From the NCBI GenBank assembly GCA_003216075.1, contig QCJK01000003.1, forward strand, positions 62,001 to 126,000: a stretch of DNA of 64,000 bases, in the 5' to 3' direction. The position numbers and the translations under genes were made by a program. The notes below the pieces were generated by a model. The model did not search any database. It was not told where the DNA came from and worked only from the letters and a program-made list of their open reading frames with translations. The stretch is from Prochlorococcus sp. AG-409-B05. GTDB taxonomy: Bacteria; Cyanobacteriota; Cyanobacteriia; PCC-6307; Cyanobiaceae. Below, piece by piece: positions 1 through 64,000 of the stretch (positions are counted from its first letter, which is position 1; each line of letters begins with the position of its first letter).

Positions 1-1596
1 CAGCTTCGTGAAGCGATGGTGACTGACCTATTAGTAGATAACCAGGTAAAGCAAAATCATAAAATAGAATTAGAAAATAAAGCACAAACCTCAGAAATCA
101 AGGGCGTAAAAACATATTTCGGCAGTGTCTACTACGCGAAGGCCGTCATTCTTACAACAGGCACTTTCCTGGGCGGAAAAATCTGGGTAGGCAATCAATC
201 AATGCAAGCAGGTCGTGCAGGTGAACAAGCAGCAGAAGGACTCACTGAAGCACTCCAAAAGCTGGGATTTAAAACAAATCGTCTAAAAACTGGAACTCCC
301 GCAAGAGTAGACAGAAGAAGTATTAATCTATCCTCGCTTGAAGAGCAGCCTAGCGATGCATACGATAGATACTTTTCTTTCGATCCTGAGTCTTGGATTG
401 AAAGGAAGCAGATGAGTTGTTATATCACTCGAACTACAGAGAAAACTCATCAAATAATTAATAATAATCTTCATTTAACTCCTATCTATGGAGGTTTTAT
501 TGACAGTAAAGGACCACGATATTGCCCATCAATTGAAGACAAGATAGTACGTTTTGCAGACAAAAAATCACATCAGATTTTCCTTGAACCAGAAGGTGAA
601 GAGACTCCGGAAATTTATGTTCAAGGTTTTTCTACTGGTCTACCTGAAAAGCTACAACTTGATCTCTTAAGAACACTCCCTGGCCTAGAGCAATGTGTAA
701 TGTTACGACCTGCATATGCAGTCGAGTATGATTATTTACCGGCAACACAATTGCAACCATCATTAGAAACTAAAATAGTAAGTGGACTTTTTACGGCTGG
801 CCAATTGAATGGTACTACCGGCTACGAAGAAGCTGCCGCTCAAGGATTAGTTGCAGGACTGAACGCAGCACAATTGGTCAAAAATAAACAACCAATCTTG
901 TTCACAAGAGAACAAAGCTATATAGGAACAATGATAGATGATTTAGTAAGGCAAGATCTACAAGAGCCATATAGAGTACTTACCAGCCGTAGCGAGTATC
1001 GTCTTGTATTAAGAGGAGATAATGCAGATAGGCGTTTAACCCCACTTGGGTATCAGCTAGGACTTATTTCAGAACAACGTTGGCAAAACCTAAAAAACAA
1101 AGAGATTGCTCTTGAACATGAAAAGAATCGACTAGAAAATCAACGCGTTAAAGAAAACGATTCAATTGCAAGCCAAATCAAAAAAGATACTGGCGCCCCA
1201 ATCAAAGGTTCCATAACACTAGCCAATCTACTTCGTCGTCCAGGTGTACATACAGCCGATCTCATTAAATACAATTTATGCGATGATTCTCTCCCTAGAT
1301 ATATAAGTGAAGGGGTGGAAATTGATATTAAATATAGCGGCTATTTGAAACGCCAAAAAATGCAAATTGCTCAATTAATTAAACAAAGAAGTCGTCCTCT
1401 TCCCAGGGATATTGAATATGCAAATATCAATAGTCTTTCTCAAGAGGCTCGTGAAAAATTAACACTTAGACGTCCTTTAAATTTTGGACAAGCAGCAGAT
1501 TTACCAGGTGTAAGCAAAGCAGATTTAACGGCTCTATTAATTTGGTTAAAAGTCCAAACTAATGAAGACGAAAAATCCACAATACAAAAAGTTTAA
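1..1596 (+). CDS. mnmG: tRNA uridine-5-carboxymethylaminomethyl(34) synthesis enzyme MnmG (GidA), 5' truncated by window edge
   Basis: FAD/NADH enzyme that, with MnmE, builds the carboxymethylaminomethyl group on wobble U34 of several tRNAs in the cytoplasm. The frame is open from base 1 (codons for QLREA precede the first Met at 16), so the start lies outside the window; compared with the usual 620-650 residues roughly the first 110-120, including the N-terminal dinucleotide-binding loop, are missing. Visible family features are the [13 protein letters not shown] segment, [10 protein letters not shown], the [17 protein letters not shown]-contact motif in the middle, and the C-terminal helical part with [10 protein letters not shown] and LPGVSKADL. 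It ends at a TAA at 1594, 45 bp before the next gene on the same strand. Confidence 0.95.
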
Positions 1597-1641
1597 TGCT
1601 ATTTAAATTACTAGTAAATCAATCAAAAACGGAGGTGGATT

Positions 1642-2253
1642 CTGAGTAATTCATTATTCAAATCACCCACTCCGATCTGGGAAGCTGCCACGAAAACAGT
1701 ACTTTCAGGTGAAGCCCCTAGCAAACTTCCAGGTCCATGGAAATTGCTTCTCTTAGGAGATGGCAGTCCCACACGCCACCTTCGTCTTTTGACAGGGCAT
1801 GAAGTGCAAGTTCAACTAATTGCAATGGAAACAGAGAGCAGCCTCAGTAACGATGCTCCTATAGAGGTGAAAGAGCTCATGCCGCCACTAATAAGACGAC
1901 AAGTTTGGTTGAAATGTGGACCACAGATCCTTGCATGGGCAGAAAGCTGGTGGAATGAATTAGAAGCTGAGCATCATCTAATCAACAAACATCAACCAAT
2001 TTGGAAAAGTCTCACACAAGGCAGATCTGAACTATTTCGTGAAGTAGATGGACTAGCACTAGTTACTGCTAAATGGCTCGAATCAGGTTTCAAGCATCAG
2101 GGTCCCTTCTGGAGTAGACATTATCGATTTTTTCGACAAGAAAGAGAATTAACCGTCATCAGAGAAGTCTTTAGTCCCAAATTAGAACTTTGGTTGGGTC
2201 CTAGCAGAGGCCAAGCTTCCAACGATCCTGAAGCAAAAAATTTCTATAAATAA
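1642..2253 (+). CDS. Chorismate lyase-like protein (DUF98/Ycf21-type), probable CTG start
   Basis: About 203 residues. The sequence resembles the cyanobacterial DUF98/Ycf21 group, related to chorismate-pyruvate lyase (UbiC), which makes 4-hydroxybenzoate for plastoquinone-type quinones. Supporting segments are LLLGDGSPTRHLRLLTGHEV, the Arg/Trp run RRQVWLKCGPQILAWAESWW and a C-terminal FFRQERELTVIREVFSP. A TTG at 1744 would cut off a well-formed N-terminus (SNSLFKSPTPIWEAATKTV); the frame is open back to a TAA at 1615 with no ATG, GTG or TTG. A GGAGG at 1631-1635 sits six bases before CTG 1642, so CTG is my start. Family call is from recollection of the motif pattern; enzymatic function is inferred. 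Confidence 0.7.
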   Translation: MSNSLFKSPTPIWEAATKTVLSGEAPSKLPGPWKLLLLGDGSPTRHLRLLTGHEVQVQLIAMETESSLSNDAPIEVKELMPPLIRRQVWLKCGPQILAWAESWWNELEAEHHLINKHQPIWKSLTQGRSELFREVDGLALVTAKWLESGFKHQGPFWSRHYRFFRQERELTVIREVFSPKLELWLGPSRGQASNDPEAKNFYK

Positions 2254-2320
2254 TAGATTTAGACTTGACAACTTGCCAAGTCTTATGGTTGACGGAATAT
2301 GGGTCAGTGACTTCTCAGTT

Positions 2321-2782
2321 ATGGTTTCCTCCCGAAATTGGTTAAACCTCACAGATCTAGGCAAAGTTTATGGGATCTCTGCCATCCAATGCGGCTCTGC
2401 TCTTAAAGAAAAAGGTTGGTGTAATCAATTTGGCAAGCCAACTCCACAAGCATTCCAGGCAGGAGCTGCATCAACAAAATGTCGAAATAATCCTGATGAT
2501 GACAATCCAATTTGGAATGCCAAAGTTTGCTGTGAATTACTTAAAGACATTGGATATACACCTATTAATCGAACTTTACAGATAGAGCAATGGGCAAAAT
2601 TGTTAGAAGCGTTAGAAGAAGGCTCTCCATCAATCAACACAACTGCAGCACAAATGGCCGAAGATTTACCTATTGAATTAATTGATGAGGTCAATATCAA
2701 ACTAGCATCAAGAGGTTGTATATTCAGAGTGAGTGACTCAGATCAAATCTCAAAATGCAGAGCTAAATCTTTCTCAAAATAA
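2321..2782 (+). CDS. Conserved hypothetical protein of picocyanobacteria
   Basis: About 153 residues from ATG 2321; in-frame alternatives are ATG 2285 and TTG 2273, and none has a clear Shine-Dalgarno. I do not recognise a named family. The N-terminal segment NWLNLTDLGKVYGISAIQCGSAL looks like a small helix-turn-helix-like unit, followed by a Gly/Gln/Pro-rich linker (WCNQFGKPTPQAFQAGAA), a helical middle (VCCELLKDIGY) and an acidic C-terminal helix pair. No signal peptide or membrane segment. It follows the chorismate lyase-like gene on the same strand, with a convergent gene downstream. DNA binding would be a guess. Confidence 0.6.
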   Translation: MVSSRNWLNLTDLGKVYGISAIQCGSALKEKGWCNQFGKPTPQAFQAGAASTKCRNNPDDDNPIWNAKVCCELLKDIGYTPINRTLQIEQWAKLLEALEEGSPSINTTAAQMAEDLPIELIDEVNIKLASRGCIFRVSDSDQISKCRAKSFSK

Positions 2783-2839
2783 TTCTAAATAGCGGCTGCA
2801 ATTCATCAATATTTTCTTGCATTAATCCACACATATCAA

Positions 2840-3373
2840 TTAACCACGTCTGCGGCTAGATCGAGGCAAAGGACGAGCTCCAGACTTTCGAGATTGCCTT
2901 TCATCAAACTTCTCTGTTTGCTCAACTTGTTTTCTTTGCCATCTGTTTACACGGAAATCAGACTCATCAGGCCATTCATCCTTGATCAATATTTCCTGAG
3001 AAGAATTTTTTGGATTAGGACTTATTTGGTGTTGTTTTGGTCTACGTGAGATGGCCTCCAGAGGACGCTTTTGGTCTGAATCCATGAATTCTTTTTGGAC
3101 CGGAGGTGAATATGACTCAGTTTCCCACGGTTCCATCCAACCATCTTCATCCTCAAGAAACCAATCAATTTTGTCACCTACCCACCGTCCAACCTTTTCA
3201 AAATTGTCAGAGGGAAAACCCTTATTACGACTCACTGATCTCCGACTACCTGGACGAGTACCAGCAACCCCATCCACAAACTGTCTGCCAGTCTCTATCC
3301 AACTATCTACTCGACGATCTAAAAGATCACGTGCGCGTTTTTTCCTTTGATTTACTTGACGCTTTAAATCCAT
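2840..3373 (-). CDS. Conserved hypothetical basic protein
   Basis: 177 residues, unrecognised. Very basic N-terminus (KRQVNQRKKRARDLLDRRVDSW), a central Trp/acidic region (VGRWVGDKIDWFLEDEDGWMEPWE), a low-complexity stretch and a basic Arg/Ser C-terminus (GARPLPRSSRRRG). No membrane segment. It is the last gene of a minus-strand group (SprT-like, a 31-residue membrane peptide, this gene) with only 9 bp between it and the upstream small ORF, so co-transcription is likely. The charged ends could suit nucleic-acid contact, but that is only a possibility. Two plus-strand frames over the same bases lack plausible composition and are taken as shadows. Confidence 0.6.
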   Translation of the reverse strand: MDLKRQVNQRKKRARDLLDRRVDSWIETGRQFVDGVAGTRPGSRRSVSRNKGFPSDNFEKVGRWVGDKIDWFLEDEDGWMEPWETESYSPPVQKEFMDSDQKRPLEAISRRPKQHQISPNPKNSSQEILIKDEWPDESDFRVNRWQRKQVEQTEKFDERQSRKSGARPLPRSSRRRG

Positions 3374-3382
3374 GTCTTAGCG

Positions 3383-3478
3383 CTAGTGACGCCTTCTTTG
3401 CAACCAATGTTCTCTTTGCCAACCAATAAGTGCAATCACTATCCCACTGACCTGTAAGACAAGCAAAAACAAATTCAA
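3383..3478 (-). CDS. Possible 31-residue single-span membrane peptide
   Basis: TTG start one base after the stop of the SprT-like gene, stop at 3383. The product (31 residues) is a hydrophobic helix NLFLLVLQVSGIVIALIGW followed by a short basic tail (QREHWLQRRRH), typical of a single-pass inner-membrane micropeptide with the basic side inside. An AGGGGG at 3490-3485, inside the end of the upstream gene, lies six bases before the TTG. Tight packing between two same-strand genes supports it. The frame continues upstream, antisense-free but overlapping the SprT-like gene, so a longer form starting near 3610 is possible but less natural. Function unknown. Confidence 0.45.
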   Translation of the reverse strand: MNLFLLVLQVSGIVIALIGWQREHWLQRRRH

Positions 3479-3479
3479 A

Positions 3480-4028
3480 TCATACCCCCTTTTCAACACG
3501 GTGATACTCCAAAAGACAATTAGCATTCCATCGACCGTGGTAATGAGTATTGCAACACGATCGACAAGCTGCTCCGCGGACAATTCGTTGATAAGAAAAG
3601 CGGGCTCCACAAGATGGGCAAATAGCCCACCACTTTGGGGCAGACTGAGGAACAGGAAAATTATGTCTCACGCTAATTTGAAATCTATCCTGAGAGGCAT
3701 TAATGAAAGCCATCCGTTTATAAAAGTGTTCTCCATGTCCTTCCTTCACTTTTAAAACTTGATCAATCCACACATGAATCATTTCATGGCAAAGAGTGCT
3801 CTCCGTAGCACTCTGAGGCAACTTTTCCAAAATAGGCCGAGAAAGAACAATCTCTCCCTTATGCAGTCGTCCGAATCTATTCACTCTTCGATAGTAACCA
3901 GCTGTCTTACGCAAACGACCATCACTCCAGCGAACAGAAGCCAAAGGTCTTGTACCAAAAGTCAAAGACCCTTCAAAATATGCTCTATTAAAAGCATGGT
4001 AAAGCGGCAACAGAGGCAAAATTGACAT
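3480..4028 (-). CDS. SprT-like zinc metalloprotease-type protein
   Basis: 182 residues with the SprT architecture: an N-terminal helical part, the zinc-metalloprotease motif HEMIH at residues 81-85 (HExxH type, with further histidines in EGHGEHFYKR about 13 residues later as the likely third ligand), and a C-terminal zinc ribbon CPSCG (Cys137/140) and CRSCC (Cys155/158). Related SprT/Spartan proteins act on DNA-protein crosslinks in eukaryotes; bacterial SprT function is poorly defined. It is the first gene of a minus-strand group running to 2840. ATG start at 4028; no signal peptide, so cytoplasmic. Confidence 0.8.
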   Translation of the reverse strand: MSILPLLPLYHAFNRAYFEGSLTFGTRPLASVRWSDGRLRKTAGYYRRVNRFGRLHKGEIVLSRPILEKLPQSATESTLCHEMIHVWIDQVLKVKEGHGEHFYKRMAFINASQDRFQISVRHNFPVPQSAPKWWAICPSCGARFSYQRIVRGAACRSCCNTHYHGRWNANCLLEYHRVEKGV

Positions 4029-4154
4029 TAAAACAACTCAGGAGACCTCTCCTCCTCATCTCAATTACTGCCAGTCTGCCTACAAAAAGCGCTCTGGCAC
4101 CAAATTTTTCCTACAGTAGATGAGTCAAACAGATTTCATCTTTGCATTTAACTA

Positions 4155-4577
4155 ATGGATGCGGCTCTCGTAAAGGAGATAGGAACAAAAGCCTTACTGG
4201 CCGGGGCAGGTGCACTAGCCCTGTTTTGGACCATTAATGCTGTCAAACTGGTGATCAGTGCAAGAGGTATCAACCCTCTCGTCAAGCAATTCTTCAATCA
4301 AATAGCAGCTGGTCGTATTGATGGTGCTTATCGTCTAACAACCAAAGCCTATCGCCAACATGTTAATCGCCAAGATTTCCTCAAATTTTTAGGCAGTCTT
4401 CAACTAAACCGCTATAGAAATTTAAAATCTGGTAGACCTCGCATTGAAGACAAACAAATTATTCTTACCTTGAAATTAAAATCGGAAGATAAAAAATCTG
4501 AATTGCCTTTAGACTTTACTTTTCTAAAAATCGAAGATGCATGGAAAATAGATCGCATCGAAAAAACTAAAAAATAA
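4155..4577 (+). CDS. Membrane-anchored hypothetical protein with NTF2-like/DUF4864-type C-terminus
   Basis: 140 residues. An N-terminal membrane anchor (ALLAGAGALALFWTINAVKLVI, about residues 14-35) is followed by FFNQIAAGRIDGAYRLTTKAYRQHVNRQDFLKFL, a pattern seen in small NTF2-like lumen proteins where a helix precedes a curved sheet, ending in TFLKIEDAWKIDRIE. The ending (W-K-I-D-R-I) is typical of that fold. No catalytic residues are evident. It starts 18 bp upstream of ligA on the same strand, so the two may be co-transcribed; no functional link is known. Family assignment is by pattern only. Confidence 0.6.
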   Translation: MDAALVKEIGTKALLAGAGALALFWTINAVKLVISARGINPLVKQFFNQIAAGRIDGAYRLTTKAYRQHVNRQDFLKFLGSLQLNRYRNLKSGRPRIEDKQIILTLKLKSEDKKSELPLDFTFLKIEDAWKIDRIEKTKK

Positions 4578-4595
4578 TAGGTACTTTCTGAAATA

Positions 4596-6677
4596 GTGAC
4601 AAACGATTCCACTATTAAGCGCGCAAATGAGTTGAGAAATCTATTAAATAAAGCAAGTCATGCGTATTATGTCTTGGATTCACCAATAATGGAAGATTCA
4701 ATATATGATAATCTATATCGAGAATTAATTGATATTGAAACTGCTGACCCATCTTTACTAACTAAGGATAGTCCATCACAAAGAATTGGTGGTTCCCCAG
4801 CAAAAAAGTTTATCAATGTTGCTCACAGGATTCCTTTATTTAGTCTTGATAACGCTTTCAATACAGATGAATTAAATAATTGGTATTCCAGAATAAAAAA
4901 ACTAATTAATACAGCAAGCAGTGATCAATCTATTAAGCAAGCATTCACATTAGTGGGAGAAATGAAAATCGATGGAAATGCTCTGGCTCTATCCTATTCA
5001 AAAGGCGTTTTAGTGCAAGCAGCTACAAGAGGAGACGGACTAAAGGGAGAAGAAATTACCGCAAATGTACGGACGATTAATTCAATTCCACTGCGCTTAC
5101 AACTAAAAACTCCGCCCTTATGGCTAGAAGTCAGAGGTGAAGCTTTTATTCCAGATCACACCTTTAAAAAAATCAATTCTGAAAGACAGAAGCTTGGAAC
5201 TGGAGAATTTGCTAATCCTCGAAATGCTTGTGCAGGAACACTTCGTCAACTAAACCCTCAAGTAGTTGCCTCCCGTCAATTGGATTTCTTTGCTTATTCC
5301 ATGCATATATCAGAAGAATGGAAAGCACAAATACAAGATCCAGCAAAACCAACATCTCAATGGGAAGCTCTGCAGTGGCTCAAAACTGCCGGATTCAGAA
5401 TCAATCCCATTTCACAACATCTGAAAAATCTTGATGAAGCAACAAATTTCATCAACCATTCTAAAAACTCTAGGAAAGAGCTCCCCTATGCAACAGATGG
5501 AGTCGTGATCAAAATCAATGAATATTCACTTCAACAACAAGCAGGTTTTACTCAAAAAGCACCGCGTTGGGCAATCGCAGTTAAATATCCAGCCGAAGAA
5601 GCAGCAACCAAACTACTTAAAATGACTTGTCAAGTTGGTCGCACAGGGGTAATCACCCCAGTTGTCGAATTTGAACCAATTACTCTTGCAGGAACTTCAG
5701 TTACTCGTGCAACACTTCACAACGCTGCTCGCATAGGAAAGCTTGGTTTACATTACGGAGACACAATTGTGGTGCATAAAGCTGGTGAAATCATTCCAGA
5801 AATAGTTCGAGTTCTAAAAGAATTAAGGCCATCAAATGCTCTCCCAATTGAATTACCAACAAATTGTCCTTCATGTAATTCACCAGTGATTAAAGCTATT
5901 GATGAAGCAGCAACAAGATGTGTTAATAATAGCTGTCCCGCAATACTCCAAGGAGCACTCCGTCATTGGGTAAGTAAGGAATCGATGGATATTGATGGGT
6001 TTGGTGAAAAACTTATCGAACAATTAGTAAATCGTAAATTAGTCAAATCAATTGCAAGCTTATATCACTTAAATGAAACTTCATTAAGCAAAATAGAGCG
6101 AATGGGAACAAAATCAGCAAAAAAAATAATCAGCTCACTTGAAAAATCTAAAACCCAACCTTGGCACAAACAATTATATGGTCTTGGAATACTTCATGTA
6201 GGCAAAACAAATGCTAATACAATAGCGAAAAACTTTAACAATATCATAGAGTTATCTAACACAGCTTGCTCATCACCTGAAAAAATTAAATCTCTTTATG
6301 GTATTGGTGATGAAATTGCACAATCATTAAAGCAATGGTTTTCAACTCCTTCTAATCAAATACTTATAAGTCAACTTCAATGTATAGGTATCACTTTAAA
6401 AGCAAATGAAAAAAATGAAAATGAATCCAAAAATATTTCCTCGAAGTATACTCTTGATGGAACAATATTTGTTCTCACAGGAACTATAGAGTCATTGAGT
6501 CGCGACAAACTAAAAAGTTTAATCGAGGAGGCTGGAGGAAAAGTAAACACTTCTTTAAGTTCAAAAACCAACTACTTAGTAGCTGGTGATAAAGCTGGTA
6601 GTAAACTACAAAAAGCCCAACAACTAGGAATACCAATTTTAAACAAGGAGGCCTTTTATCAATTATTATCTAAATAG
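4596..6677 (+). CDS. ligA: NAD+-dependent DNA ligase LigA
   Basis: Seals nicks during replication and repair using NAD+. 693 residues, the usual length. Visible in order: the N-terminal Ia domain ([24 protein letters not shown]), the adenylation motif KIDG with the nucleophilic Lys at about residue 124, the OB fold around [15 protein letters not shown], a four-cysteine zinc site (CPSCN...CVNNSC), helix-hairpin-helix segments ([31 protein letters not shown]) and a C-terminal BRCT domain ([27 protein letters not shown]). GTG start. All domains are present, so I regard it as functional. Confidence 0.97.
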
Positions 6678-6860
6678 AAATTGTTGATCAACTTTCTTTC
6701 AAATAATGCGAAAACCCTTAATCCATCTTTTCATCAAAACAACTTGTGGTAGAGCAAAATTTGATGAACTTTCTACAAGGCGAGGCCCTGTCAATATAAT
6801 AAGACTTTGTTGGTTTATAGTTATTGCAACTCTTAAAGATCTTCACATCCCTAATGATAA

Positions 6861-7481
6861 TCAAATCAAAGGGTCAGACTCCTGAAATGCTTTATTGGCT
6901 GCCCGGATCACTAACCAAGCCACACCTACAGTTGCCAATAATCCGACCCAACTGATCACTATAGAATTAGAGTCTGAGTTCTCTAAAAGGACATTTTTAA
7001 AATTAGAAAGATCACCTGCTATAGCCCCAAGACAACAATATAAAATTGTTCCTGGCAAAATACCAATCAATCCAATAGTGTAATCCCGTAAAGTAACTTC
7101 ACTTAATCCATATGCAAGATTCAGAAAACTAAAAGGAAGAACTGGCGAAAGTCGACTAAGAAAAATTAATTTCAACCCTTCTCTACTAACAGCCTTTCCT
7201 AGAAGAAATAATTTTGGAAATTTTGAAACCTGTCCTTGAGCAAAATCTCTAAATAAAGTACGCGACAAGAAAAAAACAAGCTCTGCACCAAAAAAAGCAC
7301 CTAGGAATACAACTATTGTCCCAAGCCATGGTCCATAAAGCAATCCTGCTGCCATCGTCAACCATAAACCTGGCAGTAAAAGAACTATCCATAATATATA
7401 TAAAAAAACGAACATTAAAGCACCACTAGGAGAGTGCAAAAAAGGAATATACAACTCTAATAAAGCAGAAACATCAAACAT
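6861..7481 (-). CDS. TVP38/TMEM64-type (VTT/DedA-like) membrane protein
   Basis: 206 residues, multi-span inner-membrane protein. The VTT signature region is visible: AGLLYGPWLGTIVVFLGAFFGAELVFFLSRTLF, then the amphipathic FLSRLSPVLPFSFLNLAYGLSEVTLRDYTIGLIGILPGT. Members of this superfamily are linked to lipid scrambling or membrane homeostasis in other organisms; the cyanobacterial role is unknown. It is convergent with ligA, from which it is separated by about 180 bp, and lies downstream of valS on the same strand. The C-terminus has a last hydrophobic helix (IVISWVGLLATVGVAWLVI). Confidence 0.8.
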   Translation of the reverse strand: MFDVSALLELYIPFLHSPSGALMFVFLYILWIVLLLPGLWLTMAAGLLYGPWLGTIVVFLGAFFGAELVFFLSRTLFRDFAQGQVSKFPKLFLLGKAVSREGLKLIFLSRLSPVLPFSFLNLAYGLSEVTLRDYTIGLIGILPGTILYCCLGAIAGDLSNFKNVLLENSDSNSIVISWVGLLATVGVAWLVIRAANKAFQESDPLI

Positions 7482-7558
7482 TAGTATCTCAAAGAAGATT
7501 TGATAGAAGAAAATTGACTATACAGGTAGGGCTCTAATAACTAAAAGGTTATAGTCAC

Positions 7559-10381
7559 TCATGCCAACCCTGCCAAGCGATTGCGCGCTAAATCTGCTTG
7601 AGACTCTGCTTCAGCCAGTTTAAGTTTACATTCAGAAACAACACTTTCAGGTGCTTTGTTGACAAAATTAGTATTAGCCAATCTCCCTGACAAAGTCACA
7701 ATCTCTTTCTCTGCTTTACCAATATCTTTTTGCAAGCGATCTTTCAGAGCATCTAAATCTACCAATCCTTCTATTGGCAATAAAACCTCTAATTCACCGC
7801 TAACACCTGCAAGACCCTTCACAGATGGAAGAGATGATGCCTGTTTTGGATTAAGAACCTCTAATGCACTAGCGCGAGTCAATGCCTGAATATCACTCTT
7901 GGCCTTGTCAAGTGTCACTGCCAAAGATTCCTTACTCGTAATAAAGCGAACTGGCACTGACTGCGATGGTTTTAAACCTGCTACCGCACGTAAGTTACGT
8001 ACTAATCTAATCGAATCAAATAATTCTGAAAAAGAAGCCTCTAATTCACTATCTAAATGGTCAACTTCTACCGAAGGCCATGATTGAAGTGCAAGAAAGG
8101 TGTCCTCAGAAACTCCATTCAATCCGTGCCAAAGTTCCTCGGTTAAATGAGGCATCAAAGGATTGAGCATGATAAATAAATCATTCAATACCTTGAGTAG
8201 AACGTTTCTAGCTATATCACGATCAGCCACACTTGATTGAGCAGTTTTTGACTCTAGATTCAGACGTCGTTTAATAAACTCTAAATACCAATCACATAAA
8301 TCATTCCAAGCAAATTCATATAAACCTTTTGCAGCTTCACCTAGCCCATAATCATAATATCGTGAAGACGTTTCACGATTAACTCTAGCCAATCGAGATA
8401 AAATCCATCTATCTGTAAGTTGTAATGATGAAGAATTAATATCTCCAGTATTACTTATATTTTCACTTCCAATATTAATCAATGCAAACCGTGTGGCATT
8501 CCACAACTTATTTGCAAAATTCCTGGCAGCCTCAACAGTCAATGAAGTATCACTTGCACGATCATAATCAAGACGAATGTCCTGACCCGCTCCAGCAACT
8601 TCTCGCACTAATGCAAATCTCAAAGCATCTGTGCCATAACGATCAATTAATAACAAAGGGTCTATTCCATTCCCTGAGCTTTTACTCATCTTGCGATTCT
8701 GTTCATCCCTAACCAGTCCATGAATATAAACATCTGCAAAAGGCATTTTCCCAGTAAATGCTCCCGCCATCATTGTCATTCTTGCCACCCAAAAGAAAAT
8801 AATGTCAAACCCAGTAACCAAAGTACTAGTTGGATACCAACGTTCTAAATCAGCATTGCCCTCATCAGGCCAACCTAAAGTTGAAAATGGCCAAAGTCCA
8901 CTAGAAAACCAGGTATCAAGGACATCATCATCTTGTTGAATCTTTACGGAAGTACCAAATTTTTTACGGGCCTGAACTAAAGCATCTTCTTCAGAGCGAG
9001 CAACTACATATGGAGTGTTATTAGTAACTTTGTCGGCTGTTTCGCTTACAACAAACCAAGCAGGGATCCGATGTCCCCACCATAATTGTCTGCTAATGCA
9101 CCAATCATGAATATCAGTCAACCAATCGCGATAAACCTTCTCCCAACGATCTGGAACAAACCTTGGTTCACCTTTAGCTAAATGCGAGCGACATCTTGAG
9201 GCTAAAGGCTCCATGCGCACAAACCATTGAGTAGAAAGCAAAGGCTCAACTGGCACCTTCCCTCGATCTGAATAAGGAACACTATGGGTATGCGGTTCCA
9301 CTTTCACCAAACAACCCTCCACTTCTAAGGCCTCCACTACAGCATTACGAGCCTCAAAACGATCAAGTCCTTCAAAACGGCCTGCATGATGGTTCATGGT
9401 TCCGTTTTTATTCATAACAGTGATCTGTGGAAGATCATGTCGTTGGCCTATCAAAAAATCATTAGGATCATGAGCTGGGGTGACCTTGACGCAACCGGTT
9501 CCAAACTCTTGATCTACATGTAGATCTGCAATGATCGGGATTTCACGGCCTACTAAGGGCAAAGTCAACGTCTGCCCAACCAGATGATGAAAGCGTTGAT
9601 CATCCGGATTTACCGCTACAGCAACATCCCCAAGCATCGTTTCTGGACGAGTAGTCGCCACTTCAAGATGGGTGGTTCCATCAGCAAGAGCACCATGAGT
9701 TAACGGATAACGAAAATGCCACAGAAAACCATCTACCTCCTTCATTTCAACCTCCAAATCACTAACGGCTGATCCAGACGCAGGGCACCAATTAACTAAA
9801 TATTCGCCCCGATAAATCAAGCCCTGCTGATGCAAACGAACAAATGCTTCCGAAACAGCCCAACTAAGTTTTTCATCCAACGTGAAACACTGACGTCTCC
9901 AATCAACCGAATAACCAAGGCGTCGTAACTGATCGACGATCCGTCCTCCACTTTCTTCCTTCCACGACCAAGCTCTCTCTAGAAAAGCTTCTCTCCCTAT
10001 CTCGTCTCGGGTTAAACCTTCTTGACGTAACTGCTGCTCAAGGATTGATTGAACAGCAATTGAAGCATGATCAGTCCCCGGCAAACAAAGGACATTCTTA
10101 CCTTGCAGCCTTTGAAACCTGACAATCGTATCTATTAATGCGGTATTAAATGCATGCCCCATATGCAGAAGCCCTGTCACATTGGGAGGTGGAATAACGA
10201 CCGAAAAAGGTTCTCCCATTGCGTTTGGGTCCGGTTGAAAACAACCTGTTCTCTCCCATGCTTTCTGCCAGCGATGCTCTGTCCCAAGAGGATCATAGAT
10301 TTTGGGCAATGCAGCAGCCCCCTTAAGAGAATTTGAAGTAGAGGAAAGCTCAGTCAAAACGAAACAAATAAACCATGTCAC
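7559..10381 (-). CDS. valS: Valyl-tRNA synthetase ValS
   Basis: Charges tRNA-Val in the cytoplasm. Class I synthetase with the HIGH-type motif HMGH at residues 73-76 ([17 protein letters not shown]), an editing CP1 domain ([15 protein letters not shown]), the KMSKS loop near residue 560 ([11 protein letters not shown]), an anticodon-binding domain, and the C-terminal coiled-coil tRNA arm ([25 protein letters not shown]). The 940-residue length fits. The first residues MTWFICFV are atypical; a TTG at 10357 (giving [10 protein letters not shown]) is an alternative, although GGAG lies four bases before ATG 10381. A tRNA-Val gene is about 1.5 kb upstream. Confidence 0.96.
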
Positions 10382-10421
10382 TCCATGCTGGCAAAAAGCG
10401 AGTGAAAATCATTTTTTAAAA

Positions 10422-10880
10422 TCAAACAGAAGTGTCGGGAAGTTTTCGAGGAATTGCAATGATTGAATCAAGAATTTGCCAAAGTTTTTGATCTCTTTCA
10501 ACATTTTCCAACAACCCAAGCTCCTTAATGACTTGCTGAGCCTGCTCAAGACTGACTTCACCGCCCCCAGACAGAGGCATAACCAGGACATTTGCATCTG
10601 CAGGATCTGCCATCACCTTTAATTGAAGGTCATCTATTTCTCGCTCGAAAAAAAGTCTTCTCATACGACTGGTCAAAGGGCTCCCTAATGCCTTAGCAAA
10701 CAATTCAAGACTTGCTCTGTCACCTGACAAACCACAATTGAGCGCGAGCCAAATTAAAAATTTGACCCAACTATCAAGACTCCAGGCTGGCTGAAAATAA
10801 TCCCTGTGCTGAAGGACTAATTGAATCACTGCAAAATCAAAAACTTTTGATTGAAGTGTTGTTTCCGTAGCATCTTTCAT
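10422..10880 (-). CDS. Conserved cyanobacterial hypothetical protein
   Basis: 152 residues, no family I can name. Mostly helical and soluble, with AVIQLVLQHRDYFQPAWSLDSWVKFLIWLALNCGL near the N-terminus, RMRRLFFEREIDDLQLKVMADPADANVLVMPL in the centre (a beta-strand-like insertion) and a helical end. No cysteine clusters or membrane anchor. It reads away from the plus-strand gene at 10924, sharing a short divergent promoter region, and lies 41 bp upstream of valS on the same strand, so it may be co-transcribed with it. Confidence 0.65.
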   Translation of the reverse strand: MKDATETTLQSKVFDFAVIQLVLQHRDYFQPAWSLDSWVKFLIWLALNCGLSGDRASLELFAKALGSPLTSRMRRLFFEREIDDLQLKVMADPADANVLVMPLSGGGEVSLEQAQQVIKELGLLENVERDQKLWQILDSIIAIPRKLPDTSV

Positions 10881-10923
10881 GACAGAACTCTATGTAAACA
10901 GTCAAACTGGTGTCGCCTCTTTA

Positions 10924-11199
10924 ATGGCAAAGCCCATGATCATGGATTTAAACGACCCAGAACTCGAATTTTCCGATCTGGTATATGCATACCAGACCTG
11001 GGTTATGGCAATCATCAATGATGAAAAGCTTGATAGCGAAGAACAACTTCTAACAGATGAGATCGCAGAGGAAGCCCTAAACGCAATGCGGTTTTTACCA
11101 GGTGAAGTGACGAGCGCTATTGAAACGAGTCTGGCAAGGGTTTACGATGTAGATGCTGATGAGCTAGCCACACTGCTCTTTCCAGAAGAAGATGAATAA
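10924..11199 (+). CDS. Small acidic conserved hypothetical protein of picocyanobacteria
   Basis: 91 residues from ATG 10924. The longest frame begins at 10879, which would overlap the start of the divergent neighbour by two bases and leave no room for promoters; the core begins at MIMDLNDPELEFSDLVYAYQTWVMAIIND, so ATG 10936 or 10942 are also possible. All helical and acidic, ending LATLLFPEEDE; no membrane segment. The pattern DLVYAYQTW...INDEKLDSEEQLLTDEIAEEALNAM is one I associate with a conserved marine picocyanobacterial family without known function. Downstream is about 190 bp of AT-rich spacer. Confidence 0.65.
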   Translation: MAKPMIMDLNDPELEFSDLVYAYQTWVMAIINDEKLDSEEQLLTDEIAEEALNAMRFLPGEVTSAIETSLARVYDVDADELATLLFPEEDE

Positions 11200-11392
11200 C
11201 TGAAAAACATATTCTAATATTATGAAGCAAAATCTAATAATCAAAAAAAGTTAAATACGTAATTCATATATATATCAAGTCAAATAAGCAACATTTAATT
11301 ACAAAAAATTAATGCCAGAATTAGGCTATTATTTATATAAATATAGCAACCATACTTGCTAAAGGATGGCTCTTCAAAAATCAAGCTGATTT

Positions 11393-11740
11393 TTAGTGGT
11401 TTTTAAGTTGGTCTTGATTTGACACCCTAAACCCTGCACCACAAGAACAACCTTCAGATCCCTCTGGAGAACTAATTAAAAAACCTCCTCCACTTAAATC
11501 ACCATAATAATTTAATATTAATCCTTTAAATAATGGCAACTGTTCTTCAGGTGCATATAAGGTTACGCCATCTGTCCGAGCTATTGGGATACCAATGAAT
11601 TTCCCTGGACGCAAACGGATATGCAGCCATCCTTCTCCACAGGTGTCATTAACTAAGTCAATATGCATAACTCCAGGCGTCCCAGCAAACGATGCTTGAC
11701 GACCTAGTTCAGCAGCAGCAGTTGATGTAATGGTAAGAAT
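11393..11740 (-). CDS. HesB/IscA-type iron-sulfur cluster assembly protein, probable ATT start
   Basis: A-type Fe-S carrier in the cytoplasm. The three cluster cysteines are Cys34 (NDTCGEGW) and Cys98/Cys100 (GCSCGAGF) if translation starts at ATT 11740, almost the spacing of IscA (35/99/101). The first standard start, ATG 11668, would remove the conserved N-terminal strand-helix (ITSTAAAELGRQASFAGTPG). Between an in-frame TAA and ATT 11740 there is no ATG, GTG or TTG, but AGGAGG at 11750-11745 lies four bases before ATT. 115 residues, normal for the family. The GGGFLISSPEGSEGCSCG C-terminus is diagnostic. A tRNA lies upstream on the same strand. Confidence 0.85.
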   Translation of the reverse strand: MLTITSTAAAELGRQASFAGTPGVMHIDLVNDTCGEGWLHIRLRPGKFIGIPIARTDGVTLYAPEEQLPLFKGLILNYYGDLSGGGFLISSPEGSEGCSCGAGFRVSNQDQLKNH

Positions 11741-11874
11741 GTTTCCTCCTTCATCTTATTTTTAAAAGTATAGAAAACTTTCTGAGCTTGATGCCAGATT
11801 TTTGAACTTGGAAAGTCTCCAAACCAACAACACAAGGAATGCAGATAAATCATCTGACGCAAATTTAAAATCCA

Positions 11875-11905
11875 AACAAAAAATCCCTTTCTATGAAAGG
11901 GATTT
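11875..11905 (-). terminator. Intrinsic terminator after tRNA-Val
   Basis: Inverted repeat AAATCCCTTT (11881-11890) / AAAGGGATTT (11896-11905) with a five-base loop. Read on the minus strand the hairpin is followed by a run of T residues (complement of the A run at about 11875-11883), the usual Rho-independent form, eight bases beyond the tRNA 3' end. Confidence 0.75.
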
Positions 11906-11912
11906 TTAAACA

Positions 11913-11984
<72 letters not shown>

Positions 11985-12041
11985 ATTTCGACAATTCTGC
12001 CGCATCAAGTCAGGCTATAACATTGACATCTGCAAATCACA

Positions 12042-12527
12042 ATGGCCACAGGCCAAAATCACGACAAGGCAACTAAAGCATGTACATTGCCCTTCGGGCT
12101 AGTGATCAGTCTTATCGCAGGATTACAACTAGGTACCATTAGCGCTTTTGGATTTTTGGTTGGTGGATTATGGCTTTCACCAGACTTAGATACTCTGTCT
12201 CGCCCATTACAAAGATGGGGGGTCCTTAAAAGCTTCTGGTGGCCATACCGCAAGTTCATACCACATAGATCCTTCCTGTCACATGGTCCATTTATTGGGA
12301 CAATGATTCGATTGATTTATGTAATGACTGTAATAATTTTAATTTTATTTGTCTTGATGCCTTTCAAGGTAGCTATCACGCCTCTAATGGCCATCAAAAG
12401 CACTAAAGAAATCTTAAATCAACATTACCCTCAAATACTTGCTATTACAGGTGGGTTAGAAGCCAGTGCATGGCTTCATCTTATTAAGGATGGAGATCCT
12501 TTACCAACTCAATGGAGAAAAAAATAA
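12042..12527 (+). CDS. DUF2227 family (putative metal-binding) membrane protein
   Basis: 161 residues with the cyanobacterial DUF2227 pattern: LPFGLVISLIAGLQLGTISAFGFLVGGLWLSPDLDT near the N-terminus, then the His-rich motif PHRSFLSHGPFIGTMIRLIY at about residues 74-94. The Asp pair in SPDLD and the HRSxLSHxP histidines are the proposed metal ligands. Three or four membrane segments. Function unknown. It stands alone between the tRNA-Val region (opposite strand) and speE, with a 256-bp spacer downstream in which I see no gene. Confidence 0.8.
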   Translation: MATGQNHDKATKACTLPFGLVISLIAGLQLGTISAFGFLVGGLWLSPDLDTLSRPLQRWGVLKSFWWPYRKFIPHRSFLSHGPFIGTMIRLIYVMTVIILILFVLMPFKVAITPLMAIKSTKEILNQHYPQILAITGGLEASAWLHLIKDGDPLPTQWRKK

Positions 12528-12783
12528 GGCTAGTAATAAAGATAACCCACTAAGTATCTTTCACATCTAATGGGCATGAATGCCAAGCAAGCTACAACAA
12601 AAAAAGCATCTCTAAACTAATTAAATTAGTCTAAAAATTCCGAAACCCTTCTAATGGATTTCCATGGCAGTTGGAATAAACTCATAGTACACTGTCAGAA
12701 TCATGGAAAGCAGCTAAAAATATTTTAATGAAAAATAACTTTTTTATTAAACTTTACCAACTAAATTCATTTAGTACATTGGA

Positions 12784-13647
12784 ATGAACAATCAAACAGC
12801 ACCTTTAAATAACTGGATTGATGAATACCATAATGGAGTAAGATATGGCCTTGAAGGCGAAATTTTAATCGATGAGCGAAGCAGATTCCAACAAATCACT
12901 ATTATAGAAAGTACTAGATATGGTAGAGGGCTGTTGCTAGATGGTTGCTGGATGACTGCAGAGCACCAAGAAAAACATTACCACGAATCTCTTGTGCACC
13001 CTGCATTATGTGGTGCAGAACAAATTCAAACAATATTGATAATTGGTGGTGGTGATGGTGGAACAGCTCGAGAATGCCTCAAGCACAACGAAATAGAACA
13101 TATAGACATGGTAGAAGTAGATAGTCGTGTAATAGAGTTAAGCCAAAAATATCTCCCAAGTCTTGGCCAAAAGGCATGGCAAGACCCACGACTAAATGTA
13201 CACATAAATGATGGTATTAAATGGGCTTCCAACTCAAAAGACTCAACTTACGATGTAATCATCGTGGATGGTTCTGATCCAAAAGGACCATCTGAAGGTC
13301 TATTTAACAAAACTTTCTTTCATGATTGCAAACGAATACTGAAACCCGGTGGAGTATTTGCCACTCAAAGCGAATCTCCAGAATCTTTTTTCAAAGTTCA
13401 TATTGAAATCATTAAAACAATAAGGAAAATATTTGGCTATGCAGATCCTTTATATGGTTCTGTTCCTCTCTACCCAAGTGGCTGGTGGAGTTGGACATTT
13501 GCAGCTACCGACTCCCACAGATATTTATTGCCAAAAAAGAGTAGAGCAGAATCAATTACAAAAGAATGTGCTATATGGAGTCCTAAATGGCAAAAAGGAG
13601 CTTTTAACGCAATTCCAGCATTTGTAGAACGTGAGTTAAGCAATTGA
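12784..13647 (+). CDS. speE: Spermidine synthase SpeE
   Basis: Transfers an aminopropyl group from decarboxylated S-adenosylmethionine to putrescine. 287 residues with the N-terminal beta hairpin ([21 protein letters not shown]), the GGGDGG cofactor loop at residues 88-93 with TARECLKH, the [16 protein letters not shown] acidic motif, and the [14 protein letters not shown] active-site segment. Its stop overlaps the TTG start of speB by four bases (TTGA), so translation is coupled. With the downstream agmatinase it forms a short polyamine operon. Confidence 0.95.
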
Positions 13648-14519
13648 AAAAACATATTTCTTTTGATAAAGAAGGTGCCATTTTTATGGGTGCTCAACGT
13701 AATCACCAGAATTGCGCGGTGGGGTTATATGGTGTCCCATACGATGGAACCACATCCTTCCGTCCTGGAACACGTTTTGGCCCTTCTGCCATTAGAGAAG
13801 TTAGTAACGGATTAGAAACTTATTGCCCACAACTTGAACTTGATCTAGAGGAAATTCAATATGCCGATTTTGGTTCATTACAAATTTCTAATGGAGCACC
13901 TGAACCAGTCATTAATGTCGTTAAAGAAGCAACTACGCAAATAGTGAACCTTGGACTTAAACCTTTATTGCTAGGTGGAGAACATTCAATAACTTCAGGA
14001 GCAATTGTGGCAATGACTGAAATCTATTCAGATTTAATATTAATTCAACTAGATGCTCATGCTGACTTACGTGATTCTTGGCTAGGGAATAAGCATAGCC
14101 ATGCCTGCACTATGCGTAGATGCTTGGAAGTTCTCCCCAGCAACAAACTATTTCAATTGGCGATTCGAAGTGGCACGAGACAAGAATTTGAAGAACTAAA
14201 TACAACCAAACGACTTATAAGTTTTAAATCTGGTCATGAAGCAACATCATTTGAGCAAGCACTAGCTCCTCATTTAGGGCAACCTATATATATCACTATT
14301 GATTTGGATTGGTTTGATCCAAGCATATTACCTGGTACTGGCACCCCTGAACCAGGAGGATTCCTTTGGAATGATTTTGCAGCAATTGTAGATGTAATTA
14401 AAAAGCATAATCTTGTTGGAGGCGATATAGTTGAATTATCGCCTCATTGGGATTCAACTGGAAACAGTAGTCTACTTGCGGCTAAAGTTACTAGAAGCTT
14501 AATTATGCTTCTAAGTTGA
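13644..14519 (+). CDS. speB: Agmatinase SpeB (arginase/agmatinase family)
   Basis: Ureohydrolase, likely agmatine to putrescine and urea, feeding the spermidine synthase encoded upstream. 291 residues, TTG start inside the last codons of speE. Manganese-ligand motifs are all present: GGEHS with His114, DAHADLRD with Asp137/His139/Asp141, and [10 protein letters not shown] with Asp220/Asp222. The N-terminal [24 protein letters not shown] is typical. Arginase or another ureohydrolase specificity cannot be excluded by motif alone, but the operon favours agmatinase. Confidence 0.92.
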
Positions 14520-14611
14520 TAATTTACAGCCAAACAATTTTAAGCATTAAATGATCATAAAAAATTGATTTTTTAATTTGACAAGCTAGGAGTTCAGCTG
14601 AAGCTTTTGCC

Positions 14612-14848
14612 CTAGTTATCAGTGCTCACAAGAGCACGCTCAAATTCCAACTGCCGATCTGCGGAAAGATCCAAGCTCTTTTCTGGCAACCTTGGTAAAG
14701 ACGGGGGACGCTGAGTCCAGTGATGACACAAAGCAAATAAAACTATCTCAGAGTGAACTGTGATCCGCCTCAAGCGGCACCAGTGGTCAGAGTTAACCTG
14801 GCCAGCACAACAATGCTGACAAGTCCCACAACATCGTTTCGTGGACAT
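14612..14848 (-). CDS. Small cysteine-rich protein, possible zinc-binding
   Basis: 78 residues from ATG 14848; an in-frame start at 14869 adds seven unconvincing residues. The N-terminal half holds CCGTCQHCC (Cys6/7/10/13/14), WCRLR (Cys24) and CHHW (Cys41, His42/43), a spacing that could form a zinc knuckle. The C-terminal half is a charged helix (KSLDLSADRQLEFERALVS). No family known to me. It is on the opposite strand to speB (93 bp, convergent) and divergent from gcvT with about 130 bp between. Soluble, likely cytoplasmic. Confidence 0.6.
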   Translation of the reverse strand: MSTKRCCGTCQHCCAGQVNSDHWCRLRRITVHSEIVLFALCHHWTQRPPSLPRLPEKSLDLSADRQLEFERALVSTDN

Positions 14849-14978
14849 CAAAAAGCCCTGAAGACACACAGACTAGTGACAGTTCCTGTATAGAACTACC
14901 ACTCACAAAAATCTACGTGTTTCCTTCCGCTTCTGAGAATCTATTTTCAACACACGTTTGTCCAACCCAACCAAAGTG

Positions 14979-16124
14979 ATGGCAACAAACCAAACTCCTC
15001 TCTACGAAGACTCCCTCAAGGCAGGTAGTCGAATGGTGAACTTCGCAGGCTGGCAAATGCCGGTGCAATTCACCGGGCTAATTCATGAACACCAAGCAGT
15101 ACGAAAAGAAGTTGGAATCTTTGATATATCACATATGGGAATTCTTCTACTCGAAGGCAACAATCCAAAAGATGCTCTTCAGTCATTAGTCCCAACTGAC
15201 CTAAACAGAATTGGTCCAAATGAATCAATCTACACAGTACTACTAAATGAAAAAGGTGGAATTATAGATGATCTAATCATTTATGATCTAGGAGTTAATA
15301 ACAATAACATAGAAAATATTCTTTTAATAGTAAATGCAGCATCAACAGAGAGTGATAAAAATTGGATAGAGAAACATCTATTTCCAAAAAATATTTCCAT
15401 CAAAGATATAAAAGAAAATAAAATACTAATCGCCATACAAGGGCCTAAAACTATCGAAATTCTTCAAGAATTTATCGATATATCTTTAAAATTAATTCCT
15501 CCGTTCGGGCATCGTCAAGTTCAAATTCAAAACCTAGAGTTAACAACATCTGAAAGCATGTTTATAGCTCACACTGGGTATACAGGAGAGCAAGGGTTCG
15601 AGCTCCTACTAAGTGCTGACACAGGAAAAGCATTATGGCGAAAACTTATCCAAAAAGGCGTGACACCATGTGGATTAGGGGCTCGAGACACCTTGAGATT
15701 AGAAGCAGGCATGCATCTATATGGAAATGACATCAATAGCGAAACCACACCTTTTGAAGCTGGCCTCGGCTGGCTAGTACATCTAGAAATGCCATCAAAC
15801 TTCATAGGACGTCGCGCATTAGAAAAACAAGCCCAAGAAGGAGTGAAGAATCGACTAGTAGGACTTAAAATGCAAGGCAGGGCTATAGCACGCCATGGTT
15901 ACAAAGTCATACACAATGGCCACCCCATAGGGCAGATCACTAGTGGATCCTGGTCACCAACCTTGAATAAAGCAATTGCTCTTGCTTATGTCCCAATCGA
16001 ATACAGCAAAATCGGAAGTATCCTCACCATCCTTATCAGAGGCACGGAATATCCTGCAACAGTAGTAAAACGCCCCTTCTACAAAAGGAAAAGAGAAAGT
16101 CTTTCATCATCAAAGGAGCACTAG
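14979..16124 (+). CDS. gcvT: Aminomethyltransferase GcvT (glycine cleavage T protein)
   Basis: Transfers the methylene group from the aminomethyl-lipoyl H protein to tetrahydrofolate, part of photorespiratory glycine breakdown. Start taken at ATG 14979 ([13 protein letters not shown]); a TTG at 14958 would add seven residues with no better signal. Family features: [23 protein letters not shown], the FDISHMG motif, [20 protein letters not shown], and [13 protein letters not shown] with [19 protein letters not shown]. 381 residues, standard length. No glycine-riboswitch-like sequence is visible upstream. aspS follows about 50 bp later. Confidence 0.95.
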
Positions 16125-16171
16125 TCGATGCTCCTATGGGAAACTCACTTCTGGTTCTGAAATCCTTTGAT

Positions 16172-17980
16172 ATGCGCAGCATTGGTTGCGGCGAACTGCG
16201 CAAAACCCACATCAGTTCAAAAGTTCAATTATGTGGATGGGTAGATCGCTGTCGCGATCACGGTGGTGTCATCTTTATTGACCTAAGAGATCAGAGCGGA
16301 ACCGTTCAGATCACGGTGGACCCCAATCAAGGCGCAACACTTTTTCAGACTGCTGAAAGTCTTCGGAATGAAACTGTTTTACAAGTCACAGGTTTAGTAA
16401 GACCCAGACCCACCGAGGCTCTTAACCAAAAAATTGACACCGGAGAGATCGAGGTCTTATCTGAGGATTTAACAGTACTGAACCAGGTACGTAGCAACTT
16501 ACCTTTCACTGTATCGATTCACGAAGAAGAGCATGTCAAAGAAGAACTCAGATTGAAATATCGTTTTCTAGATCTTCGTCGAGAAAGAATGAATCGTAAT
16601 TTGCGTTTAAGACATAAAACAATCAAAACAGCTAGGAAGTTCTTGGAAAATGAAGGTTTTATTGAAGTTGAAACTCCTATTTTAACTCGCTCCACACCCG
16701 AAGGTGCACGAGATTATTTAGTCCCTTCAAGGGTTTGTGGAGGTGAATGGTTTGCATTACCTCAATCTCCTCAACTCTTCAAGCAACTGCTAATGGTAGG
16801 CGGATTAGAACGCTACTACCAAATAGCACGTTGTTTTCGAGATGAAGATCTTCGTTCAGACCGACAACCAGAATTTACTCAATTAGATATAGAAATGAGC
16901 TTCATGCAACAAGAAGCAATCATGGAACTCAATGAAAATTTAATAGCTGAAATATGGAAGACAGTCAAAGGTATTGATCTACCAAGACCCTTTCCGAAGC
17001 TGACATGGCTTGAAGCAATGAATCAATATGGGACTGACCGTCCCGATACTCGATATGACATGAAACTTGTTGAAATTAATGATCTAGTAAAGAATATAGG
17101 TTTTAAAATTTTTGCAAATGCTATTGCGGCTGGTGGATGTGTTAAATGCATTACAGTTAAAGGTGGCAACGAATCAATTAGTAACGTAAGAATTAAACCA
17201 GGGGGCGACATATTTAGCGAAGCGCAAAAAGCTGGTGCAGGCGGTCTGGCCTTTATTAGAGTTCGTGAAGGAGGAGAAATTGATACAATTGGTGCTATTA
17301 AAGACAACCTTAATGATACTCAGAAACAAGAACTTCTTTTAAGAACAAAAGCAAAATCAGGTGATTTAATTCTCTTCGGAGCTGGTGCAACTCAAATTGT
17401 AAATAAGGCACTTGATCGCATCAGACAGTTTTTAGCTAATGAGCTAAACCTAATCAACAAAGATCAATGGAACTTCCTTTGGATTGTAGATTTTCCAATG
17501 TTCGAATTCAATGATGAGGAAAACAGATATGAAGCTCTTCACCACCCCTTTTGTGCCCCCAATGATGAAGATATTGGAAATGAAAAAACCTCTTGGGAAA
17601 CAAACCTTCCTAAGGCACGTGCTCAAGCCTATGACCTTGTATTAAACGGCTTAGAACTTGGAGGTGGATCACTACGTATTCACAATCCAGATCTTCAAAA
17701 ACAAGTCTTTCAAACCATTGGACTATCAGAAGAAGAAACAAAAAAACAATTTGGATTTCTAATAAATGCACTAAGTCTAGGTGCACCTCCTCACGGTGGG
17801 CTTGCATTCGGTTTAGACAGAATTGTTATGCTTCTAACAGGCGAAGAATCTATTCGAGATACAATTGCCTTTCCTAAAACACAACAAGCTCGTTGTTTGA
17901 TGACTGAAGCCCCTGCAGATGTGTCCGGCAATCAACTTGAAGAACTACATATAGTGAGTACCTGGGAAGATCCCGAATAG
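16172..17980 (+). CDS. aspS: Aspartyl-tRNA synthetase AspS
   Basis: Class II synthetase of the bacterial type. Start chosen at ATG 16172 ([16 protein letters not shown]), where similarity to the family begins; the longer frame from 16136 adds 12 residues. About 602 residues with the N-terminal OB anticodon domain ([23 protein letters not shown]), motif 2 ([23 protein letters not shown]), the bacterial insertion (GAD) domain in the middle, and motif 3 ([14 protein letters not shown]). Discriminating versus non-discriminating behaviour cannot be read off. It lies in the same direction as gcvT and the following sigma factor. Confidence 0.95.
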
Positions 17981-18047
17981 ATTCCAATGATTTTGAGCAG
18001 CTCGCTGAATATTCATCAATCCTAAGAAAGTACCTCCATTAATCAGC

Positions 18048-19178
18048 GTGAAGAAAACACCCCCAAAAACCGGGGAGGCTCGCATCCGCAAAGGCGGTAG
18101 TACCGACCTGGTTCGTCTATATCTACAGGAAATTGGCCGAGTTGAATTGCTAACTAATGAAGAAGAGGTACTTTTAGCAAGACTGGTCCAACGCAGACAG
18201 TCACTTCTTTTTCAACAAAAAGAATTGGCTTCTAAAAATAAAATTATTGATCAATTATTAACACTTGAGCAATTACAGCAAAGAGAATCTGCCCATTTTT
18301 GTCATTGGCCAACTCTTCAAGAATTAGCCAATGCTTCTAATCTTAGCCTTATTGCTCTCAAGAAAAAATTAAATGATGGATATGAAGAATGGGGAAAGAT
18401 ATCAGGCCTAAATCCAAACAATTTGCAAAAGATACTCAGAGATGGTCGACGAGCAAAGAATCAGATGATCCAAGCCAATCTGCGTTTAGTAGTAGCTGTA
18501 GCAAAAAAATATCAACAAAGAGGCCTAGATTTACTTGATCTTGTGCAGGAAGGAACTCTTAGTTTAGAAAGAGCAGTGGAAAAATTCGATCCAAAACGTG
18601 GTTTTCGCTTCAGCACCTACGCCTATTGGTGGATCAGGCAAGGGGTTACACGAGCAATCGCAACACAAAGTCGAACAATTCGTCTACCAGTTCATATCAC
18701 AGAAAAACTAAACAGAATCAAACGTGTACAACAAGAAATTGCAACCAAGGAAGGACGTCTAGCGTCAATAAGTGACTTGTCTAATGCATTAGGCATAAGC
18801 CAAGAAACTGTAAGGCAAACTCTTTCAAGAGTTCCACGATCTATTTCTTTAGAAGCTAAAATCAGCTTAAGCGAAGACATGCAACTTGGAGATCTAATTA
18901 AAGATGAGTCCCCCACTCCTGAGGAGAAACTGACACGAAATCATTTACATGCAGACCTAGAAATCTTACTAGGAGAACTTACAAATAGAGAGGCAATTAT
19001 TCTTAGAAAAAGATTTGGTTTAGATGATGATAATGCAATGACTTTAACGCAAATAGGAGAAGAATTAAATATATCTCGAGAACGAGTGAGACAACTTGAA
19101 ACCAGAGCCTTATTAAAGTTAAGGCAACCGGAAATATGCTCTAAGGTGACTGAGTACATTCAAGACTTGGATTCTTGA
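18048..19178 (+). CDS. Sigma-70 family group 2 RNA polymerase sigma factor
   Basis: 376 residues from GTG 18048. Region 1.2 is DLVRLYLQEIGRVELLTNEEEVLLARL, followed by a longer than usual helical linker (about residues 45-125), region 2 (ANLRLVVAVAKKYQQRGLDLLDLVQEGTLSLERAVEKF and FSTYAYWWIRQGVTRAIATQSRTIRLPVHI), region 3 and region 4 (LTNREAIILRKRFGLDDDNAMTLTQIGEELNISRERVRQLE). No long N-terminal region 1.1 as in the housekeeping SigA, so it is group 2 (non-essential, light or stress linked in cyanobacteria). Which Sig letter cannot be fixed here. A second sigma gene lies at 30794. Confidence 0.9.
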   Translation: MKKTPPKTGEARIRKGGSTDLVRLYLQEIGRVELLTNEEEVLLARLVQRRQSLLFQQKELASKNKIIDQLLTLEQLQQRESAHFCHWPTLQELANASNLSLIALKKKLNDGYEEWGKISGLNPNNLQKILRDGRRAKNQMIQANLRLVVAVAKKYQQRGLDLLDLVQEGTLSLERAVEKFDPKRGFRFSTYAYWWIRQGVTRAIATQSRTIRLPVHITEKLNRIKRVQQEIATKEGRLASISDLSNALGISQETVRQTLSRVPRSISLEAKISLSEDMQLGDLIKDESPTPEEKLTRNHLHADLEILLGELTNREAIILRKRFGLDDDNAMTLTQIGEELNISRERVRQLETRALLKLRQPEICSKVTEYIQDLDS

Positions 19179-19251
19179 AAAATGAATTTAATATTCAATG
19201 TAATTTCACTTGGCGTTAATACTAAAAGAGTTACTATAAAGAGTCATCTAA

Positions 19252-20927
<1,676 letters not shown>

Positions 20928-20928
<1 letters not shown>

Positions 20929-21590
20929 TGGAAGCATCTTTACCTGTCGTTGAATGTTTTCATTCCGTGCAAGGAGAGGGTGCGCATGTCGGTAGGAGTG
21001 CTTTCTTCATTCGACTAGCTAGCTGTAATGTTAAATGCTCCTGGTGCGATACTAAAGAATCGTGGTCTATAGATAATCATCCACAAGTACCTCTTCCAGA
21101 ACTTGCTAAAAAGACAATAAAGGCTGTCTCACAAGGGGCTGCCTTTGTAGTTATTACTGGTGGAGAGCCATTACATCATGACCTGAGTCAATTATGTAAA
21201 GAACTTCGAGATGCGATGACTATAAATAGTAAAGAATGTCTACCAATCCATCTTGAAACAAGTGGAGTTAATCCCTTAAGCGGTAATCCAAACTGGATTA
21301 CACTTGCCCCCAAACGTCATGCCCCCCCTCGTATTGACTTATTAGGATCATGTCAAGAATTAAAAGTAGTCATTCATGAATCTAAGGATTTAATCTTTGC
21401 AGAAGAAATGGCAGAGAAGACGAACAGCCATTCTTCTAGAGACATAACAAAGGATCGCAAGAAAGCATTACTATTCCTGCAACCAGGCTGGGGATCTAAT
21501 GAAGCAAACGAAATCGTATTTGACTATGTAAAAAGTCACCCTAAATGGAGACTAAGTCTTCAAACTCACAAATGGTTAGGAGTGATGTGA
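20928..21590 (+). CDS. queE: 7-carboxy-7-deazaguanine synthase QueE
   Basis: Radical SAM enzyme of queuosine (7-deazaguanine) synthesis, converting carboxytetrahydropterin to CDG. 220 residues, the short QueE type. Fe-S cysteines Cys33, Cys37 and Cys40 in SCNVKCSWCDT, then FVVITGGEPLHHDLSQL (GGEP motif) and HLETSG. Next to queC, which uses its product, so the assignment is well supported by context. Overlaps pyrG by one base; 48 bp to queC. Confidence 0.95.
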
Positions 21591-21638
21591 TCGAATCAAA
21601 TTAATACTTATAATGTCAAAAAGAATAAAATATTAATC

Positions 21639-22316
21639 ATGAGTAAAAAAACAACAATTGCGTTACTTTCAGGAGGACTAGACTCTGCAACTGCAGCAGC
21701 TATAGCATTAGAGGCTGGACAAAACGTTATTGGTTTATCCTTCGATTACGGACAAAGACATCGCAAAGAGTTAATTGCAGCCAACGAACTTGCAAGTTTC
21801 TTAAATTTAAATGAGCATCTGAAGCTTAATGTCAACCTGGCAGCATGGGGAGGATCATCTCTCACAGATCTTGAACAATCTATTCCCAATAAAGGTGTAG
21901 GAGATGGAATCCCAAACACCTATGTACCAGGGAGAAACACTGTATTCATTGCGCTTGGACTTAGCCTTGCAGAAACACGAGGTGCCACACAAATAGTCCT
22001 AGGTATAAATTCTATGGACTATTCAGGTTATCCAGACTGCAGACCTGACTACCTAGCGGCCTATCAAGCTTTAGCAAATCTCTCAAGTAAAGCTGGCCGT
22101 GAAGGTCATGGAGCCCAACTTTGGGCACCACTGATGAAATGGAACAAAGTGCAAATTGTTAAAGAAGCTATACGTTTAAAAATACCTATTGAAAAGACAT
22201 GGAGTTGTTACAGCGGTCAAAATCAAGCATGCGGAATTTGCGATAGTTGCCGCATTAGAGATGCAGCATTAATCAAGGTAGGAAGATCAGATCTTTGCAG
22301 TACTAATTGCATATGA
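21639..22316 (+). CDS. queC: 7-cyano-7-deazaguanine synthase QueC
   Basis: ATP-dependent conversion of CDG to preQ0. 225 residues. N-type ATP pyrophosphatase loop SGGLDS at residues 11-16 and a C-terminal zinc site in [15 protein letters not shown] around residues 190-205. ATG start preceded by a 48-bp spacer. It ends ATATGA so that its TGA overlaps the ATG of pabB by four bases; the gene order pyrG-queE-queC-pabB-pabC suggests one transcript combining pyrimidine, deazaguanine and folate precursors. Confidence 0.95.
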
Positions 22317-23641
22317 CTACTACAAATCGACAACAATGTAATTGGCAAAATCCTCTAGTGGTTGCCAAAAAGTTAATTCAAGAGTGGGGCAAATACGGTC
22401 TGATCTGGCTTGATGGCGACGGAACTAAATTAGGTAGATGGATCACTATGGCAATAGACCCTATTGATCACATATGTTGTCGGGGACGACCTGAAGAACC
22501 TGGAGCCTTAAATCCTTTTGAGGCCTTGAGAAATCTTGAACCAGGCCACTGGACCGGTTGGTTGAGCTATGAAGCGGGCGCTTGGATAGAGCCAACCAAT
22601 CCATGGAAAGCAGATAATATGGCAACCCTTTGGATAGCACGTCATGATCCAGTTTTAAGATTTGATCTTAAAAAACGAGAACTTTGGATAGAAGGAGTCG
22701 ATCCACAAAGATTTCAAAGCCTTCAAACTTGGCTCCAAAAATCAATCACCAAAAATACACTAATAAATTCCAATCAAATAAAAGAAGATATCAAAATACC
22801 AATTGAAACATGGAAATGGCTTACCAGTAAAAAGGATTATATCTACCAAGTGGAGCAAGTAAAAAGTTGGATTGCCAGCGGTGACATTTTCCAGGCAAAT
22901 CTCTCTGCATGTTGCACTACAGCACTGCCTGATAATAGTTGTTTAGTAGATATATTTGGTCAAATCAGAAACAATTGCGCCTCTCCTTTTGGCGGAATGA
23001 TCATCGCATCAGGTTCTGCTCAAGGAGAGGCACTAATATCAACGTCACCCGAGCGATTTCTAAAAGTATTATCGACAGGAGTAGTAGAAAGTAGACCCAT
23101 TAAAGGTACAAGGCCTCGACAAAAAACTATCAAGGACGATTTAGATATGGCAATCGAATTGATATGTAGTGCTAAAGATCGAGCTGAAAATGTAATGATT
23201 GTCGATCTTTTAAGAAATGATTTAGGCAAAGTCTGCACACCAGGGTCAATTCAAGTTCCACAATTAGTTGGTTTAGAAAGCTTTTCACATGTGCATCATC
23301 TAACCTCAATAATCAGAGGATCTCTGAGATCAACCCAAACGTGGGTTGATCTCTTACAAGCATGCTGGCCAGGTGGCTCCATTAGTGGAGCACCCAAACT
23401 CCGAGCATGTCAGCGATTACATGACTTAGAACCAACCGCAAGAGGACCATATTGTGGTTCTATGCTGCACGTAGACTGGAACGGGAACTTTGATAGCAAT
23501 ATTCTCATTCGGTCAATTTTAGTAAAAAATTCTACATTAAGAGTACACGCTGGTTGTGGCATTGTTGCTGAGTCTGACCCATTAACTGAAGCAAATGAAC
23601 TCGATTGGAAATTAATACCTCTCCTCAAATCTCTAACATAA
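22313..23641 (+). CDS. pabB: Aminodeoxychorismate synthase component I PabB
   Basis: Chorismate-using enzyme making 4-amino-4-deoxychorismate for p-aminobenzoate and folate. 442 residues from ATG 22313 (an in-frame TTG at 22307 is less likely). Motifs: [68 protein letters not shown]. No tryptophan-feedback LLES motif is evident, so PabB rather than TrpE, supported by the adjacent pabC. The glutaminase partner is not encoded next to it. Only 3 bp separate it from pabC. Confidence 0.9.
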
Positions 23642-23644
23642 ATT

Positions 23645-24484
23645 ATGACCATATCTCATGGAATTGCGTGGATAAATGGAATTTGGGGTAACCCAAAAGA
23701 TTTAACTATTTGTATTCAAAATCAGGTTGTCAAACTTGGAGATGGCATCTTTGAGACAATATTAGTTTTAAATGGTCAACCAAAACTCCTCACAAGCCAT
23801 CTCAATCGCTGGGACCACAGTGCATCTCTATTAAACATGGCCAAGCCACCTGATAAACAATGGCTAAAACCACTTATCAAGGAAGCAATTGAAAGGGCAA
23901 AACTACAAGGAAAAAATGGTATATTGCGACTCAACTGGAGTAGAGGCAACTCTTCAGAACACGGAATTGCTAACCACATCAAGAGACCTGATCATTCAAG
24001 CAACAACTTTTGGCTAGAGTTGAATCCAGGTGAGCCATATTTTAATCCAATATTGGCAATGATTAGTTGTCATGAACAAAGAAACGCCAACAGTCGAGTC
24101 AGTCATTGCAAACACTTTGGATATAGTCAATCCATCCAAGCCAGATATGAGGCAAATAATTCAGGATATGATGAAGCTCTCTTGAAAAGTACAACTGGTG
24201 AAATTTGTTGTGGAGCAACTGCCAACTTACTCGTTAATCGCAATGGCCAATGGCTTACTCCTCGTTTAAAGAGTGGCTGTTTACCTGGCATTATGAGACA
24301 ACAGGGGTTAGAAAAAGGACTTTTCAAAGAAACTAAGCTCTCTCCAGAACCTCAAGCAGAAGATCAATGGCTACTAATTAATAGTCTGAGTTGTAGATCA
24401 ATTGTCAAATTAAATCAATACTCTTTACGCCCCTATACTAATCCCAAGAGTTTATGGGAATCATTAATCAATGAAGAGATTTAA
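23645..24484 (+). CDS. pabC: Aminodeoxychorismate lyase PabC-like (class IV aminotransferase family)
   Basis: 279 residues. PLP-dependent fold type IV enzyme, expected to split aminodeoxychorismate to p-aminobenzoate and pyruvate. Visible segments: LGDGIFETILVLNGQPKLLTSHLNRW, the lysine in SHCKHFGYSQSIQAR that aligns with the catalytic Lys of the family, and YDEALLKSTTGEICCGATANLLV. It closes the run with pabB 3 bp upstream. Family members also include branched-chain and D-amino-acid aminotransferases, so activity is inferred from the pabB neighbour. Convergent with cobA. Confidence 0.88.
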   Translation: MTISHGIAWINGIWGNPKDLTICIQNQVVKLGDGIFETILVLNGQPKLLTSHLNRWDHSASLLNMAKPPDKQWLKPLIKEAIERAKLQGKNGILRLNWSRGNSSEHGIANHIKRPDHSSNNFWLELNPGEPYFNPILAMISCHEQRNANSRVSHCKHFGYSQSIQARYEANNSGYDEALLKSTTGEICCGATANLLVNRNGQWLTPRLKSGCLPGIMRQQGLEKGLFKETKLSPEPQAEDQWLLINSLSCRSIVKLNQYSLRPYTNPKSLWESLINEEI

Positions 24485-24488
24485 AAGT

Positions 24489-25277
24489 TTAATCAAACAA
24501 AATAGGCATTGTTATATTGGCCGGATCTGGTGAGACATCTGCAACTTGAAAATCAACTATTGAGCCAATTACAATTATTACTGGAGACGAAAAATAAAGT
24601 CGACCAGCTTCAGCTGCAAGCTTATCTAGAGAAGCTTTAACATACCTTTGGCCAACAACTGTTCCTTGTTGAATAACTACTGATGGAGTAGATGGATTCA
24701 ACCCACCTGCGATCAATTCAGAAACAATATGTTGAAGGTTATGCAACCCCATATAAATAACCAAAGCATCACTAGCTTTTGACAAAGCTTGCCAATTAAC
24801 TGATGGACGACGTTTATCAATACCTTCATGTCCAGTGACAAAAGTCACAGAAGATCCTGCGCATCGGTGAGTCACAGGAATTCCTATATACGCAGGAACA
24901 GCAATACCTGCAGTAACACCAGGGACTACCTCTACAGATACTCCACGGTCCGTCAAATAAGCAGCTTCTTCTGCCCCCCGACCAAACAAAAAAGGATCTC
25001 CACCCTTAAGACGAACAACACAAGAGTATTCTTGCGCCATGCCAAGAAGTATGGAATTAATCTTGCTCTGTGGAACAGAGTGATGTCCTCGTCTCTTACC
25101 AACAAAATGGCAATGACAAGATGAAGGAACCAAGTCCAGTAGTTCTTGCGGAACTAAAGAGTCATAAATCAGAGCATCACATTGATTTAATAAACGACAA
25201 GCCTTTACAGTCAATAAATCTGGATCGCCGGGTCCAGCACCTACAAGATATACAGTTCCATATTTCACTGATGTCAT
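24489..25277 (-). CDS. cobA: Uroporphyrinogen-III C-methyltransferase CobA (SUMT)
   Basis: SAM-dependent methylation of uroporphyrinogen III to precorrin-2, entry to sirohaem and cobalamin. 262 residues from ATG 25277 (MTSVKYGTVYLVGAGPGDPDL); an in-frame start at 25304 adds nine residues. Motifs: VGAGPGDPDLLTVKACRLL, RLKGGDPFLFGRGAEEA, EVVPGVTAGIAVPAYIGIPVTHR, VIYMGLHNL. Not fused to CysG or UroD domains. Its promoter region (25278-25516) holds a perfect GTA-N8-TAC palindrome, see the separate entry. Confidence 0.93.
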   Translation of the reverse strand: MTSVKYGTVYLVGAGPGDPDLLTVKACRLLNQCDALIYDSLVPQELLDLVPSSCHCHFVGKRRGHHSVPQSKINSILLGMAQEYSCVVRLKGGDPFLFGRGAEEAAYLTDRGVSVEVVPGVTAGIAVPAYIGIPVTHRCAGSSVTFVTGHEGIDKRRPSVNWQALSKASDALVIYMGLHNLQHIVSELIAGGLNPSTPSVVIQQGTVVGQRYVKASLDKLAAEAGRLYFSSPVIIVIGSIVDFQVADVSPDPANITMPILFD

Positions 25278-25445
25278 GGTCAGTACGTCAAAATTCAGTA
25301 GCAAGTAGGCGTCATTAGCTTGCTATCAAACAAGTAAAGCATCAAGGCCGATTTCAAAAATCAATTGTCTCTCCATCTTCTATATCTAATATGAAAGCAA
25401 ACTCAAGTCTTGAAATAAAAATTGTTTAATAGAATCAATAACATT

Positions 25446-25461
25446 AGTAGCAATTGCTACT
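25446..25461. promoter_or_regulatory. Perfect 16-bp palindrome with NtcA-type GTA-N8-TAC core
   Basis: AGTAGCAATTGCTACT at 25446-25461 is a complete palindrome and contains GTAGCAATTGCTAC, which matches the NtcA consensus GTA-N8-TAC exactly. It lies between cobA (minus, start 25277) and the TrpD2-like gene (plus, start 25517). A TATTTT box follows 29 bases later on the plus strand, longer than the 20-24 usual for activation, and no well-spaced TAN3T is obvious on the cobA side. NtcA is the global nitrogen regulator of cyanobacteria; sirohaem for nitrite reductase would make cobA a sensible target. Binding is inferred. Confidence 0.4.
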
Positions 25462-25516
25462 TCATCAATAAATACCGATGAAGAATGATTATTTTTAAAT
25501 AGAAAAGACCTTTATC

Positions 25517-26578
25517 GTGACTGAATCTCAAGAACTATTCAAATTTTACCTGAAAAAAATTGGAAGTGGTGAACATACAAGTCATGGCTTGACACGTGAA
25601 GAATCTGCCAAAGCATTAAAACTAATGATTTCTGGGCAACCGACTCCTGCTCAAATTGGAGCATTTATGATCGCTCATCGTATACGTCGTCCTGAGCCAG
25701 ACGAACTTGCAGGAATGCTTGATACATACTTCGAATTAGGACCCAAACTAATTTCTAAAAAAAATCAACAAAGGCCTATTTGTTTTGGAATGCCATTCGA
25801 TGGACGCTCGAAAACTGCACCAATTTATCCCCTAACAACACTCACTTTGCTCAGTGCAGGTCAACCAGTGATCTTGCAAGGAGGAAAGCGAATGCCGACA
25901 AAATATGGAATTACCACTCTAGAACTTTTCAATGCCTTAGGGTTAAACTTATCGGGATTAACAATTAAACAGGTACAAATTGGCTTTGAAAAAACTGGAT
26001 TTGCCTTTATTTATCAACCAGAACATTTCACTCAAGCCGAAACACTCATCAGTTATCGAGATGAACTAGGCAAACGACCACCAATAGCAAGCATGGAACT
26101 TTTATGGACAGCTCATCAAGGTAACCACTTAATTATCAGTGGATTTGTGCATCCTCCAACTGAAAGCAGAGCTTGGCAAACCCTCAAATTAATAGGGGAA
26201 CCAAATATGATTTCTATAAAAGGCCTTGAAGGAAGTACTGACCTCTCAACAGGTAGGGCTTGTATAACCGGCGTAATGAAAAATGCTGAAATGAAAAGAA
26301 TAATCCTTCATCCAGAAGAAGGTAATTATGCCTGTAAAGATGAAAGATGGATAGAGTTTGCAGACTGGAAAGAAAAAGCTATACAATTGCTTCAACAAAA
26401 AGGAGCATTGAGGAATGCTGTAATTTGGAATTCCGGTGTTTATTTATGGTTAAGTGAAAACACAAAAACACTAAAGGAAGGACTCAACAAGGCTGAAGAT
26501 ATTGTCATGTCTAATTCAAATAAATCTACTTTAGAGGCTCTGATCAACTGGAGGAACCAGCTTGATATCACTGAATGA
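25517..26578 (+). CDS. Anthranilate phosphoribosyltransferase-like protein (TrpD2 / glycosyltransferase family 3)
   Basis: 353 residues, GTG start. Resembles the TrpD2/YbiB group that keeps the TrpD fold. N-terminal helical domain LTREESAKALKLMISGQPTPAQIGAFMIAHRIRRPEPDELAGML, then a Rossmann-like PRPP domain with FGMPFDGRSKTAPIYPLTTLTLLSAGQPVILQGGKRMPTKYGITTLELFNALG. The usual TrpD glycine-rich GTGGD loop is not present, so it is probably not the tryptophan enzyme. Known YbiB relatives bind nucleic acid; function here is open. Confidence 0.75.
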   Translation: MTESQELFKFYLKKIGSGEHTSHGLTREESAKALKLMISGQPTPAQIGAFMIAHRIRRPEPDELAGMLDTYFELGPKLISKKNQQRPICFGMPFDGRSKTAPIYPLTTLTLLSAGQPVILQGGKRMPTKYGITTLELFNALGLNLSGLTIKQVQIGFEKTGFAFIYQPEHFTQAETLISYRDELGKRPPIASMELLWTAHQGNHLIISGFVHPPTESRAWQTLKLIGEPNMISIKGLEGSTDLSTGRACITGVMKNAEMKRIILHPEEGNYACKDERWIEFADWKEKAIQLLQQKGALRNAVIWNSGVYLWLSENTKTLKEGLNKAEDIVMSNSNKSTLEALINWRNQLDITE

Positions 26579-27137
26579 TTATGCTAATTGATAATAATTG
26601 ATTTTTCAATAGCAAATCATTCAGCGGAGCAATAAAACATCTTTTCCATAAAAAATCTAACTAAAACCACTAATAATTGCTATGGTTTGAAGTTTATTAA
26701 TTGTCCATATATTCTCAAAGAGTCTAAAACTAAATATACTTACTATGGTTGTGAACAATATTTGGCGTTCTTAATACGCTTCCAATTCTATGGGGTTAAT
26801 CAAGAGAAGTATGAGCTCCATACATAAATCATCCAAAACAATAAAGTAAAGCCAAGCTATCAATCACAAAGGCTGCGATACTCATTTTCATAGGTGATAA
26901 AACCAAATCACTCAATCAGGCTACTTCTAAAGCACCTTTAACCAGGCTAATCCAGGCAATGAGTTAATTTGAGAGAGGGTAGAACTACTTGTCACTGGAA
27001 GAGAAATTTCATGTACATAGACACTTCTCACTAGATTGAAATCAAATCTTTCAAGTGAATTTCAAAATGTTTAGAGCAAATTGATGTCTCAACCATCAAA
27101 TCCAATGACCTAATTCCGTGAGATCATTAAATCCATC
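26579..27137. other. 559-bp intergenic region without a convincing gene
   Basis: AT-rich spacer between the TrpD2-like gene and the MFS gene on the same strand. On the plus strand I found only very short frames (for example a 19-residue one near 26791); on the minus strand nothing beyond about 20 residues. No tRNA cloverleaf and no clear terminator. It may hold promoters for the MFS gene or the remains of a lost gene, but nothing in the sequence decides this. Confidence 0.6.
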
Positions 27138-28403
27138 ATGATGAGCACAACTGTCCCAAAACCAAAAATTCCAACACTTCTCAGTGCTTTTATTACTCTC
27201 CTAAACGACAGATTAGGAGAAACAATCGTCTTTCCCTTATTACCTTTTTTATTAGAGCGATTCACAAGCAGTGGAAGTACTCTAGGGCTCCTGGCAGGTA
27301 CATATGCAATATCTCAATTTGCTGTAGCTCCTCTAATTGGAGCCTTAAGTGATCGATTTGGTCGCAAACCAATAATCATTAGTTGTGTTTCTGGCTCGGT
27401 CATCGGACTTGTGTTATTTGCTGTCACAGTAAGCCTTAATTGGAACAGTTTCTTACCAGCATGGGCTGCAATTTTACCGCTCATTTGCCTATTTACTGCA
27501 AGGGTAATTGACGGAATAAGTGGAGGAACTGCAGCTACAGCTACTGCAATTTTAGCTGATATTTCAACACCAGAAAATCGTGCAAAAACTTTTGGTCTAA
27601 TTGGTGTGGCATTTGGACTAGGCTTTATACTTGGACCCGGTCTTGGGACAAGTCTTGCACAATTTAGTGTGACACTTCCAGTTTGGGCAGCAAGCGTCTT
27701 TGCATTGATAAATTTATACCTAGTCATCTTTTTTCTTCCAGAAACCTTACCTAAGGCTAAACGAAATTCCCTACCTCGCAAAAGACAATTAAACCCACTT
27801 AGTCAACTAAAAAATGTTTTTGAAAATCCATTATCTAGAAAAGTATGTTTAGCATTTTTCATATTTTTTATGGCATTTAATGGCTTCACAGCTATTTTAG
27901 TATTGTATCTCAAAGAATCATTTAATTGGGGGCCTCAACTTTCTAGTCAAGCTTTTATTGTTGTAGGAGTCGTAGCTATGATTGTACAAGGTGGGTTAAT
28001 AGGGCCTCTAGTAAAATTATTTGGAGAAAGAAGACTAACTCTTGCAGGTACTGGTTTCGTTATCACAGGATGCATACTCTTAACACTTGCCAACATCAAC
28101 AATTCAATCCCCACAGTTTTCAGCTCAGTTGCGTTACTAGCAATTGGTACTGGACTTGTCACGCCATGTCTGAGAGCATTAATCTCGCGCAGACTAAATG
28201 AAAATGGGCAAGGCGTTATCTTAGGTAGCCTACAAGGACTACAAAGTCTTGGAACTTTCTTAGGAGCAACATTTGCTGGGTTGTCTTATGACTTAATAGG
28301 ACATAAAAGTCCATTCTTTGGCACAACACTACTACTGATCATAGTCATTATACTAATTACAGGTAATGAATTCTCTGAGGCCAAAAGAGACTCTAGTTTA
28401 TGA
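27138..28403 (+). CDS. Major facilitator superfamily transporter (TetA-like)
   Basis: 421 residues, twelve hydrophobic segments. The N-terminal half shows the drug-efflux layout: motif A GALSDRFGRKPIIISC, then PENRAKTFGLIGVAFGLGFILGPGLG, typical motif C-like GxLGP of drug/proton antiporters. A hydrophilic loop (LPKAKRNSLPRKRQLNPLSQLKNVF) separates the two halves. Substrate cannot be deduced; efflux of small molecules is the family norm. Starts MMSTTVPKPKIPTLL; ppk follows 78 bp downstream but no functional link is apparent. Confidence 0.82.
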   Translation: MMSTTVPKPKIPTLLSAFITLLNDRLGETIVFPLLPFLLERFTSSGSTLGLLAGTYAISQFAVAPLIGALSDRFGRKPIIISCVSGSVIGLVLFAVTVSLNWNSFLPAWAAILPLICLFTARVIDGISGGTAATATAILADISTPENRAKTFGLIGVAFGLGFILGPGLGTSLAQFSVTLPVWAASVFALINLYLVIFFLPETLPKAKRNSLPRKRQLNPLSQLKNVFENPLSRKVCLAFFIFFMAFNGFTAILVLYLKESFNWGPQLSSQAFIVVGVVAMIVQGGLIGPLVKLFGERRLTLAGTGFVITGCILLTLANINNSIPTVFSSVALLAIGTGLVTPCLRALISRRLNENGQGVILGSLQGLQSLGTFLGATFAGLSYDLIGHKSPFFGTTLLLIIVIILITGNEFSEAKRDSSL

Positions 28404-28481
28404 TAAATATTAAATGCGTAGTATTTATTACGACAGTCCCCATCCAGCCTTGTTCAGGCTTCTCATATTGAAGCTAAATAC

Positions 28482-30614
28482 ATGAAAAAAGATTATTCAG
28501 AACAACACCTTTTTATAAATCGCGAAAAAAGTTGGCTTGACTTTAATGAACGTGTATTATTACAAGCATTAGACACTCGCACGCCGCCATTAGAACAAGC
28601 AAAATTTAGTGCAATTTTCAGCAATAATCTTGATGAATTTTTCATGGTTCGGGTTGCATCATTGAAATCACAAGTAGAAGCAGGCATAACTAAAAAGAGT
28701 GAAGATGGTCAAAGCGCTTCAAATCAACTAAATAATATTCGATTACAAATCCTTTCTTTAATCAAAAAGCAACAAAATCATTATCTTATAGATCTAAAAA
28801 AACGACTAACAAAAGAGAAGGTTTATATTCTTGATTATGAAGAACTAACTCCTAAGCAATGCCTTTGGGTGAATAAATATTTCGAGAAATCTATTTTTCC
28901 TGTTTTAACTCCTCTAGCTGTTGATCCAGCCCATCCTTTCCCATTTGTAAGTAATCTAAGCCTAAATCTTGCTGTCCTCATTTGCGATCCACATACAAAA
29001 CAAAAACAATTTGCACGTATCAAGGTTCCTCGTAAAACCATGGAGAGGTTAATTCCTATCCCAACAAGTCTCAATCAAAGAGATCCACAGTCCCTTTACA
29101 CTGCCATACCAATTGAACAGATTGTTGCTGCTAATTTAAAACTACTATTTCCTGGAATGGAAATAGTAGAACATTACTTATTCCGTGTTACTCGTGATGC
29201 AGATCTTGCATTAAGAGATATCGAAGCAGATGATCTTATGAGTGCATTAGAAGAAGGTTTACGCAAACGTCGAACTGGAGGGGAAATCGTAAGACTTGAA
29301 GTTTCCAAACAAATGCCAAAAGAATTGAGCAATTTATTACTAAAAAGCATGGGTCTTGAAAAAGATGATCTTTATCAAATAGACGGATTACTTGGCATGG
29401 ATGAACTGTTTAGCTTAAGTACTCTTCCCTTTGAACAAATTAAATTTAAGCCTCATAAGGGTTTAACTCCAGTAATTTTACAAAAAAGTCAACAATGCTT
29501 ATTAGGGCAAAAGTCACATGATGAATATAAATTTGAAAGCATCTTTTCTATTATTCAACGTAAAGATATTCTGCTGATGCATCCATATGATCTTTTTGAC
29601 AGTTCTGTTGAAGAATTTATAAATCAAGCAGCTGATGATCCACTTGTAATGGCAATCAAAATGACTCTATATCGTATTTCAAAAGATTCAGCAATTATCA
29701 AAGCCTTAATTCGAGCGGTCGAAAATGGAAAACAAGTTATGGCATTAGTTGAATTACAAGCTCGATTTGATGAAGACAATAATATTCAATGGGCCAGACA
29801 TTTAGAACAGTCAGGCGTTCATGTTGTCTATGGTGTTCTAGGCCTTAAAACACATACAAAAATTACTTTAGTGGTACGTAAAGAAAATTCAAATCTTCAA
29901 AGCTATGTACATATAGGAACAGGTAATTATAATTCAAAAAGTGCCAAAAACTATACTGATTTAGGATTATTATCTGCTGATCCAGAATTAGGCAAAGATC
30001 TCGTACAACTATTTAATTATCTAACTGGATTTTCAAAACAACAATCATTTCGAAAACTTTTAGTCGCTCCAGTCACCCTCAGGAAAGGGATAGAATCATT
30101 AATTGATCGTGAAATTGATCATGCTAAAAATGGTAGAACTGGACACATACGAGCCAAACTTAACTCCTTAGTTGATTCGTCCATTATTAACAAGCTATAC
30201 AAAGCTTCCAATGCAGGAGTAAAAATAGAGCTGATCATCAGAGGCATGTGTTGTCTTTATCCAAACAAAGCTGGATTAAGCGAAAACATAAGAGTAATTA
30301 GTATCATTGGTAGATTTCTAGAACATTCACGTATTTTTTGGTTTGGAAATCATGAGGAATCAGAAGTCTATATTGGAAGCGCAGATTGGATGAGACGAAA
30401 TTTGGACAGGCGAGTAGAAGCAGTTACACCTATTCATGACAAGGACCTAAAGAAAAAGTTAGAAGGACTACTAGAACTATATCTAGATGACAACCGAGGA
30501 GCTTGGGAAATGCAAAATGATGGAAGCTATGTCCAGCGACACCCAAATGAAACAGAAATATGCTCTCAAACTCAATTAATAGAGCTCTGGGATAAAGACA
30601 TATCCAAAGTATAA
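28482..30614 (+). CDS. ppk: Polyphosphate kinase Ppk1
   Basis: Forms polyphosphate from ATP. 710 residues, usual size. N-terminal domain (FINREKSWLDFNERVLLQALDTRTPPLEQAKFSAIFSNNLDEFFMVR), the two phospholipase-D-like domains with HPYDLFDSSVEEFI, GLKTHTKITLVVRKE (the autophosphorylated His lies in KTHTK) and the GTGNYNSKSAKNYTDLGLLS motif; RRNLDRRVEAVTPI near the C-terminus is typical. Cytoplasmic or membrane-associated. Followed by 176 bp of spacer and a sigma factor. Confidence 0.96.
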   Translation: MKKDYSEQHLFINREKSWLDFNERVLLQALDTRTPPLEQAKFSAIFSNNLDEFFMVRVASLKSQVEAGITKKSEDGQSASNQLNNIRLQILSLIKKQQNHYLIDLKKRLTKEKVYILDYEELTPKQCLWVNKYFEKSIFPVLTPLAVDPAHPFPFVSNLSLNLAVLICDPHTKQKQFARIKVPRKTMERLIPIPTSLNQRDPQSLYTAIPIEQIVAANLKLLFPGMEIVEHYLFRVTRDADLALRDIEADDLMSALEEGLRKRRTGGEIVRLEVSKQMPKELSNLLLKSMGLEKDDLYQIDGLLGMDELFSLSTLPFEQIKFKPHKGLTPVILQKSQQCLLGQKSHDEYKFESIFSIIQRKDILLMHPYDLFDSSVEEFINQAADDPLVMAIKMTLYRISKDSAIIKALIRAVENGKQVMALVELQARFDEDNNIQWARHLEQSGVHVVYGVLGLKTHTKITLVVRKENSNLQSYVHIGTGNYNSKSAKNYTDLGLLSADPELGKDLVQLFNYLTGFSKQQSFRKLLVAPVTLRKGIESLIDREIDHAKNGRTGHIRAKLNSLVDSSIINKLYKASNAGVKIELIIRGMCCLYPNKAGLSENIRVISIIGRFLEHSRIFWFGNHEESEVYIGSADWMRRNLDRRVEAVTPIHDKDLKKKLEGLLELYLDDNRGAWEMQNDGSYVQRHPNETEICSQTQLIELWDKDISKV

Positions 30615-30793
30615 TTACTTAGACAAATAAGAAGAGATCTCTAAAAATTTTTCACCATGTTCATGGTATTACCGAGTAAGAAATATGCTTTTGGCTTGTG
30701 CATAGTTTACTGAAAGATTTCCGATTTATTATGTCTAAATTGGTATAAAAGTGCTAAATTCCGGCCAAATCTAATTTTTAGGAGGCCAGGGTG

Positions 30794-31819
30794 ATGGGGA
30801 TCCCTCTGGAATCTGAAAAGGATTCTTTAGTAATCCAATCAGATCAAGACGCTTTAGCATCAAAGTCAGCTGAAACAACAAGCAAAAATAGATTTAAAAG
30901 TCAACAATCTCGAGGACAACAACGTACAAATGGGCGTCTAGGAACAGATGCTATCGGCTTCTATCTAAGCAGTATTGGAAGAATTCCTCTTCTCACTCCA
31001 GCAGAAGAAATTGAATTAGCTCACCACGTTCAAGGAATGAAAGAATTATTGAACATATCCAAAGATGATCTAAGTCGTCGTCAAAAGCACCAAATTCGAA
31101 TGGGGAAACGTGCACGTGATCGAATGATGGCAGCGAACCTTAGACTTGTTGTAAGTGTGGCCAAAAAATACCAAAATCAAGGCCTAGAGCTTCTAGATTT
31201 AGTACAAGAAGGAGCCATTGGCTTAGAACGAGCAGTCGACAAATTTGATCCAGCTATGGGATATAAGTTTTCAACCTATGCATATTGGTGGATTAGGCAA
31301 GGCATGACCAGAGCAATTGACAACAGCGCACGCACAATTCGTCTCCCAATTCATATCAGTGAAAAACTTTCTAAAATGCGCCGTATTTCTAGAGAGTTAT
31401 CTCACCGATTTGGTCGTCAACCCAATCGATTAGAACTAGCTCATGCAATGGGTATAGAACCTAAAGACTTAGAAGACTTAGTTTCACAAAGTGCACCATG
31501 CGCCTCACTTGATGCCCATGCACGTGGCGAAGAAGATCGCAGCACTCTTGGTGAACTTATTCCCGACCCCAATGGTGATGAACCTATGGAAGGAATGGAT
31601 CGCAGCATTCAAAAAGAACACCTAGGTGGGTGGTTGTCGCAGTTGAATGAAAGAGAACAAAAAATACTTCGATTAAGATTTGGACTTAATGGAGAAGAAC
31701 CTTTAACACTTGCCGAAATCGGAAGACAAATCAATGTCTCCAGAGAACGTGTAAGACAATTAGAGGCAAAAGCAATCCTAAAATTACGAGTCATGACTAC
31801 TCACCAACAAGCTGCATAA
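30794..31819 (+). CDS. Sigma-70 family group 2 RNA polymerase sigma factor
   Basis: 341 residues from ATG 30794, with GGAGG at 30781-30785 (8 bases); an adjacent GTG at 30791 is the longer option. A low-complexity polar N-terminus of about 45 residues precedes region 1.2 (DAIGFYLSSIGRIPLLTPAEEIELAHHVQ). Regions 2, 3 and 4 are complete (ANLRLVVSVAKKYQNQGLELLDLVQEGAIGLERAVDKF; FSTYAYWWIRQGMTRAID; LNEREQKILRLRFGLNGEEPLTLAEIGRQINVSRERVRQLEAK). Closer to the housekeeping consensus than the sigma at 18048. Group 2 by length. It may be co-transcribed with the phytol-kinase-like gene 8 bp downstream. Confidence 0.9.
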   Translation: MGIPLESEKDSLVIQSDQDALASKSAETTSKNRFKSQQSRGQQRTNGRLGTDAIGFYLSSIGRIPLLTPAEEIELAHHVQGMKELLNISKDDLSRRQKHQIRMGKRARDRMMAANLRLVVSVAKKYQNQGLELLDLVQEGAIGLERAVDKFDPAMGYKFSTYAYWWIRQGMTRAIDNSARTIRLPIHISEKLSKMRRISRELSHRFGRQPNRLELAHAMGIEPKDLEDLVSQSAPCASLDAHARGEEDRSTLGELIPDPNGDEPMEGMDRSIQKEHLGGWLSQLNEREQKILRLRFGLNGEEPLTLAEIGRQINVSRERVRQLEAKAILKLRVMTTHQQAA

Positions 31820-31827
31820 ATCAAAAT

Positions 31828-32481
31828 TTGAATACCATCAAATCAATATTAATTATTGTTGGTTGGATAGGAATAGTCCTTATATCAGCCATTAAATGTA
31901 AAGCAATATGGCCAGAACAAAAAGAATTGAGCCGGAAAATTGTTCATATAGGTACTGGACCTGTCATTCCATTAGCCTGGTGGCTAGATATTTCAGCAAA
32001 TATAGCAATTCCTATTGCAATGTTCATTACTTGTGCTCTTTTAATCAATTTCAAATGGCGAATAATTCCTACCATTGAAGATATTTCGAGAAAAAGTATT
32101 GGCACTATTGCCTATGGATTAAGTATATCTATATTATTAATTATATTTTGGAATAATAATCCGTTAGCGGTATGCTCAGGTGTTCTAGTAATGGCATTCG
32201 GGGACGGCCTTGCAGGGTTAATCGGTTATACAATTCAATCTCCTAGCTGGCTAATATTTGGCCAAAAAAAATCAATAGCTGGTACAACTACGATGATTTT
32301 TATGAGTAGTATAATCTTAATATTAACTACATTTTGCAGTGGAGGAGAGCTACATTCACTACCAATACTTGGAATAGCCTTATTAGCAACACTACTGGAA
32401 CAAATAGGCCCATGGGGAATCGACAATATAACTGTGCCAATTGGAATAGGATTTGCCTGGACCTGGATGGTAGGCCTATAA
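31828..32481 (+). CDS. Phytol kinase/dolichol kinase-like membrane protein
   Basis: 217 residues from TTG 31828, six or so membrane helices. Family motifs: ELSRKIVHIGTGPVIPLAWWL, LVMAFGDGLAGLIGY (GDG(L)A), the KKSIAGTTTMIF loop, and LEQIGPWGIDNITVPIGIG (E-x-n-P-x-G-x-DN-x-x-VP). In cyanobacteria such CTP-dependent kinases can recycle phytol from chlorophyll towards tocopherol; the substrate cannot be told from sequence. Starts eight bases after the sigma gene. Convergent with the DAHP synthase gene. Confidence 0.8.
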   Translation: MNTIKSILIIVGWIGIVLISAIKCKAIWPEQKELSRKIVHIGTGPVIPLAWWLDISANIAIPIAMFITCALLINFKWRIIPTIEDISRKSIGTIAYGLSISILLIIFWNNNPLAVCSGVLVMAFGDGLAGLIGYTIQSPSWLIFGQKKSIAGTTTMIFMSSIILILTTFCSGGELHSLPILGIALLATLLEQIGPWGIDNITVPIGIGFAWTWMVGL

Positions 32482-32504
32482 AAACAAGAAGAAAAGCTAG
32501 AGTA

Positions 32505-33560
32505 TTAAGAAGAAATAGAACCGACAGCTCGTGCTAATTCTTCAAGAAGTTTTTCTGTTGTAGATATATCAATACATGCATCAGTAATGCTTTTGCCATA
32601 AACAAGTGTAGATAAGTCTTCGGGTAATTTTTGATTACCTTCCACAAGATGACTTTCTAACATTACTCCCATTACATGCTGTGATTGATGACGAATCTGA
32701 TTTGCAACTGAATGCAAAACATCAGCTTGTCTACGGAAATCCTTGTTGGAATTGCCATGACTACAATCAACCATCACACGCTCACATAAACCAGCATTTG
32801 ATAATTGATTAACTACTTCTTGAACTGCCTCCTGATGGTAATTAGTACCTTGCTTACCTCCTCGCAGAACCAAATGACCATCAGGATTCCCTGTGGTCTT
32901 CACGATAGAAGCATGACCATCATGGTTGATACCAAGAAAATGATGCGGTTTGGAGGCAGCTTGCATTGCATTAATGGCAATTGAAGCAGTCCCATCTGTA
33001 CCATTCTTATATCCTATAGGCATAGATAATCCAGAAGCCATCTCACGATGAGTTTGACTTTCAGTAGTCCTTGCTCCGATAGCCGTCCAACTTATTAAAT
33101 CTGCAATATATTGAGGCACAACTGGGTCAAGTAATTCTGTTGCAGCAGGTATTCCATCCCGTGCCAAATCCAACAACAAGGACCGAGCACGTTTCAAACC
33201 AGTATTGATATCATAAGAACCATCTAAATGTGGATCATTTATAAAGCCTTTCCACCCAACAGTCGTACGAGGTTTTTCAAAATAAACTCGCATTACTATC
33301 TCCAAATGATCGATATATCTCTGACGCAAAATTTGAAGTTGCGCTGCATACTCTTTAGCAGCCTGCACATCATGAACTGAGCAGGGTCCAACAATAATCA
33401 ATAAACGAGACTCAGTACCGTTAAGAATTGCCTGGATACGCTTTCGAGTCACAGAGACAGTACTTGCCGCTTTGGCATCTATTGGCAAATCATTATGAAG
33501 AAGAGAAGGAGCGACTAAAGGCCGAGTCTCCACCACATGCAGATCAGAGGTGGTACTCAT
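32505..33560 (-). CDS. aroG: 3-deoxy-7-phosphoheptulonate (DAHP) synthase, class I
   Basis: First committed step of the shikimate pathway: PEP plus erythrose-4-phosphate. 351 residues, class I (AroFGH type). LLIIVGPCSVHDVQAAKEYA, the RVYFEKPRTTVGWKGFINDP segment, ARDGIPAATELLDPV, MPIGYKNGTDGTASIAINAMQAA and VMVDCSHGNSNKDFRRQ are diagnostic. Which of AroF, AroG or AroH applies is not decidable; symbol given as the common one. ATG at 33560. Divergent from acnB with about 150 bp between starts, containing an 18-bp palindrome. Other chorismate-linked genes (aroE, pabB, pabC) also lie in this window. Confidence 0.93.
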   Translation of the reverse strand: MSTTSDLHVVETRPLVAPSLLHNDLPIDAKAASTVSVTRKRIQAILNGTESRLLIIVGPCSVHDVQAAKEYAAQLQILRQRYIDHLEIVMRVYFEKPRTTVGWKGFINDPHLDGSYDINTGLKRARSLLLDLARDGIPAATELLDPVVPQYIADLISWTAIGARTTESQTHREMASGLSMPIGYKNGTDGTASIAINAMQAASKPHHFLGINHDGHASIVKTTGNPDGHLVLRGGKQGTNYHQEAVQEVVNQLSNAGLCERVMVDCSHGNSNKDFRRQADVLHSVANQIRHQSQHVMGVMLESHLVEGNQKLPEDLSTLVYGKSITDACIDISTTEKLLEELARAVGSISS

Positions 33561-33613
33561 TTCATCAAAGAATCATCACAACCAGGCTAAAGGACTAACC
33601 GATTGAAAGCATC

Positions 33614-33631
33614 GCTGAATTGCAATTCAGC
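33614..33631. promoter_or_regulatory. Perfect 18-bp palindrome in the divergent aroG/acnB promoter region
   Basis: GCTGAATTGCAATTCAGC is a complete palindrome located 54 bases before the DAHP synthase start (minus, 33560) and about 75 before acnB (plus, 33707). Its position suits an operator or a hairpin in a leader. It has no T-run on either side, so it is not a terminator. A palindrome of this length could also occur by chance once in a while in AT-rich DNA. Confidence 0.35.
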
Positions 33632-33706
33632 ATCGATTGACTCATGACATGGGAAGGTGGAAAAGAAAATTATTGACTTTCCCCACCGTTTTCAGGAGTT
33701 CAAACA

Positions 33707-36301
33707 ATGCTAAAGGCATATCACAAGCAAGCGGCAGAACGTGAAGCCATTGGTATCCCTGCACTTCCTCTATCCACAAAACAAACAGAAGAACTTACCG
33801 CTCTACTAGAAAAGCCCGAAGACCTAAACAGCAAAGAATTGTTGTATTTGTTAAGTGAGCGCATTCCTCCTGGTGTTGACGAGGCTGCTTATATAAAAGC
33901 CTCTTGGCTAAGTGCAGTAGCTCAACAAAAAACTTTTAGTCCTCATGTAAACCCTCTAGAGGCAACAAAGCTTCTAGGGACAATGATTGGTGGATATAAT
34001 GTTGCAGCTTTAATCACACTACTAAACAACAAAGAATCAGAACTAGCTTGTTGTGCTGCTCAAGGTCTGAGTAAAACTCTCCTTGTTTACGATGCAGTAA
34101 ATGAAATAATAGATCTTTCGTCAAAAAATCATTTTGCTGAACAAATTGTAAAAAGCTGGGCGGAAGCTGAATGGTTTACATCACGAAATAAATTAGCAGA
34201 GAACATTACAGTAACTGTCTTCAAAGTAGAGGGAGAAACTAATACAGACGATCTCTCACCAGCAACTCATGCAACAACCAGACCAGATATTCCACTACAT
34301 GCATTGTCAATGCTTGAAACTAGGGAGCCTGAAGGATTAACAACTATCTCAAATTTAAAGTCAAAAGGGCATCCTATTGCTTATGTTGGAGATGTTATTG
34401 GAACAGGAAGTTCACGTAAATCAGCACTAAATTCTGTATTATGGCATATCGGAAAAGATATTCCTCATGTACCCAACAAACGGTCTGGTGGAGTAATCAT
34501 TGGAGGTAAAATTGCACCAATCTTTTTTAATACTGCACAAGATTCTGGCACACTCCCAATTGAATGCAATGTAAGTGATTTAAACAGTGGTGATGTAATC
34601 ACGATTTATCCCTATGAAGGAACCATCAAAAGAGCTAATAGTGACAAAAATGCTGGACAAATAATTGCAACATTTGACCTGCAACCACTAACAATCAAAG
34701 ATGAAATACAAGCTGGAGGGCGCATACCTCTAATGATTGGTAGAGCCCTCACAGACAAAGTTCGCGTCAAACTAAAACTAGATCCCTCAGATGCATTCAT
34801 TCGCGCAGGAAGAACAATAGAAAATTCCAACGGATTCACACAAGCACAAAAAATAGTAGGACGTGCATGTGGGCTCCCAGGCATTCAGCCAGGCACAAGT
34901 TGCGAGCCTCTCATCACAACCGTAGGAAGCCAAGACACAACTGGGCCAATGACCAGAGATGAAATGAAAGAACTCGCATGCCTAGGATTTTCTTCTGATC
35001 TAGTCATGCAAAGTTTTTGTCATACAGCGGCTTATCCGAAACCTGTAGATATTAAAACTCAGCAAGAATTACCAGATTTTTTTGCTGAGCGGGGAGGTGT
35101 AGTTCTAAAGCCTGGAGATGGGATCATTCACAGCTGGTTAAATCGAATGTTAATCCCAGACACTGTGGGGACTGGAGGTGATAGCCATACACGCTTTCCA
35201 TTAGGTATTTCATTCCCTGGAGGATCGGGGTTAGTAGCTTTTGCAGCAGCAATCGGAGCTATGCCTCTTGACATGCCGGAATCGGTTTTAGTTCGTTTTA
35301 AAGGCTCGCTTCAACCGGGAATCACCCTCAGAGATGTTGTCAATGCAATCCCTTGGATGGCTATTCAAAAAAAACTACTAACTGTAGAAAAAGCAAACAA
35401 AGTAAATATTTTCAATGGAAAAATCATGGAAATCGAAGGATTACCTGACCTCAAACTAGAACAAGCATTTGAACTCACTGATGCAAGTGCAGAAAGATCT
35501 TGCGCAGGCTGCACAATCAAACTTTCCGAAAATACAGTTGCTGAATATCTGAATAGCAATGTGACATTGCTTAAAAATATGATTGCACGTGGCTATAAAG
35601 ATTCTCGAACTTTAAACAGAAGAATCCAAGCTATGGAATCCTGGCTCGCAGAACCAAACCTGATCAGCGCAGATACCAATGCCCAGTATTCTGAAATTAT
35701 TGAAATCAATCTAAATGAGATCACTGAACCGATAGTTGCTTGTCCAAATGATCCAGACAATGTAAAACTTTTGAGTGAAATTTCAGGAGATTTAATCCAA
35801 GAAGTATTCATAGGCTCTTGCATGACAAATATCGGGCATTACAGAGCTGCTGCAAAAATTCTTGAAAATGAAGGTACTAACAAAGCAAGGCTTTGGGTAT
35901 GCCCACCAACTCGAATGGATGAAGCAATACTAAAGCAAGAAGGTTATTACAAAATCTATGAAAAAGCAGGAAGTCGTATGGAAATGCCAGGCTGTTCTCT
36001 ATGTATGGGTAATCAAGCTAGAGTTGAGGACAATACTAATGTTTTCTCAACAAGTACTCGAAACTTTAATAATCGCCTGGGCAAAGGGGCTCAAGTATAT
36101 TTAGGCAGTGCTGAATTAGCAGCAGTATGTGCTCAATTAGGACGCATACCTTCACCTCAAGAATATCAATCAATAGCTGCTAGCAAGATAACTCCTTTCT
36201 CCAATGAACTATATAGATATCTAAATTTTGATCAAATAGAAGGTTTTGAAGATGAAGGTCGCATCATTTCTAAAGAGACAAAATCAATCGAAACATTATA
36301 A
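33707..36301 (+). CDS. acnB: Aconitate hydratase B (AcnB)
   Basis: Citrate-isocitrate isomerase of the TCA branch. 864 residues with the AcnB-type order: N-terminal HEAT-like helical domain, the swivelling domain 4 placed near the N-terminus (DDLSPATHATTRPDIPLHALSML, VGDVIGTGSSRKSALNSVLW), then the catalytic domains. Cluster cysteines are in IGSCMTNIGHYR and EMPGCSLCMGNQAR, matching the three [4Fe-4S] ligands. Other diagnostic pieces: DSGTLPIECNV, FCHTAAYPKP, GTGGDSHTRFPLGISFPGGSGLV. ATG start; the ClC gene follows six bases after its stop. Confidence 0.97.
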   Translation: MLKAYHKQAAEREAIGIPALPLSTKQTEELTALLEKPEDLNSKELLYLLSERIPPGVDEAAYIKASWLSAVAQQKTFSPHVNPLEATKLLGTMIGGYNVAALITLLNNKESELACCAAQGLSKTLLVYDAVNEIIDLSSKNHFAEQIVKSWAEAEWFTSRNKLAENITVTVFKVEGETNTDDLSPATHATTRPDIPLHALSMLETREPEGLTTISNLKSKGHPIAYVGDVIGTGSSRKSALNSVLWHIGKDIPHVPNKRSGGVIIGGKIAPIFFNTAQDSGTLPIECNVSDLNSGDVITIYPYEGTIKRANSDKNAGQIIATFDLQPLTIKDEIQAGGRIPLMIGRALTDKVRVKLKLDPSDAFIRAGRTIENSNGFTQAQKIVGRACGLPGIQPGTSCEPLITTVGSQDTTGPMTRDEMKELACLGFSSDLVMQSFCHTAAYPKPVDIKTQQELPDFFAERGGVVLKPGDGIIHSWLNRMLIPDTVGTGGDSHTRFPLGISFPGGSGLVAFAAAIGAMPLDMPESVLVRFKGSLQPGITLRDVVNAIPWMAIQKKLLTVEKANKVNIFNGKIMEIEGLPDLKLEQAFELTDASAERSCAGCTIKLSENTVAEYLNSNVTLLKNMIARGYKDSRTLNRRIQAMESWLAEPNLISADTNAQYSEIIEINLNEITEPIVACPNDPDNVKLLSEISGDLIQEVFIGSCMTNIGHYRAAAKILENEGTNKARLWVCPPTRMDEAILKQEGYYKIYEKAGSRMEMPGCSLCMGNQARVEDNTNVFSTSTRNFNNRLGKGAQVYLGSAELAAVCAQLGRIPSPQEYQSIAASKITPFSNELYRYLNFDQIEGFEDEGRIISKETKSIETL

Positions 36302-36307
36302 AAATAC

Positions 36308-37666
36308 ATGAACATTTTCAATAAACTGCAATCAAAAAGATTCCCAATCGATTCAAATTACAGCATTCGTAAATTATTACGGCAACGTTGGCTAGTAGTT
36401 TCAATCGCACTACTGCTCACCGGCCTAGGAGCAGCTTTAACAGGAGTTCTGTTTAAGGCCGGTGTTCATGTAGTGGAAGATTGGCGTGCCAATCTTTTAA
36501 AACAGTTTCCTGCATGGCTGGTCTTACCAACTTTAGGAGGCCTAGGAGGCTTTATTTCAGGGTCTTTAATCTCAAAATTATCTCCTGCAGCTAATGGCTC
36601 TGGGGTAACTCACATTATTGCTTATTTAAGGCATCGAGCAGTTCCCATGGGCTTGAAAGTCGGCCTTGTAAAACTAGTTTCAGGAATAATAGCTATTGGC
36701 AGTGGTTTCCCACTGGGTCCAGAAGGACCATCAGTACAGATGGGAGGCTCCATAGCTTGGCAAATGGCTCAGTGGCTGAAAGCCCCCGTAGCCTTTCGTC
36801 GATTAATAGTAGCTGCAGGAGGAGGAGCCGGTATAGCTGCTATTTTTAGTGCACCAATTGGAGGATTTATCTATGCAATCGAAGAACTTCTAAATTCGGC
36901 AAGGCCAGTAGTACTACTACTTGTAGTCATAACGACGTTTTGTGCTGATACATTTGCAGATGTTCTCCAAAGCTTTGGATTGGATCCCAAAGCCAGCGGG
37001 TTTGATATGGTTGAAGGATTCAAGTTGGAACGAACATATAATTTAGAGGTTCAATTTCTTCCAATTGACTTTTTATATCTAATAATTTTAGGAGTAATTA
37101 TTGGTTTATTAGCAGAACTTTACTGCAAATATGTACTAGCAATGCAGAGGCAAGGCAACAAATTATTTCGCAATCATTCAGTGCTTCGTATGATTTTATG
37201 TGGAATATTCTTAGGAAGCATATATTCAACACTCCCAGAAAAATTCCATCATATCGGAGAACTTCAACATGTTATTGCTGAAGGTCAAGCAGATATCAAA
37301 TTAGCAATTGGAACTTTTATTATTTTATTCGTCACAACTGGTCTAGCAGCAGCATCAGGTGCTCCAGGAGGCCTGTTTTATCCAATGCTCACTTTAGGTG
37401 GAGCAGTTGGATTGGCCTGTGAAGGATGGATCCATGCCATGACTGGCTATGTACCAACAACATATATATTTGCGGCAATGGGAGCATTTGTAGCAGCATG
37501 CTCAAGAACACCCATCACTGCAATGTTTCTTGCTTTTGCACTAACCAAAAATTTATTAATTCTCAAGCCAATTCTTGTCACTTGCATTGCTAGTTTTCTA
37601 GTTGCACGGGCATTCAATGCGCATTCAATATATGAACGTCAAATCAATCTTGAATCCACAAAATAG
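36308..37666 (+). CDS. ClC-family chloride channel/antiporter
   Basis: 452 residues, about 10-12 membrane helices. ClC motifs are conserved: GSGVTHIIAYLRHRAVPMG (first selectivity region), LGPEGPSVQMGG holding the gating glutamate (GxEGP), and SGAPGGLFYPMLTLGGAVG (GxFxP). The gating Glu suggests a proton-coupled antiporter or gated channel. No C-terminal CBS domains, as in simpler bacterial ClCs. It lies six bases after acnB, so co-transcription is likely, but no metabolic link is evident. Confidence 0.93.
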   Translation: MNIFNKLQSKRFPIDSNYSIRKLLRQRWLVVSIALLLTGLGAALTGVLFKAGVHVVEDWRANLLKQFPAWLVLPTLGGLGGFISGSLISKLSPAANGSGVTHIIAYLRHRAVPMGLKVGLVKLVSGIIAIGSGFPLGPEGPSVQMGGSIAWQMAQWLKAPVAFRRLIVAAGGGAGIAAIFSAPIGGFIYAIEELLNSARPVVLLLVVITTFCADTFADVLQSFGLDPKASGFDMVEGFKLERTYNLEVQFLPIDFLYLIILGVIIGLLAELYCKYVLAMQRQGNKLFRNHSVLRMILCGIFLGSIYSTLPEKFHHIGELQHVIAEGQADIKLAIGTFIILFVTTGLAAASGAPGGLFYPMLTLGGAVGLACEGWIHAMTGYVPTTYIFAAMGAFVAACSRTPITAMFLAFALTKNLLILKPILVTCIASFLVARAFNAHSIYERQINLESTK

Positions 37667-37766
37667 CAAAAATTATTGGATCATTGAAAATTAATTCTAA
37701 ATATATTAAGCTAGACAATGAAGATGAAATCAACAGTAGACCCTATCCTCAAAAGGCAGCAAACAA

Positions 37767-39407
37767 CTGAAAAACGAAACCCTCCTATTTAAACCCAAAG
37801 CCCCTGCAGCAGGAGCCTTAAAAGTTATTTTAGCTTTTCCTAACACTTATAAAATTGGTATCACCAGTCTTGGATATCAAATTATTTGGGCAACACTAGC
37901 TCAGCGAGAAGATGTTGATGTGAGAAGGCTATTTACTGATCAAAGTGAAAAAACTAGCAAAAAATCAGATTTATTCGGAATTTCTTTGAGTTGGGAATTA
38001 GATGGTCCAATATTGCTTGATTTATTGGAAAAACAAAATATCTCATTATGGAGTCACACACGAGAAGAAGATGACCCAATCATTTTTGGGGGCGGACCAG
38101 TTCTCACTGCCAATCCAGAACCATTTGCTCCATTTCTGGATGTGATTTTACTAGGCGATGGAGAAGATCTATTACCTAATTTTATAGATATTATGCAAGA
38201 AATTCGAGACTATTCTCGACAAGATCGATTAAAAGTTCTTGCAAGAATTCCAGGTATATATATTCCAAGTTTGTATATGCCACTTTATTCTTCCGATGGG
38301 GATTTAATTGCAATAGAGCCAATAAATAATGAGATTCCCACATCAATAAAAAAACAAACATGGACAAGCAACATACTCAGCCATTCCCAAGTAATTACTC
38401 CTGAATCAGCCTGGCCAAATATACATATGATCGAAGTAGTACGCAGCTGTCCAGAGCTCTGTCGCTTTTGTCTTGCAAGCTATCTAACACTACCCTTCCG
38501 TACTAATTCACTTGAAGATGGACTCATTCCAGCAGTCGAAAAAGGACTTAGGGCTACCAATAGATTAGGGCTATTAGGAGCATCTGTTACACAGCACCCT
38601 CAATTTATGGACCTCCTAAGATGGCTCTCAAAAGATAGTTTTGATGACATTCATCTCAGCATTAGTTCAGTACGTGCAGTTACCGTTAATTCAGAAATGG
38701 CAACTATTTTAAGAAAAAGAGGATGTCAATCCTTAACCATTGCGATTGAAAGCGGTAGTGAAAGAATGAGAAGAGTAGTAAACAAAAAATTATCTGAAGA
38801 AGAAATTTTCAATGCAGCAAAATATGCGTATGAAGGTGGCTTGAAAAAGTTAAAACTTTATGGAATGGTTGGATTACCTACTGAAAAGGAAATCGATATA
38901 GAAGCAACAATAAATCTGATTTTAAAAATAAAAAAATTAACTCCAGGTCTTAAACTCACATTAGGACTAAGTACTTTCGTTCCAAAAGCACATACACCAT
39001 TTCAATGGCACGGTATAAAGCCTGAAGCTAAAAAACGAATACAACAAATAATTAAACAACTTAGACCTCAAGGAATTGAAGTCAGGCCTGAAAGTTTCGG
39101 ATGGAGTCTAATACAAACAATATTATCTCGAAGTGATCGTCGACTGGCTCCAGTGATTGCAAAGGTACGTGGATCCGAAAGTAGTTTAGGTGGCTGGAAA
39201 AAAGCCTATCAAGAAATACGTAATAGCAATATTGAAACAACTAATGATCAACCAATACCTCTCCCAAAGCTACCTGAATTAGAGGAAATTCTTTTTGAGA
39301 CATGGTCGAATTCACAAGTATTACCATGGTCACACCTAGAAGGTCCACTCAAGTCGGAATTTTTGATCCAACATCAACAACAATCCCTGACTCAAGAGTT
39401 GAATTAG
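37767..39407 (+). CDS. Radical SAM protein with N-terminal B12-binding-like region, probable CTG start
   Basis: 546 residues if begun at CTG 37767. The radical SAM cluster motif CPELCRFC lies at about Cys228/232/235, with IAIESGSERMRRVVNK and the late TIM-barrel pattern typical of TIGR03960-like proteins. The first standard start, GTG 37920, would remove a conserved N-terminal part (LLFKPKAPAAGALKVILAFPNTYKIGITSLGYQ), for which no ATG, GTG or TTG exists back to the TAG at 37737. AAAGG at 37752-37756 lies ten bases before CTG. An ATG at 37718 is in another frame. Function unknown. It overlaps the convergent gene by 59 bases at its end. Confidence 0.8.
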   Translation: MKNETLLFKPKAPAAGALKVILAFPNTYKIGITSLGYQIIWATLAQREDVDVRRLFTDQSEKTSKKSDLFGISLSWELDGPILLDLLEKQNISLWSHTREEDDPIIFGGGPVLTANPEPFAPFLDVILLGDGEDLLPNFIDIMQEIRDYSRQDRLKVLARIPGIYIPSLYMPLYSSDGDLIAIEPINNEIPTSIKKQTWTSNILSHSQVITPESAWPNIHMIEVVRSCPELCRFCLASYLTLPFRTNSLEDGLIPAVEKGLRATNRLGLLGASVTQHPQFMDLLRWLSKDSFDDIHLSISSVRAVTVNSEMATILRKRGCQSLTIAIESGSERMRRVVNKKLSEEEIFNAAKYAYEGGLKKLKLYGMVGLPTEKEIDIEATINLILKIKKLTPGLKLTLGLSTFVPKAHTPFQWHGIKPEAKKRIQQIIKQLRPQGIEVRPESFGWSLIQTILSRSDRRLAPVIAKVRGSESSLGGWKKAYQEIRNSNIETTNDQPIPLPKLPELEEILFETWSNSQVLPWSHLEGPLKSEFLIQHQQQSLTQELN

Positions 39408-40695
39408 AATGAGCAGGCTTAATCAAACAACGTAAACCTGCCAACAAAACCCAGCCAACTATATTTAAACGACTATCAAAAAAGGGCATATCAGCACCAT
39501 GTAACACGACAAGGATAAACGTAGCTGTCCACCAAGCTCTATCAAAAATTTGTTTACTTTTAACCTCTATGAATCTTTTACTGCCACCTAAAACTCCACG
39601 TTTAACGGCGATAATCAATAAACCCAGAACAGTCAAAATAAACAAAATAGTCACAGGCAAGCCGTGACTTACTGATAATTCAAGAGGAAGATTATGTGCA
39701 TGGCCATGCCATTGACCTGTTCTTAAAGGATAAAGCACAGAAAAAGCGGCAGCCCCCCATCCAAACCAAGGCCGATCTAAAATAAATTGAATAGCAACTT
39801 CCCATTGGCCCAACCGAGTAGAAGCTAATACTCTTTCATGTGTATAACGCATATCATTCAAACGCATCCAAATAGCATCAGGCACAAACTGTCTTGCCCA
39901 CATCTGAAGCTCTAAACCAAACCAGGGCAAAACAGCAAAGCAAACAGGAATTAATGTCAAAATTAATAATGGAAATAACCAGAACCATTGATTAGATCCA
40001 AGCACAAATGGAATAGCTAAAAATAATCCACCCCAAGCATTTCTGGAATCAGTTAAAACCAATGCAGCTACAATGGCTACAACAAGTAGAAAAACAATAA
40101 AACGCCTACGTAATGTTAAACAAGGCTCAAGAAGTAACGCTAAAGAAAGCGGCCATATACATGCCAACCAAGCTCCAGCAATATTTGCATAATCAAATAA
40201 GCCAGATAAACGACCAACAGGTTCTCCACCAGCAGACACAAACCAAATAATCAAACCATCAAATAATTGCCAAGGCCCATGCCATCCCCACCAAAGCTGA
40301 CCAAAACCAGTAATAACAACTGGGACAGTGCCAGCAACCAACCAAAATGCGCTCCTTCTTCTAGCAGTGGTATTTGCCAAAAAAGGTTGAAAAGCCCAAA
40401 AAGCCCAAAAAAATGGGAGCCAATTAGCCAGACCGATCCATGCAAGCCAACCTGAATACGCTCTAATACTTCCAAATATCATGAATATCCCAACCAAAAA
40501 GAAAGGATAGTTCCAATTGTCACGCCAATACGAATCTTCTCTCCTTAGAGAGCCCAAAGCCATTGCAATAACAAGACAAATCCCAGCCAAAAATGCACTA
40601 GAAGGTAAAAGGAAAAGACCCAAATAAAAAAATCTGACTCCCACAGAATGTCTAAAAAAATGACGCAATTCTGTAAACAAATCCTCTACTTTCAT
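39349..40695 (-). CDS. O-antigen ligase-like membrane protein (Wzy_C/IctB family)
   Basis: 448 residues, about ten to twelve membrane helices. The Wzy_C/O-antigen ligase signature is at the C-terminal side: LDRPWFGWGAAAFSVLYPLRTGQWHGHAHNLPLELSVSHGLP with the HNxxLE motif and a preceding large loop (LQMWARQFVPDAIWMRLNDMRYTHERV). In cyanobacteria the group includes polysaccharide ligase/polymerase-type proteins and IctB. Function may be cell-surface polysaccharide attachment, not proven. Convergent overlap of 59 bases with the radical SAM gene at its 3' end. Confidence 0.8.
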   Translation of the reverse strand: MKVEDLFTELRHFFRHSVGVRFFYLGLFLLPSSAFLAGICLVIAMALGSLRREDSYWRDNWNYPFFLVGIFMIFGSIRAYSGWLAWIGLANWLPFFWAFWAFQPFLANTTARRRSAFWLVAGTVPVVITGFGQLWWGWHGPWQLFDGLIIWFVSAGGEPVGRLSGLFDYANIAGAWLACIWPLSLALLLEPCLTLRRRFIVFLLVVAIVAALVLTDSRNAWGGLFLAIPFVLGSNQWFWLFPLLILTLIPVCFAVLPWFGLELQMWARQFVPDAIWMRLNDMRYTHERVLASTRLGQWEVAIQFILDRPWFGWGAAAFSVLYPLRTGQWHGHAHNLPLELSVSHGLPVTILFILTVLGLLIIAVKRGVLGGSKRFIEVKSKQIFDRAWWTATFILVVLHGADMPFFDSRLNIVGWVLLAGLRCLIKPAHSNSTLESGIVVDVGSKIPT

Positions 40696-41101
40696 ATTAT
40701 TATGGCAATAATACAGACACGCGTACTACAGAAAGCCAACAGCTCAACTCAACGTGAATATGAATATAAGACTTAATCTAGCTCATTCAATTACAAAACC
40801 AATTATTTTGCAAAATTCAAGTCTTACACATGATGCCTACCTAAAGCGAAGCTATCAAATGAATGTATCGGCAAAGACTATAAAGTAATTTTCTCATAAT
40901 GTATAAAACAATATGACTCCAACTTATGATTGATCAAAACTCATAATTGATAAAATTGTTTCACATAAAACAAGAACTATGATAATAGTCTAATTATTAG
41001 GTATAAAACTAGTACCAATCTAAACCAGGGTATAAAAGTCCAACCACATGTGAAATCATTACCATTGATAAAGTACAACTCTTGTTAAGGAAAAAATCAA
41101 A
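40696..41101. other. About 400 bp divergent intergenic region
   Basis: AT-rich spacer between the divergently oriented O-antigen-ligase-like gene and the FAD oxidoreductase. Several -10-like boxes (for example TATAAT-type TATAAAAC around 40900-41020) could be promoters. The longest plus frame is 42 residues (40760-40888), with unremarkable composition. No tRNA or terminator is apparent. Confidence 0.5.
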
Positions 41102-42184
41102 CTGAAACCAACTATTGCAGTTATCGGAGCAGGTGTTGTTGGCAGCAGCACTGCATGGCATCTTTCAAGCCTTGATAACCAGGTAAGTTTAATCGACCCA
41201 CAATTGAATAAAAAGTTTAGAAACAATAACCCACCTACTGGAACAACAGCCTCCCTAGGAATAATTATGGGTAATGTTTTCCGACGATTCACAGGTCGAA
41301 GTTGGCGACTAAGACAACAAAGTATGAGTTTATGGCCTCATTGGATCAAACAACTCAGCACAAAAGAACAAACTCTCCATTTTAAAACACCCCTTATTCA
41401 ATTAGCCAATTCAGAAATAGAAGCTCATTTAATGCAAAAACTATGCAATGAAAGAAGTCATCTTAATCTAAAAATGTTGTCAAAAGAAGAAATTGAACAT
41501 TTAGAAGCTTTTAACCCATTAATAAAGCATGGAGGATTAATTTCCTATAATGATGGTCGTATAGATCCAATCTCACTTCAAAAATGCTTATATAAAGCAT
41601 GTCTAGAAAAAAAGACTCAATTCATTGATCAATCAGTAGTCTATATAGAACGAACATCACTTGGAAAAGATAATAAATGGAGAATTCATCTAGCAAATGG
41701 TGAAAGCTTCATCAAAAATACAATTATCCTTTGTGCTGCATTAGCAAGTGAACAGTTGCTCAAACCATTAGGACATCAATGTCCTATTGAACCAGTTCTT
41801 GGACAAGCATTAAGGATTTCAATACAAGCCACTCAAAAAAACTATTCACACTGGCCTGCAGTAATAAATAGCCACGGAATCAATATGATTCCCTTGACTA
41901 GGAATCAAATGATGATTGGAGCAACTTTAGAACCAGGTGTAAATGCCAGTCTTCAGTCTCTTGAAAATATGAAAAACTTAAATGGATACGCCCCGGATTG
42001 GTTGCAAAAATCTCAAATTTGCAAACATTGGCATGGGATACGAGCTAAACCATTAAATAGACCTGCTCCGATCTTAGAAAAATTAGAGCCTGGTTTATTC
42101 TTAATGACCGCACACTATAGAAATGGAATACTTCTTGCACCCGCAAGCGCAGAATGGATTGCAAATCAAATCAATATTGAATAA
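41102..42184 (+). CDS. FAD-dependent oxidoreductase (DadA/ThiO-like), probable CTG or ATC start
   Basis: 360 residues from CTG 41102. The N-terminal Rossmann loop GAGVVGSSTAWHL sits at residues 9-21 and needs this early start; the first standard start, TTG 41204, would remove it entirely. The frame is open back to TAA 41069 without ATG, GTG or TTG; ATC 41096 with AAGGA at 41087-41091 five bases upstream is an alternative. The rest is the DAO fold: the PTGTTASLGIIMGNVFRRF substrate/FAD segment, a mid-domain GGLISYNDGRIDP and C-terminal FLMTAHYRNGILLAPASAEWIA. Substrate (amino acid or glycine) unknown. Confidence 0.85.
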   Translation: MKPTIAVIGAGVVGSSTAWHLSSLDNQVSLIDPQLNKKFRNNNPPTGTTASLGIIMGNVFRRFTGRSWRLRQQSMSLWPHWIKQLSTKEQTLHFKTPLIQLANSEIEAHLMQKLCNERSHLNLKMLSKEEIEHLEAFNPLIKHGGLISYNDGRIDPISLQKCLYKACLEKKTQFIDQSVVYIERTSLGKDNKWRIHLANGESFIKNTIILCAALASEQLLKPLGHQCPIEPVLGQALRISIQATQKNYSHWPAVINSHGINMIPLTRNQMMIGATLEPGVNASLQSLENMKNLNGYAPDWLQKSQICKHWHGIRAKPLNRPAPILEKLEPGLFLMTAHYRNGILLAPASAEWIANQINIE

Positions 42185-42186
42185 AC

Positions 42187-42226
42187 AATTAATTAACTTA
42201 AAACAAACTTATTTAAGTTAATTAAT

Positions 42227-42227
<1 letters not shown>
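42187..42227. terminator. 16-bp perfect A/T-rich inverted repeat between convergent genes
   Basis: AATTAATTAACTTAAA (42187-42202) and TTTAAGTTAATTAATT (42212-42227) are perfect complements with a nine-base loop. It fills the gap between the FAD oxidoreductase stop and the dnaK stop, whose last base it touches. The stem is almost only A-T, and no T-run follows, so it is at most a weak intrinsic terminator, but its placement suits bidirectional termination. Confidence 0.5.
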
Positions 42228-44176
<1,949 letters not shown>

Positions 44177-44246
44177 TTAGAGGCGAGGTGTGGTTCCCGA
44201 ACAGCTGCCAAGGCAGGCTGCTCTATAAATCAATAAATCAATTGCA

Positions 44247-45146
44247 ATGATTAAAGGAACAACTTGTTTGGTGGGCCTCCTAGGTCAACCAGTAAGCCAT
44301 TCACTTTCTCCAGCGATGCATAACGCAGCCTTAAAGGCATTGGAGATCGATTGGTGCTATCTAGCAATGCCATGTGAGCCTAAAAACATACCTTCAGTTT
44401 TAAAAGGCTTAAGAGAACTAGGTTGTAAAGGCTTGAATATTACAATTCCGCATAAAAAAAGCGCGGCAATAAATTGCGATGAACTAAGTCCACTTGCAAA
44501 AAGCCTTGATGCAGTAAATACTCTAATCCCTATAGAAACAGGAGGCTGGAAAGGAACCAATACTGATGTAGAAGGATTCTTGGCTCCACTTAGATATAAA
44601 GAATTAAAAAGGAAAAGAGCAATGGTAATAGGTTGCGGTGGCAGTTCCAAAGCAGTAATAGAAGGCTTAAAAGAACTCGAACTTGATTCCATCGTATTAG
44701 TAGGTCGAAAAGCATTTAATCTCAATAATTGCTTAAAAGAAATCAAAAAAAACCAGTTTAATGAAAAAAATTACAGCCTTAAAGGATTATTAGCAACAGA
44801 TATTGATTTAATCAATGAAATCAGACAAGCGGATCTAATTATTAATACAACTCCAGTAGGAATGACAAATATTCATGACAAACAAACATCACAGTCTGCA
44901 ATTCCTCTTGATAAAAAAGTTTGGTCCAACCTAACCCAGAAAACTATCCTCTATGACTTGATATATACACCAGAGACAACTGCGTGGCTGACTTTAGGCA
45001 AAAGCAAAGGTTGTGAAATAATTAATGGGCTAGAGATGCTAATACATCAAGGAGCAGCATCTTTAAGACTATGGACTGGTATAGACCATATCCCTATAGA
45101 CATAATGAGAGAAGCAGCTAAAAATACTCTCCATGAAGTAAGCTAA
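44247..45146 (+). CDS. aroE: Shikimate dehydrogenase AroE
   Basis: NADP-dependent reduction of 3-dehydroshikimate. 299 residues, AroE type. Substrate residues visible in SHSLSPAMHNAALKAL, NITIPHKKSA (catalytic Lys), TNTDVEGF (Asp); cofactor loop VIGCGGSSKAVIEGL (GxGGxxxA); end LEMLIHQGAASLRLWTGID. Starts about 130 bp from the dnaK start, opposite direction. The Tic20-like gene follows 19 bp after its stop. Confidence 0.95.
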   Translation: MIKGTTCLVGLLGQPVSHSLSPAMHNAALKALEIDWCYLAMPCEPKNIPSVLKGLRELGCKGLNITIPHKKSAAINCDELSPLAKSLDAVNTLIPIETGGWKGTNTDVEGFLAPLRYKELKRKRAMVIGCGGSSKAVIEGLKELELDSIVLVGRKAFNLNNCLKEIKKNQFNEKNYSLKGLLATDIDLINEIRQADLIINTTPVGMTNIHDKQTSQSAIPLDKKVWSNLTQKTILYDLIYTPETTAWLTLGKSKGCEIINGLEMLIHQGAASLRLWTGIDHIPIDIMREAAKNTLHEVS

Positions 45147-45165
45147 AGAAATAGCTAATCAACTA

Positions 45166-45627
45166 ATGGCAATTCCTTATTGGCAAAGGTTTATAGGTCT
45201 GATTATTTACATGTTGCCATGGAGTGATGCAATTCCTTTTGGCAGAAATCTCTTTATAGAGTTTCCTTTATTGCAGTGGCTCACAATTCCGGCAATTCCA
45301 CTAATAATTGTTAGGCAATACATCCCATTTGGAGGCTTATTATTATTTTTTATTCTTTTTTTAGCCGTTATTCGTAATCCCAATATGCCTTATTTCATTC
45401 GATTCAATACACTACAAGCCCTATTAATTGATATTGGAATGATTTTAATTACTTATGCATGTGAAATTTTCTTCAAAGCGATAGGAGATGGACTAACTAT
45501 TAGAACTCTATCCAGCACAATAGTAATCACTATGCTGACAATCATTATTTTTGCTACAAGTCAATGTTTACAAGGGAAAGAGCCAGATCTTCCAGGAATT
45601 AGCGAAGCCGTCAAAATGCAACTTTGA
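45166..45627 (+). CDS. Tic20-like membrane protein (Ycf60 family)
   Basis: 153 residues with four membrane helices. It carries the Tic20 pattern [26 protein letters not shown] and the preceding [35 protein letters not shown]. Cyanobacterial Tic20-like proteins are the ancestors of the chloroplast import component; their job in cyanobacteria is not established. Follows aroE by 19 bp and precedes rpsF by about 82 bp; the rpsF frame extends upstream into this gene's end, but the real S6 start is later. Confidence 0.85.
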
Positions 45628-45709
45628 TGGACTGAGTACCTCCAAAGGATATTGTGGTATCTCCGTCGCTCACAGTATTGAGCCTTCAAGTCCCTGTCGG
45701 AAAACTCAA

Positions 45710-46120
45710 ATGACACAAACGCCCTATTACGAAACCATGTACATCCTCCGTCCAGACATCCCGGAGGAGGAAGTAGAAAGTCACTTGACCAAATACAGCG
45801 AAATGCTGGTTGAGGCTGGTGCAGTGGTTCTAGACAATCAAATGAGAGGAAAAAGAAGACTCGCTTACCCAATTTCAAAACACAAAGAAGGTATCTACGT
45901 ACAACTCAGTCACAATGGTGATGGACAACAAGTAGAAACTCTTGAAAGAGCAATGCGTCTTAGCGAAGACGTAATTAGGTATTTAACCGTTAAGCAAGAC
46001 GGACCTCTCCCAACACCTAGAGCTGCCCAACCTAGTGAACCAGTTCCACAACCAGAAGAAACTCAAACAGAACAACAAACAACCGACGCTGAAAATGAAA
46101 AAAGTGAGTCATCAAATTAA
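45710..46120 (+). CDS. rpsF: 30S ribosomal protein S6
   Basis: 136 residues from ATG 45710 ([23 protein letters not shown]); the upstream open frame is not S6-like. Core S6 fold with [53 protein letters not shown]. The core ends near residue 103; a Pro/Gln/Glu-rich tail of about 33 residues ([21 protein letters not shown]) follows, an extension of the sort seen in other cyanobacterial S6 proteins. Its stop is one base away from the argG stop (convergent). Confidence 0.96.
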
Positions 46121-46121
46121 T

Positions 46122-47336
46122 TCAAATCCCTTTTCGTCGTATTGATGACCAAAGCCTAATAGGTAAGCCCCAAATGTAAATAAAACCTTCTGCCGATTTG
46201 TGATCAAATTGATCATTAGCACCATATGTAGACATATTAGAAAAATACAAGCTACTAGATTTGGAATTACGACCAATAACAGTTGCATTACCCTTATATA
46301 AACGCAACTTAATCAATCCATTTACATGCTCTTGAGTAACATTTACAAAACCATCAATGGCATCCTTTAAAGGACTAAACCAAAGCCCTTGGTAAACCAG
46401 ATCAGCCCATTCTCGCTCCAATTGAACTTTAGAACGTAATAGATCCGCAGGCAAAGTTAAGCTTTCAAGTTCTTGATGAGCTTTAATCAAAAGTAAAAGA
46501 CCAGGAGTTTCATAAATCTCACGACTTTTAATACCAACCACTCTATTCTCAATCATATCAATACGACCAAAACCATGTTTTCCTGCCAAAAAATTGGCCT
46601 TTTTAATTAAGGAAATAGGATCTAATTGAATACCATCAATAGCTACTGGATTGCCAGCCTCAAAAGCAATTTCTACCTCTTGAGGGTCATTTGGTGCTTC
46701 TTCAATAGAAGATGTCATTGCAAACACCTCCTCCTGAGGAGCTGTCATAGGATTCTCAAGAGGTCCTGCTTCAATACTTCTGCCAAGAAGATTTAGATCA
46801 ATAGAATAAGGAGACTTTTTACTGACTGGGGCAGGAATACCAAAGCGTTCTCCATAAGCAATAGTTTCTTCCCTACTCATACCCCATTCCCTAGCAGGAG
46901 TAAGAACCTTTAATTCTGGCGCAAGAGCCCCAAATGCAACATCAAAACGTACCTGATCATTACCCTTTCCAGTACACCCATGAGCAAGCGCATCAGCGCC
47001 ACATTCTCTAGCAATCTGAACTAATTGTCTTGCAATCAGAGGCCTGGCCAGTGCAGTTGATAAAGGATAACGACCTTCATAAAGAGCATTTGTTCTAATG
47101 GCAGGAAAAGCAAATTCTTTAATAAAAGGTTCAATCAAATTCCCTACAAAAGAACTACTGGCACCGGCATCCAGAGCTTTTAAACGAATTGACTCAAGCT
47201 CATCTCCTTGACCAAGGTCAGCAGCATATGTGATAACTTCTTTGACTCCCCATTCTTCCTTCAGAAAAGGGATACAAACACTGGTATCTACTCCTCCAGA
47301 GTATGCAAGAACAACTTTTTTAGCCTTCAAAGCCAT
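46122..47336 (-). CDS. argG: Argininosuccinate synthase ArgG
   Basis: ATP-driven condensation of citrulline and aspartate in arginine synthesis. 404 residues, type 1 enzyme. ATP-PPase loop [18 protein letters not shown] at residues 9-26, [37 protein letters not shown], and [21 protein letters not shown]. Length is normal. Upstream (toward 48 kb) is a long region with no confident protein gene. Confidence 0.97.
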
Positions 47337-48080
47337 CTTTACTCCATAGAAGAATGTTTAAGGTCTGTCATTGACTGTAATTAGAACGAATTCCGCAATT
47401 ACATTTTCATCCTCGAGCAAACCGCTCTAAATGACAGCAATTAAACCTAGGAAAAGATGAGGACAAAATAATCATATGCAACATCTCATAAAAATAATGC
47501 ATGCATATACTAGTAAACGAGCATAAAAGGCACATCCCTATTCTTAAAAAATCATTAGCCTTATCAAATCATTGGAAAACACATATAGAGATCTATCTTG
47601 TATAAAGAGTCCCCATCGAAAAAGATAGAAGCCAGTAATTATCAATACATCGATAACAGCTCAACCAAAGGACATCAACAAGTATTCTCTGTCTTACAAA
47701 TAAAAATAGACTGCCTAAAATTAGAACAAATTATAAATAATATTTGAAGCATAACAAAAACTCTGCCTGAAAGGCTAAAGCATTAAATCAAAAGATCGTA
47801 TTAGCCAATAATCAATTCCAACAGATATATATTCATCTGTAATAACAATGATTGCTTGCTTTTATATAAAAACTAATCATTAGAGAAGCCAGATCTCTCC
47901 AAACGTTTTTAAGCACGTCATTTCCACTATGACCAAAAAACCGCAAAATAGCAATGCGTGTAAAGGCTGATTGCAAAGCCAGCCCAAAAGCAGCATGATT
48001 TGAACATCGAACAAGGAGGCGTCTATGGACGACACGCCACCAGAGACTGCATAGAAGCAAGCTGATTTAAAGCCCCTGCT

Positions 48081-48110
48081 CCAACAGTCTTTTTCTAAAA
48101 GTTGGTTTTT
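48081..48110 (+). terminator. Possible intrinsic terminator
   Basis: CCAA (48081-48084) and TTGG (48102-48105) plus CTTTT (48089-48093) and AAAAG (48097-48101) form a bulged hairpin, followed by TTTTT at 48106-48110 on the plus strand. It comes 27 bases after the stop of a nine-codon frame with an ideal ribosome-binding site. Confidence 0.45.
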
Positions 48111-48242
48111 CGTCTGATGCGACAAATAACGGTAAGTCAATTCAGTCGATACTCCTCTGCATCGTCCTAGGTGCCCTCAAAGGAGTTCTAGCCAACACCT
48201 ATATTTTTGGCCCCAGGCGCTAACAGTCGGAAACTGCTTCAC

Positions 48243-48284
48243 AGAAAAGAGCCAAGTCTTTACCTACAGACTTGGCTCTTTTCT
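48243..48284. terminator. Strong hairpin terminator, 17-bp perfect stem
   Basis: AGAAAAGAGCCAAGTCT (48243-48259) pairs perfectly with 48268-48284, eight-base loop. Each outer arm contains TTTT on the outgoing strand, so it can stop transcription in both directions. It serves the minus-strand gene at 48322 and would also end any plus-strand transcript from the region before it. Confidence 0.75.
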
Positions 48285-48321
48285 ATGGAAAATTACTTTG
48301 TAGCTAAATCCATCAAAGGGA

Positions 48322-48552
48322 TTAGGGATCTATACGCTTGTCTAAGGAAACAGTCTTCAAAGATCGTTTAGAAAATTCAATAAAATAAATCCAAACTCCG
48401 AAAAACACAGAAGGACCAAACAACAAAAGCAAAATTAAATAGGGTCTTATCAAAAAAGCCGTTGGATGTTGGACTCCCCAAAAGCGCAAGCCAAAGCTGA
48501 AAGCCAAAGCAAGTCCCCAGGTAATTAGCACTAACCAAAATTTAGAAAACAA
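48322..48552 (-). CDS. Small membrane protein, conserved hypothetical
   Basis: 76 residues with two hydrophobic helices (FWLVLITWGLALAFSFGLRF; FLIRPYLILLLLFGPSVFFGVWIYFI) and a basic C-terminal tail (SKRSLKTVSLDKRIDP). Unknown function. Divergent from the DUF3134 gene by 59 bp, with a strong hairpin terminator 38 bases after its stop, which supports a real transcription unit. Confidence 0.6.
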   Translation of the reverse strand: MFSKFWLVLITWGLALAFSFGLRFWGVQHPTAFLIRPYLILLLLFGPSVFFGVWIYFIEFSKRSLKTVSLDKRIDP

Positions 48553-48611
48553 AAAACCAAAACGAGCTTAATGAATTATGGTAGACACTTGGTCAATACA
48601 TCTACTAAATA

Positions 48612-48887
48612 ATGACCGCCTTGGACAAACTAAATCTAAGTGCTCTTGATGGCATCAATCCTGCACTAACAAGATATGGTCGAAACGATCCAGCACCAGT
48701 TTTACCTTTAAGAGAAGAGCCAGACCTCCTGTCATGGCTAGAAACTAGTGGTCGGCTTGTGGCCGACGAAGAATCTGGCTCTCAAGAGGTAAGTACAGTG
48801 GAAGAAGAAGAGCTATCAGCCTTAATGGGCGAAAAAGAAGACTACAAGTCAGAAGATGAACCAACTGATGACGAATGGGAAGAATAG
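48612..48887 (+). CDS. DUF3134 family protein
   Basis: 91 residues, acidic, soluble. N-terminal NPALTRYGRNDPAPVLPLREEPDLLSWLETSGRLVADE matches the cyanobacterial DUF3134 pattern, followed by an acidic low-complexity tail (EEEELSALMGEKEDYKSEDEPTDDEWEE). No catalytic signs. Function unknown. About 100 bp upstream of mraY, same strand. Confidence 0.8.
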   Translation: MTALDKLNLSALDGINPALTRYGRNDPAPVLPLREEPDLLSWLETSGRLVADEESGSQEVSTVEEEELSALMGEKEDYKSEDEPTDDEWEE

Positions 48888-48984
48888 ATTTTTACTTAAT
48901 GAGTAGTATGAAACCTAAGAAATAAAACCTTATTATTAATTCCACAAATTAAATTTTTGAACAATTTCACTTTCTAATTCGTCT

Positions 48985-50070
48985 TTGAGAAATCTTGTCA
49001 AGAGTGGACCTAAGTCATCACTCATATTATTGATATTTATATTTGCAATTACCTTCGCATCAGATCGATGGATACCCAATAGTAGACTTAGTCTTCCATT
49101 GATCAGTGCAGCACTGATTTCCTCCATAATCACAAAATTGACTATTCCAAAATTAAATATACTGAGATGTAATCAAATCATTCGAAAAGAAGGTCCAAAA
49201 GAGCATCATAACAAGTCAGGAACGCCAACATTGGGAGGTATTTTAATAGTCCCTATTGGTTTAATTATTGGAAGTTTGATTACTCTCAATCCTAACAATA
49301 GTGGCCAAATCATATCTATTTGTTTAGTCACACTTGCTTACATGATAATTGGCGGAATAGATGATTTAAAAAGTCTCTCAAAAAAAACCAATACTGGCCT
49401 AACTGCCCAAAAAAAAATTCTATTACAAACAGCAGTTGCAATGATTTTTTTATTTTGGACTGGTTGGCAAGGTTGGATTAATCCAGAAATATCACTACCT
49501 TTTGGAAACAGTATTAATGCAGGCTTGTTGATCTGGCCGCTAGCACTATTTGTCTTCTTGGCTGAAAGCAATTCAACCAATCTCACGGATGGGTTAGATG
49601 GACTTGCTAGTGGTTGCGGAGCTCTTGTTCTGACAGGACTTGCAATTCAATTACTGCTAAGAGGAGAGAATGGCAATCCAGTACTAGCAGGACTCTGCAT
49701 GTCGATGGCAGGAGCCTGGGCTGGTTTCTTAACTCACAACAGAAACCCTGCCAAGATTTTCATGGGCGACACTGGTTCATTAGCCATGGGAGCATTTCTG
49801 AGTGGTGTTGCAATACTTTCAAATAGTTTGTGGCCCTTACTCGTCATGGGCGGAGTATTTCTAATGGAATCCCTATCTGTAATTCTACAAGTTACAGTCT
49901 TTAAAATAACAAAACAAATTAACGGTCAGGGAACTCGTATTTTAAGAATGGCGCCCCTACATCATCACTTTGAATTAAATGGAATGAATGAACAAGTAAT
50001 TGTAAACAGTTTTTGGCTGTTAACTATCATATTTGTTCTTATCAGCTTACTAATTTATCCAATCTATTGA
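48985..50070 (+). CDS. mraY: Phospho-N-acetylmuramoyl-pentapeptide transferase MraY
   Basis: Makes lipid I on the membrane from UDP-MurNAc-pentapeptide and undecaprenyl phosphate. 361 residues from TTG 48985, ten membrane helices. Motifs: [12 protein letters not shown], the Mg-binding GGIDDLKSL (DDxxK type), [30 protein letters not shown] and the C-terminal [13 protein letters not shown]. Catalytic aspartates are in place. The start has no clear ribosome site; later in-frame starts would lose the first helix. An 80-residue gene follows six bases later. Confidence 0.93.
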
Positions 50071-50076
50071 AAGTCA

Positions 50077-50319
50077 ATGAGTTATTTCACCTGGAAAGAA
50101 AATCAGCTTACTAGTGATTGCGCTAGCTTAGAAGCAATGGCATCTCGCTACGAAGAAGCAGCAAAATTGATGCGAAATATGGCTGATGTAGGTTTTATTC
50201 TGAAAAACACAAGACAAGGTAAAACAATCACTCATAAGAATCCTTCAATATTCGAATCATGGGGATTTATCAGCGAAGAAACACCTTACATTCAGCTCAA
50301 ATTGATACCAGAAGAATGA
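50077..50319 (+). CDS. Small conserved hypothetical protein
   Basis: 80 residues, soluble: MSYFTWKENQL, then a helix (LEAMASRYEEAAKLMRNMADVGF) and a beta-rich end (ILKNTRQGKTITHKNPSIFESWGFISEETPYIQLKLIPEE). No family I can name, though the style is that of conserved picocyanobacterial small proteins. It starts six bases after mraY, so it is probably translated from the same transcript. Spacer of 58 bp to purT. Confidence 0.65.
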   Translation: MSYFTWKENQLTSDCASLEAMASRYEEAAKLMRNMADVGFILKNTRQGKTITHKNPSIFESWGFISEETPYIQLKLIPEE

Positions 50320-50377
50320 TTATTCAATTAACATAAGAAATAATTACTTCTATACTTAAGCCTTTATTCTCCTGAGA

Positions 50378-51556
50378 ATGATCATGACTAACTTTCCAAA
50401 AAAAATAATACTGCTAGGGAGTGGAGAACTTGGGAAGGAAATTACGATTGCAGCCAAGAGATTAGGTTGTCATGTAATAGCTTGTGATCGATACCAAAAT
50501 GCTCCTGCAATGCAAGTGGCAGACAATCAAGAAGTGCTAGATATGACTAATGGAAATGCACTAATGAAAGTGATTTCTAAATATAAGCCGGATATCATTA
50601 TTCCAGAAATAGAAGCTTTAGACGTCAACACGTTAAAAGAATTTGAAAAAGAAGGAATTAAGGTAATCCCAAATGCACGCGCAACTGCGATAACCATGAA
50701 TAGAGATCTCATTAGAAATTTAGCCGCTAATGAGTTGAATCTCAAAACTGCAAAATTCGCTTATGCTTCGAACCTTGAAGAATTAAGTGATGCAGCAAAC
50801 AATATTGGCTTCCCTGTAGTTATTAAACCAATCATGAGCTCATCGGGCAAAGGGCAAACTTTAGTGCATAACAATCATGAACTATATAACGCATGGGAAA
50901 TGGCTATTAAAAAAGCGAGAGGTAATGCTTCTAAAATAATAGTTGAAGAATTCTTATCTTTTGATTTGGAAATAACACTTCTAACAATTCGTCAACAAGA
51001 TGGATCTACTATATTCTGCGAACCAATAGGACATGAACAAGAACATGGTGATTACCAATGCAGCTGGCAACCTGCAAAGCTGAGTAACAATCAACTAAAA
51101 ACTGCTCAAGAAATGGCTAAAAAAGTTACAGATAATTTGGGTGGAGTAGGAATTTTTGGAGTTGAATTCTTTATATCAAAAGATCAAGTTATTTTCTCTG
51201 AGTTATCACCTAGGCCTCATGACACAGGCTTGGTAACATTAATTAGTCAGAATTTAAATGAATTCGAAATACATCTTAGAGCAATACTTGGATTACCAAT
51301 CCCTAAAATCACTAATAGAGATATAGGTGCCAGCAGAGTAATTTTAGCAGAAGAAATGGGTGAGTCTATTAACTACAGTGGGCTGGAAGAAGCTTTAAAA
51401 AATGAAAACACTGAAATTTTAATATTTGGAAAACCTAATGGAACAAAAGGACGTCGCATGGGAGTAGCTTTAGCTACAGGGAAAAATCTTGATGAAGCAA
51501 GATTAAAAGCCAATCAATCAGCTAAAGCCATCAAAATAAATCTCTCTTCCAGCTAA
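50378..51556 (+). CDS. purT: Formate-dependent phosphoribosylglycinamide formyltransferase PurT
   Basis: Third step of purine synthesis using formate and ATP rather than formyl-folate. 392 residues, ATP-grasp. N-terminal ILLGSGELGKEITIAAKRLG, LDMTNGNALMKVISKYKPDIIIPEIEALD, ATP-grasp FPVVIKPIMSSSGKGQTLV, and FFISKDQVIFSELSPRPHDTGLVTL. The DTGLVTL ending separates PurT from PurK. Its stop overlaps the stop of the sucrose-phosphate synthase gene by four bases (convergent). Confidence 0.94.
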   Translation: MIMTNFPKKIILLGSGELGKEITIAAKRLGCHVIACDRYQNAPAMQVADNQEVLDMTNGNALMKVISKYKPDIIIPEIEALDVNTLKEFEKEGIKVIPNARATAITMNRDLIRNLAANELNLKTAKFAYASNLEELSDAANNIGFPVVIKPIMSSSGKGQTLVHNNHELYNAWEMAIKKARGNASKIIVEEFLSFDLEITLLTIRQQDGSTIFCEPIGHEQEHGDYQCSWQPAKLSNNQLKTAQEMAKKVTDNLGGVGIFGVEFFISKDQVIFSELSPRPHDTGLVTLISQNLNEFEIHLRAILGLPIPKITNRDIGASRVILAEEMGESINYSGLEEALKNENTEILIFGKPNGTKGRRMGVALATGKNLDEARLKANQSAKAIKINLSSS

Positions 51557-53682
51557 CGATTAGAGAAAAACTTATAATGATTGAGGCCATCAATAACTCC
51601 CTTAACTTTATTATTTGATGCAAAAAATACCCTCTGCTGAGATCTCAAACTTTCTAAGCACGGATCATGATCAGCAGGGACAACAACAGATGTTAAACCA
51701 CGTAAAAGTTCAGCATCTCCTTGTTCACTAGCAACTACAAATACTTGCTCTAATGGTAATCCCCAACGAAGAACTAAATAACGAATAGCTTCTGCGCGAG
51801 ATGCTCGCAAAGGGACAACATCCAAATACCAATGGCAACGTAAATGAGGAGTTGCTGCTTGGCCATGTTGTCTTAAACGCTTACGAACAAGAGACAAAAT
51901 AGAATCGCCAGGTTTTCGTAACAAATAACTCACTTTATAAGTACTCTGTTGCTCTTGATCTTGCAGAATTAAATGTTCATTTAAATCTGCAAGAACGTTC
52001 TCGACATTTTTACGATTCCAATCAATAGAGATAGCCGAATCCCAAAAATTATCGAACTTAGTCTCATTACCATAATATATTTCAGTACCTGCTCTAGTTA
52101 TCCAAACTGTGGGGTCTGGGAGACGCAATTCGGAATATCTAAATCTAGCAGAATTAATAGAACGCCCTGTAATGACACCCAATGAATTGGACTTATTTGA
52201 CTTTGTACTCTCAAAAGTTTTACGTAAGATCGCAAAACCTTCAGACTCAGAATGTTCTAACTTATTATCCAAATCTAATAATAATAAATTATCACCAAAT
52301 GGACTATTTTTAGTATCACTAGATATTCTAATATTTCCTGATGATGACAACTTCAAACGCTTTTGCATAAGCGCTAAATAATTACATACATGCGCATCCC
52401 AACTAAAATGTCTACTAACTGCTTCAACTCCATTATCACTCCATTTGTTCCATTGAAGATCATTCGAACCAGCTTGCTCCAAAGAATCTTGCAAAGAATC
52501 TAAATCTGTCACATCAACCAACACTCCATTATCACATCTAGACAAAATATCTCTTGGACCACCATCATCAGTTGCAACCGTAGGAAGCCCACAAGCAGCA
52601 GCTTCAAGTAAAGTCAAACCAAAAGGCTCAGTCAAAGCTGGATTAACAAATAATCCACGTTTAGTAGCTGCCCACCTATAGATTGAGGGGATTTGATCTC
52701 GTCGATGCTGTTTGGGATAAGCAACTTTCCCATAGAGATCATATTTATCAACAAGATCAAATATTTGTTGAAATACTTCTCTTTGCTGTTTATCTAATTG
52801 TCTTGGGTCTTCTCTTGATCCAAGAATAAGAACCAAGTTATGTCTTTTTCTTAATACAGATGAACGGCCAAAGGTCTCTATCAAAGCAGGAATATTTTTT
52901 CTACGCACAGCTCTTGATATAGCCAATAGAGGAGGTAAATCAAAATTTTGAAGGAATGGAGATAGCAAGCCTTCAATATCTAATATCTCTTTATTAATTG
53001 TTCTTGAATGAAAACGTTTTGAATCTACTCCAGGTGGAACAACTTCAGCAGATTTTGATGAAAAATTTCCATATCGAGCATATTGTTTATCAGCTTCTTG
53101 CAGCGTACTTGTAATAACCAAATTTGCATGCGCTAGTGCCAACTCTTCGGCATCAATCCTTCTACTAATTGAATACATTTGTTCTATTTGTTCATGATCA
53201 CCACCAGCTGCCAATAATCTTCTCTGCTTCTCTCGTCCTAAAGAATGACCAGTAAAAACAAGAGGTATTCCTAAGCGTCTACTTATTAACGCGCCAACAT
53301 ATCCCGCATCGGCATAATGAGCATGAATCCAATCAGGGAGTCTTTCTTCTTTTAATTTATCTACTAATTGATCAGCCAAATCATCTAAATATGACCACAA
53401 AAGTTCTTTGCGAAGATACCGTTTAGGGCCGAAAGGTATTCTAACAATACGTGCTCCGGCAGAAAGAGTTTCAACCGGCTGAGAATAATCAGAAGAAACT
53501 CGACGATCCTGGATTAAGCGTGTAACTAGATCAATCTCATCAACCTCAGGTCGTAAAGCAAGCCCCTTCACTAATTCAAGTACATAGAGAGTTTGCCCAC
53601 CTGTATCAGCATCCCTACCTAATTCAAGATTATGTGACCTGAGCAATCCATGCAAATTTAAATGAAGGAGTTTCAAACCCAC
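51553..53682 (-). CDS. Sucrose-phosphate synthase with degenerate phosphatase-like C-terminus
   Basis: 709 residues from GTG 53682, GAGGAG-type site seven bases upstream. N-terminal glycosyltransferase family 4/SPS half: GLLRSHNLELGRDADTGGQTLYVLELVKGLA, HAHYADAGYVGALISRRLGIPLVFTGHSLGR, and ALTEPFGLTLLEAAACGLPTVATDDGGP. The C-terminal third resembles sucrose-phosphate phosphatase (HAD), but motif I reads LLLLDLDNKL, with Lys in place of the usual Thr, and the GDSGND-type motif is SEQGDAEL. So the phosphatase part is probably inactive. Sucrose serves as a compatible solute. Confidence 0.92.
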   Translation of the reverse strand: MGLKLLHLNLHGLLRSHNLELGRDADTGGQTLYVLELVKGLALRPEVDEIDLVTRLIQDRRVSSDYSQPVETLSAGARIVRIPFGPKRYLRKELLWSYLDDLADQLVDKLKEERLPDWIHAHYADAGYVGALISRRLGIPLVFTGHSLGREKQRRLLAAGGDHEQIEQMYSISRRIDAEELALAHANLVITSTLQEADKQYARYGNFSSKSAEVVPPGVDSKRFHSRTINKEILDIEGLLSPFLQNFDLPPLLAISRAVRRKNIPALIETFGRSSVLRKRHNLVLILGSREDPRQLDKQQREVFQQIFDLVDKYDLYGKVAYPKQHRRDQIPSIYRWAATKRGLFVNPALTEPFGLTLLEAAACGLPTVATDDGGPRDILSRCDNGVLVDVTDLDSLQDSLEQAGSNDLQWNKWSDNGVEAVSRHFSWDAHVCNYLALMQKRLKLSSSGNIRISSDTKNSPFGDNLLLLDLDNKLEHSESEGFAILRKTFESTKSNKSNSLGVITGRSINSARFRYSELRLPDPTVWITRAGTEIYYGNETKFDNFWDSAISIDWNRKNVENVLADLNEHLILQDQEQQSTYKVSYLLRKPGDSILSLVRKRLRQHGQAATPHLRCHWYLDVVPLRASRAEAIRYLVLRWGLPLEQVFVVASEQGDAELLRGLTSVVVPADHDPCLESLRSQQRVFFASNNKVKGVIDGLNHYKFFSNR

Positions 53683-53955
53683 TTGATTTCTCCTCTCTCG
53701 AACTGCGGAACTATTAGTAGATTTTTAGTGGTTTAAACCTAAAGAAAGGCTAATAAAAAAATGAATAAAAACAAAAATTGATGAAAGCAGTTGCAGTGAC
53801 TAGGTTTTTGAAGATTGAAAACAAAAAACGCCTAAAAAGAACATGGAGAAATGCTAACAAAAACAACCAAAACGAATTAAAGAGTAAAACAATAATTAAT
53901 TCCTCTTAAGAAAAACAGTAAAACCTCTTGACCGTGAAAAATTTAAACTTAATCC

Positions 53956-56904
53956 CTAATCCCTTGCAAGCACTTCTTTTAAGTAACGACCCGTATGACT
54001 GACTGCATTTGAAGCTACCATTTCTGGAGTACCAGTAACCAAAATTTCACCTCCTCTATCACCACCCTCTGGACCTAAATCAATAATCCAATCTGAGCAA
54101 CGAATAACATCTAAATTATGTTCAATCACAATAATAGAATTACCTTTATCTACTAAACGTTGAATAACATCCATTAATTTATGAACATCAAAAAAACTAA
54201 GGCCTGTAGTTGGTTCGTCGATTAAATAAAGTGTTTTCCCTGTAGCTCTTCGCGACAACTCAGTAGCTAATTTTACTCTCTGAGCCTCACCGCCTGAAAG
54301 AGTGGGAGCAGGCTGCCCTAATTTTATATATCCAAGACCTACATCAACTAAAGTGCGTAATCTATCAGCAGCTTGCGGTATTGCAGAAAAAACCTCAGCT
54401 GCCTGCTCAACAGTCATTTCCAATACATCTGCGATCGTATGGCCTTTATATTTAACTTGTAATGTTTCTCGATTAAAACGTGCACCCCTGCATACATCAC
54501 ATTGAACATAAACATCCGGTAAAAAGTTCATTTCAATAACATTTACTCCCTGTCCTTTACAAGCTTCACATCTGCCTCCCTTAACATTAAAACTAAATTG
54601 ACCAACTTGGTATCCTCTTGCTTTAGCTTCTATAGAAGCTGCAAAGATTTGACGTATTGGATCAAACGCACCTGTATATGTAGCGGGATTAGAACGAGGA
54701 GTTCTTCCAATAGGAGATTGATCGATAACGATGACTTTATCTATTGACTTAATACCTCTTAATTCACCAAGACCCTTAGGGAAAGGAACTTTTAAACCAA
54801 GACTATGATTTAATGCTGGATGCAATAACTCATTAACCAAGGTACTTTTACCACTACCACTTACCCCTGTAACAGCAACAAGTCGACCAAGAGGGAACTC
54901 AACAGTAATGTTTTTAAGGTTATTTAGATCACAATTTATGAGACGTAATTTTCTTTCGCCAGATTGACGTCTTTCTTGAGGCGTAGGAATCCTTTGTCTA
55001 CCACTTAAATACGCACCCGTCAAAGAATCTTTTTGAGCTAATAATTGATTAAACGATCCTTGCGCAACCACTTTGCCTCCGTGAACTCCTGCTCCTGGAC
55101 CAATATCAACCAAATAATCTGCTGCTTTAATTGTTTCCTCATCATGTTCAACAACAATCAAAGTATTACCAAGATCTCTTAATCTTTTTAAAGTTGCTAA
55201 CAGACGATCATTATCTCTTTGATGGAGTCCAATACTAGGCTCATCTAGTACATATAAAACACCAGTTAAACCAGCCCCTATCTGGGTAGCCAAACGAATA
55301 CGTTGGGCTTCTCCACCTGACAAGGTCATAGCCGGCCTATCTAAAGTAAGATAATCAAGTCCAACATCAAGTAAAAAACGTAACCTTAATCTAATTTCTC
55401 TTAATACTAAATCACCAATTTGTATTTGACGGGCATTTAACAACGGTTTAGATTGTTTAGCTGTACCTACCCCCATTAATTTCTCAATTCTTTTTAATGT
55501 TTCAGCTACACTAATAGAAGTTAATTCAGTAATCCGATATGGTCCTACTTTCACTGCTAAAGCTTCTCGCCGTAATCGTTTTCCAGAGCATGAAGGACAA
55601 GGAACTAACTCTTGAAATTTTTCCAGTTTTTGACGAACTGATTCACCACTAGCATCCTTTAATTGTCTATCTAAAATAGGTAAAATACCTTCAAAGGTTC
55701 TAGTAAATCCCGAACCTTTTTTATAGCGAGTATCTACTTGAATTTGAATTTCATCTTCACTACCATTAAGCAAGACAAACTTCTGTTCTTCTGTTAAATC
55801 TTTCCATGGAGTTTTAATTTCAAATCCAAATGCTTCTCCAACGGAATAAAGCAGAGAAAAATAATATGAGTTATCTGTATCACTCCAGGGAGCAATAGCT
55901 GCATAAACAGGAAGAGTCGTGTCAGGCACGACTCTTTCCGCTGTGAATTGACGTAAATGTCCAATGCCATGACAATCTGCACATGCTCCATATGGACTAT
56001 TAAATGAAAAAAGACGAGGAGACAATTCTTCAATTACTGATCCATGTACAGGACAAGCAAAATTTTCAGAATATAAACGTTCTCGCTCTAAGCCTTGAGG
56101 TAATTCTTCATTAGATTTTGGGACTATTTCGACCAAGGCCAAACCATCTCCACGTTTAAGTGCTGTTTTCAAGGAGTCTGTTAATCGTTCTTGAATACCA
56201 TCTCTTGCAATTAAACGATCAACAACTACTTCAATACTATGAATATGATTTTTATCAAGTTCTATATTATCTGCCAATTCTCTAACTTCATTATTAATTC
56301 TCACACGCACAAAGCCTTCTGAAGCAAGTCCAGAAATTAATTTTGAATGAGTTCCTTTTTTACCTCGCACAACAGGTGAAAGTAATTGATATCTAGTTCC
56401 TTCTGGTAAAGAAAGAATTTGATCAACCATTTCATCAATCGTCTGAGGACGGATAGATCGATCACATTCTGGACAATGTGGTTCACCAGCACGACCAAAG
56501 AGTAAGCGTAAATAATCCTGAATTTCAGTAACAGTACCAACTGTAGAGCGTGGATTATGACTTGTTGACTTTTGATCTATTGAGATTGCTGGCGACAAAC
56601 CCTCTATTGCATCTACATCTGGCTTATCAACTTGACCTAAAAATTGTCTTGCGTATGCAGACAAACTTTCAACATAACGCCGCTGACCTTCAGCAAAAAT
56701 AGTATCAAAAGCTAAAGAACTCTTACCACTCCCACTTACACCTGTAAAAACCACAAGCTGATTACGAGGAATGCTTAGATCAATATTCTTAAGGTTGTGC
56801 TGCCTAGCTCCACATACCTTGATCACATCAGCCGACACATCAGAAACCTGACAAGACCCTCCTGCCATTCGATCCTGCTCACCTTTCGAAGGAGGGTGCT
56901 TCAT
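53956..56904 (-). CDS. uvrA: Excinuclease ABC subunit A UvrA
   Basis: Damage recognition in nucleotide excision repair. 982 residues. Two ABC modules with Walker A GVSGSGKSSLAFD at about residue 56-68 and GVSGSGKSTLVNE near residue 680, signature loops LSGGEAQRIRLATQIG and LSGGEAQRVKLATELS, zinc fingers CPECDRSIRP, CADCHGIGHL and CEACKGQGVN...CDVCRGAR, and the GRAGEPHCPECD segment. All functional elements are present. Between it and the downstream sucrose-phosphate synthase is a 273-bp AT-rich spacer with nothing recognisable. Confidence 0.97.
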   Translation of the reverse strand: MKHPPSKGEQDRMAGGSCQVSDVSADVIKVCGARQHNLKNIDLSIPRNQLVVFTGVSGSGKSSLAFDTIFAEGQRRYVESLSAYARQFLGQVDKPDVDAIEGLSPAISIDQKSTSHNPRSTVGTVTEIQDYLRLLFGRAGEPHCPECDRSIRPQTIDEMVDQILSLPEGTRYQLLSPVVRGKKGTHSKLISGLASEGFVRVRINNEVRELADNIELDKNHIHSIEVVVDRLIARDGIQERLTDSLKTALKRGDGLALVEIVPKSNEELPQGLERERLYSENFACPVHGSVIEELSPRLFSFNSPYGACADCHGIGHLRQFTAERVVPDTTLPVYAAIAPWSDTDNSYYFSLLYSVGEAFGFEIKTPWKDLTEEQKFVLLNGSEDEIQIQVDTRYKKGSGFTRTFEGILPILDRQLKDASGESVRQKLEKFQELVPCPSCSGKRLRREALAVKVGPYRITELTSISVAETLKRIEKLMGVGTAKQSKPLLNARQIQIGDLVLREIRLRLRFLLDVGLDYLTLDRPAMTLSGGEAQRIRLATQIGAGLTGVLYVLDEPSIGLHQRDNDRLLATLKRLRDLGNTLIVVEHDEETIKAADYLVDIGPGAGVHGGKVVAQGSFNQLLAQKDSLTGAYLSGRQRIPTPQERRQSGERKLRLINCDLNNLKNITVEFPLGRLVAVTGVSGSGKSTLVNELLHPALNHSLGLKVPFPKGLGELRGIKSIDKVIVIDQSPIGRTPRSNPATYTGAFDPIRQIFAASIEAKARGYQVGQFSFNVKGGRCEACKGQGVNVIEMNFLPDVYVQCDVCRGARFNRETLQVKYKGHTIADVLEMTVEQAAEVFSAIPQAADRLRTLVDVGLGYIKLGQPAPTLSGGEAQRVKLATELSRRATGKTLYLIDEPTTGLSFFDVHKLMDVIQRLVDKGNSIIVIEHNLDVIRCSDWIIDLGPEGGDRGGEILVTGTPEMVASNAVSHTGRYLKEVLARD

Positions 56905-56948
56905 AGAAGAGAAATATGAATCAAGGATTCTAATTAGAAAAGATGCCT

Positions 56949-58637
56949 TTAGGCAGCATGCTGTTCCAGCAAACTAGCCGCATAACTACTTGCCTTAACA
57001 GCCTCGCCTCCGGCCAATTCTGCTAACTCTTTTTGACGATCCTTCAAAGCTAAAAGATGGGTAACACAAGATCTTGTCACTCCAGTTTTAAAAGATTTTT
57101 TAACCGAGAAGTGATTATTTGCAGCGGCTGCTACTAATGGCTGATGAGTAACACAAAAAACTTGTCTGTGTTGAGCCAACTGTTTCAACATATTGGCGAT
57201 TGCATTACTAACACGTCCACTTATACCAGAATCAATTTCATCAAAGAAAAGAGCTGCTGAACCATGACTTTGAGCGAGTATTACTTTTAAAGCAAATAAA
57301 AAACGAGACATTTCACCACCTGATGCAACATTACCCAAAGGTGCTAAAGGTTGTCCAGGGTTAGCTGAAAAGAAAAATTGAACTAAATCTTGTCCATTAT
57401 CTGTTGGGATAGCATTCGTAATTTTAATTTTAAATTGCATATGCATTAATCCAATAGGCCTCAAATAATATAGTAATTTTTCCTCAAATTTACTAGCAAT
57501 ATTTTGCCTTTCAATATGTAATTGTTGATTTAGTTGATCTCTTTCAAGACGTGCTTCTTGTTCAAGTTCCTTCAATTTTACTAACTTTTCTGCAATTTTA
57601 TTTGACTTAAAAGATTGCCTTAGTCCATCTCTCAACTTTATTAAATCAGATAGATCCCTATTGTGTATCTTTTTTGCATGGCTTAACTCATGTAATCTAT
57701 CTTGTATTACATTGAGACGATTAGAATTGAAGTCTAATAAAGAAAAATAATTATCTAGTTCTGCAATCAAATCATTTAATTGATGATTTAAAGAGATAGC
57801 TTGATCCAGACAAGAATTGAAGGTAGAATCAAATTTTATCATTGATTTTAATTCATGCGTACATACCGATAATTGATCATGAATAGATGGTATTTCGCCA
57901 ACTCCTTCTCTTAAATAATTCATCAAAAGAATCATTCCTTCCTTAATTTTATGATGATTGATAAGTCTTTGTTCTTCTTCTTGAAGCTTACTATCTTCGA
58001 ATGGATCATCTAAATTGAGTTGTTCCAACTCTAACAAAAGAGATTCTTGAGCAATCTCCTTTTCCTGTATTACATCAAAATCCTTTTGAACACAATCAAG
58101 ATCTTGAAAAATTGTATGCCATCTATTCCAAGCTGTATTAACATCCTTAAGTTTAGTTTTGAAAGCAAGGGAACCTAAAGAATCCAACCATTGCAATTGT
58201 TGATCGGGACAAGACAATTGATGTGCTTGACCCTGCATCGTTATATCAATAAGAAGAGGTCTTATAGAATTTACTTGCTTACGATTAACAGCTACACCAT
58301 TGATTCTACTTCTACTGCTTAGTCGATCCTCTCTCAGGCGCCATTCTCGACTTACTACTAATTCATTGTCTTCATACTCAAATTCACGTTCAATTAACCA
58401 AGATTTAATATCGTCATTAAGTGTAAAAGTTGCTTCAATCTCAGCCATTGTTGAGCCATCACGAATTAAACGATTCCCGGAGGAAGTATTAGGAGCCTCA
58501 AATAACACATCAAGAGCATCCAAAAGAATTGACTTACCTCCTCCAGTTTCCCCTGTAAGAACCGTAAAACCCTTATCAAAGGCCAGTTCGAGGCGATCGA
58601 TAAGAGCTATATTCTTAAGTCGTAAACCTACTAACAA
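56949..58637 (-). CDS. recN: DNA repair protein RecN
   Basis: SMC-like ATPase of double-strand break repair. Start taken at TTG 58637 (MLVGLRLKNIALIDRLEL), where RecN similarity begins; a GTG at 58664 would add nine hydrophobic residues not seen in the family. Walker A GETGGGKSILLDALDVLF (Gly for the usual Ala), long coiled coils in the middle, C-terminal signature ASGGEMSRFLFALKVIL and Walker B ALFFDEIDSGISG. About 562 residues. It reads away from the UbiB-like gene with less than 80 bp between starts, and uvrA begins about 45 bp beyond its stop on the same strand. Confidence 0.92.
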   Translation of the reverse strand: MLVGLRLKNIALIDRLELAFDKGFTVLTGETGGGKSILLDALDVLFEAPNTSSGNRLIRDGSTMAEIEATFTLNDDIKSWLIEREFEYEDNELVVSREWRLREDRLSSRSRINGVAVNRKQVNSIRPLLIDITMQGQAHQLSCPDQQLQWLDSLGSLAFKTKLKDVNTAWNRWHTIFQDLDCVQKDFDVIQEKEIAQESLLLELEQLNLDDPFEDSKLQEEEQRLINHHKIKEGMILLMNYLREGVGEIPSIHDQLSVCTHELKSMIKFDSTFNSCLDQAISLNHQLNDLIAELDNYFSLLDFNSNRLNVIQDRLHELSHAKKIHNRDLSDLIKLRDGLRQSFKSNKIAEKLVKLKELEQEARLERDQLNQQLHIERQNIASKFEEKLLYYLRPIGLMHMQFKIKITNAIPTDNGQDLVQFFFSANPGQPLAPLGNVASGGEMSRFLFALKVILAQSHGSAALFFDEIDSGISGRVSNAIANMLKQLAQHRQVFCVTHQPLVAAAANNHFSVKKSFKTGVTRSCVTHLLALKDRQKELAELAGGEAVKASSYAASLLEQHAA

Positions 58638-58711
58638 AAGAATCACAAGCAACCAGATCAACACTAGCGAGCTAAAAAGAGGTTTAGAAGGGGAAGAGGT
58701 GTCCCTTTAAC

Positions 58712-60544
58712 ATGGAAAACAAATTAGGGGATTTCATTGAAGCAGCTGGACTTTTGGAATACGATCCAGCAGCTATCACAAAAATCTATAGAGGACATCC
58801 AATTCGACTAATCAGTCGTCTATGCCAAACGTTGATACCTCTAGGAAGTTTCTTGCTGAAAATAGGAATCGAAAAATTACTAGGCTCCCTAAACAATCAA
58901 GATCAAACTAAAAAAAGAGCAAAGGAATTTGCAGAATTACTCGCAAAACTTGGTCCAGCCTTTATAAAAGCAGGCCAAGCTCTTTCAACTCGACCAGATG
59001 TTGTTCCACCAGTTGTACTGGAGGAGTTATCACAACTACAGGATCAACTACCAGGATTTGAACCTGAATTAGCAATGGCCTGCATAGAAGAAGATTTAAA
59101 AAATAATATAGACAATATATTTGATCAGCTTGATAGAAAACCCATATACGCAGCCTCATTAGGACAAGTCCATAAAGGAATTCTTAAAGGTGGTACAAAA
59201 GTAGCTGTAAAAATTCAAAGACCTGGATTACGAGAACAAATAACATTAGATCTCTACATTGTTAGAAATCTTGCTCAATGGCTAAAGAGTAATATTAAAT
59301 TTATTCGTAGTGATCTAGTCGCGTTAATTGACGAACTAGGTACAAGAGTTTTTGAAGAAATGGACTATTACAATGAGGCTAGTAATGCTGAACGTTTCAA
59401 AAGACTTCATCAAGATAATCCCAGAATCAAAGTTCCCGAGATATTCATGAATGCAACTAGTAGACGAGTACTAACAATGGAGTGGATTGATGGTGTAAAA
59501 TTAACAAATATTGAAGCAGTCAAAAAATTGGGAATTGACCCTGATGAAATGATTGAAATAGGTGTAAATTGTAGCCTTAAACAATTATTAGAACATGGTT
59601 TTTTTCATGCAGATCCTCATCCAGGTAATCTTTTAGCATTACCTGACGGAAATTTATGTTATCTAGATTTTGGAATGATGAGTGAAGTTAGTAGAGAGTC
59701 CAGAACAGGCCTTATTCAAGCTGTAGTCCATCTAGTAAATAAAAAATTTAATAAATTATCTAAAGATTTTGTGGACTTAGGATTTTTAGCAGATGATATT
59801 GATTTAGAACCTATTGTGCCTGCATTTGAAAAAGTTTTCACTCAAGCATTAGCAGTAGGTGTCAATCGTATGGATTTTAAAAGTGTTACTGACGACCTTT
59901 CTGGCATCATGTATAAATTTCCTTTTAGAGTTCCGCCATATTACGCATTAATTATTAGATCTCTAATTACTCTTGAAGGAATTGCATTAAGTGTAGATCC
60001 AAATTTTAAAATACTAGGAGCTGCATATCCTTATTTTGCAAGACGATTAATGGAAGATAATGACCCCCAATTAAGAAATAGTTTAAAAGAAATGATATTT
60101 GAAAAAAACAAATTCAGTTGGAACAAACTAGATAATCTTCTTACAAGTGCTGCAAGTCAAGCAGAATTAGATATTAAACAACTAACTGATCAAGTATTTG
60201 ATTTTTTATTTTCTAATAACGGAAAATCAATACGTGAAGAAGTAAAAAAAGAAATAATAGTTCAAATAGATCAATTGGGCTGGAAAATAATAAACAAATT
60301 CAAATCAAAACAACAAAATACAATTCTTAAATCTAATACTAAAGTCAAATCTATTAGGACTGCATTGAGTTTAATTAAAAAAATTCCCAAATTTAAATTT
60401 CACATAATTCTTAAACATATGCCAAAATTTCTAATAAAATCAGAAGGAAGGCAAATGAGTCTTGAAATCGCCAAAGGAGTCACAGAAAAAAGTATTGTAC
60501 GATTGGTGAAAATCGCCGCAGGAACTCAAGTTGATCCTCAATGA
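58712..60544 (+). CDS. ABC1/UbiB-type atypical kinase
   Basis: 610 residues. The ABC1 (UbiB/COQ8) signature KxGQ is present as GPAFIKAGQALSTRPDVVP near residues 83-100, then ASLGQVHKGILKGGTKVAVKIQRPGLRE (nucleotide loop and Lys), LEHGFFHADPHPGNLL (catalytic region) and LDFGMMSE (DFG). These kinases support quinone synthesis in other organisms; in photosynthetic ones they are linked with tocopherol and lipid metabolism. Long C-terminal helical part. Its last codons overlap the ATG of the DUF1400 gene (ATGA). Confidence 0.88.
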   Translation: MENKLGDFIEAAGLLEYDPAAITKIYRGHPIRLISRLCQTLIPLGSFLLKIGIEKLLGSLNNQDQTKKRAKEFAELLAKLGPAFIKAGQALSTRPDVVPPVVLEELSQLQDQLPGFEPELAMACIEEDLKNNIDNIFDQLDRKPIYAASLGQVHKGILKGGTKVAVKIQRPGLREQITLDLYIVRNLAQWLKSNIKFIRSDLVALIDELGTRVFEEMDYYNEASNAERFKRLHQDNPRIKVPEIFMNATSRRVLTMEWIDGVKLTNIEAVKKLGIDPDEMIEIGVNCSLKQLLEHGFFHADPHPGNLLALPDGNLCYLDFGMMSEVSRESRTGLIQAVVHLVNKKFNKLSKDFVDLGFLADDIDLEPIVPAFEKVFTQALAVGVNRMDFKSVTDDLSGIMYKFPFRVPPYYALIIRSLITLEGIALSVDPNFKILGAAYPYFARRLMEDNDPQLRNSLKEMIFEKNKFSWNKLDNLLTSAASQAELDIKQLTDQVFDFLFSNNGKSIREEVKKEIIVQIDQLGWKIINKFKSKQQNTILKSNTKVKSIRTALSLIKKIPKFKFHIILKHMPKFLIKSEGRQMSLEIAKGVTEKSIVRLVKIAAGTQVDPQ

Positions 60545-61131
60545 AATCCAATTTCATCAATATTATTAAATATGGTTTAAGCTTTTTAATTGCAATAGAA
60601 GTAATTCTAATTCCAGAAACTAAATCAGCAGAAAAAATTGCTTTTGTAAATGGAATATTTAGTCGCACAGTATCAATTGAAAATCTTGAAAAATTCTTAG
60701 AGACAGGCACTGCCGATGGATTTTTAAAAACAATAGTTAATATGGATAAAAATAAATCAAAAGAAATAATAAGCTTACTAAATGAAGAGGCAGAAATGTC
60801 TTTAGTATTAACCAGCAAACTCATGAACACTAAAATAGGAGAAACAATAATAAAAAGAATTGCTCAAATAATTTATCCAATGAAATTACCCAAAGAATCT
60901 ATAAGCATCCCAGCAATAAGATCAGCAGTTATAAAAGGATTAGATACTGGTCAAGGAAAATTGAATCTCCTTTTATTTCTAAAATCATACCCTAATAAAA
61001 TTATAACTCTAGATATACCCGCTTTGTATAGAGTAATCAACAAAGTCGAGTCTATATCTGAATTAGTTAGATTCTTTTCGAATTCACCGTTAAATGGAAC
61101 TATATCTAAAGATGGGCATGAGTTAGATTAA
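60541..61131 (+). CDS. DUF1400-domain protein, probably exported
   Basis: 196 residues. N-terminal signal-like helix (IIKYGLSFLIAIEVILIPETKSA, residues 8-30), then the DUF1400 pattern AEKIAFVNGIFSRTVSIENLEKFLETGTADGFL, a helical repeat, TKIGETIIKRIAQIIYP and RSAVIKGLDTGQGKLNLLLFLKSYPNKIITLDI. In other cyanobacteria this domain precedes an alpha/beta hydrolase; here no hydrolase follows, so it is the stand-alone form. Starts inside the end of the UbiB-like gene, so translation is coupled. Function unknown. Confidence 0.75.
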   Translation: MKSNFINIIKYGLSFLIAIEVILIPETKSAEKIAFVNGIFSRTVSIENLEKFLETGTADGFLKTIVNMDKNKSKEIISLLNEEAEMSLVLTSKLMNTKIGETIIKRIAQIIYPMKLPKESISIPAIRSAVIKGLDTGQGKLNLLLFLKSYPNKIITLDIPALYRVINKVESISELVRFFSNSPLNGTISKDGHELD

Positions 61132-61197
61132 TATATCGTATTGGATAAAAACTTAGTAAATCAATCCAAATCATTGAAGCAAGGAGTTAATCCAGTG

Positions 61198-62256
61198 ATG
61201 CAGAATTGGCCAGGCCTTATCAAAGCCTATAAAAAATGGCTTCCAGTAACAGAGAAAACACCTGTAATCAGTTTGAAAGAAGGAGCTACTCCTCTTTTGT
61301 TGCTAGAGTCAATCTCTAGAAGAATAGGGAAGGGAGTCAAAGTTTACGCTAAATATGATGGGTTAAACCCTACTGGATCTTTCAAAGACAGAGGGATGAC
61401 AATGGCTATCAGCAAAGCGAAAGAAGAAGGTTGTGAAGCAGTTATTTGTGCAAGTACAGGTAATACTTCAGCTTCTGCAGCTGCTTATGCTCGTAGAGGA
61501 GGAATGAAAGCTTTTGTTTTAATACCTGATGGATATGTAGCACAAGGAAAATTGGCACAAGCTTTAGTTTATGGTGCAGAAGTATTAGCCATAAGAGGTA
61601 ACTTTGATCAAGCATTAGAAATAGTCCAAGAAGCTTCAAAAAATTATCCATTAACACTTGTTAATTCGGTAAACCCTTATCGTCTTCAAGGACAAAAAAC
61701 AGCATCTTTTGAAATCATTGATTGCTTAGGAGACGCTCCAGATTTACTTTGTATACCAATGGGAAATGCAGGAAATATATCAGCATATTGGATGGGTTTT
61801 AAAGAGTATTATAAAGCTAATATTTCAAAAAAATTACCAAAAATGATAGGTTTTCAAGCTAAAAATTCAGCACCTCTAGTAGAAAATAAAATTATTGAAA
61901 ACCCTGAAACAATTGCAACTGCTATTAGAATTGGAAATCCAGTGAACAAACAAAAAGCTATAAAAGCAAAAATTGATAGTAAAGGCGATTTTTATACCGT
62001 TTCGGATGATGAAATTGTACAAGCTTATAAAATCTTAGGAAAAGAAGAAGGGATTTTTTGTGAACCAGCAAGTGCTGCTTCAGTAGCTGGATTATTAAAA
62101 ATAAAAGATAAAGTTTTAGCAGAGTCAACAATCGTTTGTGTATTAACAGGTAATGGTTTAAAAGATCCTGAATGCGCCATTAATAATAATGATGCATTAT
62201 TTTATAATGATTTAAATCCAAATATTAAGGAAATAGTAAAAATAATGGGTTTTTGA
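61198..62256 (+). CDS. thrC: Threonine synthase ThrC
   Basis: PLP enzyme converting O-phosphohomoserine to threonine. Start taken at ATG 61198 with AAGGAG at 61181-61186 (adjacent GTG 61195 possible); the TTG at 61141 would add 19 residues. Roughly 352 residues, Bacillus-type length: NWPGLIKAYKKWLPVTEKTP, the PLP lysine at about Lys63 in NPTGSFKDRGM, and the SAAAYARRG and phosphate-loop GNAGNISAYWMG segments. It is the last gene before the probable origin; dnaN starts 350 bp later. Confidence 0.94.
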   Translation: MQNWPGLIKAYKKWLPVTEKTPVISLKEGATPLLLLESISRRIGKGVKVYAKYDGLNPTGSFKDRGMTMAISKAKEEGCEAVICASTGNTSASAAAYARRGGMKAFVLIPDGYVAQGKLAQALVYGAEVLAIRGNFDQALEIVQEASKNYPLTLVNSVNPYRLQGQKTASFEIIDCLGDAPDLLCIPMGNAGNISAYWMGFKEYYKANISKKLPKMIGFQAKNSAPLVENKIIENPETIATAIRIGNPVNKQKAIKAKIDSKGDFYTVSDDEIVQAYKILGKEEGIFCEPASAASVAGLLKIKDKVLAESTIVCVLTGNGLKDPECAINNNDALFYNDLNPNIKEIVKIMGF

Positions 62257-62606
62257 AAGACAATTAAATCTCTGTCTGGGGGAAACGAGGTCTAAAAATT
62301 GTGGAATTCCAAGAATTTTTCGATTAAATCTGCCAAATTTTTTCCACATCAGCAAAAAAGAGTGAAAAACTTTTCAAATTTCACATATAAAACTCTGGTT
62401 TCCACAGCCTAATTTATCAAACAATCAAGTGTTCATAAGTATTTTAAAGGTTTTCCCGAATTTCCTCAAGACCTACTACTACTATTTACTTATATTTAAA
62501 AGAAAAATATAGAAGAAGGAAACAAGATTTCTAAAATGTTACTTTTATAGCTAAAGAGGGTGAAGGTAGGCATGCTTTTTTTGCGTTTCGTCGTTAAATT
62601 GACTCG
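62257..62606. other. Probable replication origin region upstream of dnaN
   Basis: 350-bp AT-rich spacer between thrC and dnaN. Three 9-mers resemble DnaA boxes: TTTTCCACA at 62340-62348, GTTTCCACA at 62398-62406 and, on the other strand, AATTCCACA (TGTGGAATT at 62300-62308), all in about 110 bp, flanked by A/T runs. Picocyanobacterial chromosomes are numbered from dnaN and this region has no other gene. Plus-strand text upstream of here is visibly rich in A and C, and downstream in G and T, as expected at a skew switch, but cumulative skew was not computed. Confidence 0.55.
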
Positions 62607-63755
62607 ATGAAACTAGTTTGCTCTCAATCCGAACTGAATTCAGCTTTACAGCTTGTTAGTAGAGCTGTTGCTTCAAGGCCGACACACCCTGTGTTAGCTA
62701 ATGTCTTGATAACTGCTGATGCAGGGACAGGACGTCTTAGTCTGACTGGATTTGATTTGAATCTTGGAATTCAAACTTCCTTTTCTGCCTCTGTTGAAAC
62801 CAGTGGTGCTATTACATTACCTTCTAAATTATTTGGAGAAATAATATCTAGACTAGATAATGATTCACCAATCACATTTTCTGTTAAAGAAAATTCTGAA
62901 TTAGTTGAGTTGAAGAGTTTGAGTGGAAATTATCAAATGAAAGGAATGACAGCTGACGATTTTCCTGAATTACCTTTAGTTGAAAGTGGAAATTCTATAA
63001 AAATTAAAACAGAAATTTTAATTAAATCTCTACGCAGTACTCTTTTTGCTAGTAGTTCTGATGAAGCTAAGCAGTTACTAACAGGTGTACATTTGAAATT
63101 TAATAATCAATCCATGGAAACGGCTGCAACTGACGGTCATCGATTAGCTGTTTTAAATATCCCTCAAGCATTTGATATAACCTCTAATGAAAATCCTATT
63201 GAACTTTCAATAACCTTACCTTCAAGATCATTAAGAGAATTAGAAAGGTTAATTTCTACTTGGAAAGAGCATGAAGATATTAGTTTTTTCTGTGATAAAG
63301 GACAAGTAGTATTTTTGACGTCTAATCAAGTCATTACAAGTAGAACTTTAGAAGGTAAATATCCTAATTATAATCAATTGATTCCAGATGAATTTTCTAG
63401 GTGTTTAGAAATAGATCGAAAAATGTTTATAGCGGCATTAGAAAGAGTTGCTGTTTTAGCAGATCAATATAATAATGTTATAAAATTGTCTGTAGAAGAC
63501 TCTTCTGATTTAGTTGTTATTAGTGCAGATGTACAAGATGTTGGTAGTGGATCAGAATCTTTATCCGCTACTTTAACAGGAAGTGGTTTTCAAATTGCTT
63601 TTAATGTTCGTTATGTTTTGGATGGTTTAAAATCTATTGAAGCTCCTAAAATTAATTTACGATGTAATGCGCCTACAACACCAGCTATTTTTTCTCCAGT
63701 GGATGTAAAATCTTCTTTTACTTACTTAGTAATGCCTGTTCAAATAAGAACTTAA
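62607..63755 (+). CDS. dnaN: DNA polymerase III beta subunit (sliding clamp) DnaN
   Basis: Ring-shaped clamp holding the replicative polymerase. 382 residues with the three-domain clamp fold: MKLVCSQSELNSALQLVSRAVASRPTHPVLANVLI, the EIISRLDNDSPITFS region, TDGHRLAVLNIPQ, and the C-terminal end SSFTYLVMPVQIRT (usual ending VMPMR). ATG at 62607 without an obvious ribosome site. First gene to the right of the probable origin; the next gene starts one base after its stop. Confidence 0.97.
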   Translation: MKLVCSQSELNSALQLVSRAVASRPTHPVLANVLITADAGTGRLSLTGFDLNLGIQTSFSASVETSGAITLPSKLFGEIISRLDNDSPITFSVKENSELVELKSLSGNYQMKGMTADDFPELPLVESGNSIKIKTEILIKSLRSTLFASSSDEAKQLLTGVHLKFNNQSMETAATDGHRLAVLNIPQAFDITSNENPIELSITLPSRSLRELERLISTWKEHEDISFFCDKGQVVFLTSNQVITSRTLEGKYPNYNQLIPDEFSRCLEIDRKMFIAALERVAVLADQYNNVIKLSVEDSSDLVVISADVQDVGSGSESLSATLTGSGFQIAFNVRYVLDGLKSIEAPKINLRCNAPTTPAIFSPVDVKSSFTYLVMPVQIRT

Positions 63756-63756
63756 T

Positions 63757-64000
63757 TTGACATTACCTGACAAGCTTTTATTAACCGATTTATTACGTCA
63801 TCGTGTTAGATGCGATCAAGGTATAGATCACGGAATTGGTGTATCTTGTTGGATGCATCCGCCTGTACATCGTGTACTTGGGTGGGCAAGTAAACCGTCT
63901 GCATTAAAATTATCTAGAGATATTTGGAAGTTAAATCAGTTGAGAGGTGTTGCAGATCAAGAAGTCTTTGTAAAAGGTAAACCTTCTATTTCTGATCAGG
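63757..64000 (+). CDS. Conserved cyanobacterial protein downstream of dnaN (PRC-barrel-like), 3' truncated by window edge
   Basis: Starts at TTG 63757, one base after the dnaN stop, and runs off the window: LTDLLRHRVRCDQGIDHGIGVSCWMHPPVHRVLGWASKPSALKLSRDIWKL. In picocyanobacteria this gene sits between dnaN and purL; its start segment is recalled as a PRC-barrel-like or RNA-metabolism candidate, but only 81 residues are visible. The HPPVHRVLGW piece looks distinctive. Function not established. Confidence 0.7.
   Translation, partial: MTLPDKLLLTDLLRHRVRCDQGIDHGIGVSCWMHPPVHRVLGWASKPSALKLSRDIWKLNQLRGVADQEVFVKGKPSISDQ

Follow-up and report, generated by a model that had tools for sequence, protein, structure and literature searches.

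A probable Yfr103 RNA locus upstream of argG in Prochlorococcus sp. AG-409-B05 with a conserved, Shine-Dalgarno-led micro-ORF

In the window, a 64,000-nucleotide stretch of the genome of Prochlorococcus sp. AG-409-B05, argG was identified by a Pfam match at 46122-47336 on the minus strand. Approximately 985 bases without a protein gene separate argG from the next conserved ORF, which begins at 48322, and the G+C content at 47900-48300 is approximately 45%, compared with 30-33% just upstream. Both the gap of nearly 1 kb and its elevated G+C content had been correctly recognized in an earlier sequence-only reading of this DNA. That reading had placed the gap downstream of argG, which was wrong: argG is encoded on the minus strand, which puts the gap on its upstream (5') side. 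The small ORF at the far end of the gap (48322-48552, minus strand) encodes a hydrophobic protein of 76 amino acids with a TTG start in this genome, and converges on the terminator listed below. By tblastn, 9 of 10 relatives encode a similar protein, and a Pfam search with this ORF gave no match. Two further minus-strand ORFs, which lie within the gap (47833-48060 and 47880-48140), matched no Pfam family.

The following features were recognized in the gap, where percentages refer to paired cells of the alignment described below.

47911-47920, plus strand: promoter-proximal block AAGCACGTCA (family consensus AGGCACGCCA)
47925-47932, plus strand: putative -10-like element CACTATGA, from comparison of upstream regions
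47951-47974, plus strand: 5' hairpin GCAAT...ATTGC, paired in 92.9% of cells, without two-sided changes
48015-48041, plus strand: Shine-Dalgarno (SD) sequence GGAGG (48015-48019), paired in a predicted hairpin to ACGCCACC (48034-48041), which encodes Thr-Pro-Pro of the micro-ORF
48025-48054, plus strand: micro-ORF ATG...TAG, encoding MDDTPPETA; start codon and D-[T/S/G/D]-P-[P/T] share a frame in 161 of 165 scorable copies
48054-48240, plus strand: 3' structured domain, with closing helix GAAGC (48054-48058) / GCTTC (48236-48240)
48075-48085, plus strand: invariant motif CCTGCTCCAAC, from invariant alignment columns
48110-48149, plus strand: covarying stem TCGTCTGA (48110-48117) / TCAGTCGA (48142-48149), with inner extension
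48151-48186, plus strand: nested hairpin, outer helix ACTCC (48151-48155) / GGAGT (48182-48186)
within 48151-48186, plus strand: inner helix of the nested hairpin, GCATC (48159-48163) / GGTGC (48170-48174)
48209-48217, plus strand: second invariant motif GGCCCCAGG, from alignment and structure comparison
48243-48284, plus strand: terminator hairpin, 17 bp, with mirrored A and T runs

Two hairpin terminators had been proposed for this gap. The one at 48243-48284 held up: its 17-bp stem is perfect, its folding energy corresponds to a z-score of -8.96, and none of 200 shuffled sequences folded equally well or better. The plus strand of relatives also has a hairpin with a subsequent T run at the corresponding position, with a different sequence. 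The hairpin probably serves both the plus-strand RNA and the converging small ORF on the minus strand. A simple terminator scan, which missed this strong hairpin, reported one site, compared with a mean of 2.2 in shuffled sequences. The other proposed terminator (48081-48110) was rejected as a chance-level internal stem: it is a weak 5-bp stem (z -0.48; 51 of 200 shuffled sequences did equally well), and relatives do not retain its T run. The plus-strand stretch as a whole, terminator included, folded better than all of 100 shuffled sequences (z -3.83). The minus strand gave an even lower z-score (-4.84), so folding alone could not fix the strand, which was instead assigned by comparison with relatives. 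The SD sequence, the micro-ORF and the promoter-like block all three lie on the plus strand.

Yfr103 is an RNA for which seven paralogs of 290-328 nt, together accounting for 55.2% of mdRNA-Seq reads, have been described in Synechococcus CC9605; the Yfr103 section of PMC5069720 also reports homologs in WH7803 and in a number of low-light Prochlorococcus, with SS120, NATL1A/2A, MIT9303 and MIT9313 among the strains given for the family, as well as a conserved structure and an unknown function, and classes the RNA as non-coding. At E<=0.01, the DNA of 47900-48300 matched 26 of 37 genomes of the same family and 1 of 23 genomes outside it, the latter over 33 bases only. The 1.8-Mb source genome contained two copies, on contigs C3 and C36, and several other genomes were likewise multi-copy. 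One relative genome (G238), presumably of the Synechococcus CC9605 type, contained exactly seven full copies and one 36-base fragment. A further copy (L061) was present in the Synechococcus WH7803 record CT971583.1. A two-motif pattern matched 210 of 400 family genomes, a count that is inexact because some hits, such as G238:C1:2031996, appeared spurious by eye and had no profile match; a reversed control pattern matched 2. With a stricter pattern, 78 named stretches were retrieved, among them ones from Synechococcus WH7803, Prochlorococcus MIT 0701 and other Prochlorococcus records, Cyanobium and Vulcanococcus. By hand count, the two-motif pattern occurred in none of 68 genomes of genus g18, which we take to be high-light Prochlorococcus.

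In view of the seven copies in G238, the copy in WH7803 and this taxonomic range, the locus very likely belongs to Yfr103, a very abundant multi-copy RNA already known from marine picocyanobacteria. From 47951 to 48284, with the start site predicted only, the element measures 334 nt; the published range is 290-328 nt, and the 3' ends of Synechococcus copies are uncertain. The plus-strand small RNA of the sequence-only reading is thus supported by conservation among relatives, as a member of a known family rather than as an isolated candidate. A search against Rfam, proposed in that reading as a check, was run and found no Rfam 15 family at the element at gathering thresholds; at E<=10 only sub-threshold, chance-type matches appeared, mostly of microRNA models on the terminator hairpin. 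Neither did any Rfam family match the element in 20 related loci. Identity with 6S RNA was rejected: its covariance model (RF00013) gave no match at the element, and the 6S RNA of this genome lies at C2:87346-87530.

Two copies came from records with unexpected names, L119 (Microcystis elabens FACHB-917 contig98) and L093 (a metagenome-assembled genome titled proteobacterium), for which misnaming or a binning error is more likely than transfer. The copies L065 and L082 of Prochlorococcus MIT 0701 are located at the ends of contigs. Near-identical copies would be expected to interrupt assembly in this way, so that draft genomes may contain more copies than were counted.

In close relatives, the Yfr103 copy likewise sits between argG and a DUF3134 gene, a conserved place that would suit a cis-acting leader or attenuator of a neighbour such as argG. 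The element, however, is oriented away from argG, has a terminator at its end and converges with the next small ORF, and copies occur at other places in the same and in other genomes, which makes such a role extremely unlikely. Some relatives contain an extra ORF (...GEIYG[NK]LTVIR...) between Yfr103 and argG (L002:1747-2370 and L005:1814-2350) that is absent from the window.

Upstream of the element, the AGGCACGCCA block was kept in most, but not all, of 88 upstream regions. An imperfect palindrome has been published for Yfr103 at -29 to -58, and the block is possibly part of it. Judged from the position of the -10-like element, transcription is expected to start near 47938-47942.

Conservation of the RNA structure was assessed in an alignment (A1) of 85 full copies thinned to 65, in which 48 columns, mostly outside the ORF, are invariant. 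The secondary structure of Yfr103 is strongly conserved, with covariation far above controls. In a structure of 36 base pairs, 96.0% of cells could pair, compared with 92.1% after shuffling; two-sided changes occurred in 94 cells (24.7 after shuffling), and the covariation score was 0.152 (0.082 after shuffling), values that none of 500 shuffles reached. Slid versions of the structure scored 0.012-0.052, a comparison in which the actual structure is favoured, as it was partly derived from A1 itself. Two-sided changes were found in all eight pairs of the stem at 48110-48149 (helices 7 and 8). In the closing helix GAAGC/GCTTC, whose 5' strand overlaps the last base of the micro-ORF stop codon, 97.5% of cells were paired and one pair showed two-sided changes. 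The CTCC/GGAG helix of the nested hairpin was preferred over pairs 201-202 with 268-269 of the RNAalifold prediction, which were excluded from the counted structure. It is pairable in 127 of 135 copies when the best register is chosen for each copy, a count that carries no shuffled control, and its alternatives among copies include CTTC/GAAG, TTCC/GGAA, GTCC/GGAC and CTCT/AGAG. The CCTG and CC of CCTGCTCCAAC are predicted to pair with the CAGG and GG of the second invariant motif; these helices (5 and 6) are nearly invariant and so beyond the reach of covariation. The internal plus-strand stems noted from the sequence of the window are conserved in relatives, and the lack of conservation that the sequence-only reading had named as refuting was not observed. 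Between the arms of the covarying stem, an insertion AAGGATCAATGAT...AGGTGCG was observed, long in L019 and L020 and shorter in L013, L016 and L041.

A short ORF preceded by an SD sequence was present in 106 of 109 distinct copies of a first collection. Addition of 60 regions from two-motif hits and of further sequences brought the number of distinct copies to 174, of which nine were incomplete and left unscored. In 161 of the remaining 165, an SD-led start codon was in frame with D-[T/S/G/D]-P-[P/T], with E or N accepted for D. The ORF was no part of the patterns used for retrieval of copies, but is part of the profile used for scoring. The four exceptions were a frameshift (a 1-base deletion in two of the seven G238 copies, which are identical and entered the count as one), one copy with CTG instead of ATG, and two copies without the ORF. 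A strict expression for the ORF failed in 14 copies, 10 of which were in-frame variants under the broader rule. Nine variants (L092, L099, L105, L109, L115, L122, L141, L144 and L145) encode MRDDGPTEQ... in place of the DTPPE core; in these, the frame is kept and the CCNCC motif is lost.

Substitution patterns, calculated by pooling all pairs of copies irrespective of their relatedness, pointed to selection on the encoded amino acids. For distinct 15-mers of the DTPPE core, pN/pS was 0.23 in frame, compared with 2.06 and 4.35 in the shifted frames. By position, the ratio was 0.07 for Pro-Pro alone, 0.34 for Asp-Thr and 0.87 for Glu and the next codon; with the Pro codons left out it was 0.41, compared with 1.40 and 1.61 in the shifted frames. 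The C-terminal part, at 1.08, showed no coding constraint. Peptides were 7-14 amino acids long in nearly all copies, and only their first 6-8 residues were constrained. Among in-frame copies the start codon occupies two positions one codon apart (95 and 66 copies). Mapped onto a tree of copies, the distance from SD to start codon shows 30 changes (24 modulo 3). Three changes of the start-to-Asp distance occurred among in-frame copies, in whole codons, as the selection of copies requires; the out-of-frame counterpart is one frameshifted sequence, outside that count. Taken together, the comparison of copies indicates that the micro-ORF is quite probably under coding selection, confined to its core.

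The source genome contains the anti-SD sequence TGGATCACCTCCT. In the window, GGAGG occurs 4-16 nt upstream of 1 of 46 ORFs, whose start positions are uncurated, and SD-led starts thus look rare. In predicted ensembles, the SD sequence had a mean unpaired probability of 0.26 over 131 copies. Its main partner lay at +20 to +29 nt, and GGAGG was predicted to pair mainly with the CCNCC of the micro-ORF's own Pro-Pro codons, which would explain part of the conservation of Pro-Pro. Taken by itself, the SD hairpin of the window copy was only modestly stable relative to shuffled sequences (z -1.49). The base that follows GGAGG could pair with the third position of the Thr codon in 76 of 148 copies, and such pairing was rejected as the cause of its conservation. 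Beyond the anti-SD sequence, a search for pairing with the rRNA stretch L214 gave no Watson-Crick run of 11 or more, and shuffled elements reach 10-12.

These data were weighed against the possibility that Yfr103 is purely non-coding, with GGAGG and CCNCC conserved as a hairpin and the ORF as a by-product. The predicted GGAGG/CCNCC pairing would by itself explain conservation of the first and second bases of both Pro codons, and the two identical frameshifted copies in G238, the unconstrained C-terminal half of the ORF and the non-coding label in the Yfr103 section of PMC5069720 all fit such an RNA. It does not readily account for a start codon kept in frame in nearly all scorable copies despite one-codon shifts and a free SD distance, for the low pN/pS of Asp-Thr and of the core without Pro, for pairing of the Thr third base in only about half of the copies, or for the GPT variants, which keep the frame without CCNCC. 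A purely non-coding Yfr103 is accordingly considered unlikely, and the small-RNA interpretation of the sequence-only reading probably needs to be extended by a translated segment. At the other extreme, the RNA might be a small mRNA, with the peptide as functional product and the folded 3' part merely stabilizing the message. Conservation of SD, start codon and DTPPE core, and the apparent rarity of SD-led starts in the window, are in line with a small mRNA; a peptide with so few constrained residues, and 48 invariant RNA columns located mostly outside the ORF, render it rather improbable. As judged from comparison of the copies, Yfr103 is probably a translated, dual-feature RNA.

The explanation that best joins these observations, and that is held with moderate confidence, is that the locus is a Yfr103 copy with a translated micro-ORF, which may act as a translation-gated riboregulator. 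The plus-strand RNA would extend from near 47940 to the hairpin at 48243-48284 and would carry, in this order, the SD sequence, the micro-ORF MDDTPPETA* and the conserved folded domain. The micro-ORF would be translated, and its value may lie mainly in ribosome loading rather than in a mature peptide, because constraint is limited to M-x(-x)-D-T-P-P-(E). Since the SD sequence is predicted to be paired with the Pro-Pro codons, initiation would be coupled to opening of the first codons. A ribosome that had passed the opened SD hairpin and reached the stop codon would cover GAAGC, one strand of the closing helix of the 3' domain. Translation may in this manner toggle the RNA between two folds, one open and one closed, with the invariant motifs on display in the closed fold. 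Such translation-gated folding is a model that can be put forward tentatively. More speculative still is a role as ribosome-loaded sensor or ribosome sink, in which the most abundant 'non-coding' transcript of marine picocyanobacteria, whose genomes make little use of SD sequences, would be translated from a strong SD sequence sequestered by its own Pro-Pro codons, and ribosome availability would decide the state of the closing helix and the display of the motifs. Ribosome stalling at Pro-Pro was also considered and was given less weight. PMC4176338 describes stalling as weak when Thr precedes the prolines (TPPP); Glu is not among the residues that it lists as promoting stalling after Pro-Pro (Trp, Asp, Asn and Gly), which makes TPPE a poor stall context.

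The element, for which a length of approximately 300 nt is estimated, shares with published Yfr103 multiple copies, a conserved structure, overlapping taxa (WH7803, Prochlorococcus) and seven copies in a genome presumed to be of the CC9605 type. It differs from the published description in that the latter is of a non-coding RNA, with SD sequence and micro-ORF unmentioned in the Yfr103 section of PMC5069720. The micro-ORF was not mentioned in the literature searched, which included that section and did not extend to the original Yfr103 description. What appears to be new here is the conserved SD sequence with its micro-ORF, the RNA family itself being already known. Among other systems, compared by description as given in the relevant parts of PMC2518516, Yfr6 and Yfr9 of Prochlorococcus MED4 are also cyanobacterial RNAs with a possible internal ORF for a short peptide, but have an overlapping antisense RNA partner and, in Yfr6, an ORF of 33 amino acids. 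SgrS/SgrT and RNAIII are, according to the same passages, regulatory RNAs that also carry a short ORF, whereas in Yfr103 only 6-8 residues are constrained and the predicted partner of the SD sequence is its own ORF. tmRNA, too, is a structured RNA with a short internal reading frame, but identity with it was rejected: its covariance model (RF01851) gave no match at the element, and the source genome has a separate cyano_tmRNA at C5:21043-21334.

Picocyanobacteria are thought to rely little on SD sequences, as stated in PMC5607370, which cites Voigt 2014. If Yfr103 is translated, much of the cell's transcript pool in these organisms would engage ribosomes via an SD sequence. A conserved, frame-constrained micro-ORF makes the question of what this RNA does accessible to a direct test.
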